Assembly (NCBI GenBank): GCA_028696455.1
Contig: JAQVGZ010000008.1
Coordinates: 1 to 57,202, forward strand
Direction of reading: 5' to 3'
Length of the DNA stretch: 57,202 nucleotides
Origin: Desulfotomaculaceae bacterium
GTDB taxonomy: Bacteria > Bacillota > Desulfotomaculia > Desulfotomaculales > Pelotomaculaceae
Part shown: one piece after another, positions 1 through 57,202 of the stretch
Layout of the letters: every line of letters starts with the position of its first letter
Position numbering within the stretch: position 1 is the stretch's first letter
The notes under the pieces: model-generated
Database searches by the model: none
Told to the model about the DNA's origin: nothing
The model's input: the letters and a program-made list of their open reading frames with translations, nothing else
Program-made: the position numbers and the translations under genes

Positions 1-392
1 TCCAGTTCCTTTCGCTGCACACCGACGGTTTTATCGCTTACCCCCAGCCCGGCCGCGATCTGCCGGTCGCTCATCCCCGGCGTCGCTTTCAGCTGCGCCC
101 GGATCAGGTCCTGCTTTTGCTCCCGGCTCAGGTGCCGCCGGGCCAGGTTGAGCCTGCGGGCGTGGGTCCACTTCTCCTCCTCACTGAGGCCCGCCCGGAT
201 CACCCGGGGCCAGTCCGCCAGCCCCAGCTCCCGGCAGGCCCGCACCCGGTGGTGGCCGTCCAGGATGTTGCCCGCTTCGTCATACTCCACCGGCACCTGC
301 ACCCCGCGCGCGGCAATGTCGGCCTTGAGCCCGGCAAACTCCTCGGCGGAGAGATCCGGCATCACCTGGTACTTTTCACCGGCCGGGTTCAC
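1..392 (-). CDS. ParB/RepB-like N-terminal domain protein (3' end outside window)
   Basis: The minus strand encodes a ParB-type DNA-binding or nuclease domain. The diagnostic stretch NILDGHHRVRACRELG is the ParB phosphate-binding signature, and the visible C-terminal part (SDRQIAAGLGVSDKTVGVQR) is a helix-turn-helix. The GTG start at 392 overlaps the TGA of the 62-residue gene before it (GTGA), so the two are probably translationally coupled. The frame runs off the left edge. ParB-like proteins of this sort are common on integrative elements, where they serve in partition or regulation; the exact role cannot be told here. A short piece of the same gene recurs near 24,280. Confidence 0.75.
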   Translation of the reverse strand, partial: MNPAGEKYQVMPDLSAEEFAGLKADIAARGVQVPVEYDEAGNILDGHHRVRACRELGLADWPRVIRAGLSEEEKWTHARRLNLARRHLSREQKQDLIRAQLKATPGMSDRQIAAGLGVSDKTVGVQRKEL

Positions 393-577
393 TTGGCCGC
401 CACCGCCCTGCACCCTTGCCCGCCGGAAACCCGGCTGCCCCTGCCGGCCTTGGGTCCGGGCGGCAGCCTGTCCAGCAGGCGGGCCAGCTTGTCCACGATG
501 TCCCCCCGGCGGGGGACCTCCTGCAGCGCCGGGTCCGCGGGTGCGGGGCCGATTATGGTGATTCTGATCGTCTGCAT
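389..577 (-). CDS. Small hypothetical protein coupled to the ParB-like gene
   Basis: This is a 62-residue Pro/Arg/Gly-rich ORF with an ATG at 577. AGAGGTG lies about 8 nt upstream of the start as a ribosome site. Its stop overlaps the start of the ParB-like gene, which supports real translation. I recognise no domain. The base composition is GC-richer than most of the window, as is that of the ParB-like gene, which suggests both came in with the same element. Confidence 0.5.
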   Translation of the reverse strand: MQTIRITIIGPAPADPALQEVPRRGDIVDKLARLLDRLPPGPKAGRGSRVSGGQGCRAVAAK

Positions 578-661
578 TTTTTACACCTCTTTTTGGGTTA
601 ATCGGTGTGGCTAAAAAATAGCCTCTATATATAAGCCACGGGAAAGGCCGATTCGGCCCCC

Positions 662-1057
662 CTAATCTAAAAAAATTTTTAATTTTTGATAAATTTTTTT
701 TAGCCGCTTCCTAATTGCTTTTTCATTAACGCCCTGCTCCCGGGCGATTTCAGAAATCGACCGCCCCTCATAAAAAACAGCAAGGATCAGTTCCCGCTGT
801 TGGGGGAGTAGCTTATCCAGGGCAGCCGGCAGGGCCCGGCTCATTTCTTTCCGCTCGAGGATGGCCGGTATGTCCTGACCCTGATCGGGCAGCTGCTTCC
901 CCTGTTCCGCCAGTTCACTGAAATACCGGTGCCGGCGTGTCTCCCGGCGGTTGCTGTTGGCAGTTTCCCGGTCGATGCTGACACAAACCTCCCCGATCAC
1001 GTCCGGCGCCTCCACCTCGAATCTCTCCCCGGTCAAAAACTCGTACTTGATTTTCAT
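662..1057 (-). CDS. Sigma-70 region 4-like protein
   Basis: The 131-residue protein ends in a typical sigma region 4 / LuxR-like helix-turn-helix, with LLPQQRELILAVFYEG followed by SISEIAREQGVNEKAIRKRL. The N-terminal half is charged and does not look like a region 2 domain, so this resembles the short sigma-like proteins of Firmicutes prophages and integrative elements rather than a full ECF sigma factor. An AAAGGAG ribosome site precedes the ATG at 1057. It lies in the same minus-strand block as the ParB-like gene and probably regulates element genes, which is inference. Confidence 0.7.
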   Translation of the reverse strand: MKIKYEFLTGERFEVEAPDVIGEVCVSIDRETANSNRRETRRHRYFSELAEQGKQLPDQGQDIPAILERKEMSRALPAALDKLLPQQRELILAVFYEGRSISEIAREQGVNEKAIRKRLKKIYQKLKIFLD

Positions 1058-1111
1058 TTGCCCAGCTCCTTTCAGCTTGGAAAGGAGCCTGGCAAGCAGC
1101 TATCAAGCCAC

Positions 1112-1152
1112 AAAAAAAACCTGACAAATAGCTTGATTAGCTACTTGTCAGG
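1112..1152 (-). terminator. Intrinsic terminator or attenuator upstream of the sigma-like gene
   Basis: On the minus strand a long stem pairs CCTGACAAGTAGCT with AGCTATTTGTCAGG around a loop of a few bases. It is followed directly by eight U residues. It would end transcription coming from the zinc-ribbon gene or attenuate the sigma-like gene. Confidence 0.75.
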
Positions 1153-1275
1153 CTCGTATGTCGCCTTCGCATCGTGCTCTGTACTAAGTGAGGGTAACCG
1201 GTAATCCTGGCTAGGTCAGCCGTTGTCACCGCCTGCCCTCTTTCTGCAGGTCGTCCTGTTTACCGTGACCACCCC
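1147..1275. repeat. Dispersed intergenic repeat, copy 1
   Basis: About 130 bp containing GTCAGGCTCG, GCATCGTG, GTAATCC, GTCAGCCGTTGT, CACCGCCTGC, CTGCAGG and TTACCGTGACCACCC recurs at 27,356-27,506 with scattered mismatches. Both copies are non-coding and both begin beside a hairpin built on CCTGAC/GTCAGG. I do not recognise the family. It travels with the zinc-ribbon/ImmR block at copy 1 and with an ImmR scrap at copy 2. Confidence 0.6.
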
Positions 1276-1318
1276 ATTCAGCTGCCGGCTCACCTCCGGT
1301 TGGGAGGCCCGCAGCGGG

Positions 1319-1567
1319 TCATATCATATTAAATTGTCTCGGAGTGTTTTCCAGCTTCTGCAGGCCGATTTCCGTCCGGCAGCTCCTGCATTTCATATAA
1401 TAATCCGCTGGCGACTCATCATTTCCCGATAAAGCTTTAATCAGCGTCCGCGTGCTTCGCGCAGCGTCAATAATCCGGCAGCCGCATTTGGGACAATGGA
1501 TTTGCTTGCGTTTGAGAAGCCTTCTGCTGCCATCTGTTCGCTTGATCCGGTGGTTGATTTCCTTCAC
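1319..1567 (-). CDS. Small zinc-ribbon protein
   Basis: The 82-residue basic protein has two CxxC knuckles (HCPKCGCR and MKCRSCRTE) about 40 residues apart, a classic zinc ribbon. The start is a GTG at 1567. The N-terminal third is Lys/Arg-rich, which would suit nucleic acid binding. Small zinc-ribbon proteins like this sit next to repressor genes in phages and integrative elements. It is divergent from the XRE/ImmA pair. Confidence 0.6.
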   Translation of the reverse strand: MKEINHRIKRTDGSRRLLKRKQIHCPKCGCRIIDAARSTRTLIKALSGNDESPADYYMKCRSCRTEIGLQKLENTPRQFNMI

Positions 1568-1608
1568 CTCATTTCTTTGTTATTAGTTATTTTTTCGTAA
1601 ACAACCTG

Positions 1609-1637
1609 TTGACAAGTGAAGTTACAGTCCATATAAT
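1609..1637 (+). promoter_or_regulatory. Consensus sigma-A promoter for the XRE/ImmA pair
   Basis: TTGACA at 1609-1614 and TATAAT at 1632-1637 are separated by exactly 17 bp. A GTGAAGTTA box lies inside the spacer, where a bound repressor would block RNA polymerase. The first downstream gene is the XRE regulator at 1758. Confidence 0.85.
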
Positions 1638-1733
1638 AAATAATAACTTCACCAACTTCCTCTTTTACTTTAACAGAACCGGTGAACTTCTGTCAATATA
1701 AAAAATGAAGTAAGTGAAGTTTAGGTGAAGTTA
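1616..1733. promoter_or_regulatory. Operator array of GTGAAGTT boxes
   Basis: Boxes matching GTGAAGTTA occur at 1616-1624 (+), 1643-1652 (inverted, TAACTTCACC), 1713-1721 and 1724-1733. Weaker versions lie at 1681-1690 and 1704-1712. They surround the promoter and the leader of the XRE gene, as expected for autoregulation by that repressor. The assignment to this repressor is inference from position. Confidence 0.65.
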
Positions 1734-1757
1734 GCTCAGCGGAAAGGAAGATTGGCC

Positions 1758-2195
1758 ATGAAACAGTTTTCGGAAAAAGTGCGCGAAGCGAGGCGGTTGC
1801 TGAATCTGACCCAGGCAGAGCTGGGGCAACTGGTGGGCGTTTCTAAACGGGCTATCGTGGCCTATGAAACCGGCAGGGCCCGGCCCCGCCACAATGTCAA
1901 GCGCAAGCTGGCCGAAACACTCAGAGTATCGGTTGATTATCTTGACCATGACGAAATTGCAGATCCGGCTTACGGCCAGGACAAAACCGAATACATAGAG
2001 GAAACACGGGAACGTTTTGGCAGCCGGGCGGCTAAGGAGATTGATTTTTTGCTGGAGCGGAATAAGGCGCTCTTTGCGGGCGGCTCTCTCGATCAAGATG
2101 CTAAAGACGCCTTCTTTGCTTCGATTACCAAAGCTTACTGGGCAGCTAAGGAAGAAGCGCGCAAAATCTACGGGCGCAAAAACAAGGATAACTGA
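1758..2195 (+). CDS. XRE-family repressor (ImmR-like)
   Basis: The ATG at 1758, preceded by AAAGGAAG, is preferred over an earlier in-frame start at 1725 that has no ribosome site. The 145-residue protein has an N-terminal HTH_3 domain (SEKVREARRLLNLTQAELG, then VSKRAIVAYETGRARP, residues about 5-60). A hydrophilic C-terminal region that could contact the neighbouring protease follows. It is followed by an ImmA-type metalloprotease, as in the ImmR/ImmA pair of ICEBs1, where the protease inactivates the repressor to de-repress the element. It is probably the master switch of the element whose remains fill the left part of the window. Confidence 0.85.
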   Translation: MKQFSEKVREARRLLNLTQAELGQLVGVSKRAIVAYETGRARPRHNVKRKLAETLRVSVDYLDHDEIADPAYGQDKTEYIEETRERFGSRAAKEIDFLLERNKALFAGGSLDQDAKDAFFASITKAYWAAKEEARKIYGRKNKDN

Positions 2196-2227
2196 TCTAT
2201 AACCCAGTAAGGGCAGGTGGTTGGCAG

Positions 2228-2752
2228 TTGATTGAATATATTTGCGGCCGGGTCGCGCTCATCAGGAAAAAATATGGCCAGAGTGATCCCCACCGGCTTT
2301 GCCGGGACATGAAAATACTGCTGTTAAATGAAGCTATGGGTCATGGCCCCGCCTCCTGCAAGGGTTTTTTCCTTTACCAGTCACGGCAGCCGGTAATCAC
2401 GGTGAATAGCGATCAGCCCGAGCAGGTGCAGCGGGTGATCCTGGCGCATGAAATTGGGCATGCCGTACTGCACCGCAAAGCATCCGGCATCAGGGCGTTC
2501 CATGATTTTGCCCTGTTTGACGGCACCTCTGTCTATGAATACGAGGCGAATATTTTTGCCGCTGAGTATCTTATGCATGACGACGTGGTACTCAATCTCC
2601 TGAACGAGGATATTTCGTTTTTCGGAGCGGCAAGCCTGCTGAATGTGCCGGCCGAGCTGCTGGACTTTAAATTCCGGGTCCTGAAGCGCAAGGGCTATAA
2701 GCTTGACCCGCCGCTGATGGCCAATTCTAAATTTCTAAAGAACATTGATTGA
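2228..2752 (+). CDS. ImmA/IrrE-family metallo-endopeptidase
   Basis: The 174-residue protein has the zinc motif VILAHEIGHAVLHRK (HEIGH) at about residues 73-87 and a downstream acidic residue in EYEANIFAAEYLM, the standard ImmA/IrrE arrangement. Translation starts at a TTG at 2228 after a GGCAGGTGG-like ribosome site. Its partner is the XRE repressor 32 nt upstream, and the expected role is cleavage of that repressor in response to a cell signal. A fragment matching its last 19 codons or so is found at 12,556-12,612. Confidence 0.85.
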   Translation: MIEYICGRVALIRKKYGQSDPHRLCRDMKILLLNEAMGHGPASCKGFFLYQSRQPVITVNSDQPEQVQRVILAHEIGHAVLHRKASGIRAFHDFALFDGTSVYEYEANIFAAEYLMHDDVVLNLLNEDISFFGAASLLNVPAELLDFKFRVLKRKGYKLDPPLMANSKFLKNID

Positions 2753-2777
2753 TATATCTTTTTACTGCAGCAAGCGC

Positions 2778-3044
2778 TCATTTCGATTGTCCCTTATGAT
2801 CGTGATAAAACGCTTTAAGCGACTTTTTTGTCTCCTCATCCAGGTAATGCCAGCGCACACCCTGAATCGCGCCCTCTAAGGCTGATAACCGCATAATGCA
2901 GGCGGACGGGTCGCGGGCAAGAATCCGGAGCCACGCTTCACGGCTACCTATGTTTCTTAACTCTTCAACTGTGGTAATACCAACATCCACAAGCTGCGCT
3001 TCTAATTTCGCAGCGATATTCGGCAGTTTTGATAATTCACCCAT
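2778..3044 (-). CDS. TfoX C-terminal domain protein
   Basis: This 88-residue protein is a stand-alone TfoX/Sxy C-terminal domain: LPNIAAKLEAQLVDVGI, TVEELRNIGSREAW, then ALEGAIQGVRWHYL. In proteobacteria the TfoX family is tied to competence regulation; in Firmicutes stand-alone domains have no settled role. It overlaps the preceding ORF by 8 nt and may have been separated from its N-terminal domain. Confidence 0.75.
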   Translation of the reverse strand: MGELSKLPNIAAKLEAQLVDVGITTVEELRNIGSREAWLRILARDPSACIMRLSALEGAIQGVRWHYLDEETKKSLKAFYHDHKGQSK

Positions 3045-3357
3045 TTGGCTGCTGTCCTTTCTTCTTTGTTGGTTTTGGTAACTGAGTTACTGGTTCGAGT
3101 GCGGCAACGATCGCCCGTGTCAGTCCGGCATTGTCAATGCCGAGAACACAATGCTCTTTTGCGCCGTCGTAGGGGAAAATACGGATAACCGCGACTGTCC
3201 TTTTTGCTTCCACGGGTAGATAAAATGCCAAATACTTGTCGATTGGCAGGACCCGGAAGCCTTTGCTATGCCATGGCTCTTTTTCGTAAAGACAAAAACG
3301 CAGGGGCATTTCATTTAGTTTCGCGACCGCGTCCAAGATCCGCCGTGGTGATAACAA
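3037..3357 (-). pseudogene. RelE/ParE-like toxin fragment
   Basis: Residues about 12-60 resemble the C-terminal half of a RelE/ParE toxin: LNEMPLRFCLYEKEPW, FRVLPIDKYLAFYLP, KRTVAVIRIFPY. The N-terminal helices of a normal toxin are missing, the only start is a TTG without a good ribosome site, and the last 40 residues do not fit the family. No antitoxin gene is adjacent. A second scrap of the same toxin lies at 24,575-24,616. I read it as a decayed toxin joined to unrelated sequence. Confidence 0.5.
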
Positions 3358-3428
3358 ACATCACTTTATTCGCACTGTGCTCCTCAATGGTATGCGCTGC
3401 GCGTTAATTATTTTTTGGGCGGGAACGC

Positions 3429-6035
3429 TTAAAACAAATCCACCCCACACTCCGGGCACACTAGATTCCTGCTTACATCCTCGCTACCACAGTTGGCGCA
3501 TAAATATTTTTCTTCGCCCTCGATCAAGCTCAGTCCCATATCCTTTATCCTTTTTAATTCCCGCCCATCCTCCATTTGTAAATGGTAAAAACTAGACGGA
3601 CCATCAGTAAAATATTCCACCACAGTGCCCCTCTGACCAGAACGCATAGCAACTTTTGCTCCAGGTTGGTATAATTTCCGGCCAAATTTCAGCTCTTCAC
3701 CGGCTTCTTCATTAGAAAGCTCGCTGATCGAGGTAAAGCCTCCCATGGTGCGGTGCTGGTAGGATGAGGAGATGCTGATCTGGGGACTGGTTTGCCGGTA
3801 GAGGTCTGTAATTCGGTACAATATCGATAGCGCATCTTTTTTACTAAGGTGTTCGTTATCCTCAAACCACCTGGGCGCCTGAATACAAGCCGGACAGCCC
3901 CGGTCAAAGTTATCCCGGTCACAGTGATCACAATAGAGCAGCCTCTCTTCAACCGGCTGGAGCAATTCTTCAAATACATCAAATAAGCCTGATGAAATAC
4001 CCAAGCCACCCGAAGTAGTATCGAAAAAATAAACAACTGAACAATTGTCTAATTTTTTTACTACAGAGTGGGTGGCAATATCCGCACTGTCGCAGGAGTT
4101 ATGAATGATATATAAATTAGAGACGGCATGGGCAAAGGCGTTTAAACCGTTTCGCGTGCATTCGCCAAACTGCGTTAAAAACTTAAGCCATACTCCTTCG
4201 GTGATCACCCGTCTTTGCAGAGGGCTAGGATATTTTCTTTGAACCCAACTGCCTTTGATCTTTTCTCTATAGCCGGTTGTACGGGTGATCACAGCAACCG
4301 TTGTGTGATACATTTCCAACATTCCCGGCCATACTGCTTTCCGGAAAATGGTGCCCCCTTGCGCCCTTTCCTTAACTATTACATAACCTGTCGGTGATGT
4401 GCTGGCAGTATTTTTTTCGCGGTTAACCTTAATGGCAAAATCTTTGCTAATAATCCGGTCGACCCGGTAAGCCTCGCCCATATGCCTGTAGACAGCCTGC
4501 AGGTAAGCCTCCCTTAATACCTGGGACCAGGTAATGGTGCCCAGGCGCTTTTCCCCGCCTGCAGTAAAAATTTCATAGGTGGGGTCATCAATGCCCCTTA
4601 GTCCGAAGAGACTATGGGGGTCATTGCTGGTTAAAACATCATCAACAATATCGATGTTATTGATTTTTTCTTCTAAATCTACAAAATCCCGGCCAAAGAT
4701 ATCAACAGCCAGTTCAGGATGATCAAAACTTCCGCTTTCTACCCGCGCACAGGCGAAATGGGATAAAATCAGCTGTTTATTATCCAGATGCAGGGTCAGC
4801 TCCTCCAGCGGGCGTTCATACAACCTATCCGGATGTGTGCGGTAATAATCATCGATAGCGTTATCTATCGGAAAAATCAGCACCTTGCCCTGGCTGCCCG
4901 AACTGCGTCCAACCCGGCCAACCCTTTGCCAGAAACTCATTGCTGTTGACGGAAGTCCAATCAGCAGACAGTATTCCATATTGGGCAAATCAACGCCAAG
5001 CTCCAGAGCCGAGGTAGATATTACGCCGCAAAGCTGTCCATCCCGCAGTGTATTTTCAATATTTTGCCGGTCCTCGGCTTCATAACCTGATCTATAGGGC
5101 ATCACCTTATTCTTTAAACCAGGATGGGCCAGGATAAGATCATTGTAATATTGCTCGGTCAATCGGCGTGAATGGCAGAAAGCAATAAATCTCATGTTTT
5201 TTTCCGTTAAAGTCGCGATTAATTGGTTCAATTCACCTGCTCCCGTAATAATAAAACGCCTGCCTACTGATGGTGTACCATTTTTACTCTCGTCTACTAC
5301 CGTAAATTTGAGAGAAGTAAGCATTTCCATATGCCTGCCCGGATCGCGGGAGGTTGCGCTGGCTGCCAAAATTTGAAACTTGGCTCCCTTTCTCCTGCAT
5401 ATTTGCCTGAGCCTTCTCATTACAAATGCCATATTGCTGCCAAAAGCCCCGCTGTATATATGGCACTCATCTAAAATCACAAATTTCAGATTACGAAAAA
5501 GAGCGTCGTATTCCCGCTCATGATTACGCTTAAGCATAGTCATATGTAAAACATCCGGGGTGCAGAGCAATATACGCCCTTTCTGCAGCGCTTTTTTTCG
5601 CCCTGCTGTGTCTATATCACCGTCAAAGCGGTAAATCTGGTCGCCCAAGCCAAAATTTGCAACCATCTCCTGCAATGATTTCAATTGATCCCCGGCCAGA
5701 GCTTTCGTAGGGTAGAAAAATAAGGCCCGGCTGTCTTGCTCTTTCAATAATTCATTCAGAACGGGCAAGGCGAAACTGATCGTTTTTCCGGAGGCCGTGC
5801 CGGTTGCCAGCACAACATTTTCGCCCCTTATCGCTGCTTCAATACCCAGGGCCTGGTGCAGGTAAAGTTTTCCCTTGAACTTACCTTCAATATAAGCTTT
5901 AATTTTCGGATGCAGTCCCGGGCAACTGACATAACGGCCCTCCCTGGGTGCCTGGACGTGTTCATGCTCAATGCTGAAGCCGCATCTGGTCAATAGCTCC
6001 TCAATGCCATCATTAATTTCCTGACTCTGTGACAT
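3429..6035 (-). CDS. DEAD/DEAH-box helicase with DUF1998 (copy A)
   Basis: This 868-residue superfamily 2 helicase is of the YprA/MrfA type. Motifs in order are Walker A ATGTASGKT, DECH box ILDECHIYSGAFG, SAT, then TSALELGVDLP and QRVGRVGRSS in the second RecA domain. The C-terminal part holds a DUF1998 four-cysteine cluster (YCDHCDRDNFDRGCPAC), and a terminal zinc ribbon (CANCGSEDV, VCPECGVDLF) closes the protein. I chose the ATG at 6035 (MSQSQEI) because GAGGGAG lies upstream and the upstream gene ends at 6062; an in-frame start at 6092 would overlap that gene. MrfA itself acts in excision repair of DNA cross-links. DUF1998 proteins also occur in phage-defence systems such as DISARM. All motifs look intact. 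Confidence 0.85.
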   Translation of the reverse strand: MSQSQEINDGIEELLTRCGFSIEHEHVQAPREGRYVSCPGLHPKIKAYIEGKFKGKLYLHQALGIEAAIRGENVVLATGTASGKTISFALPVLNELLKEQDSRALFFYPTKALAGDQLKSLQEMVANFGLGDQIYRFDGDIDTAGRKKALQKGRILLCTPDVLHMTMLKRNHEREYDALFRNLKFVILDECHIYSGAFGSNMAFVMRRLRQICRRKGAKFQILAASATSRDPGRHMEMLTSLKFTVVDESKNGTPSVGRRFIITGAGELNQLIATLTEKNMRFIAFCHSRRLTEQYYNDLILAHPGLKNKVMPYRSGYEAEDRQNIENTLRDGQLCGVISTSALELGVDLPNMEYCLLIGLPSTAMSFWQRVGRVGRSSGSQGKVLIFPIDNAIDDYYRTHPDRLYERPLEELTLHLDNKQLILSHFACARVESGSFDHPELAVDIFGRDFVDLEEKINNIDIVDDVLTSNDPHSLFGLRGIDDPTYEIFTAGGEKRLGTITWSQVLREAYLQAVYRHMGEAYRVDRIISKDFAIKVNREKNTASTSPTGYVIVKERAQGGTIFRKAVWPGMLEMYHTTVAVITRTTGYREKIKGSWVQRKYPSPLQRRVITEGVWLKFLTQFGECTRNGLNAFAHAVSNLYIIHNSCDSADIATHSVVKKLDNCSVVYFFDTTSGGLGISSGLFDVFEELLQPVEERLLYCDHCDRDNFDRGCPACIQAPRWFEDNEHLSKKDALSILYRITDLYRQTSPQISISSSYQHRTMGGFTSISELSNEEAGEELKFGRKLYQPGAKVAMRSGQRGTVVEYFTDGPSSFYHLQMEDGRELKRIKDMGLSLIEGEEKYLCANCGSEDVSRNLVCPECGVDLF

Positions 6036-6061
6036 AACCTGTTTCTCCCTCTTTTCAATAG

Positions 6062-8647
6062 CTATTTGAGCAAGACACCGCAAATCGGGCAATACTCCTC
6101 TTCTAGATCAATTAATTCCTGGCCACAGTTCACACACCATCGTTCCACTTTTCCTTGGATCAAGGTCAGCCTGTTGCCTAAGTATTTGGACATCTGGTCA
6201 CCGATCTGGATTCTGTACAGCCTGTCCTCAATGATCCCGTTATAAAAAGCTTCACTATCCAATACAATACCCTCCTGGTGTTTTCCGGTATAGACCAGTG
6301 AGCCGCTGGCCAGCATGGTCCGTCCGAAGCACCTATCTCCTTGCCGGTAGCTGGCCTGATTTTTTAAATTAAGGTCTTCCCTAATTTCATTTTCAACAGG
6401 CAAATGTGTTCCAATTAAAGTTATAAGCTCGTTAATTAGTTTGAGTGTATCTTTGCGGGTATTGTTGGCGTAATTGAACCAGCTGTTGCTGATCACGCAT
6501 TTGTAGCAGCCATAATCCGCCGTGTCCTCGTTAACAGAGCAGTTTGGACAGTGTGAAATTGTTTGATTTGCTACCTCAAGCAATTTTTCAAATAAACCGA
6601 CCACCTTACTGGTAATACCCAGACCGCCGGCAGTGGAATCAAAAAGGTAAATCTGGGCCTCATGATTTTCCTTGCTCCAGGCATAAGCTCCAATATCATC
6701 TTTAGAGCAGTGATAAACAATCGGGTAGGCGTTTTCCAAAGCGCTGGCCAGCCCCATTACTGCTCCATGGGTGATGTTATGCAGCCCGGAGAGGCTGATT
6801 ACCGTCCCGTTAGTAACAAAATAGCGGATCATGGGCTGCAGGTAGGAGACCTCGGTTTTTTTCTTATTAATTGTTTCAGTGTATCCGGTTATCTTCTCCG
6901 TAATACTTAAACCTGTTTCCCATACCTTAAGGCCTGGCCAAACTTTTGATTTGACTGCCCGGCTGGTAGGCCGGGGTCTAACAAAAACCTCTGTTTTGGG
7001 GCGGGTGCTGGCCATTGGACAGCGGGAGTCAACATAAATCTTATGGTCGGTATAGGAAATCTTTTTTACCCGATAACGCTTTCCCATATGCAGATAAATA
7101 GCGCTCTTATAGGCCTCCCTAAGGATTTGTGAATAGGTGATTTGCCCGATAGGAGGGTCGTTACTGTGCTGGCCATGAACGATATTATAAGTGGGGTCAT
7201 CAACACACCTGATTTGAACCTTAAAGTGAGGCGCCTGGTCATATAAAATATCATCGGGGCAGTCGTACAAATTTACATGATTGGCAATTTGCATAAACTC
7301 CCTGCCAAAGATGTTTTCATCAAAATTTGGCTCGTCGTAATGGAGAGCTTCCGCTCTGGCGCAGGCAAAATGGTCAATTAAGATTTGTTTGTTGCCAAGA
7401 CTAATTACCAGATCCTCCATTTGTCTTTCAAAAAGCTCTCTGGGGTGGTTAAAATAATAATCGTCATAAGGTGAATCGCCGGCGCAGATAATTACTGCGC
7501 CAGGGGTTTTTCGCCCAACCCGGCCGGCCCGCTGAACCATACTGATCTTATTGCCGGGCAGGCCGGACATGACACATACGTCCAGGTGGGGTAAATCAAT
7601 ACCCATTTCCAAAGCGGAAGTGCAAAATAGCCCCGCCAGTTTACCATTGGACAGGGCGTCTTCTATTGCAGCCCTGTCTTCAGCCTCATATCCCGCGCGG
7701 TAGGGCATGATTCTATCTAAGATCTCCGGGAATGACTGCTTAAAATGCATCGTTAAGTTTTCAACTTCTTTACGGGTATTGCAGAAGATCAAAAACTGTT
7801 TGCCAGCCTGGATAAAGCTCCTGGTGAGTTTTAAGATAAAGGTACTGAGCTTGTTTTCTTCAGGGATATTGACCAGGTAATATTTTTTCCCCGCCACAGG
7901 ACTGCCGTTATCTGCCTCGCCAATTAAATTAATATCATCCAGTCCGGTTAGCGCTTTGACATGCTCCCCGGGAGAACCAATAGTCGCACTGGACAATATA
8001 AACTGAGGTGAATTATGGTGATTTTTACATACCTGACGCAGCCGCCTGATTAACATTGCCATATGTGAACCAAAAGCACCACTATAAATGTGACACTCAT
8101 CTAATACTACATATCTTAAATTAGCAAAGAAATCCTTATAATATTCCTCTTTATTTAATCTTAATAAAGAGGTATTCAGCACATCAGGGGTAGCCACCAG
8201 CAAACGGCCGTTTTTGATCGCCTTTAAACGCTCCTCTCCCTTAACATCGCCATCATACTTTTGAACTACTTCCCTTAATCTTAATGCCCCGAACCATTCT
8301 TGCAGCTTTTTGATCTGATCATTGGAAAGGGCTTTGATGGGAAAAATGAACAGGCTTCTCGCCGTCGGGCTTTTAACCAGCTCATTTATCACCGGCAATA
8401 TAAAGCAAAGTGATTTTCCCGATGCCGTAGACGTGTTTATGGCCACATTCCTGCCGGCCAAGCTAAGCTCAATACTATTGTGCTGGTGCGAGTAGAGTCC
8501 ACCCCGGTGTTTTAACTTAGTAAGCATATAAAGGGCATTATCCAGCCCTTTGGGTATGTCCATCATTCTCCCGGGAGAAGGCGGTTCTTCCCTGGTGTAA
8601 ATTATTTTCGCAGATATCTTTCTTAAAATGTTGTCAATCTCGCTCAA
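6062..8647 (-). CDS. DEAD/DEAH-box helicase with DUF1998 (copy B)
   Basis: The 861-residue paralogue of copy A is encoded immediately upstream of it. Motifs are NTSTASGKS (Walker A), VLDECHIYSGAFG, SSAT, TSALEMGIDLP and QRAGRVGRKT. The DUF1998 cysteines follow (CPNCSVNEDTADYGCYKC), with a terminal zinc ribbon (CVNCGQELI, YCPICGVLL). Translation starts at a TTG at 8647 with an AAAGGAGGG site upstream. The tandem pair is probably co-transcribed. Divergence between the copies is considerable outside the motifs, so this is an old duplication or a heteromeric pair rather than a recent repeat. Confidence 0.85.
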   Translation of the reverse strand: MSEIDNILRKISAKIIYTREEPPSPGRMMDIPKGLDNALYMLTKLKHRGGLYSHQHNSIELSLAGRNVAINTSTASGKSLCFILPVINELVKSPTARSLFIFPIKALSNDQIKKLQEWFGALRLREVVQKYDGDVKGEERLKAIKNGRLLVATPDVLNTSLLRLNKEEYYKDFFANLRYVVLDECHIYSGAFGSHMAMLIRRLRQVCKNHHNSPQFILSSATIGSPGEHVKALTGLDDINLIGEADNGSPVAGKKYYLVNIPEENKLSTFILKLTRSFIQAGKQFLIFCNTRKEVENLTMHFKQSFPEILDRIMPYRAGYEAEDRAAIEDALSNGKLAGLFCTSALEMGIDLPHLDVCVMSGLPGNKISMVQRAGRVGRKTPGAVIICAGDSPYDDYYFNHPRELFERQMEDLVISLGNKQILIDHFACARAEALHYDEPNFDENIFGREFMQIANHVNLYDCPDDILYDQAPHFKVQIRCVDDPTYNIVHGQHSNDPPIGQITYSQILREAYKSAIYLHMGKRYRVKKISYTDHKIYVDSRCPMASTRPKTEVFVRPRPTSRAVKSKVWPGLKVWETGLSITEKITGYTETINKKKTEVSYLQPMIRYFVTNGTVISLSGLHNITHGAVMGLASALENAYPIVYHCSKDDIGAYAWSKENHEAQIYLFDSTAGGLGITSKVVGLFEKLLEVANQTISHCPNCSVNEDTADYGCYKCVISNSWFNYANNTRKDTLKLINELITLIGTHLPVENEIREDLNLKNQASYRQGDRCFGRTMLASGSLVYTGKHQEGIVLDSEAFYNGIIEDRLYRIQIGDQMSKYLGNRLTLIQGKVERWCVNCGQELIDLEEEYCPICGVLLK

Positions 8648-8796
8648 AAGACACCCTCCTTTGTAGCCAAGTCTTCAAATGTTGAGCTATAGAAAAATGA
8701 TGCTATAAGCGCGAGACAACAGTCAGTCACTGACAAAAAAATTTTCTCAGAAACCTTTTTAATGATTTTATCAGCACAGATTCACATACACGCTAT

Positions 8797-8991
8797 TTAT
8801 ACCGGTCTAAAGCGTTTAAGACCATACTGTTTCATTTGGTCACCTAGGTAGTCTTCATGAAGCTTGTGGAGTTTCTCAACCACCTTTTTTCGAGCGGCAA
8901 CAACCAGTGGATCTTCACTGCGCGCATTTTCCAGGGAAACACAATCAAAATCCTCTTTTTTAAAGAATCTTTCACTATCTATTGGAAACAC
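8797..8991 (-). CDS. 64-residue ORF between helicase genes, possibly a fragment
   Basis: This short ORF starts at a GTG 19 nt after the helicase-nuclease gene. It is highly charged, with NARSEDPLVVAARKKVVEKL forming a likely helix. The frame is open upstream to the stop of the preceding gene and no convincing ribosome site is visible. It could be a small accessory subunit of the helicase cluster or the surviving N-terminal part of a larger protein. I do not recognise it. Confidence 0.4.
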   Translation of the reverse strand: MFPIDSERFFKKEDFDCVSLENARSEDPLVVAARKKVVEKLHKLHEDYLGDQMKQYGLKRFRPV

Positions 8992-9010
8992 CTCCCAGAC
9001 AACAGCTTAT

Positions 9011-12000
9011 TTAGGAAAAATATTTATCAATTATTTCCTTTGCGCATATACTTAAATTACCCGATTCTTCGGTTGTAACTAACCTGCCGGGGAAGTTTTT
9101 ATTATACCACTGCTGTTTAGTGTCCCAGTGGTTGCGGTACTCGTCTTGTTCCATCAGTCCAAGATGCTCCCAATACCAGTCTTCTCCGTGCCAGGTGACA
9201 GTGAAGTCGGGCAGGTAAAAAGTGCCGTCAGGCGCAAAAAGCGGGATTTCATATTTAAATGGTATTCCACGTTCAAACAGCATGTTGGCAATAATGACCT
9301 CTGACTTCGAGCGGACCATGTAATTCGCCAGCGTGCTGTGGATTTTCCCTTCTTCATACCAGCTCCCCATCACCATCATTTCTTCAGGGAGCGGAAGGAA
9401 ATTAAAAATTGACGAGTTTATATTCAGTAAATGAGAGCTTTCCGGTCGCCTCATCCGCAATAAAGGAGCAATATCTTCCTGGATCAAAATAGTGCAGTGC
9501 CGGTAAGAGCGGGTTATAGCTGTGTAAAACATTTCTTTAGAAAGCAGTGTCTTTTTTTCTTTGGGCAAGATAAAGTACACTCTTTCAAACTCGCTGCCCT
9601 GCGCTTTATGTACTGAAATGGCATAGGCAAGTTCAAGGTTTTCTTCAACTTTTTCAACCGGTATCCACCATCCTTTAGCATTCTTACCCAGCTCGGCTCC
9701 ATATCCTACCCAATAATTACTTTTCCGGGAAAAGACCACTTGAAAATGCTTAAATTTAAAGTACCCTCTTCTCCATTTGTCACCGTCGAATCCATGAGGT
9801 TTTACAAAACCCAATTCACCGTTATAAACTTCAATTGGCTCTGCGCCTTTGGTTTTCGTATTATATGCCCAGATGGGGTTGGAGCGGGGGCGGTTTCGGT
9901 ATTGAATAACCTTGTCAAATATAGTCACATTGCCCAGAAGTCCAATCCGATCAGGCATGAAACTATTTGCTTTTTGCTGCAGCAGGACATTAAGATAATC
10001 AGTGCCAAACCTCTCACCACGATAAGGTGAAATGATCTGCTGGTATTCAGGCCGCCGTTGACTTCCATCTTTTTGAAAAGCCAAGGTCCATAATTCATAC
10101 GGCCGCTCCGGGTTAAAAGTGCTGTTTGTGTCTTTCTCCATATCGGTGATAATTTCGTGAGCTAGCTTCTGATCAAGATCATCATAATTATTCCAGTAAA
10201 CAACCCGCAGATCTTGATCGATATCCCCTCCTTCCTGCACCCGGCTAAGGATTTGCTCCGCCCTGGTCCCTGTTTCTTCTGTCTTCAGGTTAGTGTTTGC
10301 GCCTGAGTTAGCCCGGATAAACAGATTAGCCAGATCAAGAATTCCGGTACCACTACCGGTTAAAAGGTTTTCCATCTGTCTCAAATTTATTTCCAGATTC
10401 CCCAGGCACTCAGGCTTCTGCTCCGTCAGCCAGTCAATACGTGAAAAGATTCTCTGGCAGACAGTTGCCTGCCCCTGGATGGCCTCTTCATATTTGCTGG
10501 GGTTTTTCTGCACCAGTATACTGTTAGTGTTATAAAGATAATCATGCCAGTGTCTTACAGTAACTGGTGAGCTGAACGTGATGTCCGGGCGATTGGCCAG
10601 TGACCGGATCTGCTCCTCTAACAGCCTTTCTGCAAGAAAAATGTCCTTCAAATAAATATACTTTTTACCGTCCTTTTCACGGAAGGTTAAAGCGCCGGAT
10701 AGCTCTTCCTCATCGACACTAAGATACCGCTCGTGGAATTGGTGCCGCTTCCAATCAGGCAGGAAGCTTAGTTTATGATTTATATCGTGGATCACCCGGA
10801 CAGCGTTCAGGAAGCTATGCTTATCTTCACGTTTCAGCCTTTCCACGCACAAACCTCTCAAACGACGCCAGTCGTCAGTACCAAAAAGGAATTCACCACC
10901 TAATTCCGGGGAAGGAAATACACCGTGGTCAATTTTATTAAAGGTGATCACATCATCTGGGCCATCACCGCAAAACTGCTCACTAAGAATATAGGGATTG
11001 TCGGCGATTTCGCACAGGGTGGCTTCAATGCCATTTGTCAGACGCTTTTCGGATAATATCCTCTCGATTTGATCAAGGCTCAGATCAAAGCGCAGCAACA
11101 CTTCCTTCAGTAACAATCTTTCATCGTTGCCTTTCAGCATCCATTGCCTGATAATCTTTTTCTCACGATCTTCTGTTAATTGAAGACCTGGAATGCTTTT
11201 AACCTGGCCCTCTAAAAATTCGAATATGATTGTTTTGGCTTCCTTTTCCCTGCCGGCTAATACCTCAGCTTTAAAATACGGAATGGCTTCCTGAAACTTC
11301 AAGTAATCCAATGCCTTTGCCAAACCGGGGTAAAGCCCACGGCTATCCCACAACTCAGCTACCAGGGATTGCAGCCAGGATATTCGAACTTGCCAGTCCT
11401 CATTTTGATCGCCCTCAGAACTAAGAATAGAACAGATCTCCAGAAAACGTTCCACTAAATCCAAAGCGTCATCATCAGTTATCAACCGCGTTCCATACTT
11501 GAAATTACGGGGATTATCAGGCACAAAGATAAATTTCTCCAATATCTCTGGACGGTCTAGGTATAAGTGGTAGGGCAGGCGGAAGCCCTGGTCCGGGTAA
11601 TAGGAAGTTATGTTACGATCCCAGAGAAAACCACCGGCATATTTCTCTTTTGTTTGGAGCGAGCAGTTTTCGTAGAAAAGCTCCTCGCCGATCTCTTTTA
11701 ACCGGGCCACACCCACGATAATATACCTTTTCTGCTCATTTTCACTGAAGGGGTTGCTGTAATTGGTATAATAAAATATAAGGCTTCGTCCGGAGTCAGT
11801 TGACTAAAATAATTCCTGGCCGCCGTAAGGCGCTTTTCATTATCATACCCTCCGCCGGCCTTTCTCATTTCATTCGCATACATTTCCTCGTAAGGCCAAA
11901 CACAGACTGTGGCCGGAGGCAGCTCCCATTGACGCCGGGTGGTTCCATCGTTAAAAAAATCCGGTGGGTCAGCGTATGCCGTTAATTTATCTAAACTGAA

Positions 12001-12216
12001 AGCATTAATGCTGTATATACACGGTGGGATTCCGTTCAATTTAGAACACGGCCGTCCTTTATTTTCTTCCTCCCAATCAATAACACGGTCATCTGCAATC
12101 ATAGTACCCGGATATGAATATGGCCCCACGCAATATGTATTGGCTGCCGGCTCTGTGCAAATATGGCCGTTCCAGCCATCCATGTGCCAGGCCAGCCTCG
12201 CAGAAAGATGAAACAT
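9011..12216 (-). pseudogene. RecD-like helicase fused to a PD-(D/E)XK-type nuclease, frameshifted and lacking a P-loop
   Basis: Two frames make up one gene of about 1,070 codons. The 172-residue N-terminal piece (12216-11698) shifts near 11,760-11,778 into the frame reading YTNYSNPFSENEQKRYIIVG. The long second frame ends with helicase motifs V and VI (AYAISVHKAQGSEFERVYF; FYTAITRSYRH). After these comes a nuclease-like tail with SKSE, FYLPDFTV and WYWEHLG. No Walker A or Walker B is found. The sequence passes directly from QATVCQRIFSR, which normally precedes the P-loop, to IDWLTEQKPE and NLRQ, which normally follow motif III. That implies an in-frame deletion at about 10,438. The N-terminal domain is unfamiliar. 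It probably belonged with the DUF1998 helicases. Confidence 0.65.
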
Positions 12217-12298
12217 TAATCTATCTCTCCCCCATTATTTTATTAAACGTCTTGAAATTAAACATTCTCTGGAAATGATTTTATCTTTTAGCTTTCAA

Positions 12299-12329
12299 CT
12301 GCCGCGCTAGCCGGTTATAGCCGCGGCAG
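12299..12329. other. Strong stem-loop
   Basis: CTGCCGCG and CGCGGCAG form a stem around an inner GCTA/TAGC pairing. There is no U-tract on either strand, so it may be a structured spacer rather than a classical terminator. It marks the left edge of the direct repeat. Confidence 0.45.
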
Positions 12330-12512
12330 CAGTTCTTTTCACGAGTATTGTCCGCACCAGTTAAATTTACGTTTTGCTGGGATATTTAACCTCATTTAAT
12401 TTAATTACATTTTAGCAGATTTTGTCCAAAATATGACGTATTTCATAATCTTTTCATTTAACCCAGCCCTTTAAGTTCTTTAATCAATTGGACCAGGGTC
12501 ACTGCCTCCACT
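12303..12512. repeat. Direct repeat flanking the UvrD/JAB/DUF262 module, left copy
   Basis: About 210 bp match 17,546-17,757 in the same orientation. Shared blocks include GTATTGTCCGC, GCTGGGATATTTAACCTCA, TTAATTACATT or TCAATTACATT, ATATGACGTATTTCA, and a coding tail read on the minus strand (VEAVTL, QLIKE, KGLG, stop at 12458-12460). The coding tail is the end of the same small gene seen at 17,702. The repeat brackets a 5-kb module, so the module may have been inserted or can be lost by recombination between the copies. Confidence 0.65.
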
Positions 12513-12555
12513 TTCTCCTTAATCAGCTGCACCCGGAACAGTTCCTTCTTTTGCA

Positions 12556-12612
12556 GGGCTATAAGATTGACCCGCCGCTGGTGGCCAATTCTAATTTTCT
12601 AAAGAACATTTT
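12556..12612 (+). pseudogene. ImmA C-terminal fragment
   Basis: The plus strand reads GYKIDPPLVANSNFLKNI, nearly identical to the last residues of the ImmA-like protease at 2228-2752. Nothing of the rest of the gene is present. Between 12,612 and 12,918 I see no gene: the only minus ORF there (12,591-12,797) has no family match or ribosome site. Confidence 0.65.
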
Positions 12613-12917
12613 TCAACCAAGGCTGCCGCAAGATACTGCTTGCTAACGGCCTTGCAGCCAGTCTCCTTCTTTCCAGTAATCGAAAAAAAATGATTGCATT
12701 TCATAGCTGTTAGATCGGAGGTTTTTAATACGCCTGTAAATGAAGGAGATCTGCAAGCCGGTAGGTGTAAGACGGTTCCGTGTTGAATGTTTAGCAAGTT
12801 AACAGCTAATAGGAGTTTTCATTTCGAAAGGCTAATTTTGATAACCAGTATCCTCATCTAACTAAAGAATGCACTGAGCAGTTAAAAGGAATAGCAATAT
12901 TATCCGTTATCTTTAAG

Positions 12918-13496
12918 TTATAAGCCCCTAAGCTTCCCCTCCAGCTCGTTAAAGCCTGTGTACTCCCGGCCCATGCCAAGTAAAGCCGGGCATTCCAGGG
13001 CTACCCGCTGGTCATAATCAGAAGTCAGCTTGAGTTGCTTATCTTCTAAAACTGCAACATAACCTTTAAGCCAGAGCCTGTATTTCCCCAGGGCAAACTC
13101 AATGGTGCTGTTATCCAGCCGCTGCAGCCCGCGCCGGCCCCTCCGGTGTAACCGTGAAATAGTCAATACTACACCAACCCGGTAATTATAAAACCGCCAA
13201 TAACCGCTGTAATCCTCAATACGGCTTATGTCGCCGTCGCTGTAGTTATAGCCTTTTATGGCTATCACATCTGTATAGTGCTCATAGGGATGGGTGTGGA
13301 AATCGCCGAGGAAGTCATAATGAGGCCAGAACGAAGTGATTAACTCCCTTTTCAAGACCAGAGATAGCAAGTTTGGAACAACAAATGAATGGCCTTGCCT
13401 AGCCGAGGTTTCGACTGAGGCCTGTTCTACACAGTACAATTTTTTCTCATCCTGCAGCGGGATTTCATACCCCCAGAGCAGCCCGTAGGTCTCCAG
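12918..13496 (-). pseudogene. JAB/JAMM (MPN) domain protein, N-terminally truncated
   Basis: The frame contains the JAMM metalloprotease pattern: a Glu in LETYGLLWGYE near the N-terminus, then LGDFHTHPYEHYTD, and further on NYSDGD (H-x-H-P followed by S-x-x-D). JAB proteins cleave isopeptide or peptide bonds and occur in bacterial ubiquitin-like and defence operons. The frame has no start codon before the Glu-bearing segment: it opens right after a TGA and overlaps the end of the UvrD frame. The gene therefore seems to have lost its 5' end at a deletion junction. A TTG at 13439 would leave out the catalytic Glu. Confidence 0.6.
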
Positions 13497-15968
13497 CCTC
13501 TTTTTTGAAAATCATATACCTGCGGGGGCAATCCCGGTAGGATATGTAGTCGGAAGTATAAGAATACATCCGGCTGATTTCGTTGTTTTTTTCGTCAGCC
13601 GCCGGCAGCGTGGACAATTTTAATTCTGACAACCGCGGGAAGCCCTTTTCTTTCATTAAATTCTTAAAGCAAGGGTGCATTAAAGTACCAGGACCCTTGA
13701 GATGGGCTAGAATCAACAGGTTTTGCGCCCTGGAAAGGGCAACGTAGTACATTCTCATCGTATCGAAAGCTGCAACCCGGTCCAAGGGCTCATAGTCACC
13801 GGTCAGAAAAGGCCTTACTATTTCCTCAGTCCGCTGGGGTTTCAAATGTCCCCTGTCCGGGTTGCCCAGCACAACTACCGGAAATTCCAGCCCCTTGGAC
13901 TGGTGGATGGTCAGGAAGGGTATGCGCCCTTTCGGGAAAATATTCTCAGCATCCTCATATTCAGTCTCACCCCTGCGGAAGAGAGCGCCCAAAAAAGTAA
14001 TAAAGAAGATACGTACAAATTTACCGTCCGTAAGTGATGAACCACCGATAATCCCATAATAATTGTCAATAAACCGGGCCAGGTACTGGCTGGTCATGGC
14101 CAGGTTGCAGATCGGGCCTTCATCAGTGCCTGCCTCAGCCAGATCAAACATTTTTTTAAAATGCTTGAAGCCGCAAAAGCGGTAAAAAAGGTCCAGGACA
14201 TTCCAGTCCAGGGAGGTTGCCCGCCCAAGCACCCAGCTAAGCGGCGAAGCTTTTCCCTCCGAACTTCTCTTATGTAAAGCGTAATCAAGCCCTTTTGATG
14301 CTAAATCCTTCTTTGCCCGGTCAGAAAGGCCCGTAGCACTGCGCAAAACATGATTATGTATTTTTGGTTCATATCCATCCGTGAGCTGCCAACCTTCATC
14401 CTGGAACAGGCCGGTTAAAATACGGTAATCCTCCACAACCATACTCACTTCAGCTATCTTTTCGTCGATAAAACTAGCCAGGCTGCGGTCATTACGGAGC
14501 AAATCATTGGCAGCACCGTCACATTTATCCAACCAGTTATGAAATTTGCGATTTTCTCCCAAGTCATAGCGGGGGTCGCGATAAGGCTTGCCAAAGATTT
14601 TCAAAAAGAGCCCAACGATTGCAGCTGGTTCATGGTTATCTAAAAAGCGCTTGGCCCTGGGTGCATAGACCTTGAGGCCGCGCTGCTCCAGGGCGTCAAT
14701 CATTCTTTTCGCATGCTCGCTCCCTAAGGTACGATAGAGAAAGGCAACCTGGTTCGGGTCGGCCACCTTCTTTTTACTGATTAACTTGGCAACGAAATCT
14801 GCAATTTCTTCGCATACATCCAGTGATTTCCCTGGCCCGGCAACCACCACAGAAGGCAATTCATCAGTGCTGTAGGCAGTGATGTTCTTGTCAACAATAC
14901 GATAGTAAGTTTTGTTTCCGGCATTTTTAGTCCAGTTTTCCTGGTCAATAAAGCGGCGATAAAAATCAACAATCCTTTTACGGGAGCGGTAATTCGTACT
15001 GAGAGGAATTTTCGATACAGAGCACCCCAATTCAGTTTGGCAGCGGTCCGGGAAGCAGACGAAGTTTTCCACAGTGGCCCCCCGGAAGCGGTAAAGAGCC
15101 TGGTCATCATCTCCCACCACAGCTATGTTGCCGTGGCCTGCAGCAAGGCTGAAGAAGATCTTTCCTGAATCGAATTTGTATCCTGATATTCGTCAATGAT
15201 GACGTGCTTAAAAACCCAGGCTGATGACGGGTTTTCCATTAAAATCTTGTGGCCTTCCTGCTGCAGCAAAGAAAAGTCCACATGACGGCGATTGCCCGTA
15301 TGCAAACTTTTCAAGTAGTAGCCATATATTTTGGCCATTAGTTTAAGTTCGGCGTCACAGCAGCTTTTCACAATCTTTACCGGATCCAGATCTTCTTCGG
15401 AAAATCTATTGAAGAGCTGGATGCAGTTCTCAACAGCTTTGTGTTTAGATAAAGAATGAATTTTGTTCATATACTGATTAATTTGCTTATTAATGTCATC
15501 AGGCAGACTCAGCTCTGAAGCTGCATCGCTCCAAAAACGACTATTATACATATGGAAATACTGATCAAGCCCATCTAGTAAAACGGGCGGGCGCGGGTGC
15601 TTGCCACCCGGCGCAAATCTCCGGTCGGTCATCAAGCGTTGGCAAAGAGAATGGACAGTTCCGACATACATTTGGGATATATCGTAGGGCTGACCTGTCA
15701 CATTAGTCACAAGACCAAGCAGCGAAAGCAGGCCTTCCTTAAGCTGTTTGGCCGCTTTTTCGGTAAAAGTACTGAGGAAAATCTCTTCCGGCTTTATGCC
15801 GTGAAAAACGATTAGATTGAGACTCCTCCACAAAAGCACTGCAGTTTTACCCGAGCCCGGCCCGGCAACAAGAAATAACGGGCCGTTTACATGTTTAATA
15901 GCTTTTTCCTGGTTTGGATTGGGCTTAAAGCCAACCTTTTTAAAAAGTTGCCTTAAGGTAATAGCCAT
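13465..15968 (-). pseudogene. UvrD/PcrA-family superfamily 1 helicase, frameshifted and 3'-truncated
   Basis: Two frames make one helicase of about 830 codons. The first (15968-15123) holds VAGPGSGKTAVLLWR (Walker A), STFTEKAAKQL, GTVHSLC and VIIDEYQDTN. Near 15,160 the frame shifts, and the other frame supplies KIFFSLAAGHGNIAVVG; one A missing from an A-run would explain it. The second frame has VGDDDQALYRFRGA, LSTNYRSR, TIHQSKGLEFPVVVL and YYVALSRAQNLLIL. It ends in YRDCPRRYMIFKK, the first segment of a Cas4/AddB-like nuclease domain that is then cut off. Motor motifs are all present if the shift is repaired. Confidence 0.7.
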
Positions 15969-16039
15969 TGAAACATCTCCCCATCAAAAAAATAATGCTG
16001 CTTAAATAACTACTTATAAATTTATATGTGCTAATACAA

Positions 16040-16450
16040 TTATTTTTTAGGTTTTAAAGACAGATCCAGCACCCTAACTTGTATATCATGATTGTATTCT
16101 TCGTATAGTGTGTTGTTAAAAACGTTGTTTCGGTACATTTTTTCCGTTATATGTATTCGTTCGTCTCCAGTCCATAGCCATTTAACCCCTACCCCATGCC
16201 CATGACAACTCTTATACTCCCTAATATTATAATCAACTATTACACCAATCGCTTTAATGCGAATTTCTTTCGAAGCGATTACAATTGACTTGATATAAAT
16301 AAAATCGCCTATTTTTACTTTTCTTAAAATAGAATATAACACTGGGGCATCATCTGGTTCCCACCCTATGCAAGCACATTTATTATCAATAAAAATTTGA
16401 GTCATATCATACTTTCCTTCATACATAGCACCAATACCATAAATAGCCAT
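16040..16450 (-). CDS. Small PUA/EVE-like protein
   Basis: The 136-residue protein begins MAIYGIGAMYEGKYDMTQIF and continues with CACIGWEPDDAP, KVKIGDFIYIKS and IKAIGVIVDY. This alternation of short beta strands around G-D-x-I-Y-I-K resembles the EVE/PUA-like fold, which reads modified bases or RNA. The assignment is by pattern only. It sits between a UvrD helicase and a DUF262/HNH fragment, a usual setting for EVE-type specificity modules of modification-dependent restriction. Its sequence is AT-rich compared with the flanking genes. Confidence 0.5.
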   Translation of the reverse strand: MAIYGIGAMYEGKYDMTQIFIDNKCACIGWEPDDAPVLYSILRKVKIGDFIYIKSIVIASKEIRIKAIGVIVDYNIREYKSCHGHGVGVKWLWTGDERIHITEKMYRNNVFNNTLYEEYNHDIQVRVLDLSLKPKK

Positions 16451-16529
16451 AAATGTTCAACTCCTTTTGAAATTATTTATATATATATAGGCTTAATATC
16501 TTGGTAAAATCTGTTAATAATTACAATCT

Positions 16530-17342
16530 CTATTTTTTAATTAACAAATATGAAAATTTTTCCTCAATAAGTTTTTTTCTAGCCTCAATAAAATTATCAT
16601 AACTCTCTAGTTTCCATAGCTCTTTATCTTTGGGGATTAAATGCATTTCAAAGTAATCATCGCTTTTATCAGCAAACCATTTCTCAGGCGTCAAATTAGA
16701 TTTTCCTCCCGCTCCATTTTCCTGCTGGGTCAAAAGCATACAATTGGCAATTTGATCCCGGTCCTGACTTTTATATTTCAGAATATTTTTGTAACCTGTT
16801 CTTGGGTTTTCTATCTTAACTGTCTTCAATAAGCTCTGTGGGAATACGTGATCTATTTGGGGGCTACTATTTTTAAAAGCCGGGTAATAATTGAAATCTT
16901 TGTACCACAGATTAAAAAACAGATGGATATTTTTTGAACCATAATATTGCTCCAATATTGTTTCCCGGGTAATCTCCAGACTTCTGCCTTGCGCTCTGAT
17001 CACATCAAAAATTTCACCCACAAGGAAATCCTGACTTTTATTAATAGTATCAGTACACCGATCAATCAATGTATCCGGGCTACCACTAAAACAGCCAGTT
17101 ATTAACGTACGCAAAATATAGTTATCAATTCCTGTAGCTGTATTCCATTTTTGCTTATAATGGTACCGGAAAAAAATTAAAGGGATCAATACCAGGTAAG
17201 AGGAGAGTGCTTTATCACTACGAATATATGTCTTCCCCCATAAAAAATCTTTTACATCCTTAATGGCATCAGCAATATCTGGCCAATGATCAATAATATT
17301 TTTCCCGGTTTCATGTTCTAAAGGGCAGCTCCGTCCGGTCAT
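16530..17342 (-). pseudogene. DUF262/DUF1524-type HNH nuclease C-terminal portion
   Basis: The C-terminal half contains PQIDHVFPQSLL and IANCMLLTQQENGAGGKSN, the His-Val-Phe-Pro and Asn signatures of the HNH part of GmrSD-like (DUF262 plus DUF1524) proteins. These proteins cut modified phage DNA. The N-terminal DUF262 NTPase half is absent. The first dozen residues look like out-of-frame sequence from the neighbouring ORF, and the homologous part seems to begin at about 17,310. I read it as a 5'-truncated remnant. Confidence 0.6.
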
Positions 17343-17526
17343 CAGCCTGGCGGGATCTCGCGTCAGTCAGGAAGTACAGCTTCCCGTGCTCCAACTTCAA
17401 ATTGTCAGCGGGAAAATCATAGATTATGCTGATTTTATTTTCCCCGTTAAACTCGTAAATGCCGGGTCTGTCGATCTTTCGGGAGTAAAACCAGTCACCA
17501 CAGGCGGCCGTTTCATAGGGAGACAC
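17311..17526 (-). CDS. 71-residue ORF of unknown function, probably a fragment
   Basis: It reads GDWFYSRKIDRPGIYEFNG and ISIIYDFPADNLKLEHGKLYFL, which looks like genuine coding sequence with beta-strand character. No domain is recognised. It ends inside the truncated HNH gene and is probably another broken gene at the same junction. Confidence 0.3.
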   Translation of the reverse strand: MSPYETAACGDWFYSRKIDRPGIYEFNGENKISIIYDFPADNLKLEHGKLYFLTDARSRQADDRTELPFRT

Positions 17527-17545
17527 ATTAACTGCCCCAGGCAGC

Positions 17546-17757
17546 GCCCAGCCAGGTTATTGCTGCGACAGCAACTTTTTTTACCAGTATTGTCCGCTCC
17601 GTTTGAATTTAAGGTCAGCTGGGATATTTAACCTCAATTAATTCAATTACATTCTAGCAGATTTGTTGTCCTAAATATGACGTATTTCAAAATTTTTTCA
17701 TTTAACCCAGCCCTTTAATTTCTTTAATCAATTGAGCCAGGGTCACTGCCTCCACTT
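17546..17757. repeat. Direct repeat flanking the UvrD/JAB/DUF262 module, right copy
   Basis: This is the same-orientation partner of 12,303-12,512. It includes the end of the small frameshifted gene at 17,702-18,048 plus about 150 bp of non-coding sequence behind it. The left copy keeps only the last 30 codons or so of that gene, so the gene's 3' end was duplicated and the full gene stayed on the right. Confidence 0.65.
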
Positions 17758-18048
17758 TTGCTTTAATTACCTTGTCAGGGGTGGTATTCCCAACCAGTCC
17801 CTTGCTTCAGAAAATTTAGGACGCTTACCCATTCCAATAATGGCCTCATTGGGGTTATCCCTGATGGCCTCCACCACCAGCGCCAAGATGTCTGAGAAGT
17901 GCTCCACCTTCAAATTGTTGTATTTGCCGCAGCCCAGGCAGCAGCCCCAAACACTGTGGCTGCCGGACAGCGGGCTGCCCCCGGCGCCGCAAATGCACAC
18001 CTCCCCGCCGCAGTAACGGCAGGCAGCCCTCAACTTGCCCTTTGCCAC
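17702..18048 (-). pseudogene. Small Cys-rich element protein, frameshifted
   Basis: The first frame starts at a GTG at 18048 and has two cysteine pairs (CRYCGGEVCIC; WGCCLGCGKYNN) followed by HFSDILALVVEAIRDN. Near 17,786-17,791 the frame must shift to continue as NTTPDKVIKAKVEAVTLAQL and end in KGLG at 17,702. One G missing from a G-run would restore it. The start overlaps the end of the preceding small ORF. The family is unknown; the metal-binding cysteines suggest a regulator or nucleic-acid-binding protein of an integrative element. Confidence 0.5.
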
Positions 18049-18251
18049 AGCTGCGACAGAACACCAAGGGGGATCATCCCCCCGTGGACAAGTATCACCG
18101 ATATGAACGCCGAATCAAAGGTGCAGAAGATATACCTTGGTGTGCCGATGATCACCTGTGCCTTGTCTAGGATAAGACCCAGGTTTTCGGCAAAAAGCTT
18201 GCTCTCCGCCGGCCGGTCATCCGGGCCGGGTATATAGATATGGACTGTCAT
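18030..18251 (-). CDS. 73-residue hypothetical protein
   Basis: The ATG at 18251 follows a GGGGAGTT ribosome site. The sequence MTVHIYIPGPDDRPAESKLF continues into AQVIIGTPRYIFCTFDSAF, resembling a small beta-alpha domain. It overlaps the next gene by 19 nt, typical of compact element operons. No family is recognised. Confidence 0.45.
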   Translation of the reverse strand: MTVHIYIPGPDDRPAESKLFAENLGLILDKAQVIIGTPRYIFCTFDSAFISVILVHGGMIPLGVLSQLWQRAS

Positions 18252-18347
18252 TTTAACTCCCCTTTATCCCTTGCCACCGCAGTTGTGGGTTCACTCACCA
18301 TGACCACCCCTTCAAATTTTTTGAGGCCTGCCGGGTTCCCCCTGCCC

Positions 18348-18440
18348 TCAATTACATTCTATGTGGTGTCGGAGACGGGACTTGAACCCGTACGATTGCA
18401 CTTCCAATAGTCCAGCAATAATCAACATTAACCATTTCAT
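18348..18440 (-). pseudogene. SMR-type transporter N-terminus joined to a tRNA 3' end
   Basis: After a GGGAGAGTG ribosome site, the ORF starts MKWLMLIIAGLLEV, which is the first transmembrane helix of EmrE/SugE small multidrug transporters. After LLEV the coding sequence ends and the DNA continues as the 3' end of a tRNA gene. The result is a 30-residue chimeric ORF. Confidence 0.6.
18364..18394 (-). repeat. tRNA 3'-end fragment (tRNA-Leu-like), candidate attachment-site core
   Basis: Read on the minus strand this is a T-arm (ACGGG TTCAAGT CCCGT), a seven-base acceptor strand CTCCGAC, then ACCA. No anticodon arm or D arm precedes it, so it is a fragment. The first 21 nt recur at 25,907-25,927. 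tRNA 3' ends are the usual integration sites of tyrosine-integrase elements. Confidence 0.6.
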
Positions 18441-18610
18441 GATTTCACTCTCCCAGTAGAATATAAAAAATAAAAAGCCAAGGCTGATATTATAAATATC
18501 TCCCAGGCTTTTATCCTTCCGTGAAACACAGCTTCCTTCATGCGTCCTTCTGAAAATTTTTAGATGCTTGAATCATCCCTTCAAAATTTTAGTTTGACTA
18601 CCATGCTATG

Positions 18611-19885
18611 TTAATTGGCATAATTTTTAAAGACTTTACTTCTCAGCCCGCTCCACATTTCATCCGAAACCAGGCCCAGCCGCCAGATGGCAATGCCTTC
18701 CAGGCCGTACCGCTTGGCCACACCAACCTTGGTCATAAGGCTCTCCGCTGTCTCGCTGGGTATGGAAATTCCCAGCACTAGCTTTTTCGGCGGAACAACA
18801 ACACCGGCCATCTCCACAGCCTCTACGACCAGATTTAACGGCTCCGGCCTGGCGCCATAGTCATAGGCCATAATAATGATCCGGTCGGCAAGTCCCCCGA
18901 GTGTCTGGTAGTCATAACCCTGGTAAGCGCTGTTCGGCGCGTGGAGGGTCAGGGTCAGACTGCGGTCATTTTTCCGCAATTCCAGTGATAACAGCCGGAC
19001 GAATCTGTTTAAGCGATTGCGCACCGCAGTCAATTGCTCTCCCTCTTCCGACCAGCCTAAACCTTCAAAGTCAAGGTTTACGCCTTTGTATAGGTTGGCT
19101 TCTTTTGTAATCGCGCCAATGGCCCTGGACATAGCAGCCTCGTTAGTCAACAGGTTGGAAAGTAAGCCGGCGCCATCGGTAAGGTGCACCACCATCCCTG
19201 TCTCCAGGTTGTACCGGTCAGCCGCATCAAGTATATCTTCCCAGCCCTCCGGGCGGCGCCACCCCGAATTGCTGCCGGTGAGAAGATTGCCCTGCTCATC
19301 CAAGGTATACCAGCCCAAAGCCAATGCTGATACCACATCAATATTACCGCTGCCTAAAGCAGGGTAGGCTTTCCCAAAAAGGTTAGTCCAGCTGCTGGTT
19401 TCCTGGTCCCCCAGGGCATAAAAGCCAACTACTGTCATCGCTTTAGGCGGCGAAGTGATATGCACGTAGCGCTTAACCCCGTCCCATTGCACCTGACAAT
19501 TAAATGCCTCGGTAAAGAACCGCAGAGGGATTAGCGTGCGGTAGCCATGGATTACCGGCGGAGCATCCAAAATAACGGGGGTATCATTCAGGTAAGCAGT
19601 CTTGCTGCCAATCCCCAGCCAAATAGCTATTTCCCCATCCGTTGCGGTTATTGTCTGAGTGCTGCCGTTCCAGGTTACTGCTACGTTCAACGCCTCTGCA
19701 ACAGCCCGGAAGGGCACCAGGGTGCGGTCATTTTCGATAACTGGCTGCGTGTCAAAGACTACCGGCAGACCGTCAAGAAACACCTGGATCACACCCGGCT
19801 GTTCCTGGGCACCAGCCGATGAAGCCAGCCCCCCGGTAAGGAAAATTGAACAGGCAATAACCAAAATTAAAAGCTTTTTCACCAT
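18611..19885 (-). CDS. Secreted GH18-family protein with copper-amine-oxidase-like stalk domain
   Basis: The 424-residue precursor starts with a signal peptide (MVKKLLILVIACSIFLTGGL, cut after the Ala-rich SAGAQ). Residues about 35-145 form a stalk domain in two repeats (VIENDRTLVPFRAVAEALN; IHGYRTLIPLRFFTEAFN). The C-terminal part is a glycoside hydrolase 18 barrel with GVNLDFEG, a reduced form of the DxxDxDxE catalytic motif, and DRIIIMAYDYG. In spore formers such proteins act on cortex or cell-wall glycans. It is a single gene with no operon partners. Unlike its surroundings it is intact. Confidence 0.8.
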   Translation of the reverse strand: MVKKLLILVIACSIFLTGGLASSAGAQEQPGVIQVFLDGLPVVFDTQPVIENDRTLVPFRAVAEALNVAVTWNGSTQTITATDGEIAIWLGIGSKTAYLNDTPVILDAPPVIHGYRTLIPLRFFTEAFNCQVQWDGVKRYVHITSPPKAMTVVGFYALGDQETSSWTNLFGKAYPALGSGNIDVVSALALGWYTLDEQGNLLTGSNSGWRRPEGWEDILDAADRYNLETGMVVHLTDGAGLLSNLLTNEAAMSRAIGAITKEANLYKGVNLDFEGLGWSEEGEQLTAVRNRLNRFVRLLSLELRKNDRSLTLTLHAPNSAYQGYDYQTLGGLADRIIIMAYDYGARPEPLNLVVEAVEMAGVVVPPKKLVLGISIPSETAESLMTKVGVAKRYGLEGIAIWRLGLVSDEMWSGLRSKVFKNYAN

Positions 19886-20194
19886 TTTGCCACTCCCCTG
19901 ATCTTGCTATCTTACTTCTTCCTGTCGCTTATTAATGCAGCACCAGAATACATTTCTTTTAGCACAATTTCTACATAATGACAGAAGTATCCTTTATTTT
20001 TGTGCAGAGAATAAACAAAATCAGTAGACCGCCGGTTGTAGCATAATTAATTTGATTTCTTTTTTTCATGTTCGAGACTCCATTCTTTTGTGTTGTGTTG
20101 GGCTTTTGCCTAATAATACATTAACCTCGGAGTCCCAAAAATGGTAGAATTTCGTTGTCACGTCAGCGATACGATTCGTGCCATTGGCGTTTTA
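19886..20194. other. Intergenic region without a recognisable gene
   Basis: About 310 bp separate the divergent-facing ends here. I see no convincing ORF, RNA or strong hairpin. Confidence 0.5.
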
Positions 20195-20398
20195 TCAGCA
20201 AAGCTCCTCCTCGTAAATAAAAACTCCCTCGATACTTAACCCGAAATATCTGGCAATTTTAAAAGCCAAGATGATTGAGGGATTATACCGCCCGTTTTCC
20301 AACGAACCAATCGTTTGTCTTGACACTTCCAGAGCTAAGGCTAAATCCTCTTGCTTTATACCTCTAGCTTTGCGGATTTCCTCTAATCTATTTTTCAA
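20195..20398 (-). CDS. Small XRE-family regulator
   Basis: The 67-residue protein is almost entirely one helix-turn-helix: IRKARGIKQEDLALALEVSR, then QTIGSLENGRYNPSI, then FKIARYFGLSIEGVFIYEE. This is the YozG/Cro-like class of small repressors, often paired with a membrane protein gene in Firmicutes. The start at 20398 is a TTG just downstream of an AAAGGATT-like site. The palindrome upstream is the likely operator. Confidence 0.8.
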   Translation of the reverse strand: MKNRLEEIRKARGIKQEDLALALEVSRQTIGSLENGRYNPSIILAFKIARYFGLSIEGVFIYEEELC

Positions 20399-20414
20399 GT
20401 TTTAAATCCTTTCT

Positions 20415-20434
20415 ATGGAAAGTTACCTTTCCAT
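20415..20434. promoter_or_regulatory. Palindromic operator of the small XRE regulator
   Basis: ATGGAAAGTTACCTTTCCAT is a 20-bp inverted repeat with one mismatched position, lying 16 bp upstream of the start codon. A half-site (AGCTTTCCAT) is at 20,467-20,476. A TATAAT -10 box (minus strand, about 20,441-20,446) lies between them, so binding would cover the promoter. Confidence 0.65.
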
Positions 20435-20529
20435 ATTGCCATTATATCACCACCAGCAAAATGACAAGCTTTCCATAAAAATAGCGGGCTTTGTTTCAAG
20501 ACCGCTTAAGAAAAAATAAATAATCTTAA

Positions 20530-20898
20530 TCATTGCGCGATAAAGGAGTCCAGGATCACTACGGGTATTTTTACCCCTTGCACCCTATTTTTGAATTGAT
20601 CCCAGCTATCGTAACTAAGGCCATAACCTTCGCACCCGCTATGCCGCAAAAACATCTCCGCCAGGGTACCCTTATCCACTTCATCCCCAATATACAGCTT
20701 GTCATTTTCCAGATTGCCGATGTTGTACAGATTTAGCAGGTGGCTGAGAAAATTCCGATCGTTCTCCCGGTTTTCCTTATCCGTCAGTGAGTTGCCGCTC
20801 AAAAAAATGGCCCCGTCGTGTTGGTCCAATAAAAAGCCACGCGCTGCCAGGATGTTAAATATACGTTGCTGATAGGGCATATCCGGCGGTGCGATCAT
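20530..20898 (-). CDS. Hypothetical protein, about 120 residues
   Basis: The ORF reads RIFNILAARGFLLDQHDG, then NDRNFLSHLLNLYNIGN, and ends VVILDSFIAQ. The composition is that of a normal soluble protein but no domain is recognised. No good ribosome site precedes 20898; an ATG at 20880 is an alternative. It may lack its natural 5' end. Confidence 0.4.
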   Translation of the reverse strand: MIAPPDMPYQQRIFNILAARGFLLDQHDGAIFLSGNSLTDKENRENDRNFLSHLLNLYNIGNLENDKLYIGDEVDKGTLAEMFLRHSGCEGYGLSYDSWDQFKNRVQGVKIPVVILDSFIAQ

Positions 20899-21028
20899 CG
20901 AAAAAATGGCTCCACTAGTTTTGCGCGCTTATCTATTTTTCCCGGCATTGTTACCCCCCCAAGGCTGAGCATTTTGATTAACATAGTTCTGTGCTTTGAT
21001 CTCGTGCATATAAACGTATACCCCAACA

Positions 21029-21277
21029 TCAGTAACAATCTTCCGCCTGTTTCATGGATTCGTTCGCAAGGTAATACAAGCTGCCTTCACCCTCAAGACG
21101 ATTTAATCTCTCCTCGGTCTCCTCATCTACCTCAAACAGTTCACCCTTGACAGAGTCGTTCTTATCCGGCTTGATTTCAGGAAAACTTCCAGGATTGTAT
21201 AAAGAATAACCGTGCAAAATGGCCTCTCCAAAGAATAACCACGTACTTTCTTTACAACCATAACATGTACCCTTTTT
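21029..21277 (-). pseudogene. Gamma-glutamylcyclotransferase-like (AIG2) fragment
   Basis: The frame shows LHGYSLYNPGSFPEI, SVKGELFEVDEETEERLNRL and EGEGSLYY, which fit the central part of AIG2/GGCT-like proteins. The N-terminal YGTL substrate-binding loop is not recognisable and the C-terminus stops early. I call it a fragment of a GGCT-like gene. Confidence 0.55.
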
Positions 21278-21313
21278 GAACAGCTATGGCAAATTCTTTC
21301 ATTTCTTTATAGT

Positions 21314-21760
21314 CTATAGACTAATTAACAATTTTTCTAATATACTCCTTAACTCGTTAAAAAAATGGTCTAAATTTTTATCGTAACTATAAAATACAAA
21401 TTGTATTTGTATTGATTTCGGATCAACAGAATCACCTGTGATTTTATCTTGACGATACGGATTTATTAATTCCTCAAGCTTTTCTTTCCATTCATTATTG
21501 GGTAGATTACTGCGATAAAAGCGAAAGCTAACTGACGTTTTGGTTCTTGTGTTATTTATCCGATAGTATTCTATTGCACCAATCTGTTTTCTCACTGCAT
21601 CTTGATTTTTTAAATAATAGCTGCGAGGTAAAAAAATTTGTTTTGTTTGAGATGTACCTTTCCAATCAATTTCAAATCCTAAATTATGAAACTCTTCTTT
21701 GATTTTGTTATAAATGTCAGTAAGTTGCCCCAAATTAATATCGTCTGGGTTATTAATCAA
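21314..21760 (-). CDS. Hypothetical protein, 148 residues
   Basis: An AT-rich gene begins MINNPDDINLGQLTDIYN and includes WKGTSQTKQIFLPRSYYLKN and VSFRFYRSNLPNNEW. No known domain is apparent. The start has AAAGGAG nearby. It could be a stand-alone accessory gene brought in with the surrounding element. Confidence 0.5.
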   Translation of the reverse strand: MINNPDDINLGQLTDIYNKIKEEFHNLGFEIDWKGTSQTKQIFLPRSYYLKNQDAVRKQIGAIEYYRINNTRTKTSVSFRFYRSNLPNNEWKEKLEELINPYRQDKITGDSVDPKSIQIQFVFYSYDKNLDHFFNELRSILEKLLISL

Positions 21761-21915
21761 TATCCTAATACTCCTTTATCATAATTTTGGATCTTCCTTT
21801 AGAGCATTACCTATAGTGACACCAAATAGGCCACCACTAATTTTTCCGCTGATATTTAAAAGCACCTTCTATATATCGTATTTTAATAATGCTGAACCTA
21901 GTCACGTTTTTTAAA

Positions 21916-22614
21916 TTATCCTGACAATACTTCTATCGCTTTTTCACCAAGAGCTTTTTCTGTCTTCCATCTTCTGGGGTGAGACGGCCATTTATCACGA
22001 TCCGCTGAAACTACTAACCGGTCATAAGTGGAAGCCCATTTCAGCAGTTCTGCGGCAATATCTTTGAACTTATCCTTTAGAAAGCCCATTAAAACAAAAG
22101 GGGAATTTTTACACACTTTAGCAAATTCATCTTGATTGTGAACTATCGGATGTTCCAATAAAAACCGCTCAATTTTATTTTCATTGATAATACTTAAGAT
22201 TTTTTCATGATATATTGAAATAGCTTTTCCCTTGGGACACACCGCACTAGAAATATTGTATATGTTAATATAGCCATTTAGAGCTATCTTTTTCCGGTTT
22301 TGATATGCTTGTTGAACAGCAAATATTATATTACGCATGGTAAGATCAGGATAACCATATCCTTCGAGGAATTCACTATTTCCGATTCCCATCTCAAATT
22401 CCTTCCAGCCAGGTATCCGGCCAAGGCTAAAAGAACCGGGATTAGTCATTATAACAGTACCGGTCAGATTATTTTCTTTCCCAAACTCTACTCGTGTTTT
22501 GTTTCTAACTAAAATGCATTTACCATCGTCATTTTTATACCAATTTCCTTTAGGATCACGAAATCTCCTCATTTCAGAATAAACAAGTTGATCATACTTA
22601 CGGCTCTTTTCCAT
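21916..22614 (-). CDS. Hypothetical protein, possibly DUF1643-like
   Basis: The 232-residue protein has a GGAGGGTG ribosome site before the ATG at 22614. The segment TGTVIMTNPGSFSLG and the later INIYNISSAVCPKG and DRLVVSADRDKWPSHPR recall DUF1643-type proteins, which contain an L-N-P-S-like motif; this is a weak resemblance. It is intact and probably expressed. Confidence 0.45.
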   Translation of the reverse strand: MEKSRKYDQLVYSEMRRFRDPKGNWYKNDDGKCILVRNKTRVEFGKENNLTGTVIMTNPGSFSLGRIPGWKEFEMGIGNSEFLEGYGYPDLTMRNIIFAVQQAYQNRKKIALNGYINIYNISSAVCPKGKAISIYHEKILSIINENKIERFLLEHPIVHNQDEFAKVCKNSPFVLMGFLKDKFKDIAAELLKWASTYDRLVVSADRDKWPSHPRRWKTEKALGEKAIEVLSG

Positions 22615-23113
22615 AAAACACCCTCCAGGTCCAGCTCAACGCTCATATTTATGCCCACACTTTTTTGGTGGTTAACCCGCGCATGAATTTTTATCTCCGG
22701 AATCGCTCTGCTCCTAAACCGGCTATGCCACCGCTGTTGTGCCGCGGCAACAGGTTCGCACGTACCAAAGCTCCGGTAAGGTTAGTTTTTTATTACTATG
22801 GGAAGACATTCCTATTCATAACAATTCTATTTTATCAAATAAGTGCTCTATCTTTGGACATTTCTCGAAATTTATTCAGACAACCGGTCGTCCGGAGGTT
22901 TTTCCCAGACATCAATTTCATTCTAACAAGCCAGCTGTCCTTATATGTCATAGGTCAAAAATTTTAAGAAATGTTTTGACCAGAATAATTTTCTGGGTGA
23001 CAGACTGTTGTCACCAGCCAGGCTTAAAATTTATTTAACAAGGATAAGTTTAGAGACGGCCAAAGTTAAAGCGCGAAATCAATTAACCATATATTCAAGG
23101 AGGGATTCACCAC
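22615..23113. other. Intergenic region upstream of the VWA gene
   Basis: Nearly 500 bp carry no convincing gene. A hairpin at about 22,995-23,022 (GGTGACA/TGTCACC) could be an operator or terminator. A good ribosome site (AAGGAGGGATT) lies at the right end. Confidence 0.4.
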
Positions 23114-24205
23114 ATGGAACCTATTAAAATTGACATGGCTCTTGACAAACACTTTCTGCTGCCCGGGAACAAGCAGGTGGCCTACCTGATGATCAAGCTG
23201 ACCGCACCCGAGGAGGCGGCAGCCAACAGGCTGGTCCAGAACCTGTCCTTTGTGATCGACCGCAGCGGCAGCATGTCTGGGGAAAAGCTTGATTACACCA
23301 GGCAGGCTGTGTCCTTTGCCATTGGTCACCTGGGCCTGCAGGACCACTGCTCGGTGGTGGCTTTTGACGACATGGTCAGACTGGTGGCACCTTCCCAGCA
23401 GGTGGAGAATAAAGACGCCCTGAAGCAGGCTGTTCAGAGTATCCGCTCCGGCGGCCGCACCAACTTAAGCGGCGGCATGCTGCAGGGCCTGCGGCAGGTG
23501 CGGCAGGCTTTTCGGGAGGAACAGGTCAACCGGATCTTGCTCTTGACCGACGGCCAGGCTAACGAGGGCATCACCGACCCGGCCAAGTTGGTCAAAAAAG
23601 CAGGGGAAATGGCCGCCGGCGGGGTGACCCTGACCACCTTCGGCCTGGGTGAAGAATTTGAGGAAGAACTGCTGATGAAGATGTCTGACGCCGGCCGGGG
23701 CAACTTCTACTACATCCAGTCGCCGGACCAGATCCCGGGCATTTTCCAGGAAGAGCTGGCCGGACTCTTGAGCACAGTGGCACAGAACCTGGAGGTTACG
23801 ATCAGGCCTGGAGAGGGCGTGGCGGTGAACGGCGTGCTGGGCTACCCCTTTACCAGTGGGGAAGGGGTGACGGTCAGCCTGCCCGACATTTACAGCGGCG
23901 AGGCCAAGATGCTCCTTATGGAGCTCGTGATCTCCCCCCGGGCGGAAGGTGCGCACCACCTGCTCGACCTGTCGCTGGAGTACGCGGATGTCAGGGAAAA
24001 CTTGGCTCTGGTCAGCCTGCAGGCAGGCTTTGAGATTAATTTCAAGCCCGGTGCCGGGGATAGCCCGGCCGAAAACTTCGAGGTAATCAAGCAGGTGGAG
24101 CTGTTCCGCAGCGCGGAGGCTAAGGAGGAGGCCATCCGCCTGGCAGACCAGGGTGAATTTGAGGCCGGCAAAAGGGTCTTGGAAAGAAGCATGGGGAAAA
24201 TTTAG
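23114..24205 (+). CDS. VWA-domain protein
   Basis: The 363-residue protein has a complete MIDAS site: FVIDRSGSMSG (DxSxS) at about residue 46, GGRTNLSGGM for the Thr, and LLLTDGQANEG for the Asp. A C-terminal beta-rich region and a helical tail (AKEEAIRLADQGEFEAGKRV) follow, similar to the VWA proteins formerly called YfbK-like or BatA-like. There is no signal peptide or membrane segment, so it is cytoplasmic. It is GC-rich and intact. No MoxR ATPase partner lies next to it. Confidence 0.8.
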   Translation: MEPIKIDMALDKHFLLPGNKQVAYLMIKLTAPEEAAANRLVQNLSFVIDRSGSMSGEKLDYTRQAVSFAIGHLGLQDHCSVVAFDDMVRLVAPSQQVENKDALKQAVQSIRSGGRTNLSGGMLQGLRQVRQAFREEQVNRILLLTDGQANEGITDPAKLVKKAGEMAAGGVTLTTFGLGEEFEEELLMKMSDAGRGNFYYIQSPDQIPGIFQEELAGLLSTVAQNLEVTIRPGEGVAVNGVLGYPFTSGEGVTVSLPDIYSGEAKMLLMELVISPRAEGAHHLLDLSLEYADVRENLALVSLQAGFEINFKPGAGDSPAENFEVIKQVELFRSAEAKEEAIRLADQGEFEAGKRVLERSMGKI

Positions 24206-24279
24206 AGTAAAAGGAAGCCTTACATACAGAATAGATGCAACTGCGGAATTTCCGCAGTTCTATCCATTTTCTTTTTTCA

Positions 24280-24315
24280 CAACGACGGTTTTATCGCTTA
24301 CCCTCAGCCCTGCCG
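24280..24315 (-). pseudogene. ParB-like gene scrap
   Basis: The sequence GACGGTTTTATCGCTTACCC and the bases after it match the ParB-like gene at positions 23-58. They cover the LGVSDKTVG helix-turn-helix. Only about 35 bp survive. Confidence 0.55.
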
Positions 24316-24318
24316 AAG

Positions 24319-24566
24319 GTTTATGTGGAGGTAGTCGCTGTTTTTAACAGCGATGGCAGATTGCGCCCACTTTTCCTGACTTGGGAAAACGGGCGTAAAT
24401 ATAAAATTGACAGGGTTCTGGACATCCGCCAGGCAGCTGCCATGAAGGCCGGCGGTCAGGGTGACCGGTACACAATCCGGGTGTCGGGGAGACCTATCTT
24501 TTCTTTGAGCGGAATGCGAGTATAAGCGGCAATAACATTGGTAGATGTTTTGTGGAACGGAAATAG
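24319..24566 (+). pseudogene. Small element protein, frameshifted copy
   Basis: The frame reads VYVEVVAVFNSDGRLRPLFL, WENGRKYKIDRVLDIRQAA, GGQGDRYTIRV and then shifts at about 24,484-24,490 to finish as ETYLFFERNASISGNNIG and CFVERK. No start codon with a ribosome site is seen. A second, differently broken copy lies at 25,692. The protein family is known to me only as a small hypothetical of Peptococcaceae-type genomes. Confidence 0.55.
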
Positions 24567-24574
24567 CTTCACAA

Positions 24575-24616
24575 GCTCTTTTTCGTCAAGACGAAATCGC
24601 AGGGGCATTTCAAAAA
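24575..24616 (-). pseudogene. RelE-like toxin scrap
   Basis: The minus strand reads EMPLRFRLDEKEL, matching EMPLRFCLYEKEP of the toxin fragment at 3,037-3,357. The DNA identity is high across about 40 bp. The rest of the gene is missing. From here to 25,013 only an unconvincing ORF is present. Confidence 0.5.
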
Positions 24617-25013
24617 GCACTCGAAGCGCGCGCCGTCAACCTCCGTATGAAACCTGCCTTCCGGCACTTTGTCGATGCGAGTGGAATCGATACGTACACT
24701 TTTGGTTGTGAGGGCCGATGCATCGGCTGATCGGTATCGTTCACATCGGCGTAGTTCGAGCGTTTCGGCAAGGTTAGCCGCAGTGCCTTCGCTATCGTAT
24801 TCGAAATTTTACCTCTATCTTGTGAACTTAAAGTTTTCCCATCTTTCATCAGCTCGACCTTTTCAAAATCTCTGAATACACAAGTCAGCATGGAATAGTG
24901 CATATGAGTTTTCCATAGTGAAGAAATTCCGCCGAAGTAAGTTTTGTGTTTTGATGTTAAGTAGTTCCTAAAACAATATCCTTTGTTTTTTCTATCCACT
25001 GGTTCGTTTCCAT

Positions 25014-25546
25014 TTAGTTACGGTCATCCCTTTCTTCTTCATTTTTAGCAAGTGGCTTAATTGTTGCTGGTTGTATTCTCGTAAAGAATTTTTTCACAGC
25101 CGGAGCTAAAGCGTCTTCCTGCCACATTTGATATAGATAAATTGAGATGAATTGAGGAATTGCTGGTAAATAGGCTAAGAAGTTGGTGACATTAATCCTT
25201 ACCCATATCCCCCGGTAACTTAGCCAGGGCTGTATTAAAAGAATAAACACAAATGTTAATAATACCTCAGTAACTATAAACAATAAAAATCTGCCGTAGG
25301 TATATTTTAATATCCAGATTTCCATTGCCAAAAGAGCAAAGGCTAAAGGTAAAACCTCGTTTAGGGGATAAATGCTCTCTCTAATAGTCCACCAGTTCCA
25401 GGAAACACCCATATCAACAATGATTATGTTTGTAATCGCAGTAAACAACGCGGCTGGCATAAACGTTTAATATCTTTTTTTGGTATAAATAAAAGCGACA
25501 ACCAGGGTATGAGCCATATAGACCATAATATAAATCGGTTACTCAT
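25014..25546 (-). pseudogene. CBO0543-family membrane protein, frameshifted
   Basis: An ATG at 25546 with GGGAGG upstream starts SNRFILWSIWLIPWLSLLFI and PKKDIKR. The frame shifts in a T-run at about 25,461-25,466 into MPAALFTAITNIII. Several membrane segments follow, and the C-terminus is YLYQMWQEDALAPAVKKFF. This matches the CBO0543 family of small membrane proteins in Clostridia, whose function is unknown. Its 3' end is duplicated at 52,780-52,929. Confidence 0.65.
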
Positions 25547-25691
25547 AATTAACCTCCCAATTTTAGTAATGTATATATCTTCTCCTAGCTCCTGTAAAAT
25601 ATTAACCAGCCAATAGAAAAAACACCCCGTTGCAGGGATGTAGGTTTAAGGATGTCTTTGTTAGGTTTTCTCCAACAGTCATTATTCTCAT

Positions 25692-25976
25692 ATCAACAGC
25701 GAGGGCAGATTGCGCCCACTTTTCCTGACTTGGGAAAACGGGCGTAAATATCAAATTGACAGGGTTCTGGTTCTGGACATCCGTCAGGCGGCTACCATGA
25801 AGGCCGGCGGTCAGGGTGACCGGTACACAATTCGGGTGCCGGGTAAGGAGACCTATCTTTTCTTCGAATGGAATGCGAGTAAAAGTGGCAATAACACTGA
25901 CTTTTTTGGTGTCGGAGACGGGACTTGGTCAGAAATGTATTTTGAGATTTTAAACATAGGTAATTTACATCCTTAA
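25692..25976 (+). pseudogene. Small element protein, second copy with altered end
   Basis: This repeats INSEGRLRPLFLTWENGRKY, DIRQAATMKAGGQGDRYTIR and GKETYLFFEWNASKSGNN without the frameshift of the copy at 24,319. It then runs into the tRNA-derived 21-mer at 25,907, so the natural FVERK end is lost. The frame has no proper start. Confidence 0.5.
25907..25927. repeat. 21-nt tRNA 3'-end repeat, second copy
   Basis: The 21 nt starting TGGTGTCGGAGACGGG are identical to 18,364-18,384, in direct orientation. Here the sequence interrupts the small element gene. The interval between copies is 7.5 kb. Confidence 0.6.
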
Positions 25977-26144
25977 AGTAAGTGCAAATTATACTTGTTG
26001 GCTCACCAACACATAAGAACCGTCAACAGCAGTTTAAGGAGTTCTGCTGAAAGTTAAATTATTTCAAAAAATAATTGGTTGAATACAATTAATTTATGAA
26101 GGAATTATAATATTTTTTGTCGAATGAGAAAATAACAGCAAGTT

Positions 26145-26173
26145 ACAGCATCTTACGTGATGCTGTTTTTTTT
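26145..26173 (+). terminator. Intrinsic terminator
   Basis: ACAGCATC and GATGCTGT form a perfect 8-bp stem around TTACGT, followed by eight T residues. It ends transcription from the left and insulates the zinc-ribbon gene that starts 27 bp downstream. Confidence 0.85.
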
Positions 26174-26199
26174 ATATTTTGATTACCATGGAGAAAGAT

Positions 26200-27048
26200 A
26201 TGGATAATAAAAGAAAAATAAACACGAACTCAGTGGGATGGAAAATGTCTGATGTTGCCAAATGCCCAAATTGTGATAATTTTTTATACTATCTAACTGG
26301 ATTTCATAATAGCGAAAATGAATTTTGGTGCATAGAATGTGGCTGGAAAGATGTAAGCAATCAGACAGGTATTATGTGCCCTATATGCAAAACAATGAAT
26401 TCAAAGTATGTGAATGTTTGTTCTAAGTGTGGTCATTGGCCGTTGATTTTAAGAAATGCCCTAGTAGTGAACAATGAGAAGTCTATTTCACTCTCAAAAA
26501 GGACTAACACTTTTAGTGCCAAAAATATAATAATAAGTTTTGCAATAATTTTGATTGTAGTTCTCATTACTAAAAATTTTGGAAACCAAAACAGGGACCC
26601 CATTAATATCAATAACCCAGTCCAAACAGTACAGGACTTAAGTTTTAACCAAGCGGTTCAACCTTTACCTGATAACGGGACAAAAATTAAGTTTTTTAAA
26701 GGTGAAGGAGTAGCACCATTCAAGATCATAACGCCTTCTGGAGATGTACATTATTTTGTTAAGGTCGTCGATTGGAATTCAAAACAACAGATTTTATCAA
26801 TTTTTGTACGTTCTGGGCAGATAGCAGAAACAAAATTACCTTTAGGATCGTATGAAATAAGATATGCAACAGGTAAAACATGGTATGGGCAAAATTATTT
26901 ATTTGGACCTGAAACTTCTTATAACAAAGCTGATAAAATTTTGAACTTTTATAAATCCGGGAATATGATTCAGGGCCACACAATTGAACTGATACAAAGA
27001 ATTGGTGGAAATCTTGAAACGAGTAAAATTGGTCCAAATAATTTCTAA
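26200..27048 (+). CDS. Zinc-ribbon membrane protein with C-terminal extracytoplasmic domain
   Basis: I chose the ATG at 26200 because GGAGAAAG sits just upstream; an ATG at 26188 is the alternative. Two zinc ribbons lie at the N-terminus (KCPNCDNFLYY, WCIECGWKD; MCPICKTMN, VCSKCGHWP). One transmembrane helix follows (IIISFAIILIVVLITKNF). The outer domain has PLGSYEIRYATGKTWYGQ and YLFGPETSYNKAD, a beta-rich domain seen repeatedly in Firmicutes proteins with N-terminal zinc ribbons. Function is unknown. It is strikingly AT-rich compared with neighbours, a sign of transfer. Confidence 0.65.
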   Translation: MDNKRKINTNSVGWKMSDVAKCPNCDNFLYYLTGFHNSENEFWCIECGWKDVSNQTGIMCPICKTMNSKYVNVCSKCGHWPLILRNALVVNNEKSISLSKRTNTFSAKNIIISFAIILIVVLITKNFGNQNRDPININNPVQTVQDLSFNQAVQPLPDNGTKIKFFKGEGVAPFKIITPSGDVHYFVKVVDWNSKQQILSIFVRSGQIAETKLPLGSYEIRYATGKTWYGQNYLFGPETSYNKADKILNFYKSGNMIQGHTIELIQRIGGNLETSKIGPNNF

Positions 27049-27355
27049 ATATAACGAGCTTAAACGGCTCGGCATCGAGGCAATCAACGACTGATTGCGT
27101 GATAATCAAAAAAAGAAGCTGCCGGGGCAATTGGTAGGATCATGGTAGTGGCTTTGGGGGGATAAAAGCACAAATTTCTCGATGCGTCAAGAATTACACA
27201 CATGGTAAAAAGACTATAAAGATGGGACAATAACCTGAACATAACTAAAGAAAGAAAGGAATGTTCAGGGATGGATAGCAAACCTGCCTGTTCCGATTCC
27301 GGACCTCCAAACCCGTTGCAGGCCATGAGCCTGACGCATAGCAATAAAGCTACAG

Positions 27356-27506
27356 GTCAGGCTCGTCTGTCTCTTGGCTCTCTTTCCAGCCGGACTTCTT
27401 GCATCGTGCCCTGTCCTAAGTGCGGGTGACCGGTAATCCCGGTTAGATCAGCCGTTGTTACCGCCTGCATATTTTCTGCAGGTTGTCCTGCTTACCGTGA
27501 CCACCC
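27356..27506. repeat. Dispersed intergenic repeat, copy 2, with ImmR scrap
   Basis: This matches 1,147-1,275. It starts beside a hairpin (GAGCCTGAC/GTCAGGCTC, 27,326-27,364). It is followed at 27,511-27,546 by GAGGAAACACGGGAACGTTT, which equals codons for ETRERF in the ImmR-like gene near 2,000. The region 27,049-27,559 has no intact gene. Confidence 0.6.
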
Positions 27507-27559
27507 AATCAGAGGAAACACGGGAACGTTTTGGCCAGGCGGCTATCTACAAATCATTT

Positions 27560-28240
27560 CTATCCAAGCAGCGCTGCCGTCAAGTCCAGCGGATCCATAA
27601 TCTTGCCGCCTTTATAGACTCGCATGTTACCCGATGCGATTTCGTCTATCAGTATCACATTGCCATCATTGTCGATGCCGAATTCCAATTTGATATCGTA
27701 TAGCTCCAACCCTTTCCCCTGCAGCACATCACTAATCAAAGCCGTAATTTTCTGAGTGCTTGCTTTGATTTCTGCAAATTGCGCGGCGGACATAATACCC
27801 AGGGCCTCCAAGCCTTCCACCGTAACTAAAGGATCTCCTCTTTTATCATCCTTTAACGTAGCTTCTACATAAGCGTCCAGCTTGTCCCCTTCCTTCACAT
27901 AGGCTCCGTAACGGCGCAGGAAGCTTCCTACCGCTTTGTAGCGACAGATAATCTCCAGGCCCTTGCCGAAGGCTTTTGCCGCCTTGACGTCCATGGTTCC
28001 GTTTTCCACATCAGCACTTATATAGTGGGTTTGGATGCCGGCTTTTTTCAGCATTTCAAAGAACATAGCGGATACCTTCAGGTTTCCTTTTCCCATCCCT
28101 TCAATAGAAAGGCCCACTGTGTTGGCCCCGGGGTCAAAAACACCGTTTTCGCCTGTCACATCATCCTTGAATATCAAGCGGTAGTTCCCGTTTTCCAAGG
28201 CAAAGACATCTTTGGTTTTGCCCTTGTATAATTCTCTCAT
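27560..28240 (-). CDS. purC: Phosphoribosylaminoimidazole-succinocarboxamide synthase
   Basis: This is SAICAR synthetase, the ATP-dependent ligase joining CAIR and aspartate in purine synthesis. The N-terminus [20 protein letters not shown] carries the KGKTKD nucleotide-binding loop, and [16 protein letters not shown] and [13 protein letters not shown] cover the conserved C-terminal sites (the family has D-E at this point). The 226-residue length is near the short bacterial form. The gene is alone, not next to other pur genes, and marks the switch from scrambled DNA to intact metabolic genes. Confidence 0.9.
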
Positions 28241-28322
28241 GGCAGTTCTCCTTTTTTATCCATTATTCTACAGCAAAATTCTACAGCAAAACAAATTTTC
28301 CTGCCTGACAGGCTAAAAATAA

Positions 28323-28349
28323 GCCCGCCCCGGAGTCTATCGGGTGGGC
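28323..28349. terminator. Stem-loop between purC and the DUF6544 gene
   Basis: GCCCGCCC pairs with GGGTGGGC around a short loop, including one G-U pair. The U-tract is poor, so it is a possible terminator of the DUF6544 gene rather than a certain one. Confidence 0.4.
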
Positions 28350-28401
28350 CTGAACCTTGTTGGTGTTATTATGTTGCTTCCCTGGAGCAGCCCGGACCTT
28401 T

Positions 28402-29256
28402 CTAATAAACAGACGGCTTATTGTATTCAACATCCTTAATCTCAAACTGGTACCAGTTATAGTCCCCGGTTTCCAGTTTCCAGATGACTTCCCCAGCGGC
28501 AGGAATCCTTATTCCGTTAAACTCTTGATGCTGCTTCAGGTTAACAACCCAGGTTTTCATCAGGTACTGGCCGTTAAAGTCCCCGTATCTTTGGGCCACA
28601 AAGCTGACTACCTCACCCTTTTGATTAAAGGTAAACACCCCCGAGGCCGTTATCCCGCCGTACGTCATGGTGGCCCTGGCTGAATCGGCATCCACTTCTT
28701 CCCACTGAATATAGTTACTCAGGGCCGCAGTCGGGAACCACACGGTCTCGGCCAGATAGCGCAGCATGGCGCCCTGGTCGATTTCTTTTCCGCTGGCATC
28801 TGCAACCTTTACCAGTGAGAGGACCTTGATCAGCATGTGCCCCCGGCCTTCTTCATACTGATCCCTTCCTGCAAAATATATGAGCGGGGCCATGTTGACT
28901 CTTACCTTCCAAATAAACCCGGGCTCAGCCACCCTATAGTATTGTTGCGCATCGGCGGGCATCCAGGGGCCGTCCTCTTTGATCCGCATGGAAACTTTTT
29001 GCTTTAAGCGAGCAGCCGCTATTCTTTCCTTGCCGGCCACCTGGGCCTGTTCCAACCATTTTTGCACCACCGGCGGCAGGCCCTCAAGGTCGGATCTCTG
29101 AATAATATCACCTTTATTTTCCACACCGCTGAAAAATTCGCTTACTTCCTTATCTATATTTTTGTTAAACTGTGCATTGGCAAAGAATGAAACCACTAAG
29201 ACCAGAGCGAAAACTCCCAGGATACCAACTAAAATTATGAGTAAAATTTTAGGCAC
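28402..29256 (-). CDS. DUF6544-family membrane-anchored protein
   Basis: The 284-residue protein begins with a membrane anchor (KILLIILVGILGVFALVLVV). Features include LPPVVQKWLEQAQVAGKERI, RLKQKVSMRIKEDGPWMPAD and TVWFPTAALSNYIQWE, the signature of the DUF6544 family. The family may bind lipid or another ligand in an LolA-like fold, but its role is not known. The gene is monocistronic. Confidence 0.65.
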   Translation of the reverse strand: MPKILLIILVGILGVFALVLVVSFFANAQFNKNIDKEVSEFFSGVENKGDIIQRSDLEGLPPVVQKWLEQAQVAGKERIAAARLKQKVSMRIKEDGPWMPADAQQYYRVAEPGFIWKVRVNMAPLIYFAGRDQYEEGRGHMLIKVLSLVKVADASGKEIDQGAMLRYLAETVWFPTAALSNYIQWEEVDADSARATMTYGGITASGVFTFNQKGEVVSFVAQRYGDFNGQYLMKTWVVNLKQHQEFNGIRIPAAGEVIWKLETGDYNWYQFEIKDVEYNKPSVY

Positions 29257-29471
29257 ACCATTTCCTCCGTTAATTTTTATCCGCCTTAAAGCAAACTAAA
29301 GGATAACATTTAAAAAGCTGAAATGCAAATTGTTGTTGTCTGTTCACTTGCCAATATATGTAACGACGTGGTCAAGTTGTCCACGTGCCCACTGCTGCAC
29401 TAATTTATGGGGTGTTACATAATTTTTTTTATTCAATTGCAAATAATAAGCAAGAATGGAGGTGTCCTTTT

Positions 29472-29714
29472 TTGTCACAGGTCTTTTGCAGTGTAAGTAA
29501 TTGTCATTACTATGGGCAGGGCAATGTGTGCCAGGCCAATCAGATCATGGTCACGTCGGGCACTATGGCTCAAAACTTATCACCACATATAGATGTACCA
29601 TATGCAGCCCAAATTAGCCAGACCCCTGTCGACAAATCTCCGGAAACCTGTTGCAAGACTTTTGTGCATAAGAACGATTTCTTCCAGAACACAGACGGGG
29701 CTCTAAAGAAATAA
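29472..29714 (+). CDS. DUF1540 cysteine-rich protein
   Basis: GGAGGTG before a TTG at 29472 gives an 80-residue protein: QVFCSVSNCHYYGQGNVCQA, then IMVTSG, and ETCCKTFVHKN. The C-x5-C, C and CC pattern is the DUF1540 motif, usually in small proteins of spore-forming Clostridia and possibly metal-binding. It ends 23 nt before the molybdenum hydroxylase large subunit, so it is probably in that operon. Confidence 0.7.
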   Translation: MSQVFCSVSNCHYYGQGNVCQANQIMVTSGTMAQNLSPHIDVPYAAQISQTPVDKSPETCCKTFVHKNDFFQNTDGALKK

Positions 29715-29737
29715 TTAATTTGCCGGGGGGCCAAACG

Positions 29738-32074
29738 GTGGAAACAACGCTTGCAGTCGGAAAAAGCATACCCAAAAAAGAATCCTGGGATAAAGTGACC
29801 GGGGCGGCTAAGTATAACACTGATTTTAATGAGCCGGGCTTGCTGCACGCCTGGCTGGTCACCAGCCTGTACAGCCATGCCATAATTAAATCCATAGATA
29901 AAACAAAAGCTTTGGAAATACCCGGCGTTCTGTCGGTGGTCACTGGAGATAGCATGCCCCGCTTGACCGGACCGGTTTTGGAAGACCGCCCGCCACTGGC
30001 CATTGGTAGAGTGAGATATTTCGGGGAGCCAATTGCCATTGTGGTAGCGGACAGCTTAACTAGGGCTAAGGAGGCTGCAGGTCTGGTATACGTTGAGTAC
30101 CAACCACTACCCACGGTAAATTCCGTCAAGGAAGCTTTAGAAGAAAAGTCCCTGCTGCACGAGCAGCTCGCTACATACCGGCACCAAAAGGCAAACGAAA
30201 TCTTTTCCCTGCCGGGAACGAATATAGCTAATCACATCAAAATTCGTAAAGGTAATATGACCAGGGGCTGGGCGGAAAGCGAAGTTGTTGTTGATTCGGT
30301 CGTCAAGCTTCCCCAGTCAGTGCATGCCGCTATGGAGCCACGCAATGCCAGGGCGGAAATAAAGCCGGACGGCAAGGTGATTATTCACACTTCAACCCAG
30401 GGCCCTTACGATGTTAAAAAAGATTTAAGTTACTATTTTAATCTTGAGGAAAGCAAGATTGTAGTGCTAGTGCCTTTGGTGGGCGGGGGATTCGGCGGCA
30501 AGACCACCTCGCAGCTGGAGATCCTAACCCTGCTGGCCAGCAAGGCTGTCCATGGCCGTCCGGTGAAACTGGTTGAGTCACGGGAGCAGGACTTTACCTC
30601 CTCGCCCGGGCATCTGGGATTGGAAGCCAGAGTAAAGCTGGGTGCCACCCGGGAGGGTCTGCTTAAAGCAATTGAGATAACTTGCTTCGTAAATACCGGG
30701 GCCTATACTGATTCGGGGACCAAAATGACCAGGGCGATGGCCGCTGACTGCACCGGTCCCTACAATATTGAGCATGTTCACGGTGATGCCTACTGCGTCT
30801 ACACAAATCATACCTATGTAACGGCTTTTCGCAGCTTTGGGCGTCTATCACACACCTTTGCCATTGAGCGGGCTATGGACAAGCTGGCCTTTGCCCTCGG
30901 CATTGACCCGCTGGAGTTAAGATTAAAAAATGCCATCAAACCGGGTCATTTTACCCCCACCGCAGTCAGGTTGAATTCCAGCAATATCGGGAATCTTTCA
31001 GCCTGCTTGGAAAGACTAAAAAAGCTGATCAACTGGAATGAGGGGATCAGGATTGTGACTGCCCACAACAAAGTGCGGGCAAAAGGGATCAGTTGCCTGT
31101 GGAAAACCTCCAGCAGCCCGCCTAATGCCACGGCAGGGGCCATTATTACCTTTAACCGGGACGGCACGCTTAATTTAAACGTGGGCGCCGTTGAAATTGG
31201 CATGGGAATCAAGACGGCGCTGGCCCAGATCCTGTCTGAAAAACTGCAGATGGATATCAATAAAATCAACGTCGTTATGGAAGTTAACACGGAAACGAGT
31301 CCCAAACACTGGAAAACCGTGGCCAGCATGACCGGCTTTATGGTCGGAAACGCCGTCTTGGATGCGGCGGAGGACGTCATCAAACAGCTTTGCCGGACCG
31401 CAGCTGTGGTTTTGAGATGTCCCCCGGAAGTGTTGCAGGTAGGCGGGGGAAGAGTTTTTATGAAGGCTGATCCTGACATATTTGTTGAATTCAAAAACAT
31501 TGTTTGCGGCTATGAATACCCGGACGGCAGCTCAATCGGGGGGGAAATCATCGGCCGGGGCAATTTTATCATGCATCATTTACTTCCCATGGACCCCGAA
31601 ACCGGCAGGGGAAGGCTGGGGCCGGCCTGGGCGGTGGGGGCGCAGGCCGTGGAAGTTGAACTGGATATGCTTGACTATAATTACAAAATCCTTAAAGCGG
31701 CTACTGTGATAGATGCAGGTAAAGTATTGAACCCCAAAAACGCCCGGGGGGTAACCATGGGCGGCATGTGCATGGGCTTGGGCTACGGCTGCCGGGAAGC
31801 CAATCTGTATGACAGCGGCGGGGTAAGGATCAATCCGCAATTTAGGACTTACCATTTGATTCGGTTTGGGGAAAACCCCGAATATCTGGTTGATTTTGTG
31901 GAAACACCGCAAGTGGATGCTCCTTACGGGATGCGGGGCATTGGTGAACACGGGATCATCGGGATGCCCGCGGCTCTGGCCAATGCTTTGTCGGCTGCGG
32001 CACAGGTCAACCTTGACTTTACGCCGCTGACGCCGGAAGCGATCTGGCAGGCCAAAAAGGAAGTGATGTCATGA
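29738..32074 (+). CDS. Molybdenum hydroxylase (xanthine dehydrogenase family), molybdopterin subunit
   Basis: The 778-residue subunit starts at a GTG at 29738 after CCGGGGGGCC; an earlier in-frame TTG at 29720 is less likely. Motifs are KVTGAAKYNTDF at the N-terminus, VGGGFGGKT for the cofactor site, AFRSFGRLSHTFAIER, GAVEIGMG, and the catalytic Glu in MRGIGEHGIIG. The family hydroxylates purines, aldehydes, nicotinate or related compounds at a Mo-S centre; the substrate is not evident. It is followed without a gap by the FAD and FeS subunits in an L-M-S order. Confidence 0.85.
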   Translation: METTLAVGKSIPKKESWDKVTGAAKYNTDFNEPGLLHAWLVTSLYSHAIIKSIDKTKALEIPGVLSVVTGDSMPRLTGPVLEDRPPLAIGRVRYFGEPIAIVVADSLTRAKEAAGLVYVEYQPLPTVNSVKEALEEKSLLHEQLATYRHQKANEIFSLPGTNIANHIKIRKGNMTRGWAESEVVVDSVVKLPQSVHAAMEPRNARAEIKPDGKVIIHTSTQGPYDVKKDLSYYFNLEESKIVVLVPLVGGGFGGKTTSQLEILTLLASKAVHGRPVKLVESREQDFTSSPGHLGLEARVKLGATREGLLKAIEITCFVNTGAYTDSGTKMTRAMAADCTGPYNIEHVHGDAYCVYTNHTYVTAFRSFGRLSHTFAIERAMDKLAFALGIDPLELRLKNAIKPGHFTPTAVRLNSSNIGNLSACLERLKKLINWNEGIRIVTAHNKVRAKGISCLWKTSSSPPNATAGAIITFNRDGTLNLNVGAVEIGMGIKTALAQILSEKLQMDINKINVVMEVNTETSPKHWKTVASMTGFMVGNAVLDAAEDVIKQLCRTAAVVLRCPPEVLQVGGGRVFMKADPDIFVEFKNIVCGYEYPDGSSIGGEIIGRGNFIMHHLLPMDPETGRGRLGPAWAVGAQAVEVELDMLDYNYKILKAATVIDAGKVLNPKNARGVTMGGMCMGLGYGCREANLYDSGGVRINPQFRTYHLIRFGENPEYLVDFVETPQVDAPYGMRGIGEHGIIGMPAALANALSAAAQVNLDFTPLTPEAIWQAKKEVMS

Positions 32075-32937
32075 TTCCTTTTAATTTCGAATATTATAAG
32101 CCGGCCACGGCCAGGGAAGCGGTGGATTTATTTCATACCTTGCAAACCCGGGATAAAAATCCGATGTACTACGGCGGCGGAACTGAAATCATCAGCTTTT
32201 CCCGTCTTTATCAGCTATATCCGAAAGCAGTCATTGATATCAAAGGAATTCCTGAGTGCAATGTATTGGAATTTCAAAATGACCGGCTGGTTATCGGAGC
32301 GGCTAAAACCCTGACCCAGCTCCAGGAGTCCAATCTTTTTCCTTTATTGAGCTGGTGCGCCGGGCGGGTGGCTGACCATACCATCCGGAACAAGATTACC
32401 CTGGGCGGCAATATTTGCTCCAGGCTCCCCTACCGCGAGGCTGTTTTGGCCTTGCTTGTTGCCGACTGTGAAGTGGTTATCCAGAGGAAGGGTGAAACTA
32501 GGACAGAGCCTTTGGAAAGCATTTTTAACCAGTCCCTGCACCTTGACACAGGCGATTTGCTGCTGCAGGTAACCGTAAACAAAAGTCATACGTGCTTGCC
32601 CTTTTTTAGCACAAAGAGAACAGCCAACGGTGATGTCAATTACCCCCAGGATCGAATCGGTTACCCTGTCCTTTCCACCGCCTTTATGAAAAATTCAGGG
32701 CGTATTCACGCCGCCTTCAGCGGGCTATGCCCGTTCCCATTCCGCTCCCATGAACTGGAGGAGGTCCTAAGCGATCAGGAAATGGCAACTGAATTGAAAC
32801 TCGCTAAGGCGGTTAGTTATTTGCCGGCACCGATTTTAACAGATATTGACGGCACGGCGGCCTATCGTGAATTTGTTCTCCGGAACACCCTGGCTAGAGC
32901 CGTGGAACAATTGGAAGGGGTTAATTGTATATGCTAG
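32071..32937 (+). CDS. Molybdenum hydroxylase, FAD-binding subunit
   Basis: The ATG overlaps the stop of the large subunit (ATGA). The 288-residue protein shows the FAD-binding signatures of the CoxM/XdhB family: MYYGGGTEIISFSRLY and NKITLGGNICSRLPYREAVL. It passes electrons from the FeS subunit to NAD or another acceptor. Sequence and arrangement are consistent with a working subunit. Confidence 0.85.
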   Translation: MIPFNFEYYKPATAREAVDLFHTLQTRDKNPMYYGGGTEIISFSRLYQLYPKAVIDIKGIPECNVLEFQNDRLVIGAAKTLTQLQESNLFPLLSWCAGRVADHTIRNKITLGGNICSRLPYREAVLALLVADCEVVIQRKGETRTEPLESIFNQSLHLDTGDLLLQVTVNKSHTCLPFFSTKRTANGDVNYPQDRIGYPVLSTAFMKNSGRIHAAFSGLCPFPFRSHELEEVLSDQEMATELKLAKAVSYLPAPILTDIDGTAAYREFVLRNTLARAVEQLEGVNCIC

Positions 32938-33407
32938 AAACTCAAAAATATGTTGAAACTGGTCTTTTGGAACTAGTGGTTAACGGAGAAAAAAGGAGCG
33001 TCATGGTTAGACCGGCAGATTTACTGCTCGATGTTCTGCGCGATCAACTGGGACTGACCGGCGCCAAGCCCGGATGTAAAAACGGCGACTGCGGCGCCTG
33101 CACCATACTTGTTGACGGATGGCCAATAAAGTCCTGTTTGATGCTCGCCGTGGAAGCAGTGGGACATGAGATAACAACGGTCGAAGGCTTGAACGGCACC
33201 CCGCTGCAACAGGCTTTTGTTTCGGAATTCGCCTTTCAGTGTGGCTACTGCACCTCTGGATTTATCATCAATTGCCAGGCCCTGGCCAATATCCATCCCC
33301 AAGCGGATGAGGCTATAATTAGAGAATGGCTGCAGTCCAATCTATGCCGGTGTACAGGCTATGAAGAAATAGGGAAAGCGATCCTTTCCGTAATTTCTAA
33401 AAATTAG
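32931..33407 (+). CDS. Molybdenum hydroxylase, 2Fe-2S subunit
   Basis: The ATG at 32931 overlaps the previous stop; a TTG at 32925 is an alternative. Two [2Fe-2S] clusters are bound by GCKNGDCGACTILVDGWPIKSC (residues shown in two parts of the plant-ferredoxin fold) and by CGYCTSGF with LCRCTGYEEI. The length of 158 residues is normal for CoxS/XdhC-type subunits. It completes the three-subunit enzyme. Confidence 0.85.
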   Translation: MLETQKYVETGLLELVVNGEKRSVMVRPADLLLDVLRDQLGLTGAKPGCKNGDCGACTILVDGWPIKSCLMLAVEAVGHEITTVEGLNGTPLQQAFVSEFAFQCGYCTSGFIINCQALANIHPQADEAIIREWLQSNLCRCTGYEEIGKAILSVISKN

Positions 33408-33452
33408 CGCCTATTGTAGTGGGCCGTCCCTGGTCCGCAGCCTTTTTTGCAG

Positions 33453-33656
33453 CTATTTACACAACTCCACCAAACTTTTTACGGTATTTGAGTTTCTGAT
33501 TGTAATGCGGTTGTAAACAGATTTCCCCACGACTTTAGACCAGCGTGTCCTTGAGAACGTTTTTAATGGAGCAGACCAAAATATCACTCTGCCAAAGCTG
33601 CTGACTTTTTCATATTCAGGCTTAATTTCTCCTACTTCCTTAAATACTTCATCCAC
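33453..33656 (-). CDS. 67-residue ORF, possible gene remnant
   Basis: A GTG at 33656 opens DEVFKEVGEIKPEYEKVSSF, then FWSAPLKTFSRTRWSKVVG. No family is recognised and the ribosome site is poor. It may be the 3' part of a broken gene. Apart from it, 33,408-33,813 holds only the terminator. Confidence 0.25.
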   Translation of the reverse strand: MDEVFKEVGEIKPEYEKVSSFGRVIFWSAPLKTFSRTRWSKVVGKSVYNRITIRNSNTVKSLVELCK

Positions 33657-33692
33657 AGTGGTTGGCGGTCAATAGAAGCAGTGGTAAGCTTG

Positions 33693-33725
33693 CGCGTTTT
33701 CCAAAAGCGGAAAACCGCGTTTTTA
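33693..33725 (+). terminator. Intrinsic terminator after the molybdenum hydroxylase operon
   Basis: CGCGTTTTCC and GGAAAACCGCG pair (one bulge) around AAAAGC, followed by TTTTTATTT. It lies about 290 bp past the last operon gene on the same strand. Confidence 0.65.
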
Positions 33726-33813
33726 TTTCTGCACCCAGCGAAGGCTATCATCTGAAACATTAGGCAGCAGCCCAGCAGTTGACGCTTCTCCGGCCGGCAT
33801 GGAGGGCCAAGGG

Positions 33814-35790
33814 TCATTTAACGGGAATGGTTAAACTTTTTTTCCTCCTGTATCTCCGTAAGCTGACCTTGATGATTAAGGCCGCTATTGCAAGCATGGC
33901 AGCAATAATAGCATATGCGGCCAGGGCAATGCTGTTTGGATGGCTGAGCAGGGCGATGGGATTGAGGCTGTTGTCCACCACCTTGCGCCCGTGAGTTTCA
34001 TTGTAATACTGGGGCACCTGGGCTACGCCATTAACCTGTGTAAAGGATTGCAGGTATTCGGCAATGGCCAGCCACTCTTTGACCTCGCTGCCGGCGCCTC
34101 CGGCAGTATTTTTCACAACGCAGGCTTCGAAATCGGTAATGACACTGCCGTCTCTGGCCTTGGGCACAATGGACAGCAGCCCATGAGATTTATCCCCGAC
34201 AAGGGAAAGCATCTGAGCGGTGTATAAGCTGGCGGCAACCCGGTAAAGCTGATTGTCATTGATTTCTTCCACCGTTCCATCCGGTTTCTGCAAAGTGGCG
34301 CTGACCACCCGGTTAAAAAGCAGGCGGTTGGGGTTAAAGGTGAAGCAAAGCCCGGACATGAACAGCTGGACATCTTCCATCATTGGCTGGATCGAGGCGT
34401 CCACCTCACAGACTGCCTTTAACTCCTTGCCGGTCAGGTAGACCGTAATCAAGGGGTAGCCCGGTGTCCCGTCCGGCCCAATACCCAGAGAGCTGGCGCA
34501 AAAGGCATCGGCAACCGTAATATTTCCTGCATAAAAAGATTCCCTGATCGTTCCCGCCGGCACGATGGCCGCATCAACTGGAACATAACCTGCCCCTTCG
34601 GCTTTTTTGATAGCGTAAATATAGGCGTCGCTGATTAAGTTGCCCAGGGGGTTCTCGGCATGATGGCTGATTATTTGATTAACTGGCTGAAAATTAAACG
34701 GTGTTGTGGCCAGCACCTGATCGTATTTCAAGTTGAACAGGGCAAAGTATTGGTCCTGCACCCGCTGCCGGTAATGGCTTACAATTCCAGCCATGCGGGG
34801 ATCCTCCGGCAAGCGGTCGTCTATCTGCTGCAGGCGGTAACCAGCCAGCTGCCACTTTTGATCAGGACCCTGCGAGATGTTCATCACGCCTAGATTTTTG
34901 CAGCTGTCCCCGCAGGAGCCGATAATCGTCTGACCTGAAATAATCGGCCCGGCAAGCCTGGCATGCGAGTGTCCGCTGATGATCACGTCGATACCCGGCG
35001 CCTCTTGGGCCAGGATCTCATCTTCGGACTGCTGTCCGTTCGACCATGTGCCTAAGTGGGAGAGGCAGACAACCAGGTCTACCTGTTCCTGCTCTTTTAA
35101 CAGCTGCACCATCCGCCTGGCAGTTTCCACCGCACTGGCAAACTTGACCCCCGACATGGGGGCCTTTACGGCCGCATCTTGGCCCATTAAGCCGAATATC
35201 CCGACTTTGACACCGCCCCGCTCGATAACCGTGTACTCTCTGATGCCGTAATTGTTGGCAGCCTCATGCAAAGACAGCAGGGAACCGGACAGACTGTCGT
35301 CCGGGCCTGGCGGGTAAATGATGTTGGACTGGACAATCTGCGGCAGCGGGTCCCCGCTTTGGCGGGCGGCGTTCAGGCTGTTGGCGAGGCCTGTAGCCCG
35401 GTAGTCAAACTCGTGGTTGCCCAGCGTGACCACATCATACCCCATCTGGCCCATCATTCTCAGCCCCGGAGCTTCGCTTTGAAAGAGGGTCTGCAAGGGG
35501 GTGCCCATAGAAAAATCACCGGCATCCAGCACTAGGGCTGCCGGGTTTTTCTTTTTCTCCGCGTCGATCGCGCTTTGCAGCCGCGCATAGCCGCCGGAAT
35601 TAATAATTACTCCGTCCTGCTCGAGTTTGGCCGGCAGGAAGTGATCATGCAGGTCATGGGTGAAGAGGATCGTCACCGCTTTGCCGGCAGGCTCCCCCAT
35701 TGCCCGCGCACCGGTCAGACAAACGGACTGAAGCAGGACCAAAACACCAACCATACAGATTAGAAGAGACTTTAATCTACCACTTGCCAT
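33814..35790 (-). CDS. Surface-anchored 5'-nucleotidase / metallophosphoesterase
   Basis: I start it at the ATG at 35790, preceded by GGAGGAACG. The 658-residue precursor has a signal peptide (LLICMVGVLVLLQSVCLTG), a calcineurin-like domain with FTHDLHDHF, LDAGDFSMG, TLGNHEFDY and ISGHSHA, and a C-terminal 5'-nucleotidase domain. A C-terminal membrane anchor (IALAAYAIIAAMLAIAALII) with a basic tail ends it. The usual first motif is D-x-H; here the His in HDLHDH fits. It would release phosphate from nucleotides outside the cell. The neighbours are unrelated. Confidence 0.8.
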   Translation of the reverse strand: MASGRLKSLLICMVGVLVLLQSVCLTGARAMGEPAGKAVTILFTHDLHDHFLPAKLEQDGVIINSGGYARLQSAIDAEKKKNPAALVLDAGDFSMGTPLQTLFQSEAPGLRMMGQMGYDVVTLGNHEFDYRATGLANSLNAARQSGDPLPQIVQSNIIYPPGPDDSLSGSLLSLHEAANNYGIREYTVIERGGVKVGIFGLMGQDAAVKAPMSGVKFASAVETARRMVQLLKEQEQVDLVVCLSHLGTWSNGQQSEDEILAQEAPGIDVIISGHSHARLAGPIISGQTIIGSCGDSCKNLGVMNISQGPDQKWQLAGYRLQQIDDRLPEDPRMAGIVSHYRQRVQDQYFALFNLKYDQVLATTPFNFQPVNQIISHHAENPLGNLISDAYIYAIKKAEGAGYVPVDAAIVPAGTIRESFYAGNITVADAFCASSLGIGPDGTPGYPLITVYLTGKELKAVCEVDASIQPMMEDVQLFMSGLCFTFNPNRLLFNRVVSATLQKPDGTVEEINDNQLYRVAASLYTAQMLSLVGDKSHGLLSIVPKARDGSVITDFEACVVKNTAGGAGSEVKEWLAIAEYLQSFTQVNGVAQVPQYYNETHGRKVVDNSLNPIALLSHPNSIALAAYAIIAAMLAIAALIIKVSLRRYRRKKSLTIPVK

Positions 35791-35808
35791 AACGTTCCTC
35801 CAAAACAC

Positions 35809-36115
35809 CGTGCATCACTCCTACATCAATACAATTATGATCTACTTTAACCCGTCACTACCCTGACGAAATACTCATCATGCTGCAAATTGGTCGAAAA
35901 GGTTATGAGCGGCCTTAGGGCCCCTTCCAGGTAATATTATCATATCATGGAAACACATACAGGCAAGGGCCTCCCTGTAGTCTGAAAATAACAAGTTTAA
36001 AGCAGGATATTGTTGCTAATAGTAGAAATATGCATCAGTTTATTTACGTCAGAGGATACGGTACCGCAGGTCCGTCAATTCTCTAAATCAGGCGTTAAAT
36101 TAAGGGAGTGTTATT
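35809..36115. other. Intergenic region without a recognisable gene
   Basis: About 305 bp separate divergent genes. Promoters for both must lie here, but I find no clear -35/-10 pair worth naming. Confidence 0.4.
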
Positions 36116-36400
36116 TTGGAGATCTACAACGTGCTCCTGATTTTGATCAACCTGTGTGGTGTGGTTATCATGGGCTATGATAAGTTTCTTTCCAAGCACC
36201 CGGGCGCCAGGCGGGTGCCTGAAAAAAACCTTTTCCTAAACGCCCTGGTCGGCGGGGCCATCGGGGTTTACCTGGGGATGTATATTTTTCGTCACAAGAC
36301 GAAACACTGGCTATTTAAAATCGGTATCCCTATCATTATATTGGTTCAGGTTGTTTTGTATTTGATCGTTTTTTATAAAGGAGCTATCGCTACCCGTTAA
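36116..36400 (+). CDS. DUF1294 small membrane protein
   Basis: A TTG start at 36116 follows AAGGGAGTG. The 94-residue protein has the DUF1294 features: INLCGVVIMGYDKFLSKHPGARRVPE (quoted in part), ALVGGAIGVYLGMYIFRHKTKH and a final hydrophobic helix. Its function is unknown. It probably has three membrane segments. It overlaps the M56 fragment on the other strand by 11 bp. Confidence 0.75.
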   Translation: MEIYNVLLILINLCGVVIMGYDKFLSKHPGARRVPEKNLFLNALVGGAIGVYLGMYIFRHKTKHWLFKIGIPIIILVQVVLYLIVFYKGAIATR

Positions 36401-36749
36401 TGTCTGACATAATTCCGCCAGCCCCAAAACTAGTCGGTGAGGGGATTTTATTCTTATCAACCATATTACGGAAGTCGGCGAAATCGATGGTAACAGTTTC
36501 ACCATCGTTACTGCGCTTTATGCTGCGAAGCATACCCGAAGTCTGCTCTGAGAAGTACGACCGGTAGCCGCGTGCTCTCTCTTCCTCCGATGGCCCTTTC
36601 AGCACTCTTTCGTCACAGGAAAGCTCCATATCCATACTCATTAATATGAATGCAACCCATACAAGAGGATTAAACCAGTGGATGGACAATACTAAGAAAG
36701 CTAATATCTTAATCATATGGTCTTTTCGCTGGATATGGGTCTGTTCGTG
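36390..36749 (-). pseudogene. M56 (BlaR1/MecR1) peptidase fragment fused to another remnant
   Basis: The frame contains HEQTHIQRKDH (HExxH zinc site) and SIHWFNPLVWVAFILMSMD followed by ELSCDERVL, the conserved core of M56 membrane peptidases. After this it changes to an unrelated tail (TVTIDFADFRNMVD). The N-terminal membrane part and sensor domain are missing. I see a deletion scar joining two genes. From here to 37,176 there is no other gene. Confidence 0.6.
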
Positions 36750-37179
36750 AAGAAATTATAGCTTCTTTCTTCAGCGCTAAGTCCAACCGGTAAATAAATC
36801 CTTGGTCGCACAAAACCAAACACAAATGGCGTCCTTATTGATCAAAGATGAAACAATTGCATTTTCATTTAGGAAAACACCTTTTTCACATAATTTCTTC
36901 AACACTGTATATGTTATGGATTTATCTTTTATATAGAAAGACTGGTTTTACCTGAAAACCTGGAGAAAATGCTTATGAAGAAAAACCAATTAAATTATCC
37001 TCCATGACAACAGAGAACCAGACTCTGCTGTAATCATTGGATAGGGTCATAAGCCATGTATTAATCGGCTGCGGCCTACGGTTTTTATTTTTCTAGATAG
37101 AACCCGTTCTAAGACAAATTAATATCATGGTATATCACCTTTTATAAGCGTTTAACGCCATGAACTGGAGGGAGATTTG

Positions 37180-38502
37180 GTGATATATCATGAAGTAAGT
37201 TGGATTCGTTCCAACGTGGGCAAATTCTGCCCACAGGTAAAAATGGAGGCCCTGGAATGGTACCGGCCACTGAAATATGTGCCCTGCTTTTTGCAAAAAC
37301 CTTTGAAAAGCCTGATCCGGCGCTGGCGTAAAATTCCTGTTATTGTGCAGGCTGATAAAACAAGGGCAGGCGAATGCCCAATTAAGCAACTGGCAGATTT
37401 CGCTAAATGTCCCATACAAAGGGAGCTGCCGTTAATTGACTCATTTGCCACCATGGTTAGCGCCCGTCAGCTGGAATTGCTGTCCCAGCACAGGATGATC
37501 AAAAAAATTTGGTATGATCGTGAGGTTAAGGCTGTGCTTGATAAGGCCGCCCCGGCGGTTAAGTCCGCTAGGCTGTGGGACCAGAATGTCACCGGCAAGG
37601 GAATCGTTGTGGCGGTTCTGGACACAGGAATTTATGAACACGCCGATCTGGCTGGGCGGATTGTCGCATTCAAAGATCTGGTCAAACAAAAAAAAGTCCC
37701 GTACGATGATAACGGTCACGGCACTCACGTGGCCGGTGACGTGGGTGGCAACGGCAGTCAGTCAGGCTCAGAATATCGTGGTCCCGCTTACGAAGCAGGT
37801 TTGGTTGGAGTAAAAGTTCTCGACAAAATGGGTTCCGGACGTCTATCAACGGTTATTGAAGGTATCCAGTGGTGCATCAACAATAAAGATACCCTGAACA
37901 TCAGGGTACTGAACCTGTCCCTGGGCAGTGCGGCCACTGAGAGTTACAAAAGTGACCCTGCCTGTCAGGCGGTGGAAAAGGCCTGGTCCAGCGGGATAGT
38001 CGTTTGTGTGGCAGCCGGTAATGAAGGACCGCATCCAAAAACTATCAGTTCTCCCGGTATTGATCCAGTTGTAATTACCGTGGGCGCTCTTGATGACAAA
38101 AATACTGCTGAACCGGGTGATGACCAAGTGGCCGACTTCTCCAGCAGGGGCCCCACCATTGACGGTCTGGTCAAACCTGATGTGCTGGCACCAGGGTTTA
38201 ATATTATATCACTTCGTTCGCCCGGCTCACTACTGGATAAACAGAATAAAAAGGCCAGGGTAGGCAGCGGGTATTTTTCTCTATCCGGAACATCTATGGC
38301 TACGCCTGTATGTTCAGGGGTGGTGGCACAGATGCTGCAGGTTGACAAATCCCTGACCCCGGACATGGTAAAAAAAAGACTGATGGACACCGCGACAGCG
38401 CTGGGTAACCTGACACCAGATGAGCAGGGGGCGGGGCTTATTAACGCCGTCAGAGCCACCGGTCAACCGGAAGGTCCAGTTCTGGAACAGGCGTTGAACT
38501 GA
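37180..38502 (+). CDS. Subtilisin-like serine peptidase (S8, AprX-like)
   Basis: The catalytic triad is visible: Asp in VVAVLDTGIYEHADL, His in DNGHGTHVAGDVGG, Ser in LSGTSMATPVCSG, and the oxyanion Asn in VAAGNEGPHPK. A pro-region of about 120 residues precedes the domain, but no signal peptide is seen. AprX-type proteases are intracellular or of unclear export. GGAGGGAG lies before the GTG at 37180 (a TTG at 37177 is also possible). The gene is intact and monocistronic. Confidence 0.85.
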   Translation: MIYHEVSWIRSNVGKFCPQVKMEALEWYRPLKYVPCFLQKPLKSLIRRWRKIPVIVQADKTRAGECPIKQLADFAKCPIQRELPLIDSFATMVSARQLELLSQHRMIKKIWYDREVKAVLDKAAPAVKSARLWDQNVTGKGIVVAVLDTGIYEHADLAGRIVAFKDLVKQKKVPYDDNGHGTHVAGDVGGNGSQSGSEYRGPAYEAGLVGVKVLDKMGSGRLSTVIEGIQWCINNKDTLNIRVLNLSLGSAATESYKSDPACQAVEKAWSSGIVVCVAAGNEGPHPKTISSPGIDPVVITVGALDDKNTAEPGDDQVADFSSRGPTIDGLVKPDVLAPGFNIISLRSPGSLLDKQNKKARVGSGYFSLSGTSMATPVCSGVVAQMLQVDKSLTPDMVKKRLMDTATALGNLTPDEQGAGLINAVRATGQPEGPVLEQALN

Positions 38503-38848
38503 CAGAAATGATCATTAATCAACCAGACACTCGCCCTTGCAGCGGGTGTCATCTTAACTATTAGTGCTTTTCCGGCCTGGAATACCTCCAGTATGGGTTT
38601 TTGTTTCTAATCGGCCATCATAAAAGACTTAACGTCCCTGCGCTCCTTTCAGGTCCGATTAGGCTTGATAACCGGATAAAAGTATCAATAATTTCCGGCT
38701 TATTCCCGATATTTGTTTCAATATCATTACCGTAAGGGGTACCTCGCCAAAGGCAAGCGGGCTTCCGTTTAAAATATGCCTTTCGGTAGCAAGCGATAAT
38801 AATGAATTAGCATAAGGCTTTTTAATATTTTCATTCAGTTCAGCGACT
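38503..38848. other. Intergenic region without a recognisable gene
   Basis: A hairpin at 38,526-38,550 (GACACTCGC/GCGGGTGTC) follows the peptidase gene and may end its transcript, though the T-run is missing. The rest may be decayed coding sequence, but I cannot name it. Confidence 0.4.
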
Positions 38849-38971
38849 ATGATGCCTTTGGGATTAATCATTGCAGGCCCAATTGCTGAAAACAGGGGAG
38901 TATCGTTGTGGTTTTTTGTTTCCGGGATCGTACTCCTGCTGCTTACGCTGGCAAGCGCCCTGCTTGTATAA
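38849..38971 (+). pseudogene. MFS transporter C-terminal fragment
   Basis: The last 40 codons read MMPLGLIIAGPIAENRGVSL and WFFVSGIVLLLLTLAS. This is the end of a major facilitator protein, with a G-P-x-A-E loop between the two final helices. The remaining 90% of the gene is absent. Confidence 0.6.
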
Positions 38972-39080
38972 CCATAACAAAGCAAAACAGCCTACGCAAA
39001 TAATGAAAATTAAAAGAGCCCGGGGAGCGTTAATCTCCTCTTTGGCTCTTTTATAGCCTTAAATATATCATATTTCTTAA

Positions 39081-39401
39081 TCATATTCTCAGCGAGCTAA
39101 CTGCTGGAGGATTCTTAAGGGCGTATCTACTTTTGGCAAGAGAAAGAAGCTTTTCATAACCTTCAAATTCCTTGAATATAATTTCTTCGAAAATATCAAA
39201 CAGATCGTCTCTTAGTATTGTTACTAAGGCCCTTGAGTGCAAGATGATAGCTGACTGAAAGGCTAATGTTAAAAGTCCGATAGTTTCATCATCACTTGTT
39301 CTGATCTTATTAACTTGGCCTTCAGTATACTGATAGGTTCGGATGGTGGGTCTTGGTGGAACAGTAATTCCTTCGTAACTTGAGCTATAATTATCCATCA
39401 T
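39081..39401 (-). CDS. Hypothetical protein, possibly DUF3231/CotF-like
   Basis: The 106-residue protein has helical segments TLAFQSAIILHSRALVTILRD and FEGYEKLLSLAKSRYALKNPP (quoted in part). The ending resembles the final helix of DUF3231 or CotF-like spore-coat proteins. The match is weak. The start at 39401 has no strong ribosome site. Confidence 0.4.
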   Translation of the reverse strand: MMDNYSSSYEGITVPPRPTIRTYQYTEGQVNKIRTSDDETIGLLTLAFQSAIILHSRALVTILRDDLFDIFEEIIFKEFEGYEKLLSLAKSRYALKNPPAVSSLRI

Positions 39402-39451
39402 AATACTTATTAGTAAATCAATGTTATTATTGGGTTTCGCTAACTGGACAA

Positions 39452-39480
39452 TTGACAGATTAATCTGTTAGACTTTTATG
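39452..39480 (+). promoter_or_regulatory. Possible promoter of the glycine betaine transporter operon
   Basis: TTGACA at 39,452 and TTTATG at 39,475 are 17 bp apart, about 80 bp before the first gene. The -10 box is poor, so it may need an activator or be regulated by osmotic conditions. Confidence 0.35.
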
Positions 39481-39559
39481 TGACAACTTACTTTCGCGAA
39501 TAAAGCTGTCATTTTAAGAGCAATTTATTCTTGCCGGAGCTTTTTAAAAGGAGGTCCTT

Positions 39560-40753
39560 ATGAGCAAAATAATTATCAAAGATCTAGTGAAGATTTTCGG
39601 TGACCATCCTGAAAAGGCTCAAGAGATGCTGAAAGAAGGCTACGACAAAGATGATATACTGGAAAAAACCAGACAGACCGTAGGAATATTTGATATTAAC
39701 TTTTCCGTAAATGAAGGAGAAGTATTTGTGCTTATGGGTTTGTCAGGAAGTGGCAAATCGACTTTGTTAAGGTGTGTTAACCGCTTAATTGAACCTACCA
39801 GCGGTACCATTACAATCGACGGCGAGGATATAACTCTGGCTGAACCGGATGTCATAAGAGATATACGCAGAAACAAAGTCAGCATGGTATTTCAGCGTTT
39901 CGCCTTGTTTCCCCACCGGACGGTATTGGATAATGTAGCATACGGCCTGGAAATACAGGGTGTTCCCACGGCGCAGCGCCGGGAGAAAGCAGCGCAAGTA
40001 ATAGAGACGGTTGGTTTGAAGGGCTGGGAATACAGCTTGCCGGATCAGCTTAGCGGTGGTATGCAGCAGCGGGTAGGGCTGGCCAGGGCTCTTGCCAACA
40101 ACCCGGACATTCTCCTTATGGACGAGGCCTTTAGCGCCCTTGACCCGCTTATCCGCAAGAGTATGCAGGACGAGCTCCTATCCCTGCAAAACACTCTGAA
40201 CAAGACCATCATATTCGTAACCCATGACCTTGACGAGGCATTGAAAATTGGAGACCGCATTGCTTTGATGAACAACGGAACCATTGTGCAAATCGGTACG
40301 GCCGAAGATATTCTCACCAATCCTGCAAACGATTATGTGGAGAGATTCGTTGAAGACGTGGACAAAACAAAAGTGTTGACCGCAGAGGGGGTTATGAAGG
40401 CGCCTGATCCGGTTGTTTTTTTGAAGGACGGGCCGCATGTGGCTCTGCGACGGATGAAGGAACACGGTATATCAAGCATTTTTGTTGTCACAAGGGAACG
40501 CAGGCTGGCAGGTATTGTTCTTGCTGAAGACGCTCTCCAGGCTGTAAAAGAACACCGGGAAGAATTCAGAAATATAATCATTGAAGATGTACCCAAAGTC
40601 AGTATTGCCACTCCTGTGATAGATGTCATCCCTGTATTGGCGGAAACAAAGTTCCCCGTTGCCGTAACCAATGATGACGATAAACTGGTAGGTATTCTTG
40701 TTAAAGGCTCGGTGCTGGCCGGAATGGCAAGGAAAGGAGATAATATTGCCTAA
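39560..40753 (+). CDS. proV: Glycine betaine/proline ABC transporter, ATP-binding subunit
   Basis: The 397-residue ATPase has a ProV-type N-terminal extension (KDLVKIFGDHPEKAQEML), Walker A MGLSGSGKSTLL, Q-loop MVFQRFALFPH, signature LSGGMQQRVGLARAL, Walker B ILLMDEAFSALDP, and H-loop FVTHDLDEAL. Two CBS domains follow at about residues 270-395, which in OpuA-type transporters sense ionic strength. AAAAGGAGG lies before the ATG. It heads a three-gene operon for osmoprotectant uptake (the OpuA family). Confidence 0.9.
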   Translation: MSKIIIKDLVKIFGDHPEKAQEMLKEGYDKDDILEKTRQTVGIFDINFSVNEGEVFVLMGLSGSGKSTLLRCVNRLIEPTSGTITIDGEDITLAEPDVIRDIRRNKVSMVFQRFALFPHRTVLDNVAYGLEIQGVPTAQRREKAAQVIETVGLKGWEYSLPDQLSGGMQQRVGLARALANNPDILLMDEAFSALDPLIRKSMQDELLSLQNTLNKTIIFVTHDLDEALKIGDRIALMNNGTIVQIGTAEDILTNPANDYVERFVEDVDKTKVLTAEGVMKAPDPVVFLKDGPHVALRRMKEHGISSIFVVTRERRLAGIVLAEDALQAVKEHREEFRNIIIEDVPKVSIATPVIDVIPVLAETKFPVAVTNDDDKLVGILVKGSVLAGMARKGDNIA

Positions 40754-41570
40754 ACTGCCGATTGGTTTATGGGTGGAACAAATAGTTGCTTGGGCACAGG
40801 TAAACTTAGAAGGGTTATTTGATTTTATTACGCTAATCATTGAAGTACTGGTTACACGTATTGAAACGGTTTTTTTAACCGTGCACCCACTGATTATTTT
40901 GGCTTTGGTTTTTATCCTGCTCTGGTCTCTTGCTAACCCGAAGGTAGCCATTGGTACAGCTATCGGCCTTTACCTCATCTACAATATGGAGTTATGGGAA
41001 GCTTCCATTCAAACACTTGCCCTGGTCCTTGCCGCTACCGCCCTGGCGTTGCTGTTAGGTGTCCCTTTGGGTATTCTGACGGCCAGGAGCAACCTTGCAC
41101 ACAAATTGATAATGCCTTTGCTTGACTTCATGCAGACTATGCCCGCGTTTGTCTACCTGATTCCGGCGGTATTGTTCTTTGGACTTGGCCAGGTACCGGG
41201 CCTGTTTGCCACGGTGGTGTTTGCCATGCCACCGACGATACGCCTCACCGGATTGGGCATCAGGCAGGTGCCCGCCCAGTTGGTAGAGGCTTCCGATGCC
41301 TTTGGTTCTACAGAATGGCAAAAGCTGACCAAGGTACAGATACCTCTGGCATTACCCACTATTATGGCAGGCATCAACCAGTGTATTATGTTGTCTCTTT
41401 CCATGGTTGTCATCGCAGCTATGATTGGAGCCGGCGGCCTGGGCGACGAGGTGCTGGCGGGCATTTCACGACTTGACATTGCCAAGGGATTTGAAGGAGG
41501 CCTGGCCATTGTGATCATGGCCATCATTCTTGACCGGGTAACACAAAGTTTCGGTGAAAGACACAGATAG
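40746..41570 (+). CDS. proW: Glycine betaine ABC transporter, permease
   Basis: A TTG start at 40746 overlaps the end of the ATPase gene and has GGAG 8 nt upstream; longer versions lack this. The 274-residue permease has about six membrane segments and the EAA loop (EASDAFGSTEWQKLTKVQIPLA in part). PAFVYLIPAVLFFGLG and MVVIAAMIGAGGLGDEVL are typical of ProW/OpuAB. Confidence 0.9.
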   Translation: MPKLPIGLWVEQIVAWAQVNLEGLFDFITLIIEVLVTRIETVFLTVHPLIILALVFILLWSLANPKVAIGTAIGLYLIYNMELWEASIQTLALVLAATALALLLGVPLGILTARSNLAHKLIMPLLDFMQTMPAFVYLIPAVLFFGLGQVPGLFATVVFAMPPTIRLTGLGIRQVPAQLVEASDAFGSTEWQKLTKVQIPLALPTIMAGINQCIMLSLSMVVIAAMIGAGGLGDEVLAGISRLDIAKGFEGGLAIVIMAIILDRVTQSFGERHR

Positions 41571-41665
41571 AAGATATAAGAGTGTTTAGCTTAAGCAAGT
41601 TAGCGGTTAGGAACATGAAGTGTTTAGATGATGTACGCAGGTAACAAGGAAAGGAAGGTAATAAA

Positions 41666-42544
41666 ATGTTTAAAAAGGTGTCCAAGTTGATGGTCTTATT
41701 AGCTGTCGTGGCTATGTTTGCCGGGGTAATAGCCGGCTGCGGGCAGCAGGCGCAGCAACAAGGCCAGGAAGACAAAGGACCGGTGGAACTGGGCTATGTG
41801 CAGTGGGATTCGGAAATTGCCAGTACCAATGTGATAAAAAAAGTATTGGAAGACCAGGGCTATCAAGTAACAATTACTGCAGTAGATGCTTCTCCCATGT
41901 GGCTGGGCGTGAGCGAGGGTAATTTTGACGGCATTGTTGCCGCCTGGCTGCCCGCGACCCATAAGGATTACTACGCGCAGGTTAAAGATAAAGTGGAAGA
42001 TCTGGGCCCCAATCTGGAAGGCGCCAAGATCGGTTTAACAGTTCCGGAATACGTTACTATTAACTCCATCGAAGAGCTTAATAGTGTTAAGGATAAATTC
42101 CAGGGAAAAATAACCGGTATTGAGCCGGGTGCAGGCATCATGAAGGCCACGGAACAGGCAATAAAGGATTATAACCTGGACCTCCAATTGCAAAACAGCA
42201 GCAGCGCCGGCATGGCGGCAGCCCTGAAAAAGGCAGAAGACAAAGGGGATTGGATTGTAGTAACCGGCTGGACACCCCATTGGAAGTTTGCCAAGTGGGA
42301 TCTCAAATACTTGGAGGATCCTAAAGGAGTTTACGGCGCTGAAGAATTCATCCACACTATCGTGCGCAAGGGGTTGCAGGAGGAAAAGCCGGAAGTTTAC
42401 AACATACTGGATAAATTCCATTGGACCGCATCCGATATGGAGGCAGTTATGCTGGATATATCAGACGGCATGGATCCGGCTGAGGCAGCAGCCAAATGGG
42501 TAGAAGCAAACCAGGAAAAAGTAAAAGAGTGGACAGGAGAATAA
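41666..42544 (+). CDS. proX: Glycine betaine-binding lipoprotein
   Basis: The 292-residue precursor has a lipobox (VIAGCG) and an OpuAC domain. Tryptophans that form the aromatic cage for a quaternary amine are in GYVQWDSEIAST, MWLGVSEGNFDGIVAAWLP and TGWTPHWKFAKWDLKYL. It presents ligand to the transporter. AAAGGAAGG precedes the ATG, and the terminator follows 10 bp after the stop. Confidence 0.9.
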   Translation: MFKKVSKLMVLLAVVAMFAGVIAGCGQQAQQQGQEDKGPVELGYVQWDSEIASTNVIKKVLEDQGYQVTITAVDASPMWLGVSEGNFDGIVAAWLPATHKDYYAQVKDKVEDLGPNLEGAKIGLTVPEYVTINSIEELNSVKDKFQGKITGIEPGAGIMKATEQAIKDYNLDLQLQNSSSAGMAAALKKAEDKGDWIVVTGWTPHWKFAKWDLKYLEDPKGVYGAEEFIHTIVRKGLQEEKPEVYNILDKFHWTASDMEAVMLDISDGMDPAEAAAKWVEANQEKVKEWTGE

Positions 42545-42553
42545 GGAAGCACA

Positions 42554-42582
42554 AAAGCCGGTCCCTTTAAGGGACCGGCTTT
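42554..42582 (+). terminator. Intrinsic terminator of the glycine betaine operon
   Basis: AAGCCGGTCCC and GGGACCGGCTT form a perfect 11-bp stem around TTTAA, followed by TT. A short U-tract is compensated by the strong stem. Confidence 0.75.
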
Positions 42583-42602
42583 CCGGCCTCGACTTTTGGC
42601 GA

Positions 42603-42738
42603 GAACAAGGGCTAAAGCCCGGCCAATCGTAAAGGTGGCGTTGTTGGCTCTCTGGATTCTGTAGCCGGTCTCATTGCTGGCATTATCTTTCCAGGTTAGA
42701 GTTACCAGGTCATTAAAGCTAAAACCGATCTGGTATCT
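42603..42738 (-). pseudogene. Fibronectin type III domain scrap
   Basis: The minus strand reads DLVTLTWKDNASNETGYRIQ and RANNATFT, a recognisable Fn3 beta-sandwich segment from a surface protein. Nothing else of that gene is present. Confidence 0.5.
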
Positions 42739-42793
42739 TGCGCGATTGAAGTATGGTTGGGGGAATATGGCAACTATAAAACGAGGTGATAGC

Positions 42794-43207
42794 GTGAAAA
42801 ATCCTTTACTACTGGTCCAAATACCTCCCAAAAACGACCAGCAAGCAGCAGTAACCAGCGCCATTAATGAGACAGAAATTATCGCCATTGCGGTTTTTGA
42901 TAAGGATATTGAGGTACCCCTGGCGATATCAATTCAACGGTTATTCGACGCTGAAAAACCCTTCCGTTTTCCCACTGAAATAACCCATGGCGTTACAAAA
43001 ACCAGAATTGTTTATCGTTATACACTGGAACAGTGGCACGAATTACTGGAAACCACCACTTTACCAACAACACCTGCCGGAATAAAGCAACTTATGATAC
43101 CCATGTTATTATACTTGAAGCAGAATTTCCCGGACATCTTCGACGACATTGAATATGACCGCGAATTTGGCCAGGATCAATACGCCGAAACGATCCCGTT
43201 GGAGTAA
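42794..43207 (+). CDS. Hypothetical protein, 137 residues
   Basis: I start it at a GTG at 42794 with GAGGTGAT upstream. The protein has IAVFDKDIEVPLAISIQRLFD and ITHGVTKTRIVYRYTLEQWH, and ends with an acidic tail (DIEYDREFGQDQYAETIP). No family is recognised. It looks like an intact soluble protein. Confidence 0.55.
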   Translation: MKNPLLLVQIPPKNDQQAAVTSAINETEIIAIAVFDKDIEVPLAISIQRLFDAEKPFRFPTEITHGVTKTRIVYRYTLEQWHELLETTTLPTTPAGIKQLMIPMLLYLKQNFPDIFDDIEYDREFGQDQYAETIPLE

Positions 43208-43269
43208 CCTTTATACAAAAGAAAGCAGCTAAAAACCAATAAGGCTCCTTCCCCTCTGATTATTGTAAA

Positions 43270-43353
43270 AAGCAGGCCACATCATCCCCGGGTCTTCACC
43301 CAGGGCGCAACGGCCTGCTTATTTTCGTGGGCACGGTGAGTCAGGCCGCGCCC
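43270..43353 (+). repeat. Two-hairpin repeat with terminator, copy 1
   Basis: The first hairpin pairs AAGCAGGCC with GGCCTGCTT and is followed by ATTTTC, so it works as a terminator of the preceding gene. The second pairs GGGCACGG with CCGCGCCC. The same arrangement, inverted, is at 55,302-55,385. It resembles a REP-like or attenuator-type repeat. The rest of 43,208-43,608 has no gene. Confidence 0.6.
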
Positions 43354-43608
43354 GCTTTTGGAGGTATATATAGTGAGAGTAAACTAGAAAATTATAACTA
43401 ATGATAACTAAGGTATAACTTACCTTTGAATATAGCACTAAAAAAGCAATTCATCTATAAGTTATGTCTATAAACCACAAAATCATGTACATTTCCTACA
43501 AAAGCACTCCGTAAACAAGAAACACTCCTGAAAACTGCAAAAAAAAATTGAACCTCATGGTTTATTCGAGCGTCTAATATCTAAACACACTTGAAGGGAA
43601 GCGATATA

Positions 43609-44262
43609 ATGAAAAAACCGATCATCTTGCTTGTTCTTATTGCCTCAGTTATGTTTGCAAGTACTTGTTTTGCCCAGACACCTTTCATTGACATTCAGAC
43701 ACACCAGTCCCTTTCTGATATCGAGGCAGTTTATAGCAAGGGATTAATGATCGGTACAGCAGCCAACGTTTTCAGCCCGGATGAGTACGTGAACAAAGCA
43801 CAGCTAGCCGTGTGCCTGGTAAGAACTTTTGATTTGGGTTATGATCATATTCAATTCACCAGGCCGCCTGTTCCCTCTGACTTTTATGATGATGTTGAAA
43901 ATGATTTATGGTACAGTGATGCGTCATTGGCTATGGCTTACAATAATATTTTTGATTTCCCGGATAGGAAGTTTAAGCCTCATCAAACTGTCACGCGCTC
44001 AGAAGTGGCCAGTGCCATCGCTGACTCTTTCAAGACCAAGGGCATTCAGGTGATTACCACATTGATGTGGCCACCTTATTCTGATACAGACAATTTATCC
44101 GATAAACAACAGTCCGATATTGCCTTTATGTATAACACCCAGATCATGAAATACCCCGGTAATGAATTTAAGCCCGACGAAAAAATAACCCGTGCCGAGC
44201 TTGCAACTATACTGAACCATGCTTTATCAACAATAGCCATTGCCCAACCCGGGAATGAATAA
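43609..44262 (+). CDS. Secreted SLH-domain protein
   Basis: The ATG at 43609 has AAGGGAAG upstream. A signal peptide (KPIILLVLIASVMFASTCFA) is followed by three S-layer homology repeats: GLMIGTAANVFSPDEYVNKAQ, NIFDFPDRKFKPHQTVTRSE and QIMKYPGNEFKPDEKITRAE (quoted in part). It contains nothing beyond the SLH domains, so it would bind secondary cell-wall polymer. It converges on the methyltransferase gene, and the two overlap by 36 bp at their 3' ends. Confidence 0.8.
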   Translation: MKKPIILLVLIASVMFASTCFAQTPFIDIQTHQSLSDIEAVYSKGLMIGTAANVFSPDEYVNKAQLAVCLVRTFDLGYDHIQFTRPPVPSDFYDDVENDLWYSDASLAMAYNNIFDFPDRKFKPHQTVTRSEVASAIADSFKTKGIQVITTLMWPPYSDTDNLSDKQQSDIAFMYNTQIMKYPGNEFKPDEKITRAELATILNHALSTIAIAQPGNE

Positions 44263-44955
44263 TTCGCCCTTGATCTCAAAGATGCCGATTGATTTGTTGT
44301 GGGGTAAAAACAGTGGATATGTTTTATCATCCGTTTCGGTTAGATTTTGGGAGAGAAAGTTCGCCACCTCATCCGGGCTGGCTTGAGGACTGTAATTAAG
44401 TACAAATTTATGAGCATCTTCCAGCGAGGCCAGCGGTTGGCCAAAATTAAAAGTAGCTTCGGTCAGGGAATAGGGGATTCCCTGGCTATCCAGGTCCTGT
44501 TTAAATGCAGCGACCGTATTTTTTTTATATTTCCTGTAACTCCCCGGATATAGCTCAGGTTTGTTTTTGGCGCTGACCACAACAATAAGCTTCTTGCAGT
44601 GGGGTAAAAAGCTTTTAAAAATACGGCTGCCAAAAAAACTGATATAAATCACGTCCCAGGTTCCGGTAAGGTGACTGCAGTCCTGCAGGAGCGCATGAAT
44701 GTTTTTAATGTTTCTGTCGGCGGCAGTCTTTTTCAGGAAAGCAATCGCTGCCCCGCTGATATCAATGCAAGTTATCTTATTAATGCTCTGGCAGAGCTCC
44801 ATATCCACCAGGCCCAGGCCGCAGCCGATATCACAAAGGCTGGTGTAACCCGCCAGTTTTGGAGCAATTAACGCTGCAATCTTTTTATTAAAGCCGGTAT
44901 ATTCATTTGCTGCCTGGTACCACCTGATGGTCTCGGAATTCCAGTCAAAATTCAC
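44227..44955 (-). CDS. SAM-dependent methyltransferase (last gene of a GTPase/ABC/DUF364 operon)
   Basis: The 242-residue protein has motif I SLCDIGCGLGLVDMEL, acidic motif II ITCIDISG, and DCSHLTGTWDVIYIS, so it is a class I Rossmann methyltransferase. It is the fourth gene of the operon beginning with the GTPase at 47,452 and starts 12 nt after the DUF364 gene. Its substrate is unknown; from its neighbours it might modify a metal ligand, which is speculation. Confidence 0.75.
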   Translation of the reverse strand: MNFDWNSETIRWYQAANEYTGFNKKIAALIAPKLAGYTSLCDIGCGLGLVDMELCQSINKITCIDISGAAIAFLKKTAADRNIKNIHALLQDCSHLTGTWDVIYISFFGSRIFKSFLPHCKKLIVVVSAKNKPELYPGSYRKYKKNTVAAFKQDLDSQGIPYSLTEATFNFGQPLASLEDAHKFVLNYSPQASPDEVANFLSQNLTETDDKTYPLFLPHNKSIGIFEIKGELFIPGLGNGYC

Positions 44956-44967
44956 AGTGATCTCCCT

Positions 44968-45726
44968 TCAGCTTTTTTGAAAAGAAACTTTTTGTCCTGC
45001 GGCATATAGCTTTACCTTTTCTGCGCCGGTGGTGATTCTATGGGCCAGTGCATTATCCTTAATGATGAATCCTGATAATTCATTGATGCCATACTCGAAT
45101 AATACCGGGGCCAGGGTAGTTGAAGGCCCTACGACGGTGACCCGCCGGGCCCCTTTGGCTAATTCCAGCATTCTGGGTAGGGTTTTATCAACGAAGCTCA
45201 AGCAGGTAATAAATATATATTCACATTCCGGCACAATATATTCGCAGGCAGAGAAGGGATAATCTCCCTCCCGCGGCTCCCAGCTGATTATCGAAAGATC
45301 ACATACAGGCTCAAAAAGGTTTTCCAGGTAAGGAAAGTGTCCAATGACGGCTACTTTTTTGCCTTTGATTTCATTTTGGGACATAATAAACGGATCATAC
45401 ATTCTGTCCTCCACCCGTCGGTTATCCGAAAATTTTACCCCATTTGCCCTGGCAATCTCCGGGTTGTTGTAATAAGCATTAATGGCTGCCAGGCCTACGG
45501 AGGCCTCCACAAAGTTCCATGACTTAACGGCGCGCGCCACCTCTCGCAGCGGCGCCCCGAGCAGGTTTTTGGTGAAGATCGGCAATCTGGTTTGATAATC
45601 CCTGAAGTGGGCCATTCCCACTCCGTTTCCGCTGCGCACATAGGAAGCCTCATAACCGCTTAACAGATCGTCAACGATGAGGTTTTCAGGGATTCCGCCA
45701 ATTAAAGCGTCGTATATCTTCCACAT
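44968..45726 (-). CDS. DUF364/DUF4213 protein, putative heavy-metal-binding
   Basis: The 252-residue protein has an N-terminal DUF4213 segment (SGNGVGMAHFRDYQTRLP) and a C-terminal DUF364 Rossmann-like domain (GKKVAVIGHFPYLENLFEP; EYIFITCLSFVDKTLPRML; VTVVGPSTTLAPVLFEYGI in part). The family has been proposed to chelate heavy metals, with no firm biochemistry. It lies between the ABC-type ATPase and the methyltransferase in one operon. Confidence 0.75.
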   Translation of the reverse strand: MWKIYDALIGGIPENLIVDDLLSGYEASYVRSGNGVGMAHFRDYQTRLPIFTKNLLGAPLREVARAVKSWNFVEASVGLAAINAYYNNPEIARANGVKFSDNRRVEDRMYDPFIMSQNEIKGKKVAVIGHFPYLENLFEPVCDLSIISWEPREGDYPFSACEYIVPECEYIFITCLSFVDKTLPRMLELAKGARRVTVVGPSTTLAPVLFEYGINELSGFIIKDNALAHRITTGAEKVKLYAAGQKVSFQKS

Positions 45727-45743
45727 ATCCGATTCCCCTTTCG

Positions 45744-46763
45744 TTATTTCAGCAGTTCTTCGGTGATTATTTCGCCGGTGCGCAGGCGATTGCGGAGCAT
45801 TTGCAGGGTATGATCAATTCTCTCAATAGCGGCAAGGCTTTTTCTTTCGGCCTCACATATTTCGATGACCTTATCGATGCCGCCGTTTTTAATAACAATG
45901 CGTTTGTCTGCCCTGAGCGCCAGCAGCGGGTCGTGGGTGGAAATAAAGATGATTTTTTCGCTTTTTGCTAAAAGCTCCACTGCCTGTCGCCGGTCAATCC
46001 CCGCGTTTTCAATCTCGTCGATCAAAATGACTGGCGAGTTGCTCATATTGGCGGTATCGGCTATCATCAGCGCCCTGGACTGCCCGCCGCTAAGCTGGGT
46101 CACTTTCGTATCAATAGAGAATTTTTCGCCAGCCAGTTCATTGGCACAGAGAAAGCATTTTTCCACTATTTCACCGGTATTCTTGGCCAGCCTGCCCTTG
46201 GCATGCATCTCCAGAAACTCCCGGACCGTCAGGTCCATGACGAAGTTCATGTTCTGTGAAAGCTGAGCCACCAGTTTCCCGCCCATTTCAAAGCGCTGGA
46301 GTTCATCGAGGGCTGCGCCGTTGATCAGGATTTGTCTGCCTGTCGGAGTGTCCCTTTGAGCCAGACACTCAATATCGCTTAAAAGCCTGCTTTTCCCGGA
46401 GCCGGTTGGCCCCACTACGCTGACTACCTCTCCGGAGGCAATGGTCAGGTTAATGTTTTCCGGTTCTTTTAATTTATTAAAACCACCAAGGATCGTTAGT
46501 GAGGCAGCAGTGCCGGTGGCTTCTTCCGCCTGGGCGAAGTCCTCCAGAAACAAACAAAATTTTAGCAGGACACCCTCTCTGTTTAATCCAAATTCATCCA
46601 GGGTTTCCTCCTCGACTGTGGCAAGAGCCTGAGGTAGTGGAAGCGCTTTGGTAATGCCATCCAGGCGAAAATTGGCTAGAAAGTCTTTGGCAATCGGATA
46701 ATCCTGCAATACATCACCAAGGTTTTTGCTCCTGACGTAGTTTATAAAGTCTTTTACACTCAT
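45744..46763 (-). CDS. ABC-type ATPase without transmembrane partner
   Basis: The 339-residue protein has about 110 N-terminal residues of unknown type and then an ABC domain: VGPTGSGKSRLL (Walker A), VTQLSGGQSRALMIAD (signature), SPVILIDEIENAG (Walker B, with DEIE), FISTHDPLLAL (H-loop). There is no permease gene in the operon, so it is a soluble machine rather than a standard transporter subunit. Its ATG overlaps the stop of the GTPase (ATGA). Confidence 0.75.
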   Translation of the reverse strand: MSVKDFINYVRSKNLGDVLQDYPIAKDFLANFRLDGITKALPLPQALATVEEETLDEFGLNREGVLLKFCLFLEDFAQAEEATGTAASLTILGGFNKLKEPENINLTIASGEVVSVVGPTGSGKSRLLSDIECLAQRDTPTGRQILINGAALDELQRFEMGGKLVAQLSQNMNFVMDLTVREFLEMHAKGRLAKNTGEIVEKCFLCANELAGEKFSIDTKVTQLSGGQSRALMIADTANMSNSPVILIDEIENAGIDRRQAVELLAKSEKIIFISTHDPLLALRADKRIVIKNGGIDKVIEICEAERKSLAAIERIDHTLQMLRNRLRTGEIITEELLK

Positions 46764-47452
46764 ATGCCCTCAAACTCCAATTTTTTTAGCATGCCCATCT
46801 GGTACTTCTCACCGATTCTCGTTTCCCCGGTGCAATAGGAGCAAATTGCAGCCGGAGTGGTAAACCTCAGCTTCAATTCCTTCAGCGTCTGAGTGTCACG
46901 GGCCTGCTCCAAGTATTTGGCCAGCAAGAAAGTACCCTGGCCGGTAATGCCATTGACAAAAATAACCTTCCCAGAGGAGTTCACCTGTTTGACGTTGAAG
47001 GAGAATACCTCTCTTTCCGCTTGCGAGACAATGTCGCCCTTGGTGATCACCACAATGTCCGCAAACCTCAGCATAGGGCCGATTTTACGCGGGGTGTTTA
47101 TTCCAGACAAGTTATCAATGACACATATAGACAGGATCCCGTTGATGTATGGGGAACAGCGGTTACATAGGCCGGCGCTTTCAGTAATCAGCAGCTTTAG
47201 GCCTGACTGGATTCCCCACTGAACGGCATCCTCAATATTGCTGACATAATAGTGATCAGGGCATATTTTCCCGGAAAACCCGACCTGGACCGGGATCCCC
47301 GCCTCTTGATAGCTCCGCTTGTCAAAGGAAGTGAGACAGTCGAATTTAACCACGCCAATACTGCCTTTGGCCAGATCCATACCTTCAATGAGTTTTAAAA
47401 TGACAGAGGTCTTGCCTGAAGAGGGGGGGCCGGCAACAGTGACGAGCTTCAC
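46760..47452 (-). CDS. CobW/HypB/UreG-type GTPase, metal-associated
   Basis: The 230-residue protein starts at a GTG after GGAGGTGA. It has Walker A AGPPSSGKTSVILKL, a Walker-B-like LLITESAGLCNRCSPYI, and the guanine motif VVITKGDI (T-K-x-D). The CxxC right after E-S-A-G, plus a C-terminal AAICSYCTGETRIG, could bind metal, as the equivalent cysteines do in HypB and CobW. The family inserts nickel, cobalt or zinc in target proteins. It is the first gene of the four-gene operon and lies behind the 85-nt element. Confidence 0.75.
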   Translation of the reverse strand: MKLVTVAGPPSSGKTSVILKLIEGMDLAKGSIGVVKFDCLTSFDKRSYQEAGIPVQVGFSGKICPDHYYVSNIEDAVQWGIQSGLKLLITESAGLCNRCSPYINGILSICVIDNLSGINTPRKIGPMLRFADIVVITKGDIVSQAEREVFSFNVKQVNSSGKVIFVNGITGQGTFLLAKYLEQARDTQTLKELKLRFTTPAAICSYCTGETRIGEKYQMGMLKKLEFEGI

Positions 47453-47494
47453 CGCAAATCACCTCCGTGACAGTGTATATTTATGCTAACTAGT

Positions 47495-47579
47495 TATTAC
47501 TATTCTCCTGAGGGCATTGAATTCCTCCAAAAGTATTCAATTAAGGAAACTGTAATCCTCTTCGTGAAATAACGGCAAG
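47495..47579 (-). promoter_or_regulatory. 85-nt conserved leader element, copy A
   Basis: The minus-strand sequence has TCACGAAGAGG, TACAGTTTCCT, a stem TTCCT/AGGAA, GGAGGAATTC and CAGGAGAATAGTAATA. It matches 51,815-51,900 at roughly 80% identity. It lies 43 nt before the GTPase gene. It could be a structured leader, a promoter region or a 3'-UTR element. I do not recognise it as a known riboswitch class. Confidence 0.55.
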
Positions 47580-47618
47580 TGTCGCCGCACAACTCCTGGC
47601 TATCGGGCCTTCCGCGCA

Positions 47619-47658
47619 ACTGAGCCCGCCAAAAGGTTCACCTTGACGCGGGCTCAGT
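47619..47658. terminator. Strong hairpin downstream of the 148-residue gene
   Basis: ACTGAGCCCGC pairs perfectly with GCGGGCTCAGT, and inner AAGGT/ACCTT pairing extends it. There is no U-run. It probably stabilises or ends the formate dehydrogenase transcript, about 30 nt past the last gene. Confidence 0.55.
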
Positions 47659-47688
47659 CTCCACAGAAATCTTTATCCTATAAAAACT

Positions 47689-48135
47689 CTAAAATGGGAT
47701 TAAGTAAATGAAAGCTTTTCTTTTGATACCAATCTCAGAAGAATTAGCTAGTAGACTGACTAAATCACGTGACAAATCATTAATTTGCTGCCAGTATACT
47801 TTCTTAGCTTCTTTATTCAATTCCTTTTGAGGCAATTCCAACTTATCTTTTGATATTCCTAGGATTTCAAGAGCTGTTTCCTTATTGTCAATAGCCATAT
47901 TACAAAAACTGCGGTGTATCCGGAAAAGCGCCTGAAAATATAATAGCTCATCATAGTTTACTGGTGGATCTAACCCTGACAATTTCCAGAAAAAAACACC
48001 CAGGGCTTCTTCTTCAGTATAACCTGCTTTATGCAAATTATCCGCTAGATTGCAAATTATATTTTTACGTTGTATATCAAAGGGCAACCCAGTATTAAAA
48101 CAATGTCTAGTCATGTTGTCATAACTAAGAGCCAT
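47689..48135 (-). CDS. Hypothetical protein downstream of formate dehydrogenase
   Basis: The 148-residue helical protein reads CFNTGLPFDIQRKNIICNLA, EEEALGVFFWKLSGLDPPV and LYFQALFRIHRSFCNMAID. It lies 71 nt after the formate dehydrogenase stop on the same strand and before a strong hairpin. It is probably in that operon and could be a chaperone, but it does not show TorD or FdhE/FdhD features. Function unknown. Confidence 0.55.
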   Translation of the reverse strand: MALSYDNMTRHCFNTGLPFDIQRKNIICNLADNLHKAGYTEEEALGVFFWKLSGLDPPVNYDELLYFQALFRIHRSFCNMAIDNKETALEILGISKDKLELPQKELNKEAKKVYWQQINDLSRDLVSLLANSSEIGIKRKAFIYLIPF

Positions 48136-48206
48136 GCCACCGACTCTGCTAAAGGCACCTTCAACATGTATACGCCTCCAAAATATCTCGTTATGACATA
48201 ATTGTT

Positions 48207-50882
48207 TTAGATTTTCTCAATTTTGATTGCGCAAACCTTATATTCACCTGTTTTAGTAACCGGGTCCAGCACAGCGCTGGTTAACGCGTTAGCCGGGCTG
48301 TTAGCATAGTGGAAAGACATCCATAACATTCCGGGCGGCACTCTGTCCGTAACCAAAATATTAGTAACACAATCCCCGCGCCGGGAAGTAACCTTAACTT
48401 TATCCCCAGTTGCAAGACCAAGTTTAGCAGCGTCATCAGGGTTCATCTCAGAAGCCTCTTCAGACCACATACTATGAATGCCCGGGGAATATGGTGTGGT
48501 CACATTATAATGATACAGGATCCTGCCGGTGGAAAGCAGGAATGGGTATTCATCGTCCGGCACTTCTCCCGGTGGAATATGATCGATGCCCTGAAATAAT
48601 CCTTTACCCCGGGTAAATGCTCCAGCGTGTAAAAAGGCAGTGCCCGGGTGCTCACTGGTTGGACATGGCCACTGGATTCCATCCGATTCGAGTCGCTGAT
48701 AATTTATGCCCGCCAGGCTCGGGGTTAGGGATGCCATCTCAGTCCAGACTTCCTCAGGGGTGGCATAGCTCATCGGATAACCCATTCGCTGGCTTAGTTT
48801 AATTACAGTCTGCCAATTTGCCAGGACAGGCAGCGGCTCAATTGCTTTGCGAACCCGCTGCACACGGCGTTCGGTACTGGTAAAGGTCCCCTCCGTCTCA
48901 GCAAAACTGGCTGCTGGCAGGACCACATCGGCGTATTCCGCAGTCTCGGTGAGGAATAATTCATGGACTACCAGGAAATCGAGCTTCTCCAGGCCGGAGC
49001 GGATATGATTGCTATTGGGATCAGTCAGGACCGGGTTTTCGCCAAGGATATACATAGCCTTAAGCTCCCCCGTATGAGCCTTTTCAAACATATCCGCGAT
49101 TACCAGGCCGGGGTTTTCAGGCAGCGACACCCCCCAGGCCTCTTCGAATTTCGCCCTGACAACCGGGTCGATTACTTTCTGATACCCTGAAAATACGTTG
49201 GGCAAGGCGCCCATGTCACAGGCTCCCTGCACGTTATTTTGCCCCCGGAGTGGGTTTACACCGGTGCATGGCCGTCCCAAATGCCCTGTCAACATCGCCA
49301 GATTGGCAATACTCATCACGTTGTCAGTACCGCAAATGTGCTCGGTTATGCCCAGGGTATAAAACAACATAGCCTTGTCCGTAGTTGCATAAAGGCGAGC
49401 TACCGCGTAAAGGTCCTCCACAGGGACACCGGTTATGCTGGAGACCACATCCGGCTGGTAATCCTTAACGGTTTTTGCCAGCGCTTCGAAGTTTTCGGTG
49501 CGCTCACTAATGAACTGTTGATCCTGAAGGCCTTCCTGCAAAATAATGTGCATTATCCCGTTCAATAAAGGAATGTCCGTACCAGGCTTAAGGCGCAGCC
49601 AGTAGTCAGCTATTCTCGCCAGGTCCGTGCGGCGCGGATCAACCACGACAAGTTTTGCGCCTTTGCGCTTGGCTTCCCGCATTTTATAGCCAATAACCGG
49701 GTGTGCTTCCGTAGTATTAGTACCGATTAGAAACAACATTTCGGCATCTGGAATTTCATTGATGGAGTTAGTCATGGCGCCGCTGCCAAAAGTTGTGGCC
49801 AGACCAGCCACAGTGGGAGCGTGTCAGGTACGGGCACAATGATCAACGCTATTGGTACCCATCACCGCCCTTGTAAATTTTTGAACCAGATAATTTTCCT
49901 CATTGGTACACCTGGCGGAGCTAAGGGCGGCAAAAGCATCCGGTCCGTACTGCTCCTTAATCCCTTTGAGGCGATTGGCAATCAGGTCCAGTGCTTCGTC
50001 CCAGGTCGCAGGCATAAATTCCCCGTCCTTTTTGATTAGGGGTGTGGTAAGCCGCTTTTCGTTTTGTACGAAGTCCCAGCCATAGTGCCCTTTGACGCAC
50101 AGAGCACGGCCATTGACAATACTGGTCCGGTTCGCTGTCACCCCAGTAATCCTGCCATCTTTGACGTTCAGGTCAAAATTACAGCCCGTACCACAGAAGG
50201 GGCAAGTGGTTTTAACTTTTTGGACCTCCCAGCGACGCCCCTGACGCTTCATCTGTTTTTCAGTCAAAGCGCCGGTTGGGCAAACTGTAACACAGTTGCC
50301 GCAAAAGACACATTCTGAATCCACATAGGTAGAGTCAAGAGCGGTTGCCGGCTTGACGTCGAAACCCCGGTAGATAAAGTCCAAATTGTGGATACCTGTC
50401 CACTCATCACAAGCACGGATACATTTGCCGCATTGAATACACTTATTAAGATCCCGAATAATAAAGGAGTTATTTTCTTCGATCACGTAATCGTGTCTCT
50501 CTCCTTGGAAGGTACTTTCCTTAACCCCATATTTATAGCAGTATTCCGCCAGGCCACAATCGCCTAATTTCTCACAGATAAGGCAATCAAGCGGGTGATT
50601 GGAAATCAATAAATTAAGCGTAGTCCGCCTGGATTCAATTACAACCGGAGATTCAGTTTCTACTACCATACCCGGCGACACAGCAGTTACACACGCGGGC
50701 ACAAGGCTACGGGCTCCTTTCACTTCGACCATGCACAGCCGGCACGCTCCAACTGGACTCAAGTCATCGTCATAGCATAGCCGCGGGATATCGATTCCTA
50801 TTTTCTCGGCAGCTTTGAGGATTGTGGTCCCTGACTGAACTTCTACCTCCCTGCTGTTAATAGTCAGCTTTACAAGATTCAT
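48207..50882 (-). CDS. fdhA: Formate dehydrogenase alpha subunit, selenocysteine-containing (UGA at 49,824-49,826)
   Basis: The two halves of this gene are in one frame, separated only by a TGA in the context VDHCART-U-HAPTVAG, the standard formate dehydrogenase active site. Read through, the protein has 891 residues with Sec353. The N-terminal NuoG-like part has a [2Fe-2S] ferredoxin domain (CYDDDLSPVGACRLC), a His-ligated cluster (HPLDCLICEKLGDCGL), two [4Fe-4S] sites (CIQCGKCIRAC; CVFCGNCVTVCPTGAL), and then CPFCGTGC. The molybdopterin domains follow (LRGQNNVQGACDMG). It interconverts formate and CO2 using Mo or W. GGGAGGAGAG precedes the ATG. A presumed Moco/Tuco riboswitch precedes it. 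No NuoE/F-like partner is adjacent. Confidence 0.92.
49794..49826 (-). promoter_or_regulatory. UGA codon and SECIS element in formate dehydrogenase
   Basis: The UGA (49,826-49,824) is followed after 11 nt by a stem UGUGGC/GCCACA with loop UGGUCUG. The apical GGUCU is the same SelB-binding feature as in E. coli fdhF, and the spacing is in the normal bacterial range. This supports selenocysteine insertion rather than a stop. Confidence 0.85.
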
Positions 50883-51045
50883 AGATACTCTCCTCCCAAG
50901 TGATTATATTAACCTGTTTTGGTTTAGATTTTTGCTAAATGCCCGGCTATTATTGCCGTGATCAGTTTACCACGCTAGTTCCCTTTTAGTGGTCACATCA
51001 TCTATCTACATCATGACCCCCATAAAGTTAAATCAATCCCTGCCA

Positions 51046-51083
51046 AATAAAAAGGCCGGTGCGGAAAATGCACTCGGCCTTTA
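51046..51083 (-). terminator. Intrinsic terminator of the formate dehydrogenase leader
   Basis: On the minus strand GGCCGAGTGC pairs with GCACCGGCC (one bulge) around AUUUUCC, followed by UUUUUAUU. It lies between the presumed aptamer and the gene, so it should act as the expression platform. Confidence 0.85.
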
Positions 51084-51109
51084 AAAACATCAGTTTCATA
51101 CAACGTCAG

Positions 51110-51212
51110 TTAACCAAATCCTTTCCACATTGGGAGGCATACCCTTTTCAAGATATACCTATCGGTCTGTCGCCATAGCTTTGATGTTACCACAGGCGGT
51201 TAGACTCGGATT
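51110..51212 (-). promoter_or_regulatory. Presumed Moco/Tuco riboswitch aptamer, copy 1
   Basis: The minus strand contains CCGAGTCTAACCGCCTGTGG, GCTATGGCGACAGACCGATA, GTATGCCTCCCA and GGAAAGGATTTGGTTAACTG in order. The CCGCCUGUGG, GACCGAU, GCCUCCC and GGAAAGG blocks agree with my memory of the molybdenum/tungsten cofactor RNA motif, and the 5' and 3' ends (GTCTAACC, GGTTAACTGAC) can pair as P1. It precedes a molybdopterin enzyme. The class call is by recall, not a model search. A closely similar copy is at 52,370. Confidence 0.75.
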
Positions 51213-51350
51213 GTTATATGCAATTATTATGACTATGATGGTGACACAACAAATTTTGGTTAAATCTCTTAAACGAGTAATTCTTCATTAAACAGACAAA
51301 ATCCTGCTAAAAATTTTATTTTGGATCAATTTTTTTAATTGACAGTCAAG
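51213..51350. repeat. Upstream part of the duplicated leader
   Basis: The similarity with copy 2 extends past the aptamer, with ATTCTTCATTAAA, TCCTGCTAAA and TTTTTTAATTG shared (51,277-51,345 and 52,543-52,605). The promoter should lie here on the minus strand, with a possible TATAAC -10 near 51,215-51,220, but no confident -35 is seen. Confidence 0.5.
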
Positions 51351-51506
51351 TACAAAAAATTATGCCAAAACAAGCCGGCTATTATATTGCGCTCAAAGGC
51401 AGGTGGCATATGGGGAAGCAGGCATAATCAGCAAGAATAGGATGGTGAAAAATTAGAGAGTCTGGAAATAACAAAGAGACGTTATTTCCAGACTCTCTTT
51501 ACATAT

Positions 51507-51743
51507 TTAATCAGACGATGAGACGAGCTCAAGAATTTTTGAAGGATTAAATCCTACCACAATCTCATCACCGAGTAGGAACGCCGGCACTCCGCGTACA
51601 TTCCTTTTAATTAACTCAGACCTGGCCTGCTCATCAGCACTAATATCCTTTTCAATGAAGTTGATTTTGTTTTTGGAAAGGAACTCTTTCGCCGTCTTAC
51701 AATGCGGTCAGGTTTTTGACGTAAACATAATGATATCCTTCAT
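51507..51743 (-). CDS. Glutaredoxin-like selenoprotein, UxxC active site (UGA at 51,708-51,710)
   Basis: An ATG at 51743 with AGGGAGG upstream opens a frame with one TGA at codon 12: MFTSKT-U-PHCKTAKEFL. Read as Sec the 78-residue protein has a complete thioredoxin fold of the glutaredoxin/NrdH type, with GVPAFLLGDEIVVGFNPSKI containing the cis-Pro (V-P-A) and G-F turn. The usual CxxC is UxxC here. The frame continues intact for 66 codons after the UGA, which a dead gene would be unlikely to keep, and a SECIS-like stem follows. Such proteins reduce disulfides or peroxiredoxins. The gene lies after the 85-nt element B and the 122-residue gene. Confidence 0.88.
51676..51710 (-). promoter_or_regulatory. 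UGA codon and SECIS-like hairpin in the glutaredoxin-like gene
   Basis: Seventeen nucleotides after the UGA, GAAAG pairs with CUUUC around the loop AGUUC. A G at the second loop position and this spacing meet the usual rules for bacterial SECIS elements. The stem is short, so it is weaker evidence than in the formate dehydrogenase gene. Confidence 0.65.
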
Positions 51744-51814
51744 AAACAAACCTCCCTAATTTAATATTAGTATTATATGCTAACTATTGTAAACTGCTTA
51801 TCATTCTTTATCTA

Positions 51815-51900
51815 TATTACTATTCTCCTGTGGGACTGGAATTCCTCCAAGAATATACAATTGAGGAAACTATAATCCCCTCTTCATGAAATAACGACAA
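51815..51900 (-). promoter_or_regulatory. 85-nt conserved leader element, copy B
   Basis: This is the partner of 47,495-47,579. Here the stem is perfect (TTCCTC/GAGGAA), and CAGGAGAATAGTAATA is identical to copy A. It lies after the 122-residue gene and 70 nt before the glutaredoxin-like gene. Changes between the copies keep the stem, which suggests an RNA structure. Confidence 0.55.
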
Positions 51901-51904
51901 ATTT

Positions 51905-52273
51905 TTAGGCGCGGTGTATCGCAACCTTTTCACCGTAGTAAGTATTTTGCGCCCTGAACCACTGTTTAAAATCTAAATCAGCAATTAGCGATAATATACT
52001 ATCGAAATCTTCTACAGGGTAACTAAACATAAATTTATACAGTTCATACTCTGATTCCGCGGAGGGAATATAAACCTCATCATCATACTGATATTTCTCC
52101 ATTCTTCTGAGGATGACATGATCATCAGGCTGCGCTTTGACATAATCTATGAAATCTTTCATGGTTTTTTCAGATATTATGTTTCTTTCATCGTCAGGGA
52201 AGGGCTCAAATAGTTTTCTCCTTTTTTCCTCCATTTTTTCTAAATAATCGGCAATCTTATTTTTCATACCCAT
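51905..52273 (-). CDS. Orphan 122-residue protein behind a presumed Moco riboswitch
   Basis: GGGAGGT precedes the ATG at 52273. The protein is acidic and helical: IADYLEKMEEKRRKLFEPFP, EKTMKDFIDYVKAQPDD, YELYKFMFSYPVEDFDSIL. No cofactor motif or cysteine pattern is visible. It is the first gene after the second riboswitch and lies upstream of the selenocysteine glutaredoxin. From context it may help assemble a Mo/W enzyme or protect it, but no family is recognised. Confidence 0.65.
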   Translation of the reverse strand: MGMKNKIADYLEKMEEKRRKLFEPFPDDERNIISEKTMKDFIDYVKAQPDDHVILRRMEKYQYDDEVYIPSAESEYELYKFMFSYPVEDFDSILSLIADLDFKQWFRAQNTYYGEKVAIHRA

Positions 52274-52315
52274 GTATTATTACCTCCCATGAAATTAATC
52301 AATAGCCTGCCAAAC

Positions 52316-52347
52316 AAAAAAGCCGGTGCGGAAAATGCACTCGGCCG
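52316..52347 (-). terminator. Intrinsic terminator of the second leader
   Basis: GGCCGAGTGC and GCACCGGC pair around AUUUUCC, followed by UUUUUUG. It matches the terminator at 51,046-51,083 in sequence and position. Confidence 0.85.
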
Positions 52348-52369
52348 TTAAAAACGTCAGTTATACACA

Positions 52370-52473
52370 TCAGTTAACCAAATCCTTTCCGCATTGGGAG
52401 GCATACCCTTTTCAAGGAATACCTATCGGTCTGCCGCCATAGCCTTTATACAGCCACAGGCGGTTAGACTCGG
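52370..52473 (-). promoter_or_regulatory. Presumed Moco/Tuco riboswitch aptamer, copy 2
   Basis: The blocks CCGAGTCTAACCGCCTGTGG, GGCTATGGCGGCAGACCGAT, GTATGCCTCCCA and GGAAAGGATTTGGTTAACTG are conserved with copy 1. Differences are concentrated in loops: GTAACATCAAAG becomes CTGTATAAAGG, and GCGACAG becomes GCGGCAG. This supports a conserved RNA. It controls the 122-residue gene and possibly the glutaredoxin-like gene behind it. Confidence 0.75.
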
Positions 52474-52779
52474 ATTATTATATGTAGTTTTTAGAATAAA
52501 AAAACAAAATAAGTTGGTATTATATTACTAAACCTAGTTATTCTTCATTAAAAAAGCAAATTCCTGCTAAAGAATTTTTTTAGATGAATCTTTTTTAATT
52601 GCCTGATCTTTTATTTCTAATCTCAAGAGACCCCTGAATTATTTCAGGCATGTTACACTTTGTTTACCTTTCCCGGGGGCTTGCGCCATTATCAGGTACA
52701 TTCGTTTATTATCGGATTTATCCGATATGAGAAGGAGTTGGCATTCTGTCGTTCGATAAACTCCAGCAGTTCATTTCAT

Positions 52780-52929
52780 TTAGTTACGGTTATCACTTTC
52801 TTCGTCCTTATCTTTAATAAGCAGCTTTGTTGCTACTAGCTGTGGCCTCGTAAAAAATTTTTTCACAGCAGGAGCTAAAGCGTCTTCCTGCCACATTTGA
52901 TATAGATAAATTAAAATGAATTGAGGAAT
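52780..52929 (-). pseudogene. CBO0543 3'-end fragment
   Basis: The last 49 codons (IPQFILIYLYQMWQEDALAP, AVKKFFTRPQ, SDNRN) match the gene at 25,014-25,546. The match stops sharply at GAGGAATTG. No gene start is present. The region 52,474-52,779 has only the upstream part of the repeated leader. Confidence 0.7.
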
Positions 52930-53015
52930 TGGCCGAAATCGCCCGGGACGAAGCTTACCGCAAGTTCGCCTGGAAGCATTCTCCCGTGCAGCGTAAAATG
53001 GCTGCGGCTCAATAA
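52929..53015 (+). pseudogene. C-terminal gene scrap on the opposite strand
   Basis: From the junction with the CBO0543 fragment, the plus strand reads LAEIARDEAYRKFAWKHSPV and QRKMAAAQ followed by a stop. It looks like the end of a real protein but has no start. The two scraps meet tail to tail at 52,929. Confidence 0.4.
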
Positions 53016-53122
53016 AAGACCAAAAGCTCCTCACCTTCAAAGGTTAGAAGGTTTTCTCCATGAAGCCTTACTGACGTGCCCTCTCCCTATCCCCTGGCGA
53101 CTATAAACACCATAAAAAAGTA

Positions 53123-53151
53123 TTGACAGTCCAGATGTCATGGTGTACTAT
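53123..53151 (+). promoter_or_regulatory. Promoter of the GntR/ABC operon
   Basis: TTGACA (53,123-53,128) and TACTAT (53,146-53,151) are 17 bp apart. The -10 is embedded in the GntR operator. Confidence 0.8.
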
Positions 53152-53164
53152 TTAACTAATACAC
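53143..53164. promoter_or_regulatory. YtrA-type GntR operator
   Basis: GTGTACTATTT faces AACTAATACAC, an inverted repeat with 9 of 11 matching positions. The GTGTA...TACAC form is that bound by YtrA-subfamily GntR repressors. It overlaps the -10, so the regulator in the second gene of the operon should repress its own transcription. Confidence 0.75.
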
Positions 53165-53198
53165 AAACACACTATTTATTTCAGAGGGGGAAAACAAA

Positions 53199-53978
53199 AT
53201 GAGCGACTGGCTGAATCTACTTCAAAAGGAATACCGCATGACCCGTAATTCTGCTTGCATATCTCTGGCCATTTTCTTAATCGGAGGACTCTGGTTGGTC
53301 TACCTGTCTTACCTGAATAACATCGCGGTCATAATCATTCCTGCGGCTTTTCTCCTGGCAATCATGTTGTTTTACCCGGCATTGTATATCCTGAGGAGCC
53401 TTGCCTGGGAGTGGAAAGTATCACCCCACCTGTGGCTGCACTGCCCCCAGCCGGCCTGGATGCTTCTGTCGGCAAAACTGTTACTCGCCCTCATGCATGT
53501 GCTGGCTGTTATGGCTATAACAGCAGCGCTGTTGTCACTGGGGATCTCCATTAACCCCCACCCGGAGCAACTGAGCAGCCTTGTTCCTTCGGAACTGCTT
53601 CTTTTTATAATAGAAATTGGTTTTTACGCCGCAGCATTCACCGTGGCTGCCGGCATTTACATCGGCGCCTGGGCTACCCTGATTTCCGTTGCCATTGCTA
53701 TGGCCGGGAATATTTTGGGCCGGTTCCGCTGGTTGGCCGGCATAGCTGTTTTCTTTATAGCGACAGCCGGTATTGACCGGCTGCAGCAAACCTGGATTTA
53801 CGAACAACTCACCCACTGGGGTCAAATAAATATCGATGTGCAAAACATTTTTTGGATACCCCAGGAGGATATAACCATGAGCCAGTTATATACCGGCGAA
53901 ATACTATTCTACTTAATCTTGACGGCGGCTATATTCGCCCTGGCGGCCTGGCTAATTGACCATAAGGTAGAGGTGTAG
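53199..53978 (+). CDS. ABC-2-type membrane protein
   Basis: The 259-residue protein has six or so hydrophobic helices (ISLAIFLIGGLWLVYLSYL; VIIIPAAFLLAIMLFYPALY; LYTGEILFYLILTAAIFALA). A GAGGGGGAA site precedes the ATG. It is the membrane part of an exporter whose ATPase is two genes downstream. In YtrA-type operons such transporters respond to cell-wall-active compounds; the ligand here is unknown. Confidence 0.7.
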   Translation: MSDWLNLLQKEYRMTRNSACISLAIFLIGGLWLVYLSYLNNIAVIIIPAAFLLAIMLFYPALYILRSLAWEWKVSPHLWLHCPQPAWMLLSAKLLLALMHVLAVMAITAALLSLGISINPHPEQLSSLVPSELLLFIIEIGFYAAAFTVAAGIYIGAWATLISVAIAMAGNILGRFRWLAGIAVFFIATAGIDRLQQTWIYEQLTHWGQINIDVQNIFWIPQEDITMSQLYTGEILFYLILTAAIFALAAWLIDHKVEV

Positions 53979-53982
53979 CGCT

Positions 53983-54366
53983 ATGAGTCAAGCATTTAAC
54001 AATACCCAGCCGATCTACCTGCAGATATTGCAACGCCTCTGCCGGCAGGTGGTCCGGGGTGAAATCAAAGCGGGGGAAAAACTGCCGTCAGTACGGGAAA
54101 TGGCCCTGCAATGCGGGGTGAACCCCAATACCGTGCAGAGGGTTTATGCGGAGCTGGAGCGTCTGGAAATTGCCGAGACCAGGCGTGGCCTGGGTTCTTT
54201 TATCACGGAAGACGAAACCAGGCTGAAGCGGCTGCGGGAACAATTAAAAAACGAGCAAATTGAAAGGTTTATTGCAGACATGGAGGAGACGGGCTTCAGC
54301 CCGGAAGAAATCCTGGCTGGTGTGCGCGAAAGGCTGCTCGGAAATAAAGGCCAGAGAGGAGATTAA
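53983..54366 (+). CDS. GntR-family repressor, YtrA subfamily
   Basis: The 127-residue protein has the GntR winged helix (GEIKAGEKLPSVREMALQCG, VNPNTVQRVYAELE, GLGSFI) and a short helical tail instead of a large ligand domain, which is the YtrA class. It starts 4 nt after the membrane protein gene. It probably binds the operator at 53,143. Confidence 0.85.
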   Translation: MSQAFNNTQPIYLQILQRLCRQVVRGEIKAGEKLPSVREMALQCGVNPNTVQRVYAELERLEIAETRRGLGSFITEDETRLKRLREQLKNEQIERFIADMEETGFSPEEILAGVRERLLGNKGQRGD

Positions 54367-54368
54367 TC

Positions 54369-55073
54369 ATGTCCGAACATACTGTAAAATTTACCAATGT
54401 GACTAAAAAGTATCTTGGCCGGATGGCCTTAAACAACGTGAGCTTCGACCTGCCGCGGGGAAAAATTACCGCCCTGGTGGGACCGAACGGCAGCGGCAAG
54501 TCTACCATTCTGAAACTTGCCGCGGGGCTTGTCCACCCCACTCAGGGCTCGGTAACCGTCCTGGGCAAAACCGCCAATCGCCGCATTGCAGGCGAAGTAG
54601 CTTACCTCTCAGAATCCGATTTCCTCTACCCTTTCTTCACTGTGGAAGAAACCTTAAAGTTTAACGCCGGTCTCTTCGCGGATTTTGACCTGCAAAAGGC
54701 AAAGGAAATCCTTAGTTTTATGGACCTTGAGCCGGATAAAAAGGTCAAGCACCTTTCCAAGGGCAACCGCGGCAGGCTCAAGATCGTGCTGGCCCTGTCG
54801 CGCCGGGCGCCGCTGATTCTGATGGATGAACCTCTTTCCGGGCTTGACCCTATGGTGCGTGACTCCATTATTAAGTCCATGATTTCACACCTGGACTTAC
54901 AGGGGCAAACGGTATTGATGTCTACCCATGAAGTAGCAGAAGTGGAGCCGGTATTAGACCTGGTTATCTCTATAAACGAAGGCAAAATCACGTGTATCGA
55001 AGATGTGGAAAACATCAGGGAACAACACGGCCTGAGCCTGGTTGACTGGATGAAGGAAGCCTTGGCAAAGTAG
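54369..55073 (+). CDS. ABC transporter ATP-binding protein
   Basis: The 234-residue ATPase has Walker A ALVGPNGSGKSTIL, signature HLSKGNRGRLKIVLAL (L-S-K-G-N, a variant of LSGGQ common in this subfamily), Walker B LILMDEPLSGLDP and STHEVAEVE. It follows the regulator by 2 nt. It pairs with the membrane protein at 53,199. Confidence 0.85.
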   Translation: MSEHTVKFTNVTKKYLGRMALNNVSFDLPRGKITALVGPNGSGKSTILKLAAGLVHPTQGSVTVLGKTANRRIAGEVAYLSESDFLYPFFTVEETLKFNAGLFADFDLQKAKEILSFMDLEPDKKVKHLSKGNRGRLKIVLALSRRAPLILMDEPLSGLDPMVRDSIIKSMISHLDLQGQTVLMSTHEVAEVEPVLDLVISINEGKITCIEDVENIREQHGLSLVDWMKEALAK

Positions 55074-55301
55074 CTAATCCGGTGCAAAAGGTTGCACGGA
55101 CACCGTTTCATATTCCAGGCACTGGCGAAACTAAGGAAGAACAAGGGGACGGTGAGCTAAGAACAATTGGAAAAGGTTACTCCTGGATTACAACTGGACC
55201 ATTAGTTACAATATAATTATGAAAAGTAAATTATAAAATTTTTTTAACCATTCAGATATTAATTCTTAACTAGCCATTTTGTTGGCACTAACAAATCCTC
55301 C

Positions 55302-55385
55302 GGGCGCGGTCTGACACACCGCGCCCACGAAAAAAAGGCAGGCCACCTTTGTACCCTGGAACCAGGGATACGTGGCCTGTTTTTC
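55302..55385. repeat. Two-hairpin repeat with terminator, copy 2
   Basis: GGGCGCGG/CCGCGCCC and CAGGCCAC/GTGGCCTG form two hairpins. The second is followed by TTTTTC on the plus strand, and a poly-A tract between them gives a U-run for the minus strand. It is the inverted form of 43,270-43,353. It may terminate the ABC operon. The rest of 55,074-55,669 is non-coding. Confidence 0.65.
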
Positions 55386-55669
55386 TTGAGCATTTTCTAT
55401 GTTTCGAATTCAATCTCGTGTTTGAACGAACGAATTTTCCATAACCTAAATGGATAATGATATTTTCTCTAATTTCCATGATAAATATTGTCCCCACTGT
55501 TATTATGAGCTATACAGTGAAACTGGGCGGGATCCGCTTTAGAAGCGCGCGACCGCAGCGCAGCCTCACTTACCAGTGGTGTTGCCGGCTGAAAATAATG
55601 GTATAATATAGTAACGCGGTGGATGAAAAGCATATACTTAAGTATCTACTTTAGAAAGGATGTTTCAGG

Positions 55670-56794
55670 ATGGCGCTAGCTTTTGAACAGGGACCCATCA
55701 GGCCGCCCAGTGAAGCCCACAGCCTCCTAATTAGGCTAACCCGGAACTGCCCGTGGAACAAGTGCGCTTTCTGCAATGCCTATAAGGGCACAACTTTTTC
55801 CGTACGGACAGTGGAAGACATAAAAAGGGATATTGATACTATTGCAGAAATGAGCCGCTTAATCACGCGGGCGCAACAAGAGAACAACGTCAGTGAACTG
55901 CAGGCCCGGCTTCATGAATTAGATCAATATCAGCTTTACCATGTTGCCAACTGGCTCTCCTACGGGGGTAAGACGGTGTTCTTACAGGACGCCAATTCCC
56001 TCCTTATGAAAACTGCTGCTTTGCTTGAAATTCTCGGATATTTGAAAGAAAAGCTTCCCACAGTGGAGCGCATCACCAGTTATGCCCGCTCCACTACCCT
56101 GCTCCGGAAGAGCGTGGACGAACTGGCTCAACTAAAACAGGCTGGCATTTCCCGCGTCCATGTGGGCCTGGAATCGGGCTGTGATGCAGTGCTGAAATTT
56201 ATGGACAAGGGCATTACTGCCCAGCAGCATATTGATGCCGGCAAAAAGGTCAAGGCTGCGGGGATTTCCCTCTCTGAGTATGTTTTGCTGGGTCTGGGCG
56301 GGCGGAAGTGGGCCAGGGAACACCCCTTTGACACAGCCAGGGTAATCAGCGCCATAAACCCCGATTATATTCGCCTGCGCACCCTGGCCGTCGTGGAAAA
56401 CACACCTCTCTTTACCAAAATGCAGCAGGGTGAATGGGAGGAACAGTCTGATACAAATACCGTAGAAGAAGAAAAGATCTTTTTAGAAAATCTCAACGGC
56501 ATTGACAGCCGGCTTTTAAGCGACCATTCCATGAACCTGCTGGGCGAGATCAACGGAAGGCTGCCCCATAACAAGCCTGCCATGCTCCGGATAGTGGACA
56601 GTTTTCTGGCCCTTCCTGAGGAAGAAAAAAACAACTACATCCTGGGAAGAAGATGGGGCCTGTATAACAGACTTGGTGACATGCAAGACCCGTCCCGTCA
56701 CGAACGGGTTAAGAATACCCTGCGCAGCCTGCAAAGCCAGGGCACGTTAGACGCAACTATTGCCAATTTGAAATACCAGATGGTCAGGGTGTAA
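55670..56794 (+). CDS. Radical SAM protein with CX4CX2C motif
   Basis: The 374-residue protein has LTRNCPWNKCAFCNAYKG near residue 27: cysteines at 27, 32 and 35, a CX4CX2C spacing instead of CX3CX2C. Further features are GGKTVFLQDANSLLM, ARSTTLL, ISRVHVGLESGCDAVL and LSEYVLLGLGGRKW, so the barrel belongs to the Elp3/MiaB-like group. A helical insert of about 55 residues (45-100) is present. The substrate is unknown. AAAGGATG lies upstream. No partner gene is seen. Confidence 0.8.
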   Translation: MALAFEQGPIRPPSEAHSLLIRLTRNCPWNKCAFCNAYKGTTFSVRTVEDIKRDIDTIAEMSRLITRAQQENNVSELQARLHELDQYQLYHVANWLSYGGKTVFLQDANSLLMKTAALLEILGYLKEKLPTVERITSYARSTTLLRKSVDELAQLKQAGISRVHVGLESGCDAVLKFMDKGITAQQHIDAGKKVKAAGISLSEYVLLGLGGRKWAREHPFDTARVISAINPDYIRLRTLAVVENTPLFTKMQQGEWEEQSDTNTVEEEKIFLENLNGIDSRLLSDHSMNLLGEINGRLPHNKPAMLRIVDSFLALPEEEKNNYILGRRWGLYNRLGDMQDPSRHERVKNTLRSLQSQGTLDATIANLKYQMVRV

Positions 56795-56902
56795 CCAGGG
56801 GGACGGTTCCCCTGGTTACTTTCTCAAGCTACAGCATATTTACCAGCATCGACACCAATCATTAATAACCTAACGATATTAATGCAACTTTCCCCAGGTC
56901 AA

Positions 56903-57132
56903 TCAGGTCAACAGGTCCGCTATTTGCCGCCGGTAATCATTAGCCCCACCATTGGCCGGGTGTCGCACTGGATAGTGCTTTATTCCAAATCGAGTCAATA
57001 TTTTATGTGACTTCATACCGATGGCAACTATTTCTGCATTTTGAACCAGGCCCCGCAGCATATTCAAATATTTTATTCCTTCCGCCAATTCTGTATCTGA
57101 TGGTGTTCGATTAGTTAATAAGTTAGATTTTT
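56903..57132 (-). pseudogene. Uracil-DNA-glycosylase-like C-terminal fragment
   Basis: The frame reads LLTNRTPSDTELAEGIKYLN, AEIVAIGMKSHKIL and YPVRHPANGGANDYRRQI. The N-R-x-P-x-x-x-E segment and H-P at the end match the C-terminal half of the UDG superfamily. The frame closes upstream with a TAA at about 57,133, so the active-site N-terminal part is missing here. Confidence 0.6.
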
Positions 57133-57202
57133 AAGGATGGTAAGGGTACATATTACATAATATTACATCAAATGGGTATCTTTCGTGTTCAAGTATGGAC
57201 TC

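Follow-up and report, generated by a model that had tools for sequence, protein, structure and literature searches.

The riboswitch locus

The window, that is, the whole stretch of 57,202 bases analyzed here, carries on its minus strand two similar riboswitch leaders, A and B. Leader A lies before an orphan gene, ORF122, and leader B before fdhA, a gene whose product uses the Mo/W cofactor. The features, in the order of transcription, are as follows.

52538..52567, minus strand: sigma-H-type promoter of leader A (GCAGGAATT-N12-GAAGAATAA), exact consensus match
52366..52487, minus strand: riboswitch aptamer A, RF01055, without P3 (cmscan, 55.9 bits)
52374..52392, minus strand: predicted antiterminator 5' strand of A (GCGGAAAGGAUUUGGUUAA), from elongation folding and a duplex test
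52315..52350, minus strand: intrinsic terminator A with U-tract (folding energy -14.0 kcal/mol, reached by 4 of 200 shuffles)
51905..52273, minus strand: ORF122, orphan of 122 aa with no Cys, no family match
51812..51885, minus strand: intergenic element with a sigma-H-like promoter before the glutaredoxin (second genome copy at 47495-47561)
51507..51743, minus strand: UxxC glutaredoxin, probable selenoprotein with UGA at codon 12 (Pfam Glutaredoxin, 55.5 bits)
51455..51498, minus strand: 19-bp terminator-like hairpin between the A unit and leader B (-30.4 kcal/mol, z -9.0)
51278..51307, minus strand: sigma-H-type promoter of leader B (GCAGGATTT-N12-GAAGAATTA), exact consensus match
51102..51223, minus strand: riboswitch aptamer B, RF01055, without P3 (cmscan, 51.1 bits)
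51048..51079, minus strand: intrinsic terminator B with U-tract (folding energy -16.3 kcal/mol, reached by 0 of 200 shuffles)
48207..50882, minus strand: fdhA, formate dehydrogenase alpha, Sec at codon 353 (TIGR01591, 842.8 bits, cut-off 666.25)
47689..48135, minus strand: ORF148, second orphan, downstream of fdhA, of a family often near RF01055

When the whole window was searched with cmscan, exactly two Rfam matches were obtained, both to RF01055, on the minus strand and over the full model (positions 1-135): aptamer A at 52487-52366 (E 9.6e-11) and aptamer B at 51223-51102 (E 2.4e-09). A preliminary description of this DNA had proposed two Moco/Tuco riboswitches here and named the Rfam covariance model as the check; both copies score above the RF01055 gathering cut-off (55.9 and 51.1 vs. 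36 bits). It had also put one copy before a formate dehydrogenase and the other before a 122-residue gene of no known family, in agreement with the positions of fdhA (start at 50882) and ORF122 (52273-51905). The span that it marked, 51046-52610, takes in both leaders, ORF122 and the glutaredoxin, with fdhA outside.

Two copies of a leader cassette

The two leaders are separated by 1.1 kb. They are identical at 107 of 122 aptamer positions, at 46 of 52 positions of the platform (from the aptamer to the T-run) and at 72 of 103 positions over the approximately 105 nt upstream, which bears out the earlier claim that aptamer, terminator and upstream sequence are all duplicated. Judged by this comparison, a single promoter-riboswitch-terminator cassette is present twice, as A and B. 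Its upstream stretch is less well conserved than the aptamer and the platform (Fisher P 0.0014 and 0.010, respectively). Among the 15 differences within the aptamer, which were assigned to stems by eye, six are located in the P2 loop region (positions 35-44), five in the outer flanks, two in P4 and one each in P2 and P5, and the change in P2 costs copy B one base pair. The suggestion that selection acts on both copies therefore stands in part: the aptamer and the platform are better kept, but a recent duplication accounts for part of this.

The model positions of P3 are gapped in both copies in the RF01055 model alignment. A and B thus have the P3-less form, the type that Regulski 2008 (PMC2408646), in the passages drawn on here, assigns to the tungsten cofactor by correlation.

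RF01055 is matched 23 times in the genome that contains the window and at least once in 93 of 100 relatives, this genome included; therefore, such riboswitches are ordinary for the lineage. By eye, P3 is absent from 22 of the 23 aligned copies. The sole copy with a P3-like hairpin (L021 7328-7468, plus strand), which is of the Moco type by eye, precedes a large predicted secreted protein. In a tree of 40 riboswitches (23 from this genome, seven from Pelotomaculum sp. PtaB.Bin104 and 10 from other genomes), A, B, the copy before the ORF122 of PtaB.Bin104 and a copy on contig C87 form one clade with a support of 0.988. The C87 copy (L023 3824-3960, plus strand) precedes genes for a SufS-like cysteine desulfurase and a NifU-like protein, which could possibly supply sulfur for cofactor maturation. 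Another of the genome's RF01055 copies is followed by TupA-like genes, for which TupA was the best family match (242.8 and 174.3 bits, short of its cut-off of 400 bits). Some further arrangements were observed: three RF01055 in series before a gene resembling Mo/W oxidoreductases by eye (contig C56, L017 7124-7759), a series of two ahead of the gene for a predicted membrane protein (contig C80, L013 6096-6370), and single copies before unexpected genes, namely, one for a purple-acid-phosphatase-like protein (L015 1642-1760) and trmO followed by a topoisomerase-III-like gene (L018 9335-9452, by eye).

Each cassette carries an exact match to the B. subtilis sigma-H consensus, with AGGA and GAAT spaced at 18 nt in both leaders. 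The exact motif, which was chosen after inspection of leaders A and B, has three matches in 402 kb of strand-sequence, two of them before A and B. With no more than one mismatch, it occurs within 100 nt upstream of six of the 23 riboswitches in the genome, against 0.1 expected (300 Markov shuffles: mean 0.11, maximum 2). Since 19 of the 25 sites with no more than one mismatch are located away from riboswitches, a single near-match means little. The genome contains a sigH gene (377.5 bits, above the cut-off). Among the open-access papers searched we found no text that spells the sigma-H consensus in letters; for SigH of Sporomusa, the part of the source used here gives AGGA and GAAT at 17-18 nt (PMC12456013).

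Terminators and the predicted direction of the switch

Terminators A and B are bulged; they were absent from the list of a generic terminator scan and were found by folding instead. When RNAs of stepwise increasing length were folded, the conserved 3' part of the aptamer paired, in A as well as in B, with the 5' arm and the loop of the terminator before the 3' arm emerged. In A, the 5' strand of this antiterminator shares bases with the aptamer's 3' part (P5/P1), and the antiterminator and terminator pairings were computed to be mutually exclusive in both leaders. The alternative pairing is adopted by the shortened RNAs of A, B, the C87 copy and the PtaB.Bin104 copy; in the C87 copy it is kept via a double change from G-C to A-U (UGCGGAAA/UUUCCGCA to UACGGAAA/UUUCCGUA). 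A terminator could be located for 32 of the 40 riboswitches examined, and in 31 of them its 5' arm pairs with the aptamer 3' end better than 200 mononucleotide shuffles of the arm do (z -1.3 to -6.0), the remaining one being no better. The minimum-energy folds of the full A and B leader RNAs, computed without ligand, leave P1 unclosed, and the absence of ligand in the model may be the cause. The leader of ORF122 in PtaB.Bin104 is not an intrinsic terminator, because it has no U-tract.

A ligand-bound aptamer would occupy the antiterminator strand, so that binding should cause termination. A and B are thus predicted from the modelled folds to be OFF switches, and their genes would be made when the cofactor is scarce. 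We consider the following course of events fairly probable. Leaders A and B would be transcribed by sigma-H. With little free tungsten (or molybdenum) cofactor in the cell, the aptamer would stay open, its 3' end (GCGGAAAGG...) would pair with the 5' arm and loop of the terminator, and the antiterminated transcription would continue into ORF122 behind A or fdhA behind B. Once cofactor is bound, the strand would be held in the aptamer, the terminator would form and transcription would stop. The duplicated cassette of sigma-H promoter and OFF riboswitch would make ORF122 a cofactor-scarcity gene, and the glutaredoxin would probably be transcribed separately.

The orphan genes and the glutaredoxin

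ORF122 has no Pfam family at E<=1, gives only noise in NCBIfam and PHROGs with nothing near an NCBIfam cut-off, and has no PDB-sequence match when searched as a two-row profile. Homologues occur in two of 100 genomes of the same order and two of 113 of the same class, its own genome being included both times. The sole relative found is that of Pelotomaculum sp. PtaB.Bin104, beyond whose locus nothing was obtained in genome contigs, viral contigs, plasmids or phages; both genomes are drafts in many contigs. Between the two sequences, dN/dS is 0.22 over 116 codons, so that ORF122 is a real gene under purifying selection. An AlphaFold model from the two sequences reached a pLDDT of 53.5 and was hence left out of the fold search. 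A common origin of ORF122 and ORF148 by duplication was rejected, with a probability of 0.4% in the profile comparison.

The ORF122 of PtaB.Bin104 is immediately preceded by an RF01055 of its own (52.5 bits). On the upstream side it adjoins a homologue of ORF148, which comes with a further RF01055 (70.9 bits). The genes downstream are mobB, two of the MoCF/MoeA type and one for a CoxE-like VWA protein, and neither fdhA nor the glutaredoxin is adjacent. The pair of riboswitch and ORF122 is thus kept in a second species despite different neighbours, which supports, from gene context across two species, the place of ORF122 in the Mo/W regulon that the preliminary description had assigned to it. 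By guilt by association with its neighbours, fdhA in the window and mobB/moeA in PtaB.Bin104, the most likely role of ORF122 would be that of a small accessory protein that helps to make or insert the cofactor or to mature formate dehydrogenase. The frame of the PtaB.Bin104 gene appears by eye to be off by one base just past the start codon (L010 1840-1863, minus strand), which may be an assembly error, a moved start or a frameshift.

Directly behind leader B, fdhA is itself a selenoprotein gene with an in-frame UGA at codon 353. ORF148 has homologues in 14 of 25 genomes of the family, its own included. At 12 further loci, RF01055 is located upstream on the same strand in six (0.3 to 5.7 kb) and downstream only in one (32 nt), and no RF01055 is found in the other five, some of which are cut by contig ends. 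No Pfam match below E 0.08 was obtained for 12 members. The AlphaFold model is all-helical (pLDDT 86.9) and has no PDB match below E 0.001, the best VIA hit (Z 4.3) being a designed protein. Judged by its recurrent neighbourhood, ORF148 is probably a second orphan of the Mo/W regulon.

The glutaredoxin has a PF00462 domain (55.5 bits vs. a cut-off of 22.9) with the UGA located within a UPHC site. Its four closest homologues (64-77% identical) have UGA at this site in three cases and UGU in one, and SelB and tRNA-Sec are present in the genome above their cut-offs. It is therefore probably a selenoprotein, as had been proposed from its sequence. When a SECIS hairpin was sought by simple folding, the region after its UGA gave a z of 0.01, but the UGA region of fdhA, used as a yardstick, shows none either (z -0.44), so that such folding tells little here. 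In NCBIfam the glutaredoxin falls below the cut-offs of GlrX_YruB (68.4 < 88.55), Uxx-star (47.5 < 66) and also NrdH. It has in common with the selenoprotein glutaredoxins, as far as the part of the source used here describes them (PMC13188914), the UxxC site, the glutaredoxin domain and the exchange of Sec and Cys, but differs in falling below these YruB, NrdH and Uxx-star cut-offs. A same-genus genome has a Cys-form glutaredoxin (TCSHC) whose C-terminal extension bears two CxxC pairs (L060 4883-5224, minus strand).

Upstream of the glutaredoxin lies the element of about 70 nt that contains a sigma-H-like promoter. It has only two copies in the genome, which are 85% identical and both on the minus strand (51812-51885 and 47495-47561), and the second precedes a gene for a HypB/UreG-like GTPase at 47452.

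Alternative readings

It had been supposed that riboswitch A also governs the glutaredoxin, so that leader A would drive ORF122 and the selenoprotein as one operon. The two genes are indeed on the same strand, only 161 nt apart, and a strong terminator-like hairpin is located only past the glutaredoxin. However, a weak terminator-like hairpin (51882-51863) stands ahead of the glutaredoxin, which has its own sigma-H-like promoter (51848-51820, minus strand, one mismatch) 77 nt before the start codon, and no RF01055 was found in the loci of its four closest homologues (8.0-13.0 kb). Riboswitch control of the glutaredoxin is therefore unsupported, and we regard the single operon as doubtful; read-through from A is possible.

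The OFF control of fdhA, an enzyme that uses the cofactor, is counter-intuitive. If A and B were ON switches instead, with the cofactor blocking the terminator, cofactor-using enzymes would be made only when the cofactor is available, which makes physiological sense for fdhA. Yet the strand that would prevent the terminator is the conserved 3' part of the aptamer itself, which ligand binding would occupy, and the TupA-like transporter and the mobB/moeA-type genes behind RF01055 in the same genus fit OFF switches, so that we hold ON control to be distinctly unlikely. It could also be argued that leader A is a duplicate in decay and that ORF122 is unrelated to Mo/W, given that the leader is duplicated and ORF122 is restricted to the genus. 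This appears very improbable, since aptamer A outscores B, ORF122 is under purifying selection, and its riboswitch has been retained in a different context in PtaB.Bin104. Our preferred reading remains that of two OFF switches, with ORF122 under the control of A and the glutaredoxin transcribed separately.

Relation to known systems and implications

Moco/Tuco RNAs with terminators and with many copies per genome, triples included, are described in the sections of Regulski 2008 used here, for example, at least 15 copies in Syntrophomonas wolfei (PMC2408646). A and B share with the motif as given there the covariance match, the GAAA tetraloop of P4, the P3-less form, the terminator platform, the Mo/W genes and the multiple genome copies. 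Unlike the motif so described, the A and B cassettes are on separate units 1.1 kb apart, one of them before an orphan, and the genome has 23 copies. Tandem Moco/Wco riboswitches likewise consist of closely related neighbouring aptamers, according to the portion of the source consulted (PMC9481103), but A and B belong to separate leaders, as ORF122, the glutaredoxin and the 19-bp terminator-like hairpin lie between them. No paper on a Moco riboswitch together with a selenoprotein was found among the open-access papers searched. The riboswitch class and its many-copy expansion are already described, and what is new is ORF122 in the regulon, likely together with ORF148.

As a speculation that we rate on the unlikely side, Pelotomaculum may have a sigma-H-driven regulon for Mo/W-cofactor scarcity, with about 20 OFF riboswitches, ORF122 and ORF148 as accessory proteins, and a subclade of riboswitches (A, B, the copy ahead of the SufS-like and NifU-like genes and the ORF122 copy of PtaB.Bin104) for formate dehydrogenase and sulfur-dependent cofactor maturation. 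Both the sigma-H promoters and the OFF control predicted for an enzyme that uses the cofactor can be put directly to the test. A riboswitch can tie a gene of unknown function to a pathway. In this case, the link between RF01055 and ORF122 in two species with different neighbours makes ORF122, and the more widespread ORF148, concrete candidates for accessory proteins of formate dehydrogenase or of the Mo/W cofactor.

Follow-up and report, generated by a model that had tools for sequence, protein, structure and literature searches.

The minus strand of the window (the whole stretch of 57,202 nucleotides that was analysed) almost certainly carries a functional gene for a 78-residue oxidoreductase of predicted glutaredoxin fold, in which a single in-frame TGA codon specifies selenocysteine (Sec). 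The evidence supports a predicted UxxC selenoprotein belonging to a selenoprotein family already known from anaerobes. An earlier sequence-only reading of this DNA had called the selenoprotein hidden, which holds for gene callers that treat TGA as a stop but not for the biology, the family being known. The gene thus adds a well-supported predicted selenoprotein, overlooked by such gene callers, in a Pelotomaculum-type genome.

The gene and its signals

The features of the gene, all on the minus strand, are as follows.

51507..51743, minus strand: Sec-glutaredoxin gene, from ATG (51743-51741) to TAA (51509-51507); 78 residues, 79 codons with the stop
51708..51710, minus strand: in-frame TGA, the predicted selenocysteine codon; residue 12, first position of U-P-H-C
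51751..51756, minus strand: Shine-Dalgarno sequence GGGAGG, 7 nt ahead of the glutaredoxin ATG
51676..51690, minus strand: predicted upper stem-loop of a bacterial SECIS element; stem 51690-51686 / 51680-51676, loop AGUUC 51685-51681
51455..51498, minus strand: intrinsic terminator directly 3′ of the glutaredoxin gene; 19-bp perfect stem followed by AATTTTT

Read-through translation of the minus strand gives MKDIIMFTSKT-U-PHC-KTAKEFLSKNKINFIEKDISADEQARSELIKRNVRGVPAFLLGDEIVVGFNPSKILELVSSSD, with the U-P-H-C motif at residues 12–15 and exactly one in-frame TGA, at codon 12. A plus-strand reading of the same frame runs into stops and yields no protein. The terminator behind the stop codon has a folding energy of −30.4 kcal/mol (z −9.2 in comparison with shuffled sequences) and was also found in the terminator scan. 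The 79-codon frame, the strong ribosome site and the one TGA at the first position of a CxxC motif, all claimed previously, are confirmed here, and the strand, which had been left unstated, is the minus strand. An open frame with one TGA is by itself worthless as evidence, because the window holds 94 stretches between stops that are 70 codons or longer and contain exactly one TGA. It is homology, the pairing of Sec with Cys and the conservation of a hairpin across 66 UGA-containing homologues that raise this gene above chance.

Protein identity and predicted fold

The window protein matches the Pfam glutaredoxin family PF00462 (6.7e-15) with 55.5 bits against a curated cut-off of 22.9, which settles in the affirmative the HMM check proposed earlier. 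Its top sequence match is cGrx1 of Clostridium oremlandii (phmmer, 9e-22), and among named relatives the closest (76%) comes from Pelotomaculum sp. PtaB.Bin104. The AlphaFold model (pLDDT 85) presents the order strand-helix-strand-helix-strand-strand-helix, i.e. a thioredoxin/glutaredoxin fold, and its best Foldseek match is again cGrx1 (7c10), with 51% identity over 73 columns, a TM score of 0.87 and an rmsd of 1.2. The prediction that a thioredoxin fold continues past the UGA is therefore borne out by the Pfam match, by the structural match to cGrx1 and by the conservation of the protein beyond the UGA.

The cGrx1 of Clostridium (Alkaliphilus) oremlandii (PDB 7c10/7c12/7c13) resembles the window protein in fold, in its U/C-P-H-C active site and in length, although 49% of the residues differ. 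It is a native selenoprotein, with the catalytic Sec located in a U(or C)PXC motif (PMC7642778). The Sec-glutaredoxins of Geobacter, Moorella and Alkaliphilus (PMC1794560, PMC13188914) have PF00462, UxxC, UGA-encoded Sec and a downstream bSECIS in common with the window protein; unlike them, it is placed in a clade whose members mostly bear a C-terminal zinc ribbon. Among NCBIfam models the best is the YruB family TIGR02196, which aligns to residues 4–74 (E 5.5e-19), yet the score of 68.4 bits lies below the curated cut-off of 88.55 for membership. The Uxx-star model NF041212 likewise gives 47.5 bits, below its cut-off of 66. Uxx-star proteins (NF041212 and relatives) are small (seleno)proteins that resemble glutaredoxins and have their Sec at the corresponding position of the motif, and their described motifs include UxxT (PMC13188914), whereas the resolving Cys of UxxC is invariant in a 27-sequence alignment of the relatives of the window protein.

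Homologues and selection

Homologues were gathered from the family, the class and the phylum together with named records, aligned with read-through of the UGA, and freed of duplicates. At the codon corresponding to the window UGA, 66 distinct homologues have TGA and 18 have TGT or TGC, and conservation of the protein extends to either side of this position. The sequence-only reading had made its case depend on this among other points, namely Cys or Sec at the UGA position and conserved protein beyond it. Two homologues from the same genus exemplify the pairing: one (L057, 77% identical) has TGA at the same codon, and the other (L035, ~77% identical) has TGT.

The TGT of the latter, together with the draft status of the source genome (estimated contamination 2.8%), is what might speak for a sequencing or assembly error, the true codon being TGC or TGT and the product a plain Cys glutaredoxin. 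Such an error would have to be repeated at the same codon in independent genomes, in 66 distinct sequences that include the same-genus L057, and we regard it as extremely improbable.

For codons 13–75, simple Nei-Gojobori estimates give dN of 0.125 and 0.107 against L057 and L013, respectively, with dS >1.6 and thus near saturation. These values indicate that the codons after the UGA are under purifying selection.

The hairpin downstream of the UGA

The hairpin GAAAG-AGUUC-CUUUC starts 17 nt after the UGA and spans 18–32 nt after it. It has a 5-bp stem and a 5-nt loop with G at the second loop position, and 22 nt lie between the UGA and the loop. The bSECIS model (PMC13188914) describes a loop of 3–9 nt, a stem of 4–16 bp, a G in the first two loop positions, a distance of 16–37 nt from the UGA and a minimum free energy of −7.5 kcal/mol or lower. 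The window hairpin agrees with this model in all the geometric respects but not in energy, which is −4.4 to −5.1 kcal/mol for stretches of 39–45 nt; at −3.2 kcal/mol for a 30-nt stretch, it is the weakest among the 66 hairpins. Folded as a single sequence, it shows no stability beyond that of shuffled controls (−3.2 to −5.1 kcal/mol, z about 0), and RNAalifold, applied to the alignment of homologues, returned no consensus pairs.

Since neither single-sequence folding nor RNAalifold gave a signal, the hairpin was assessed instead by counts of named pairs with controls and by codon usage. The residues encoded over the hairpin, A/V-K-E-F-L-S, are themselves conserved, and for this reason the choice among synonymous codons was examined. 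In the first 48 distinct Sec genes, and with kinship among the sequences inflating these codon counts as well as the pair and loop counts below, Leu in the hairpin is CTT or CTC in 48/48 (17% elsewhere in the same genes), Glu is GAG in 41/41 (29% elsewhere), Ser is TCN in 45/45 and never AGY (57% AGY elsewhere), and G is the third base of the A/V codon in 47/48. Across all 66 genes the synonymous identities at residues 18–23 are 0.90, 0.50, 1.00, 0.78, 0.78 and 0.35, compared with a mean of 0.42 elsewhere, the control being other codons of the same sequence pairs. There is therefore an excess at residues 18, 20, 21 and 22, and hardly any, if any, at 19 and 23.

In 43 distinct sequences, 87% of hairpin cells are paired, against 82% in shuffles and 32–69% when the hairpin is slid along the alignment, and compensatory double changes occupy 19 cells against 5.5 in shuffles. 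Clear compensations are GCGAAAG..CUUUCGC versus GUGAAAG..CUUUCAC, and GCAAGAG..CUCUUGA. Among Sec homologues 63/66 have the loop G, against only 7/18 among Cys homologues, the median energy of the 30-nt stretch is −7.75 kcal/mol for Sec and −2.5 kcal/mol for Cys homologues, and all five inner pairs are kept in 4/18 of the latter. From the near-frozen synonymous codons, the covarying pairs and the absence of the hairpin from most Cys homologues, the hairpin is judged to be a real bacterial SECIS element, convincing only in comparison and not in the single sequence. The SECIS-like hairpin that had been proposed 17 nt downstream thus stands as to its distance and its comparative conservation, while it gives no single-sequence signal and misses the energy limit. 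A SECIS that is weak in a single sequence can, as here, be verified through synonymous-codon freezing together with covariation.

The weakness of the window hairpin, the least stable of the 66 and no better than shuffles when folded singly, is also what would be expected if the gene were a decaying selenoprotein or glutaredoxin pseudogene, in which the UGA would leave an 11-residue product and the hairpin would have lost the ability to recruit SelB. However, the window copy retains the hairpin codons GCG, GAG, CTT and TCC and the loop G, and its frame is intact to the TAA, with a good ribosome site and a clean terminator. The dN/dS estimates above led us to reject this reading, to which we assign a very low probability, in favor of a functional selenoprotein gene.

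Selenocysteine machinery and other selenoproteins

The genome of the window contains tRNA-Sec with anticodon UCA (TCA in DNA; contig C42), adjacent genes for SelA (600 bits) and SelB (339 bits) on contig C36, and SelD (399 bits; G000:C40:5303-6229, minus strand; L095). The earlier suggestion to look for selA, selB, selC and selD in the rest of the genome has accordingly been answered with all four. The selD gene (L095) holds one in-frame TGA, which probably makes SelD another selenoprotein, a situation with precedents in other bacteria. Two full-length SelB genes of 640 aa each were observed, on C36 (L093) and on C64 (L094), the second adjoining a formate dehydrogenase fragment, along with one tRNA-Sec. 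Three SelB matches occur in another genome of the genus (G006), and the extra SelB is for that reason probably not contamination.

Formate dehydrogenase had been cited as another Sec protein of this DNA, correctly: the alpha subunit FdhA (window 48207-50882, minus strand; 891 aa) has a UGA-encoded Sec at residue 353. Read-through of this one TGA gives VDHCARTUHAPTVAGL, and a strong E. coli-like hairpin with a GGUC loop (−17.7 kcal/mol) follows the UGA. Gene callers would split fdhA in two. A second UxxC Sec-glutaredoxin (L002, contig C37) also has U-P-H-C and is 40% identical to the window protein.

The existence of Cys homologues at the UGA position could alternatively be taken to mean that the UGA specifies Cys or Trp instead of Sec, whether by way of a suppressor tRNA or of a variant genetic code. 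Against this, the genome has a canonical tRNA-Sec(UCA), SelA, SelB and SelD, the tRNA loci examined carry ordinary anticodons, and the hairpin is conserved where the UGA is and is missing from most Cys homologues. We therefore hold decoding as Cys or Trp to be highly improbable. Decoding as Sec, and with it the proposal of a functional selenoprotein in a selenium-using cell, is supported, as a prediction, by the machinery, the homologues, purifying selection and the conservation of the hairpin.

Proposed mechanism

The gene, the Sec machinery, the RNA element, the predicted fold and the active-site residues can all be read from sequence. We propose that SelB and Sec-tRNA would bind the hairpin and read the UGA as Sec. 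The selenolate of Sec12 would be the attacking nucleophile and Cys15 the resolving thiol, as described for cGrx1, and a selenenylsulfide/dithiol cycle might then reduce protein disulfides or similar oxidised substrates. A thioredoxin-reductase-like electron donor is no less likely than glutathione, because a search with one model (TIGR01435) found no bifunctional GshF-type glutathione synthetase in the genome. The role proposed for cGrx1 is that of reductant of Sec-MsrA (PMC7642778). In contrast to the pairing in that proposal, the search for a Sec-MsrA partner in the genome of the window returned a single MsrA match, which has no in-frame stop or UGA.

The zinc-ribbon clade and the history of Sec and Cys

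A tree of 78 proteins was calculated with the Sec/Cys column left out; it rests on few columns and is unrooted, so it gives no direction of change. In this tree the window protein falls in a 24-row clade (SH-aLRT 96) with 23 Sec and 1 Cys. A C-terminal C-x2-C...C-x2-C ribbon of the MJ0042 / Zn_ribbon_4 type is present in most of its members, although the ribbon scores are near but below the curated cut-offs of these models. Ribbon-bearing Sec-glutaredoxins are L013, L014, L015, L063-L066, L096-L100, L103-L105, L107, L108 and L110. The window protein and L057, its nearest relative, both stop short of the ribbon, and the second Sec-glutaredoxin of the genome (L002) lies in the other, ribbon-less clade. 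No NCBIfam model reaches its cut-off for the window protein or for the ribbon-bearing L013, and no paper on a selenoprotein glutaredoxin with a zinc ribbon was found in the open-licence literature.

At least 8 changes between Sec and Cys are needed on the tree, 4 of them forced by well-supported branches. In four Cys homologues (L035, L037, L109 and L118) the SECIS survives in full or for the most part, suggesting a recent replacement of Sec by Cys with a relict SECIS; alternatively, the SECIS-like hairpin in these four reflects conservation of the amino acids there. What is new here is the clade of 23 Sec and 1 Cys, mostly with a zinc ribbon, and the apparent relict SECIS in some Cys homologues, while the Sec-glutaredoxin family itself is known. 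We give roughly even chances to the view that this mildly novel clade around the window gene represents an unnamed Bacillota subfamily, in which Sec-glutaredoxins typically have a C-terminal zinc ribbon and Sec is nearly fixed, the ribbon having been lost in several members including the window copy, and some glutaredoxins having reverted from Sec to Cys with a relict SECIS. If so, the ribbon form would have a redox or zinc-sensing function of its own.

Genomic context

The Sec-glutaredoxin gene is located between two Moco/tungsten riboswitches, of which one precedes fdhA and the other a 122-aa gene. Together with the leaders that flank them (window 51019-51340 and 52286-52600, minus strand), the riboswitches represent a duplicated stretch with 71–88% identity. 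The neighbours of the glutaredoxin gene are not conserved in close relatives, and the 122-aa gene occurs in a same-genus relative (L127) with no glutaredoxin gene beside it; an operon role with formate dehydrogenase was therefore not adopted. The 122-aa protein (window 51905-52273, minus strand), encoded upstream of the glutaredoxin, has no Pfam or NCBIfam match and appears to be genus-restricted, being present in 1/112 other genomes of the class, that of L127. At the L127 locus, Moco riboswitches flank the 122-aa gene, with moeA- and mobB-like genes, as identified by eye, nearby.
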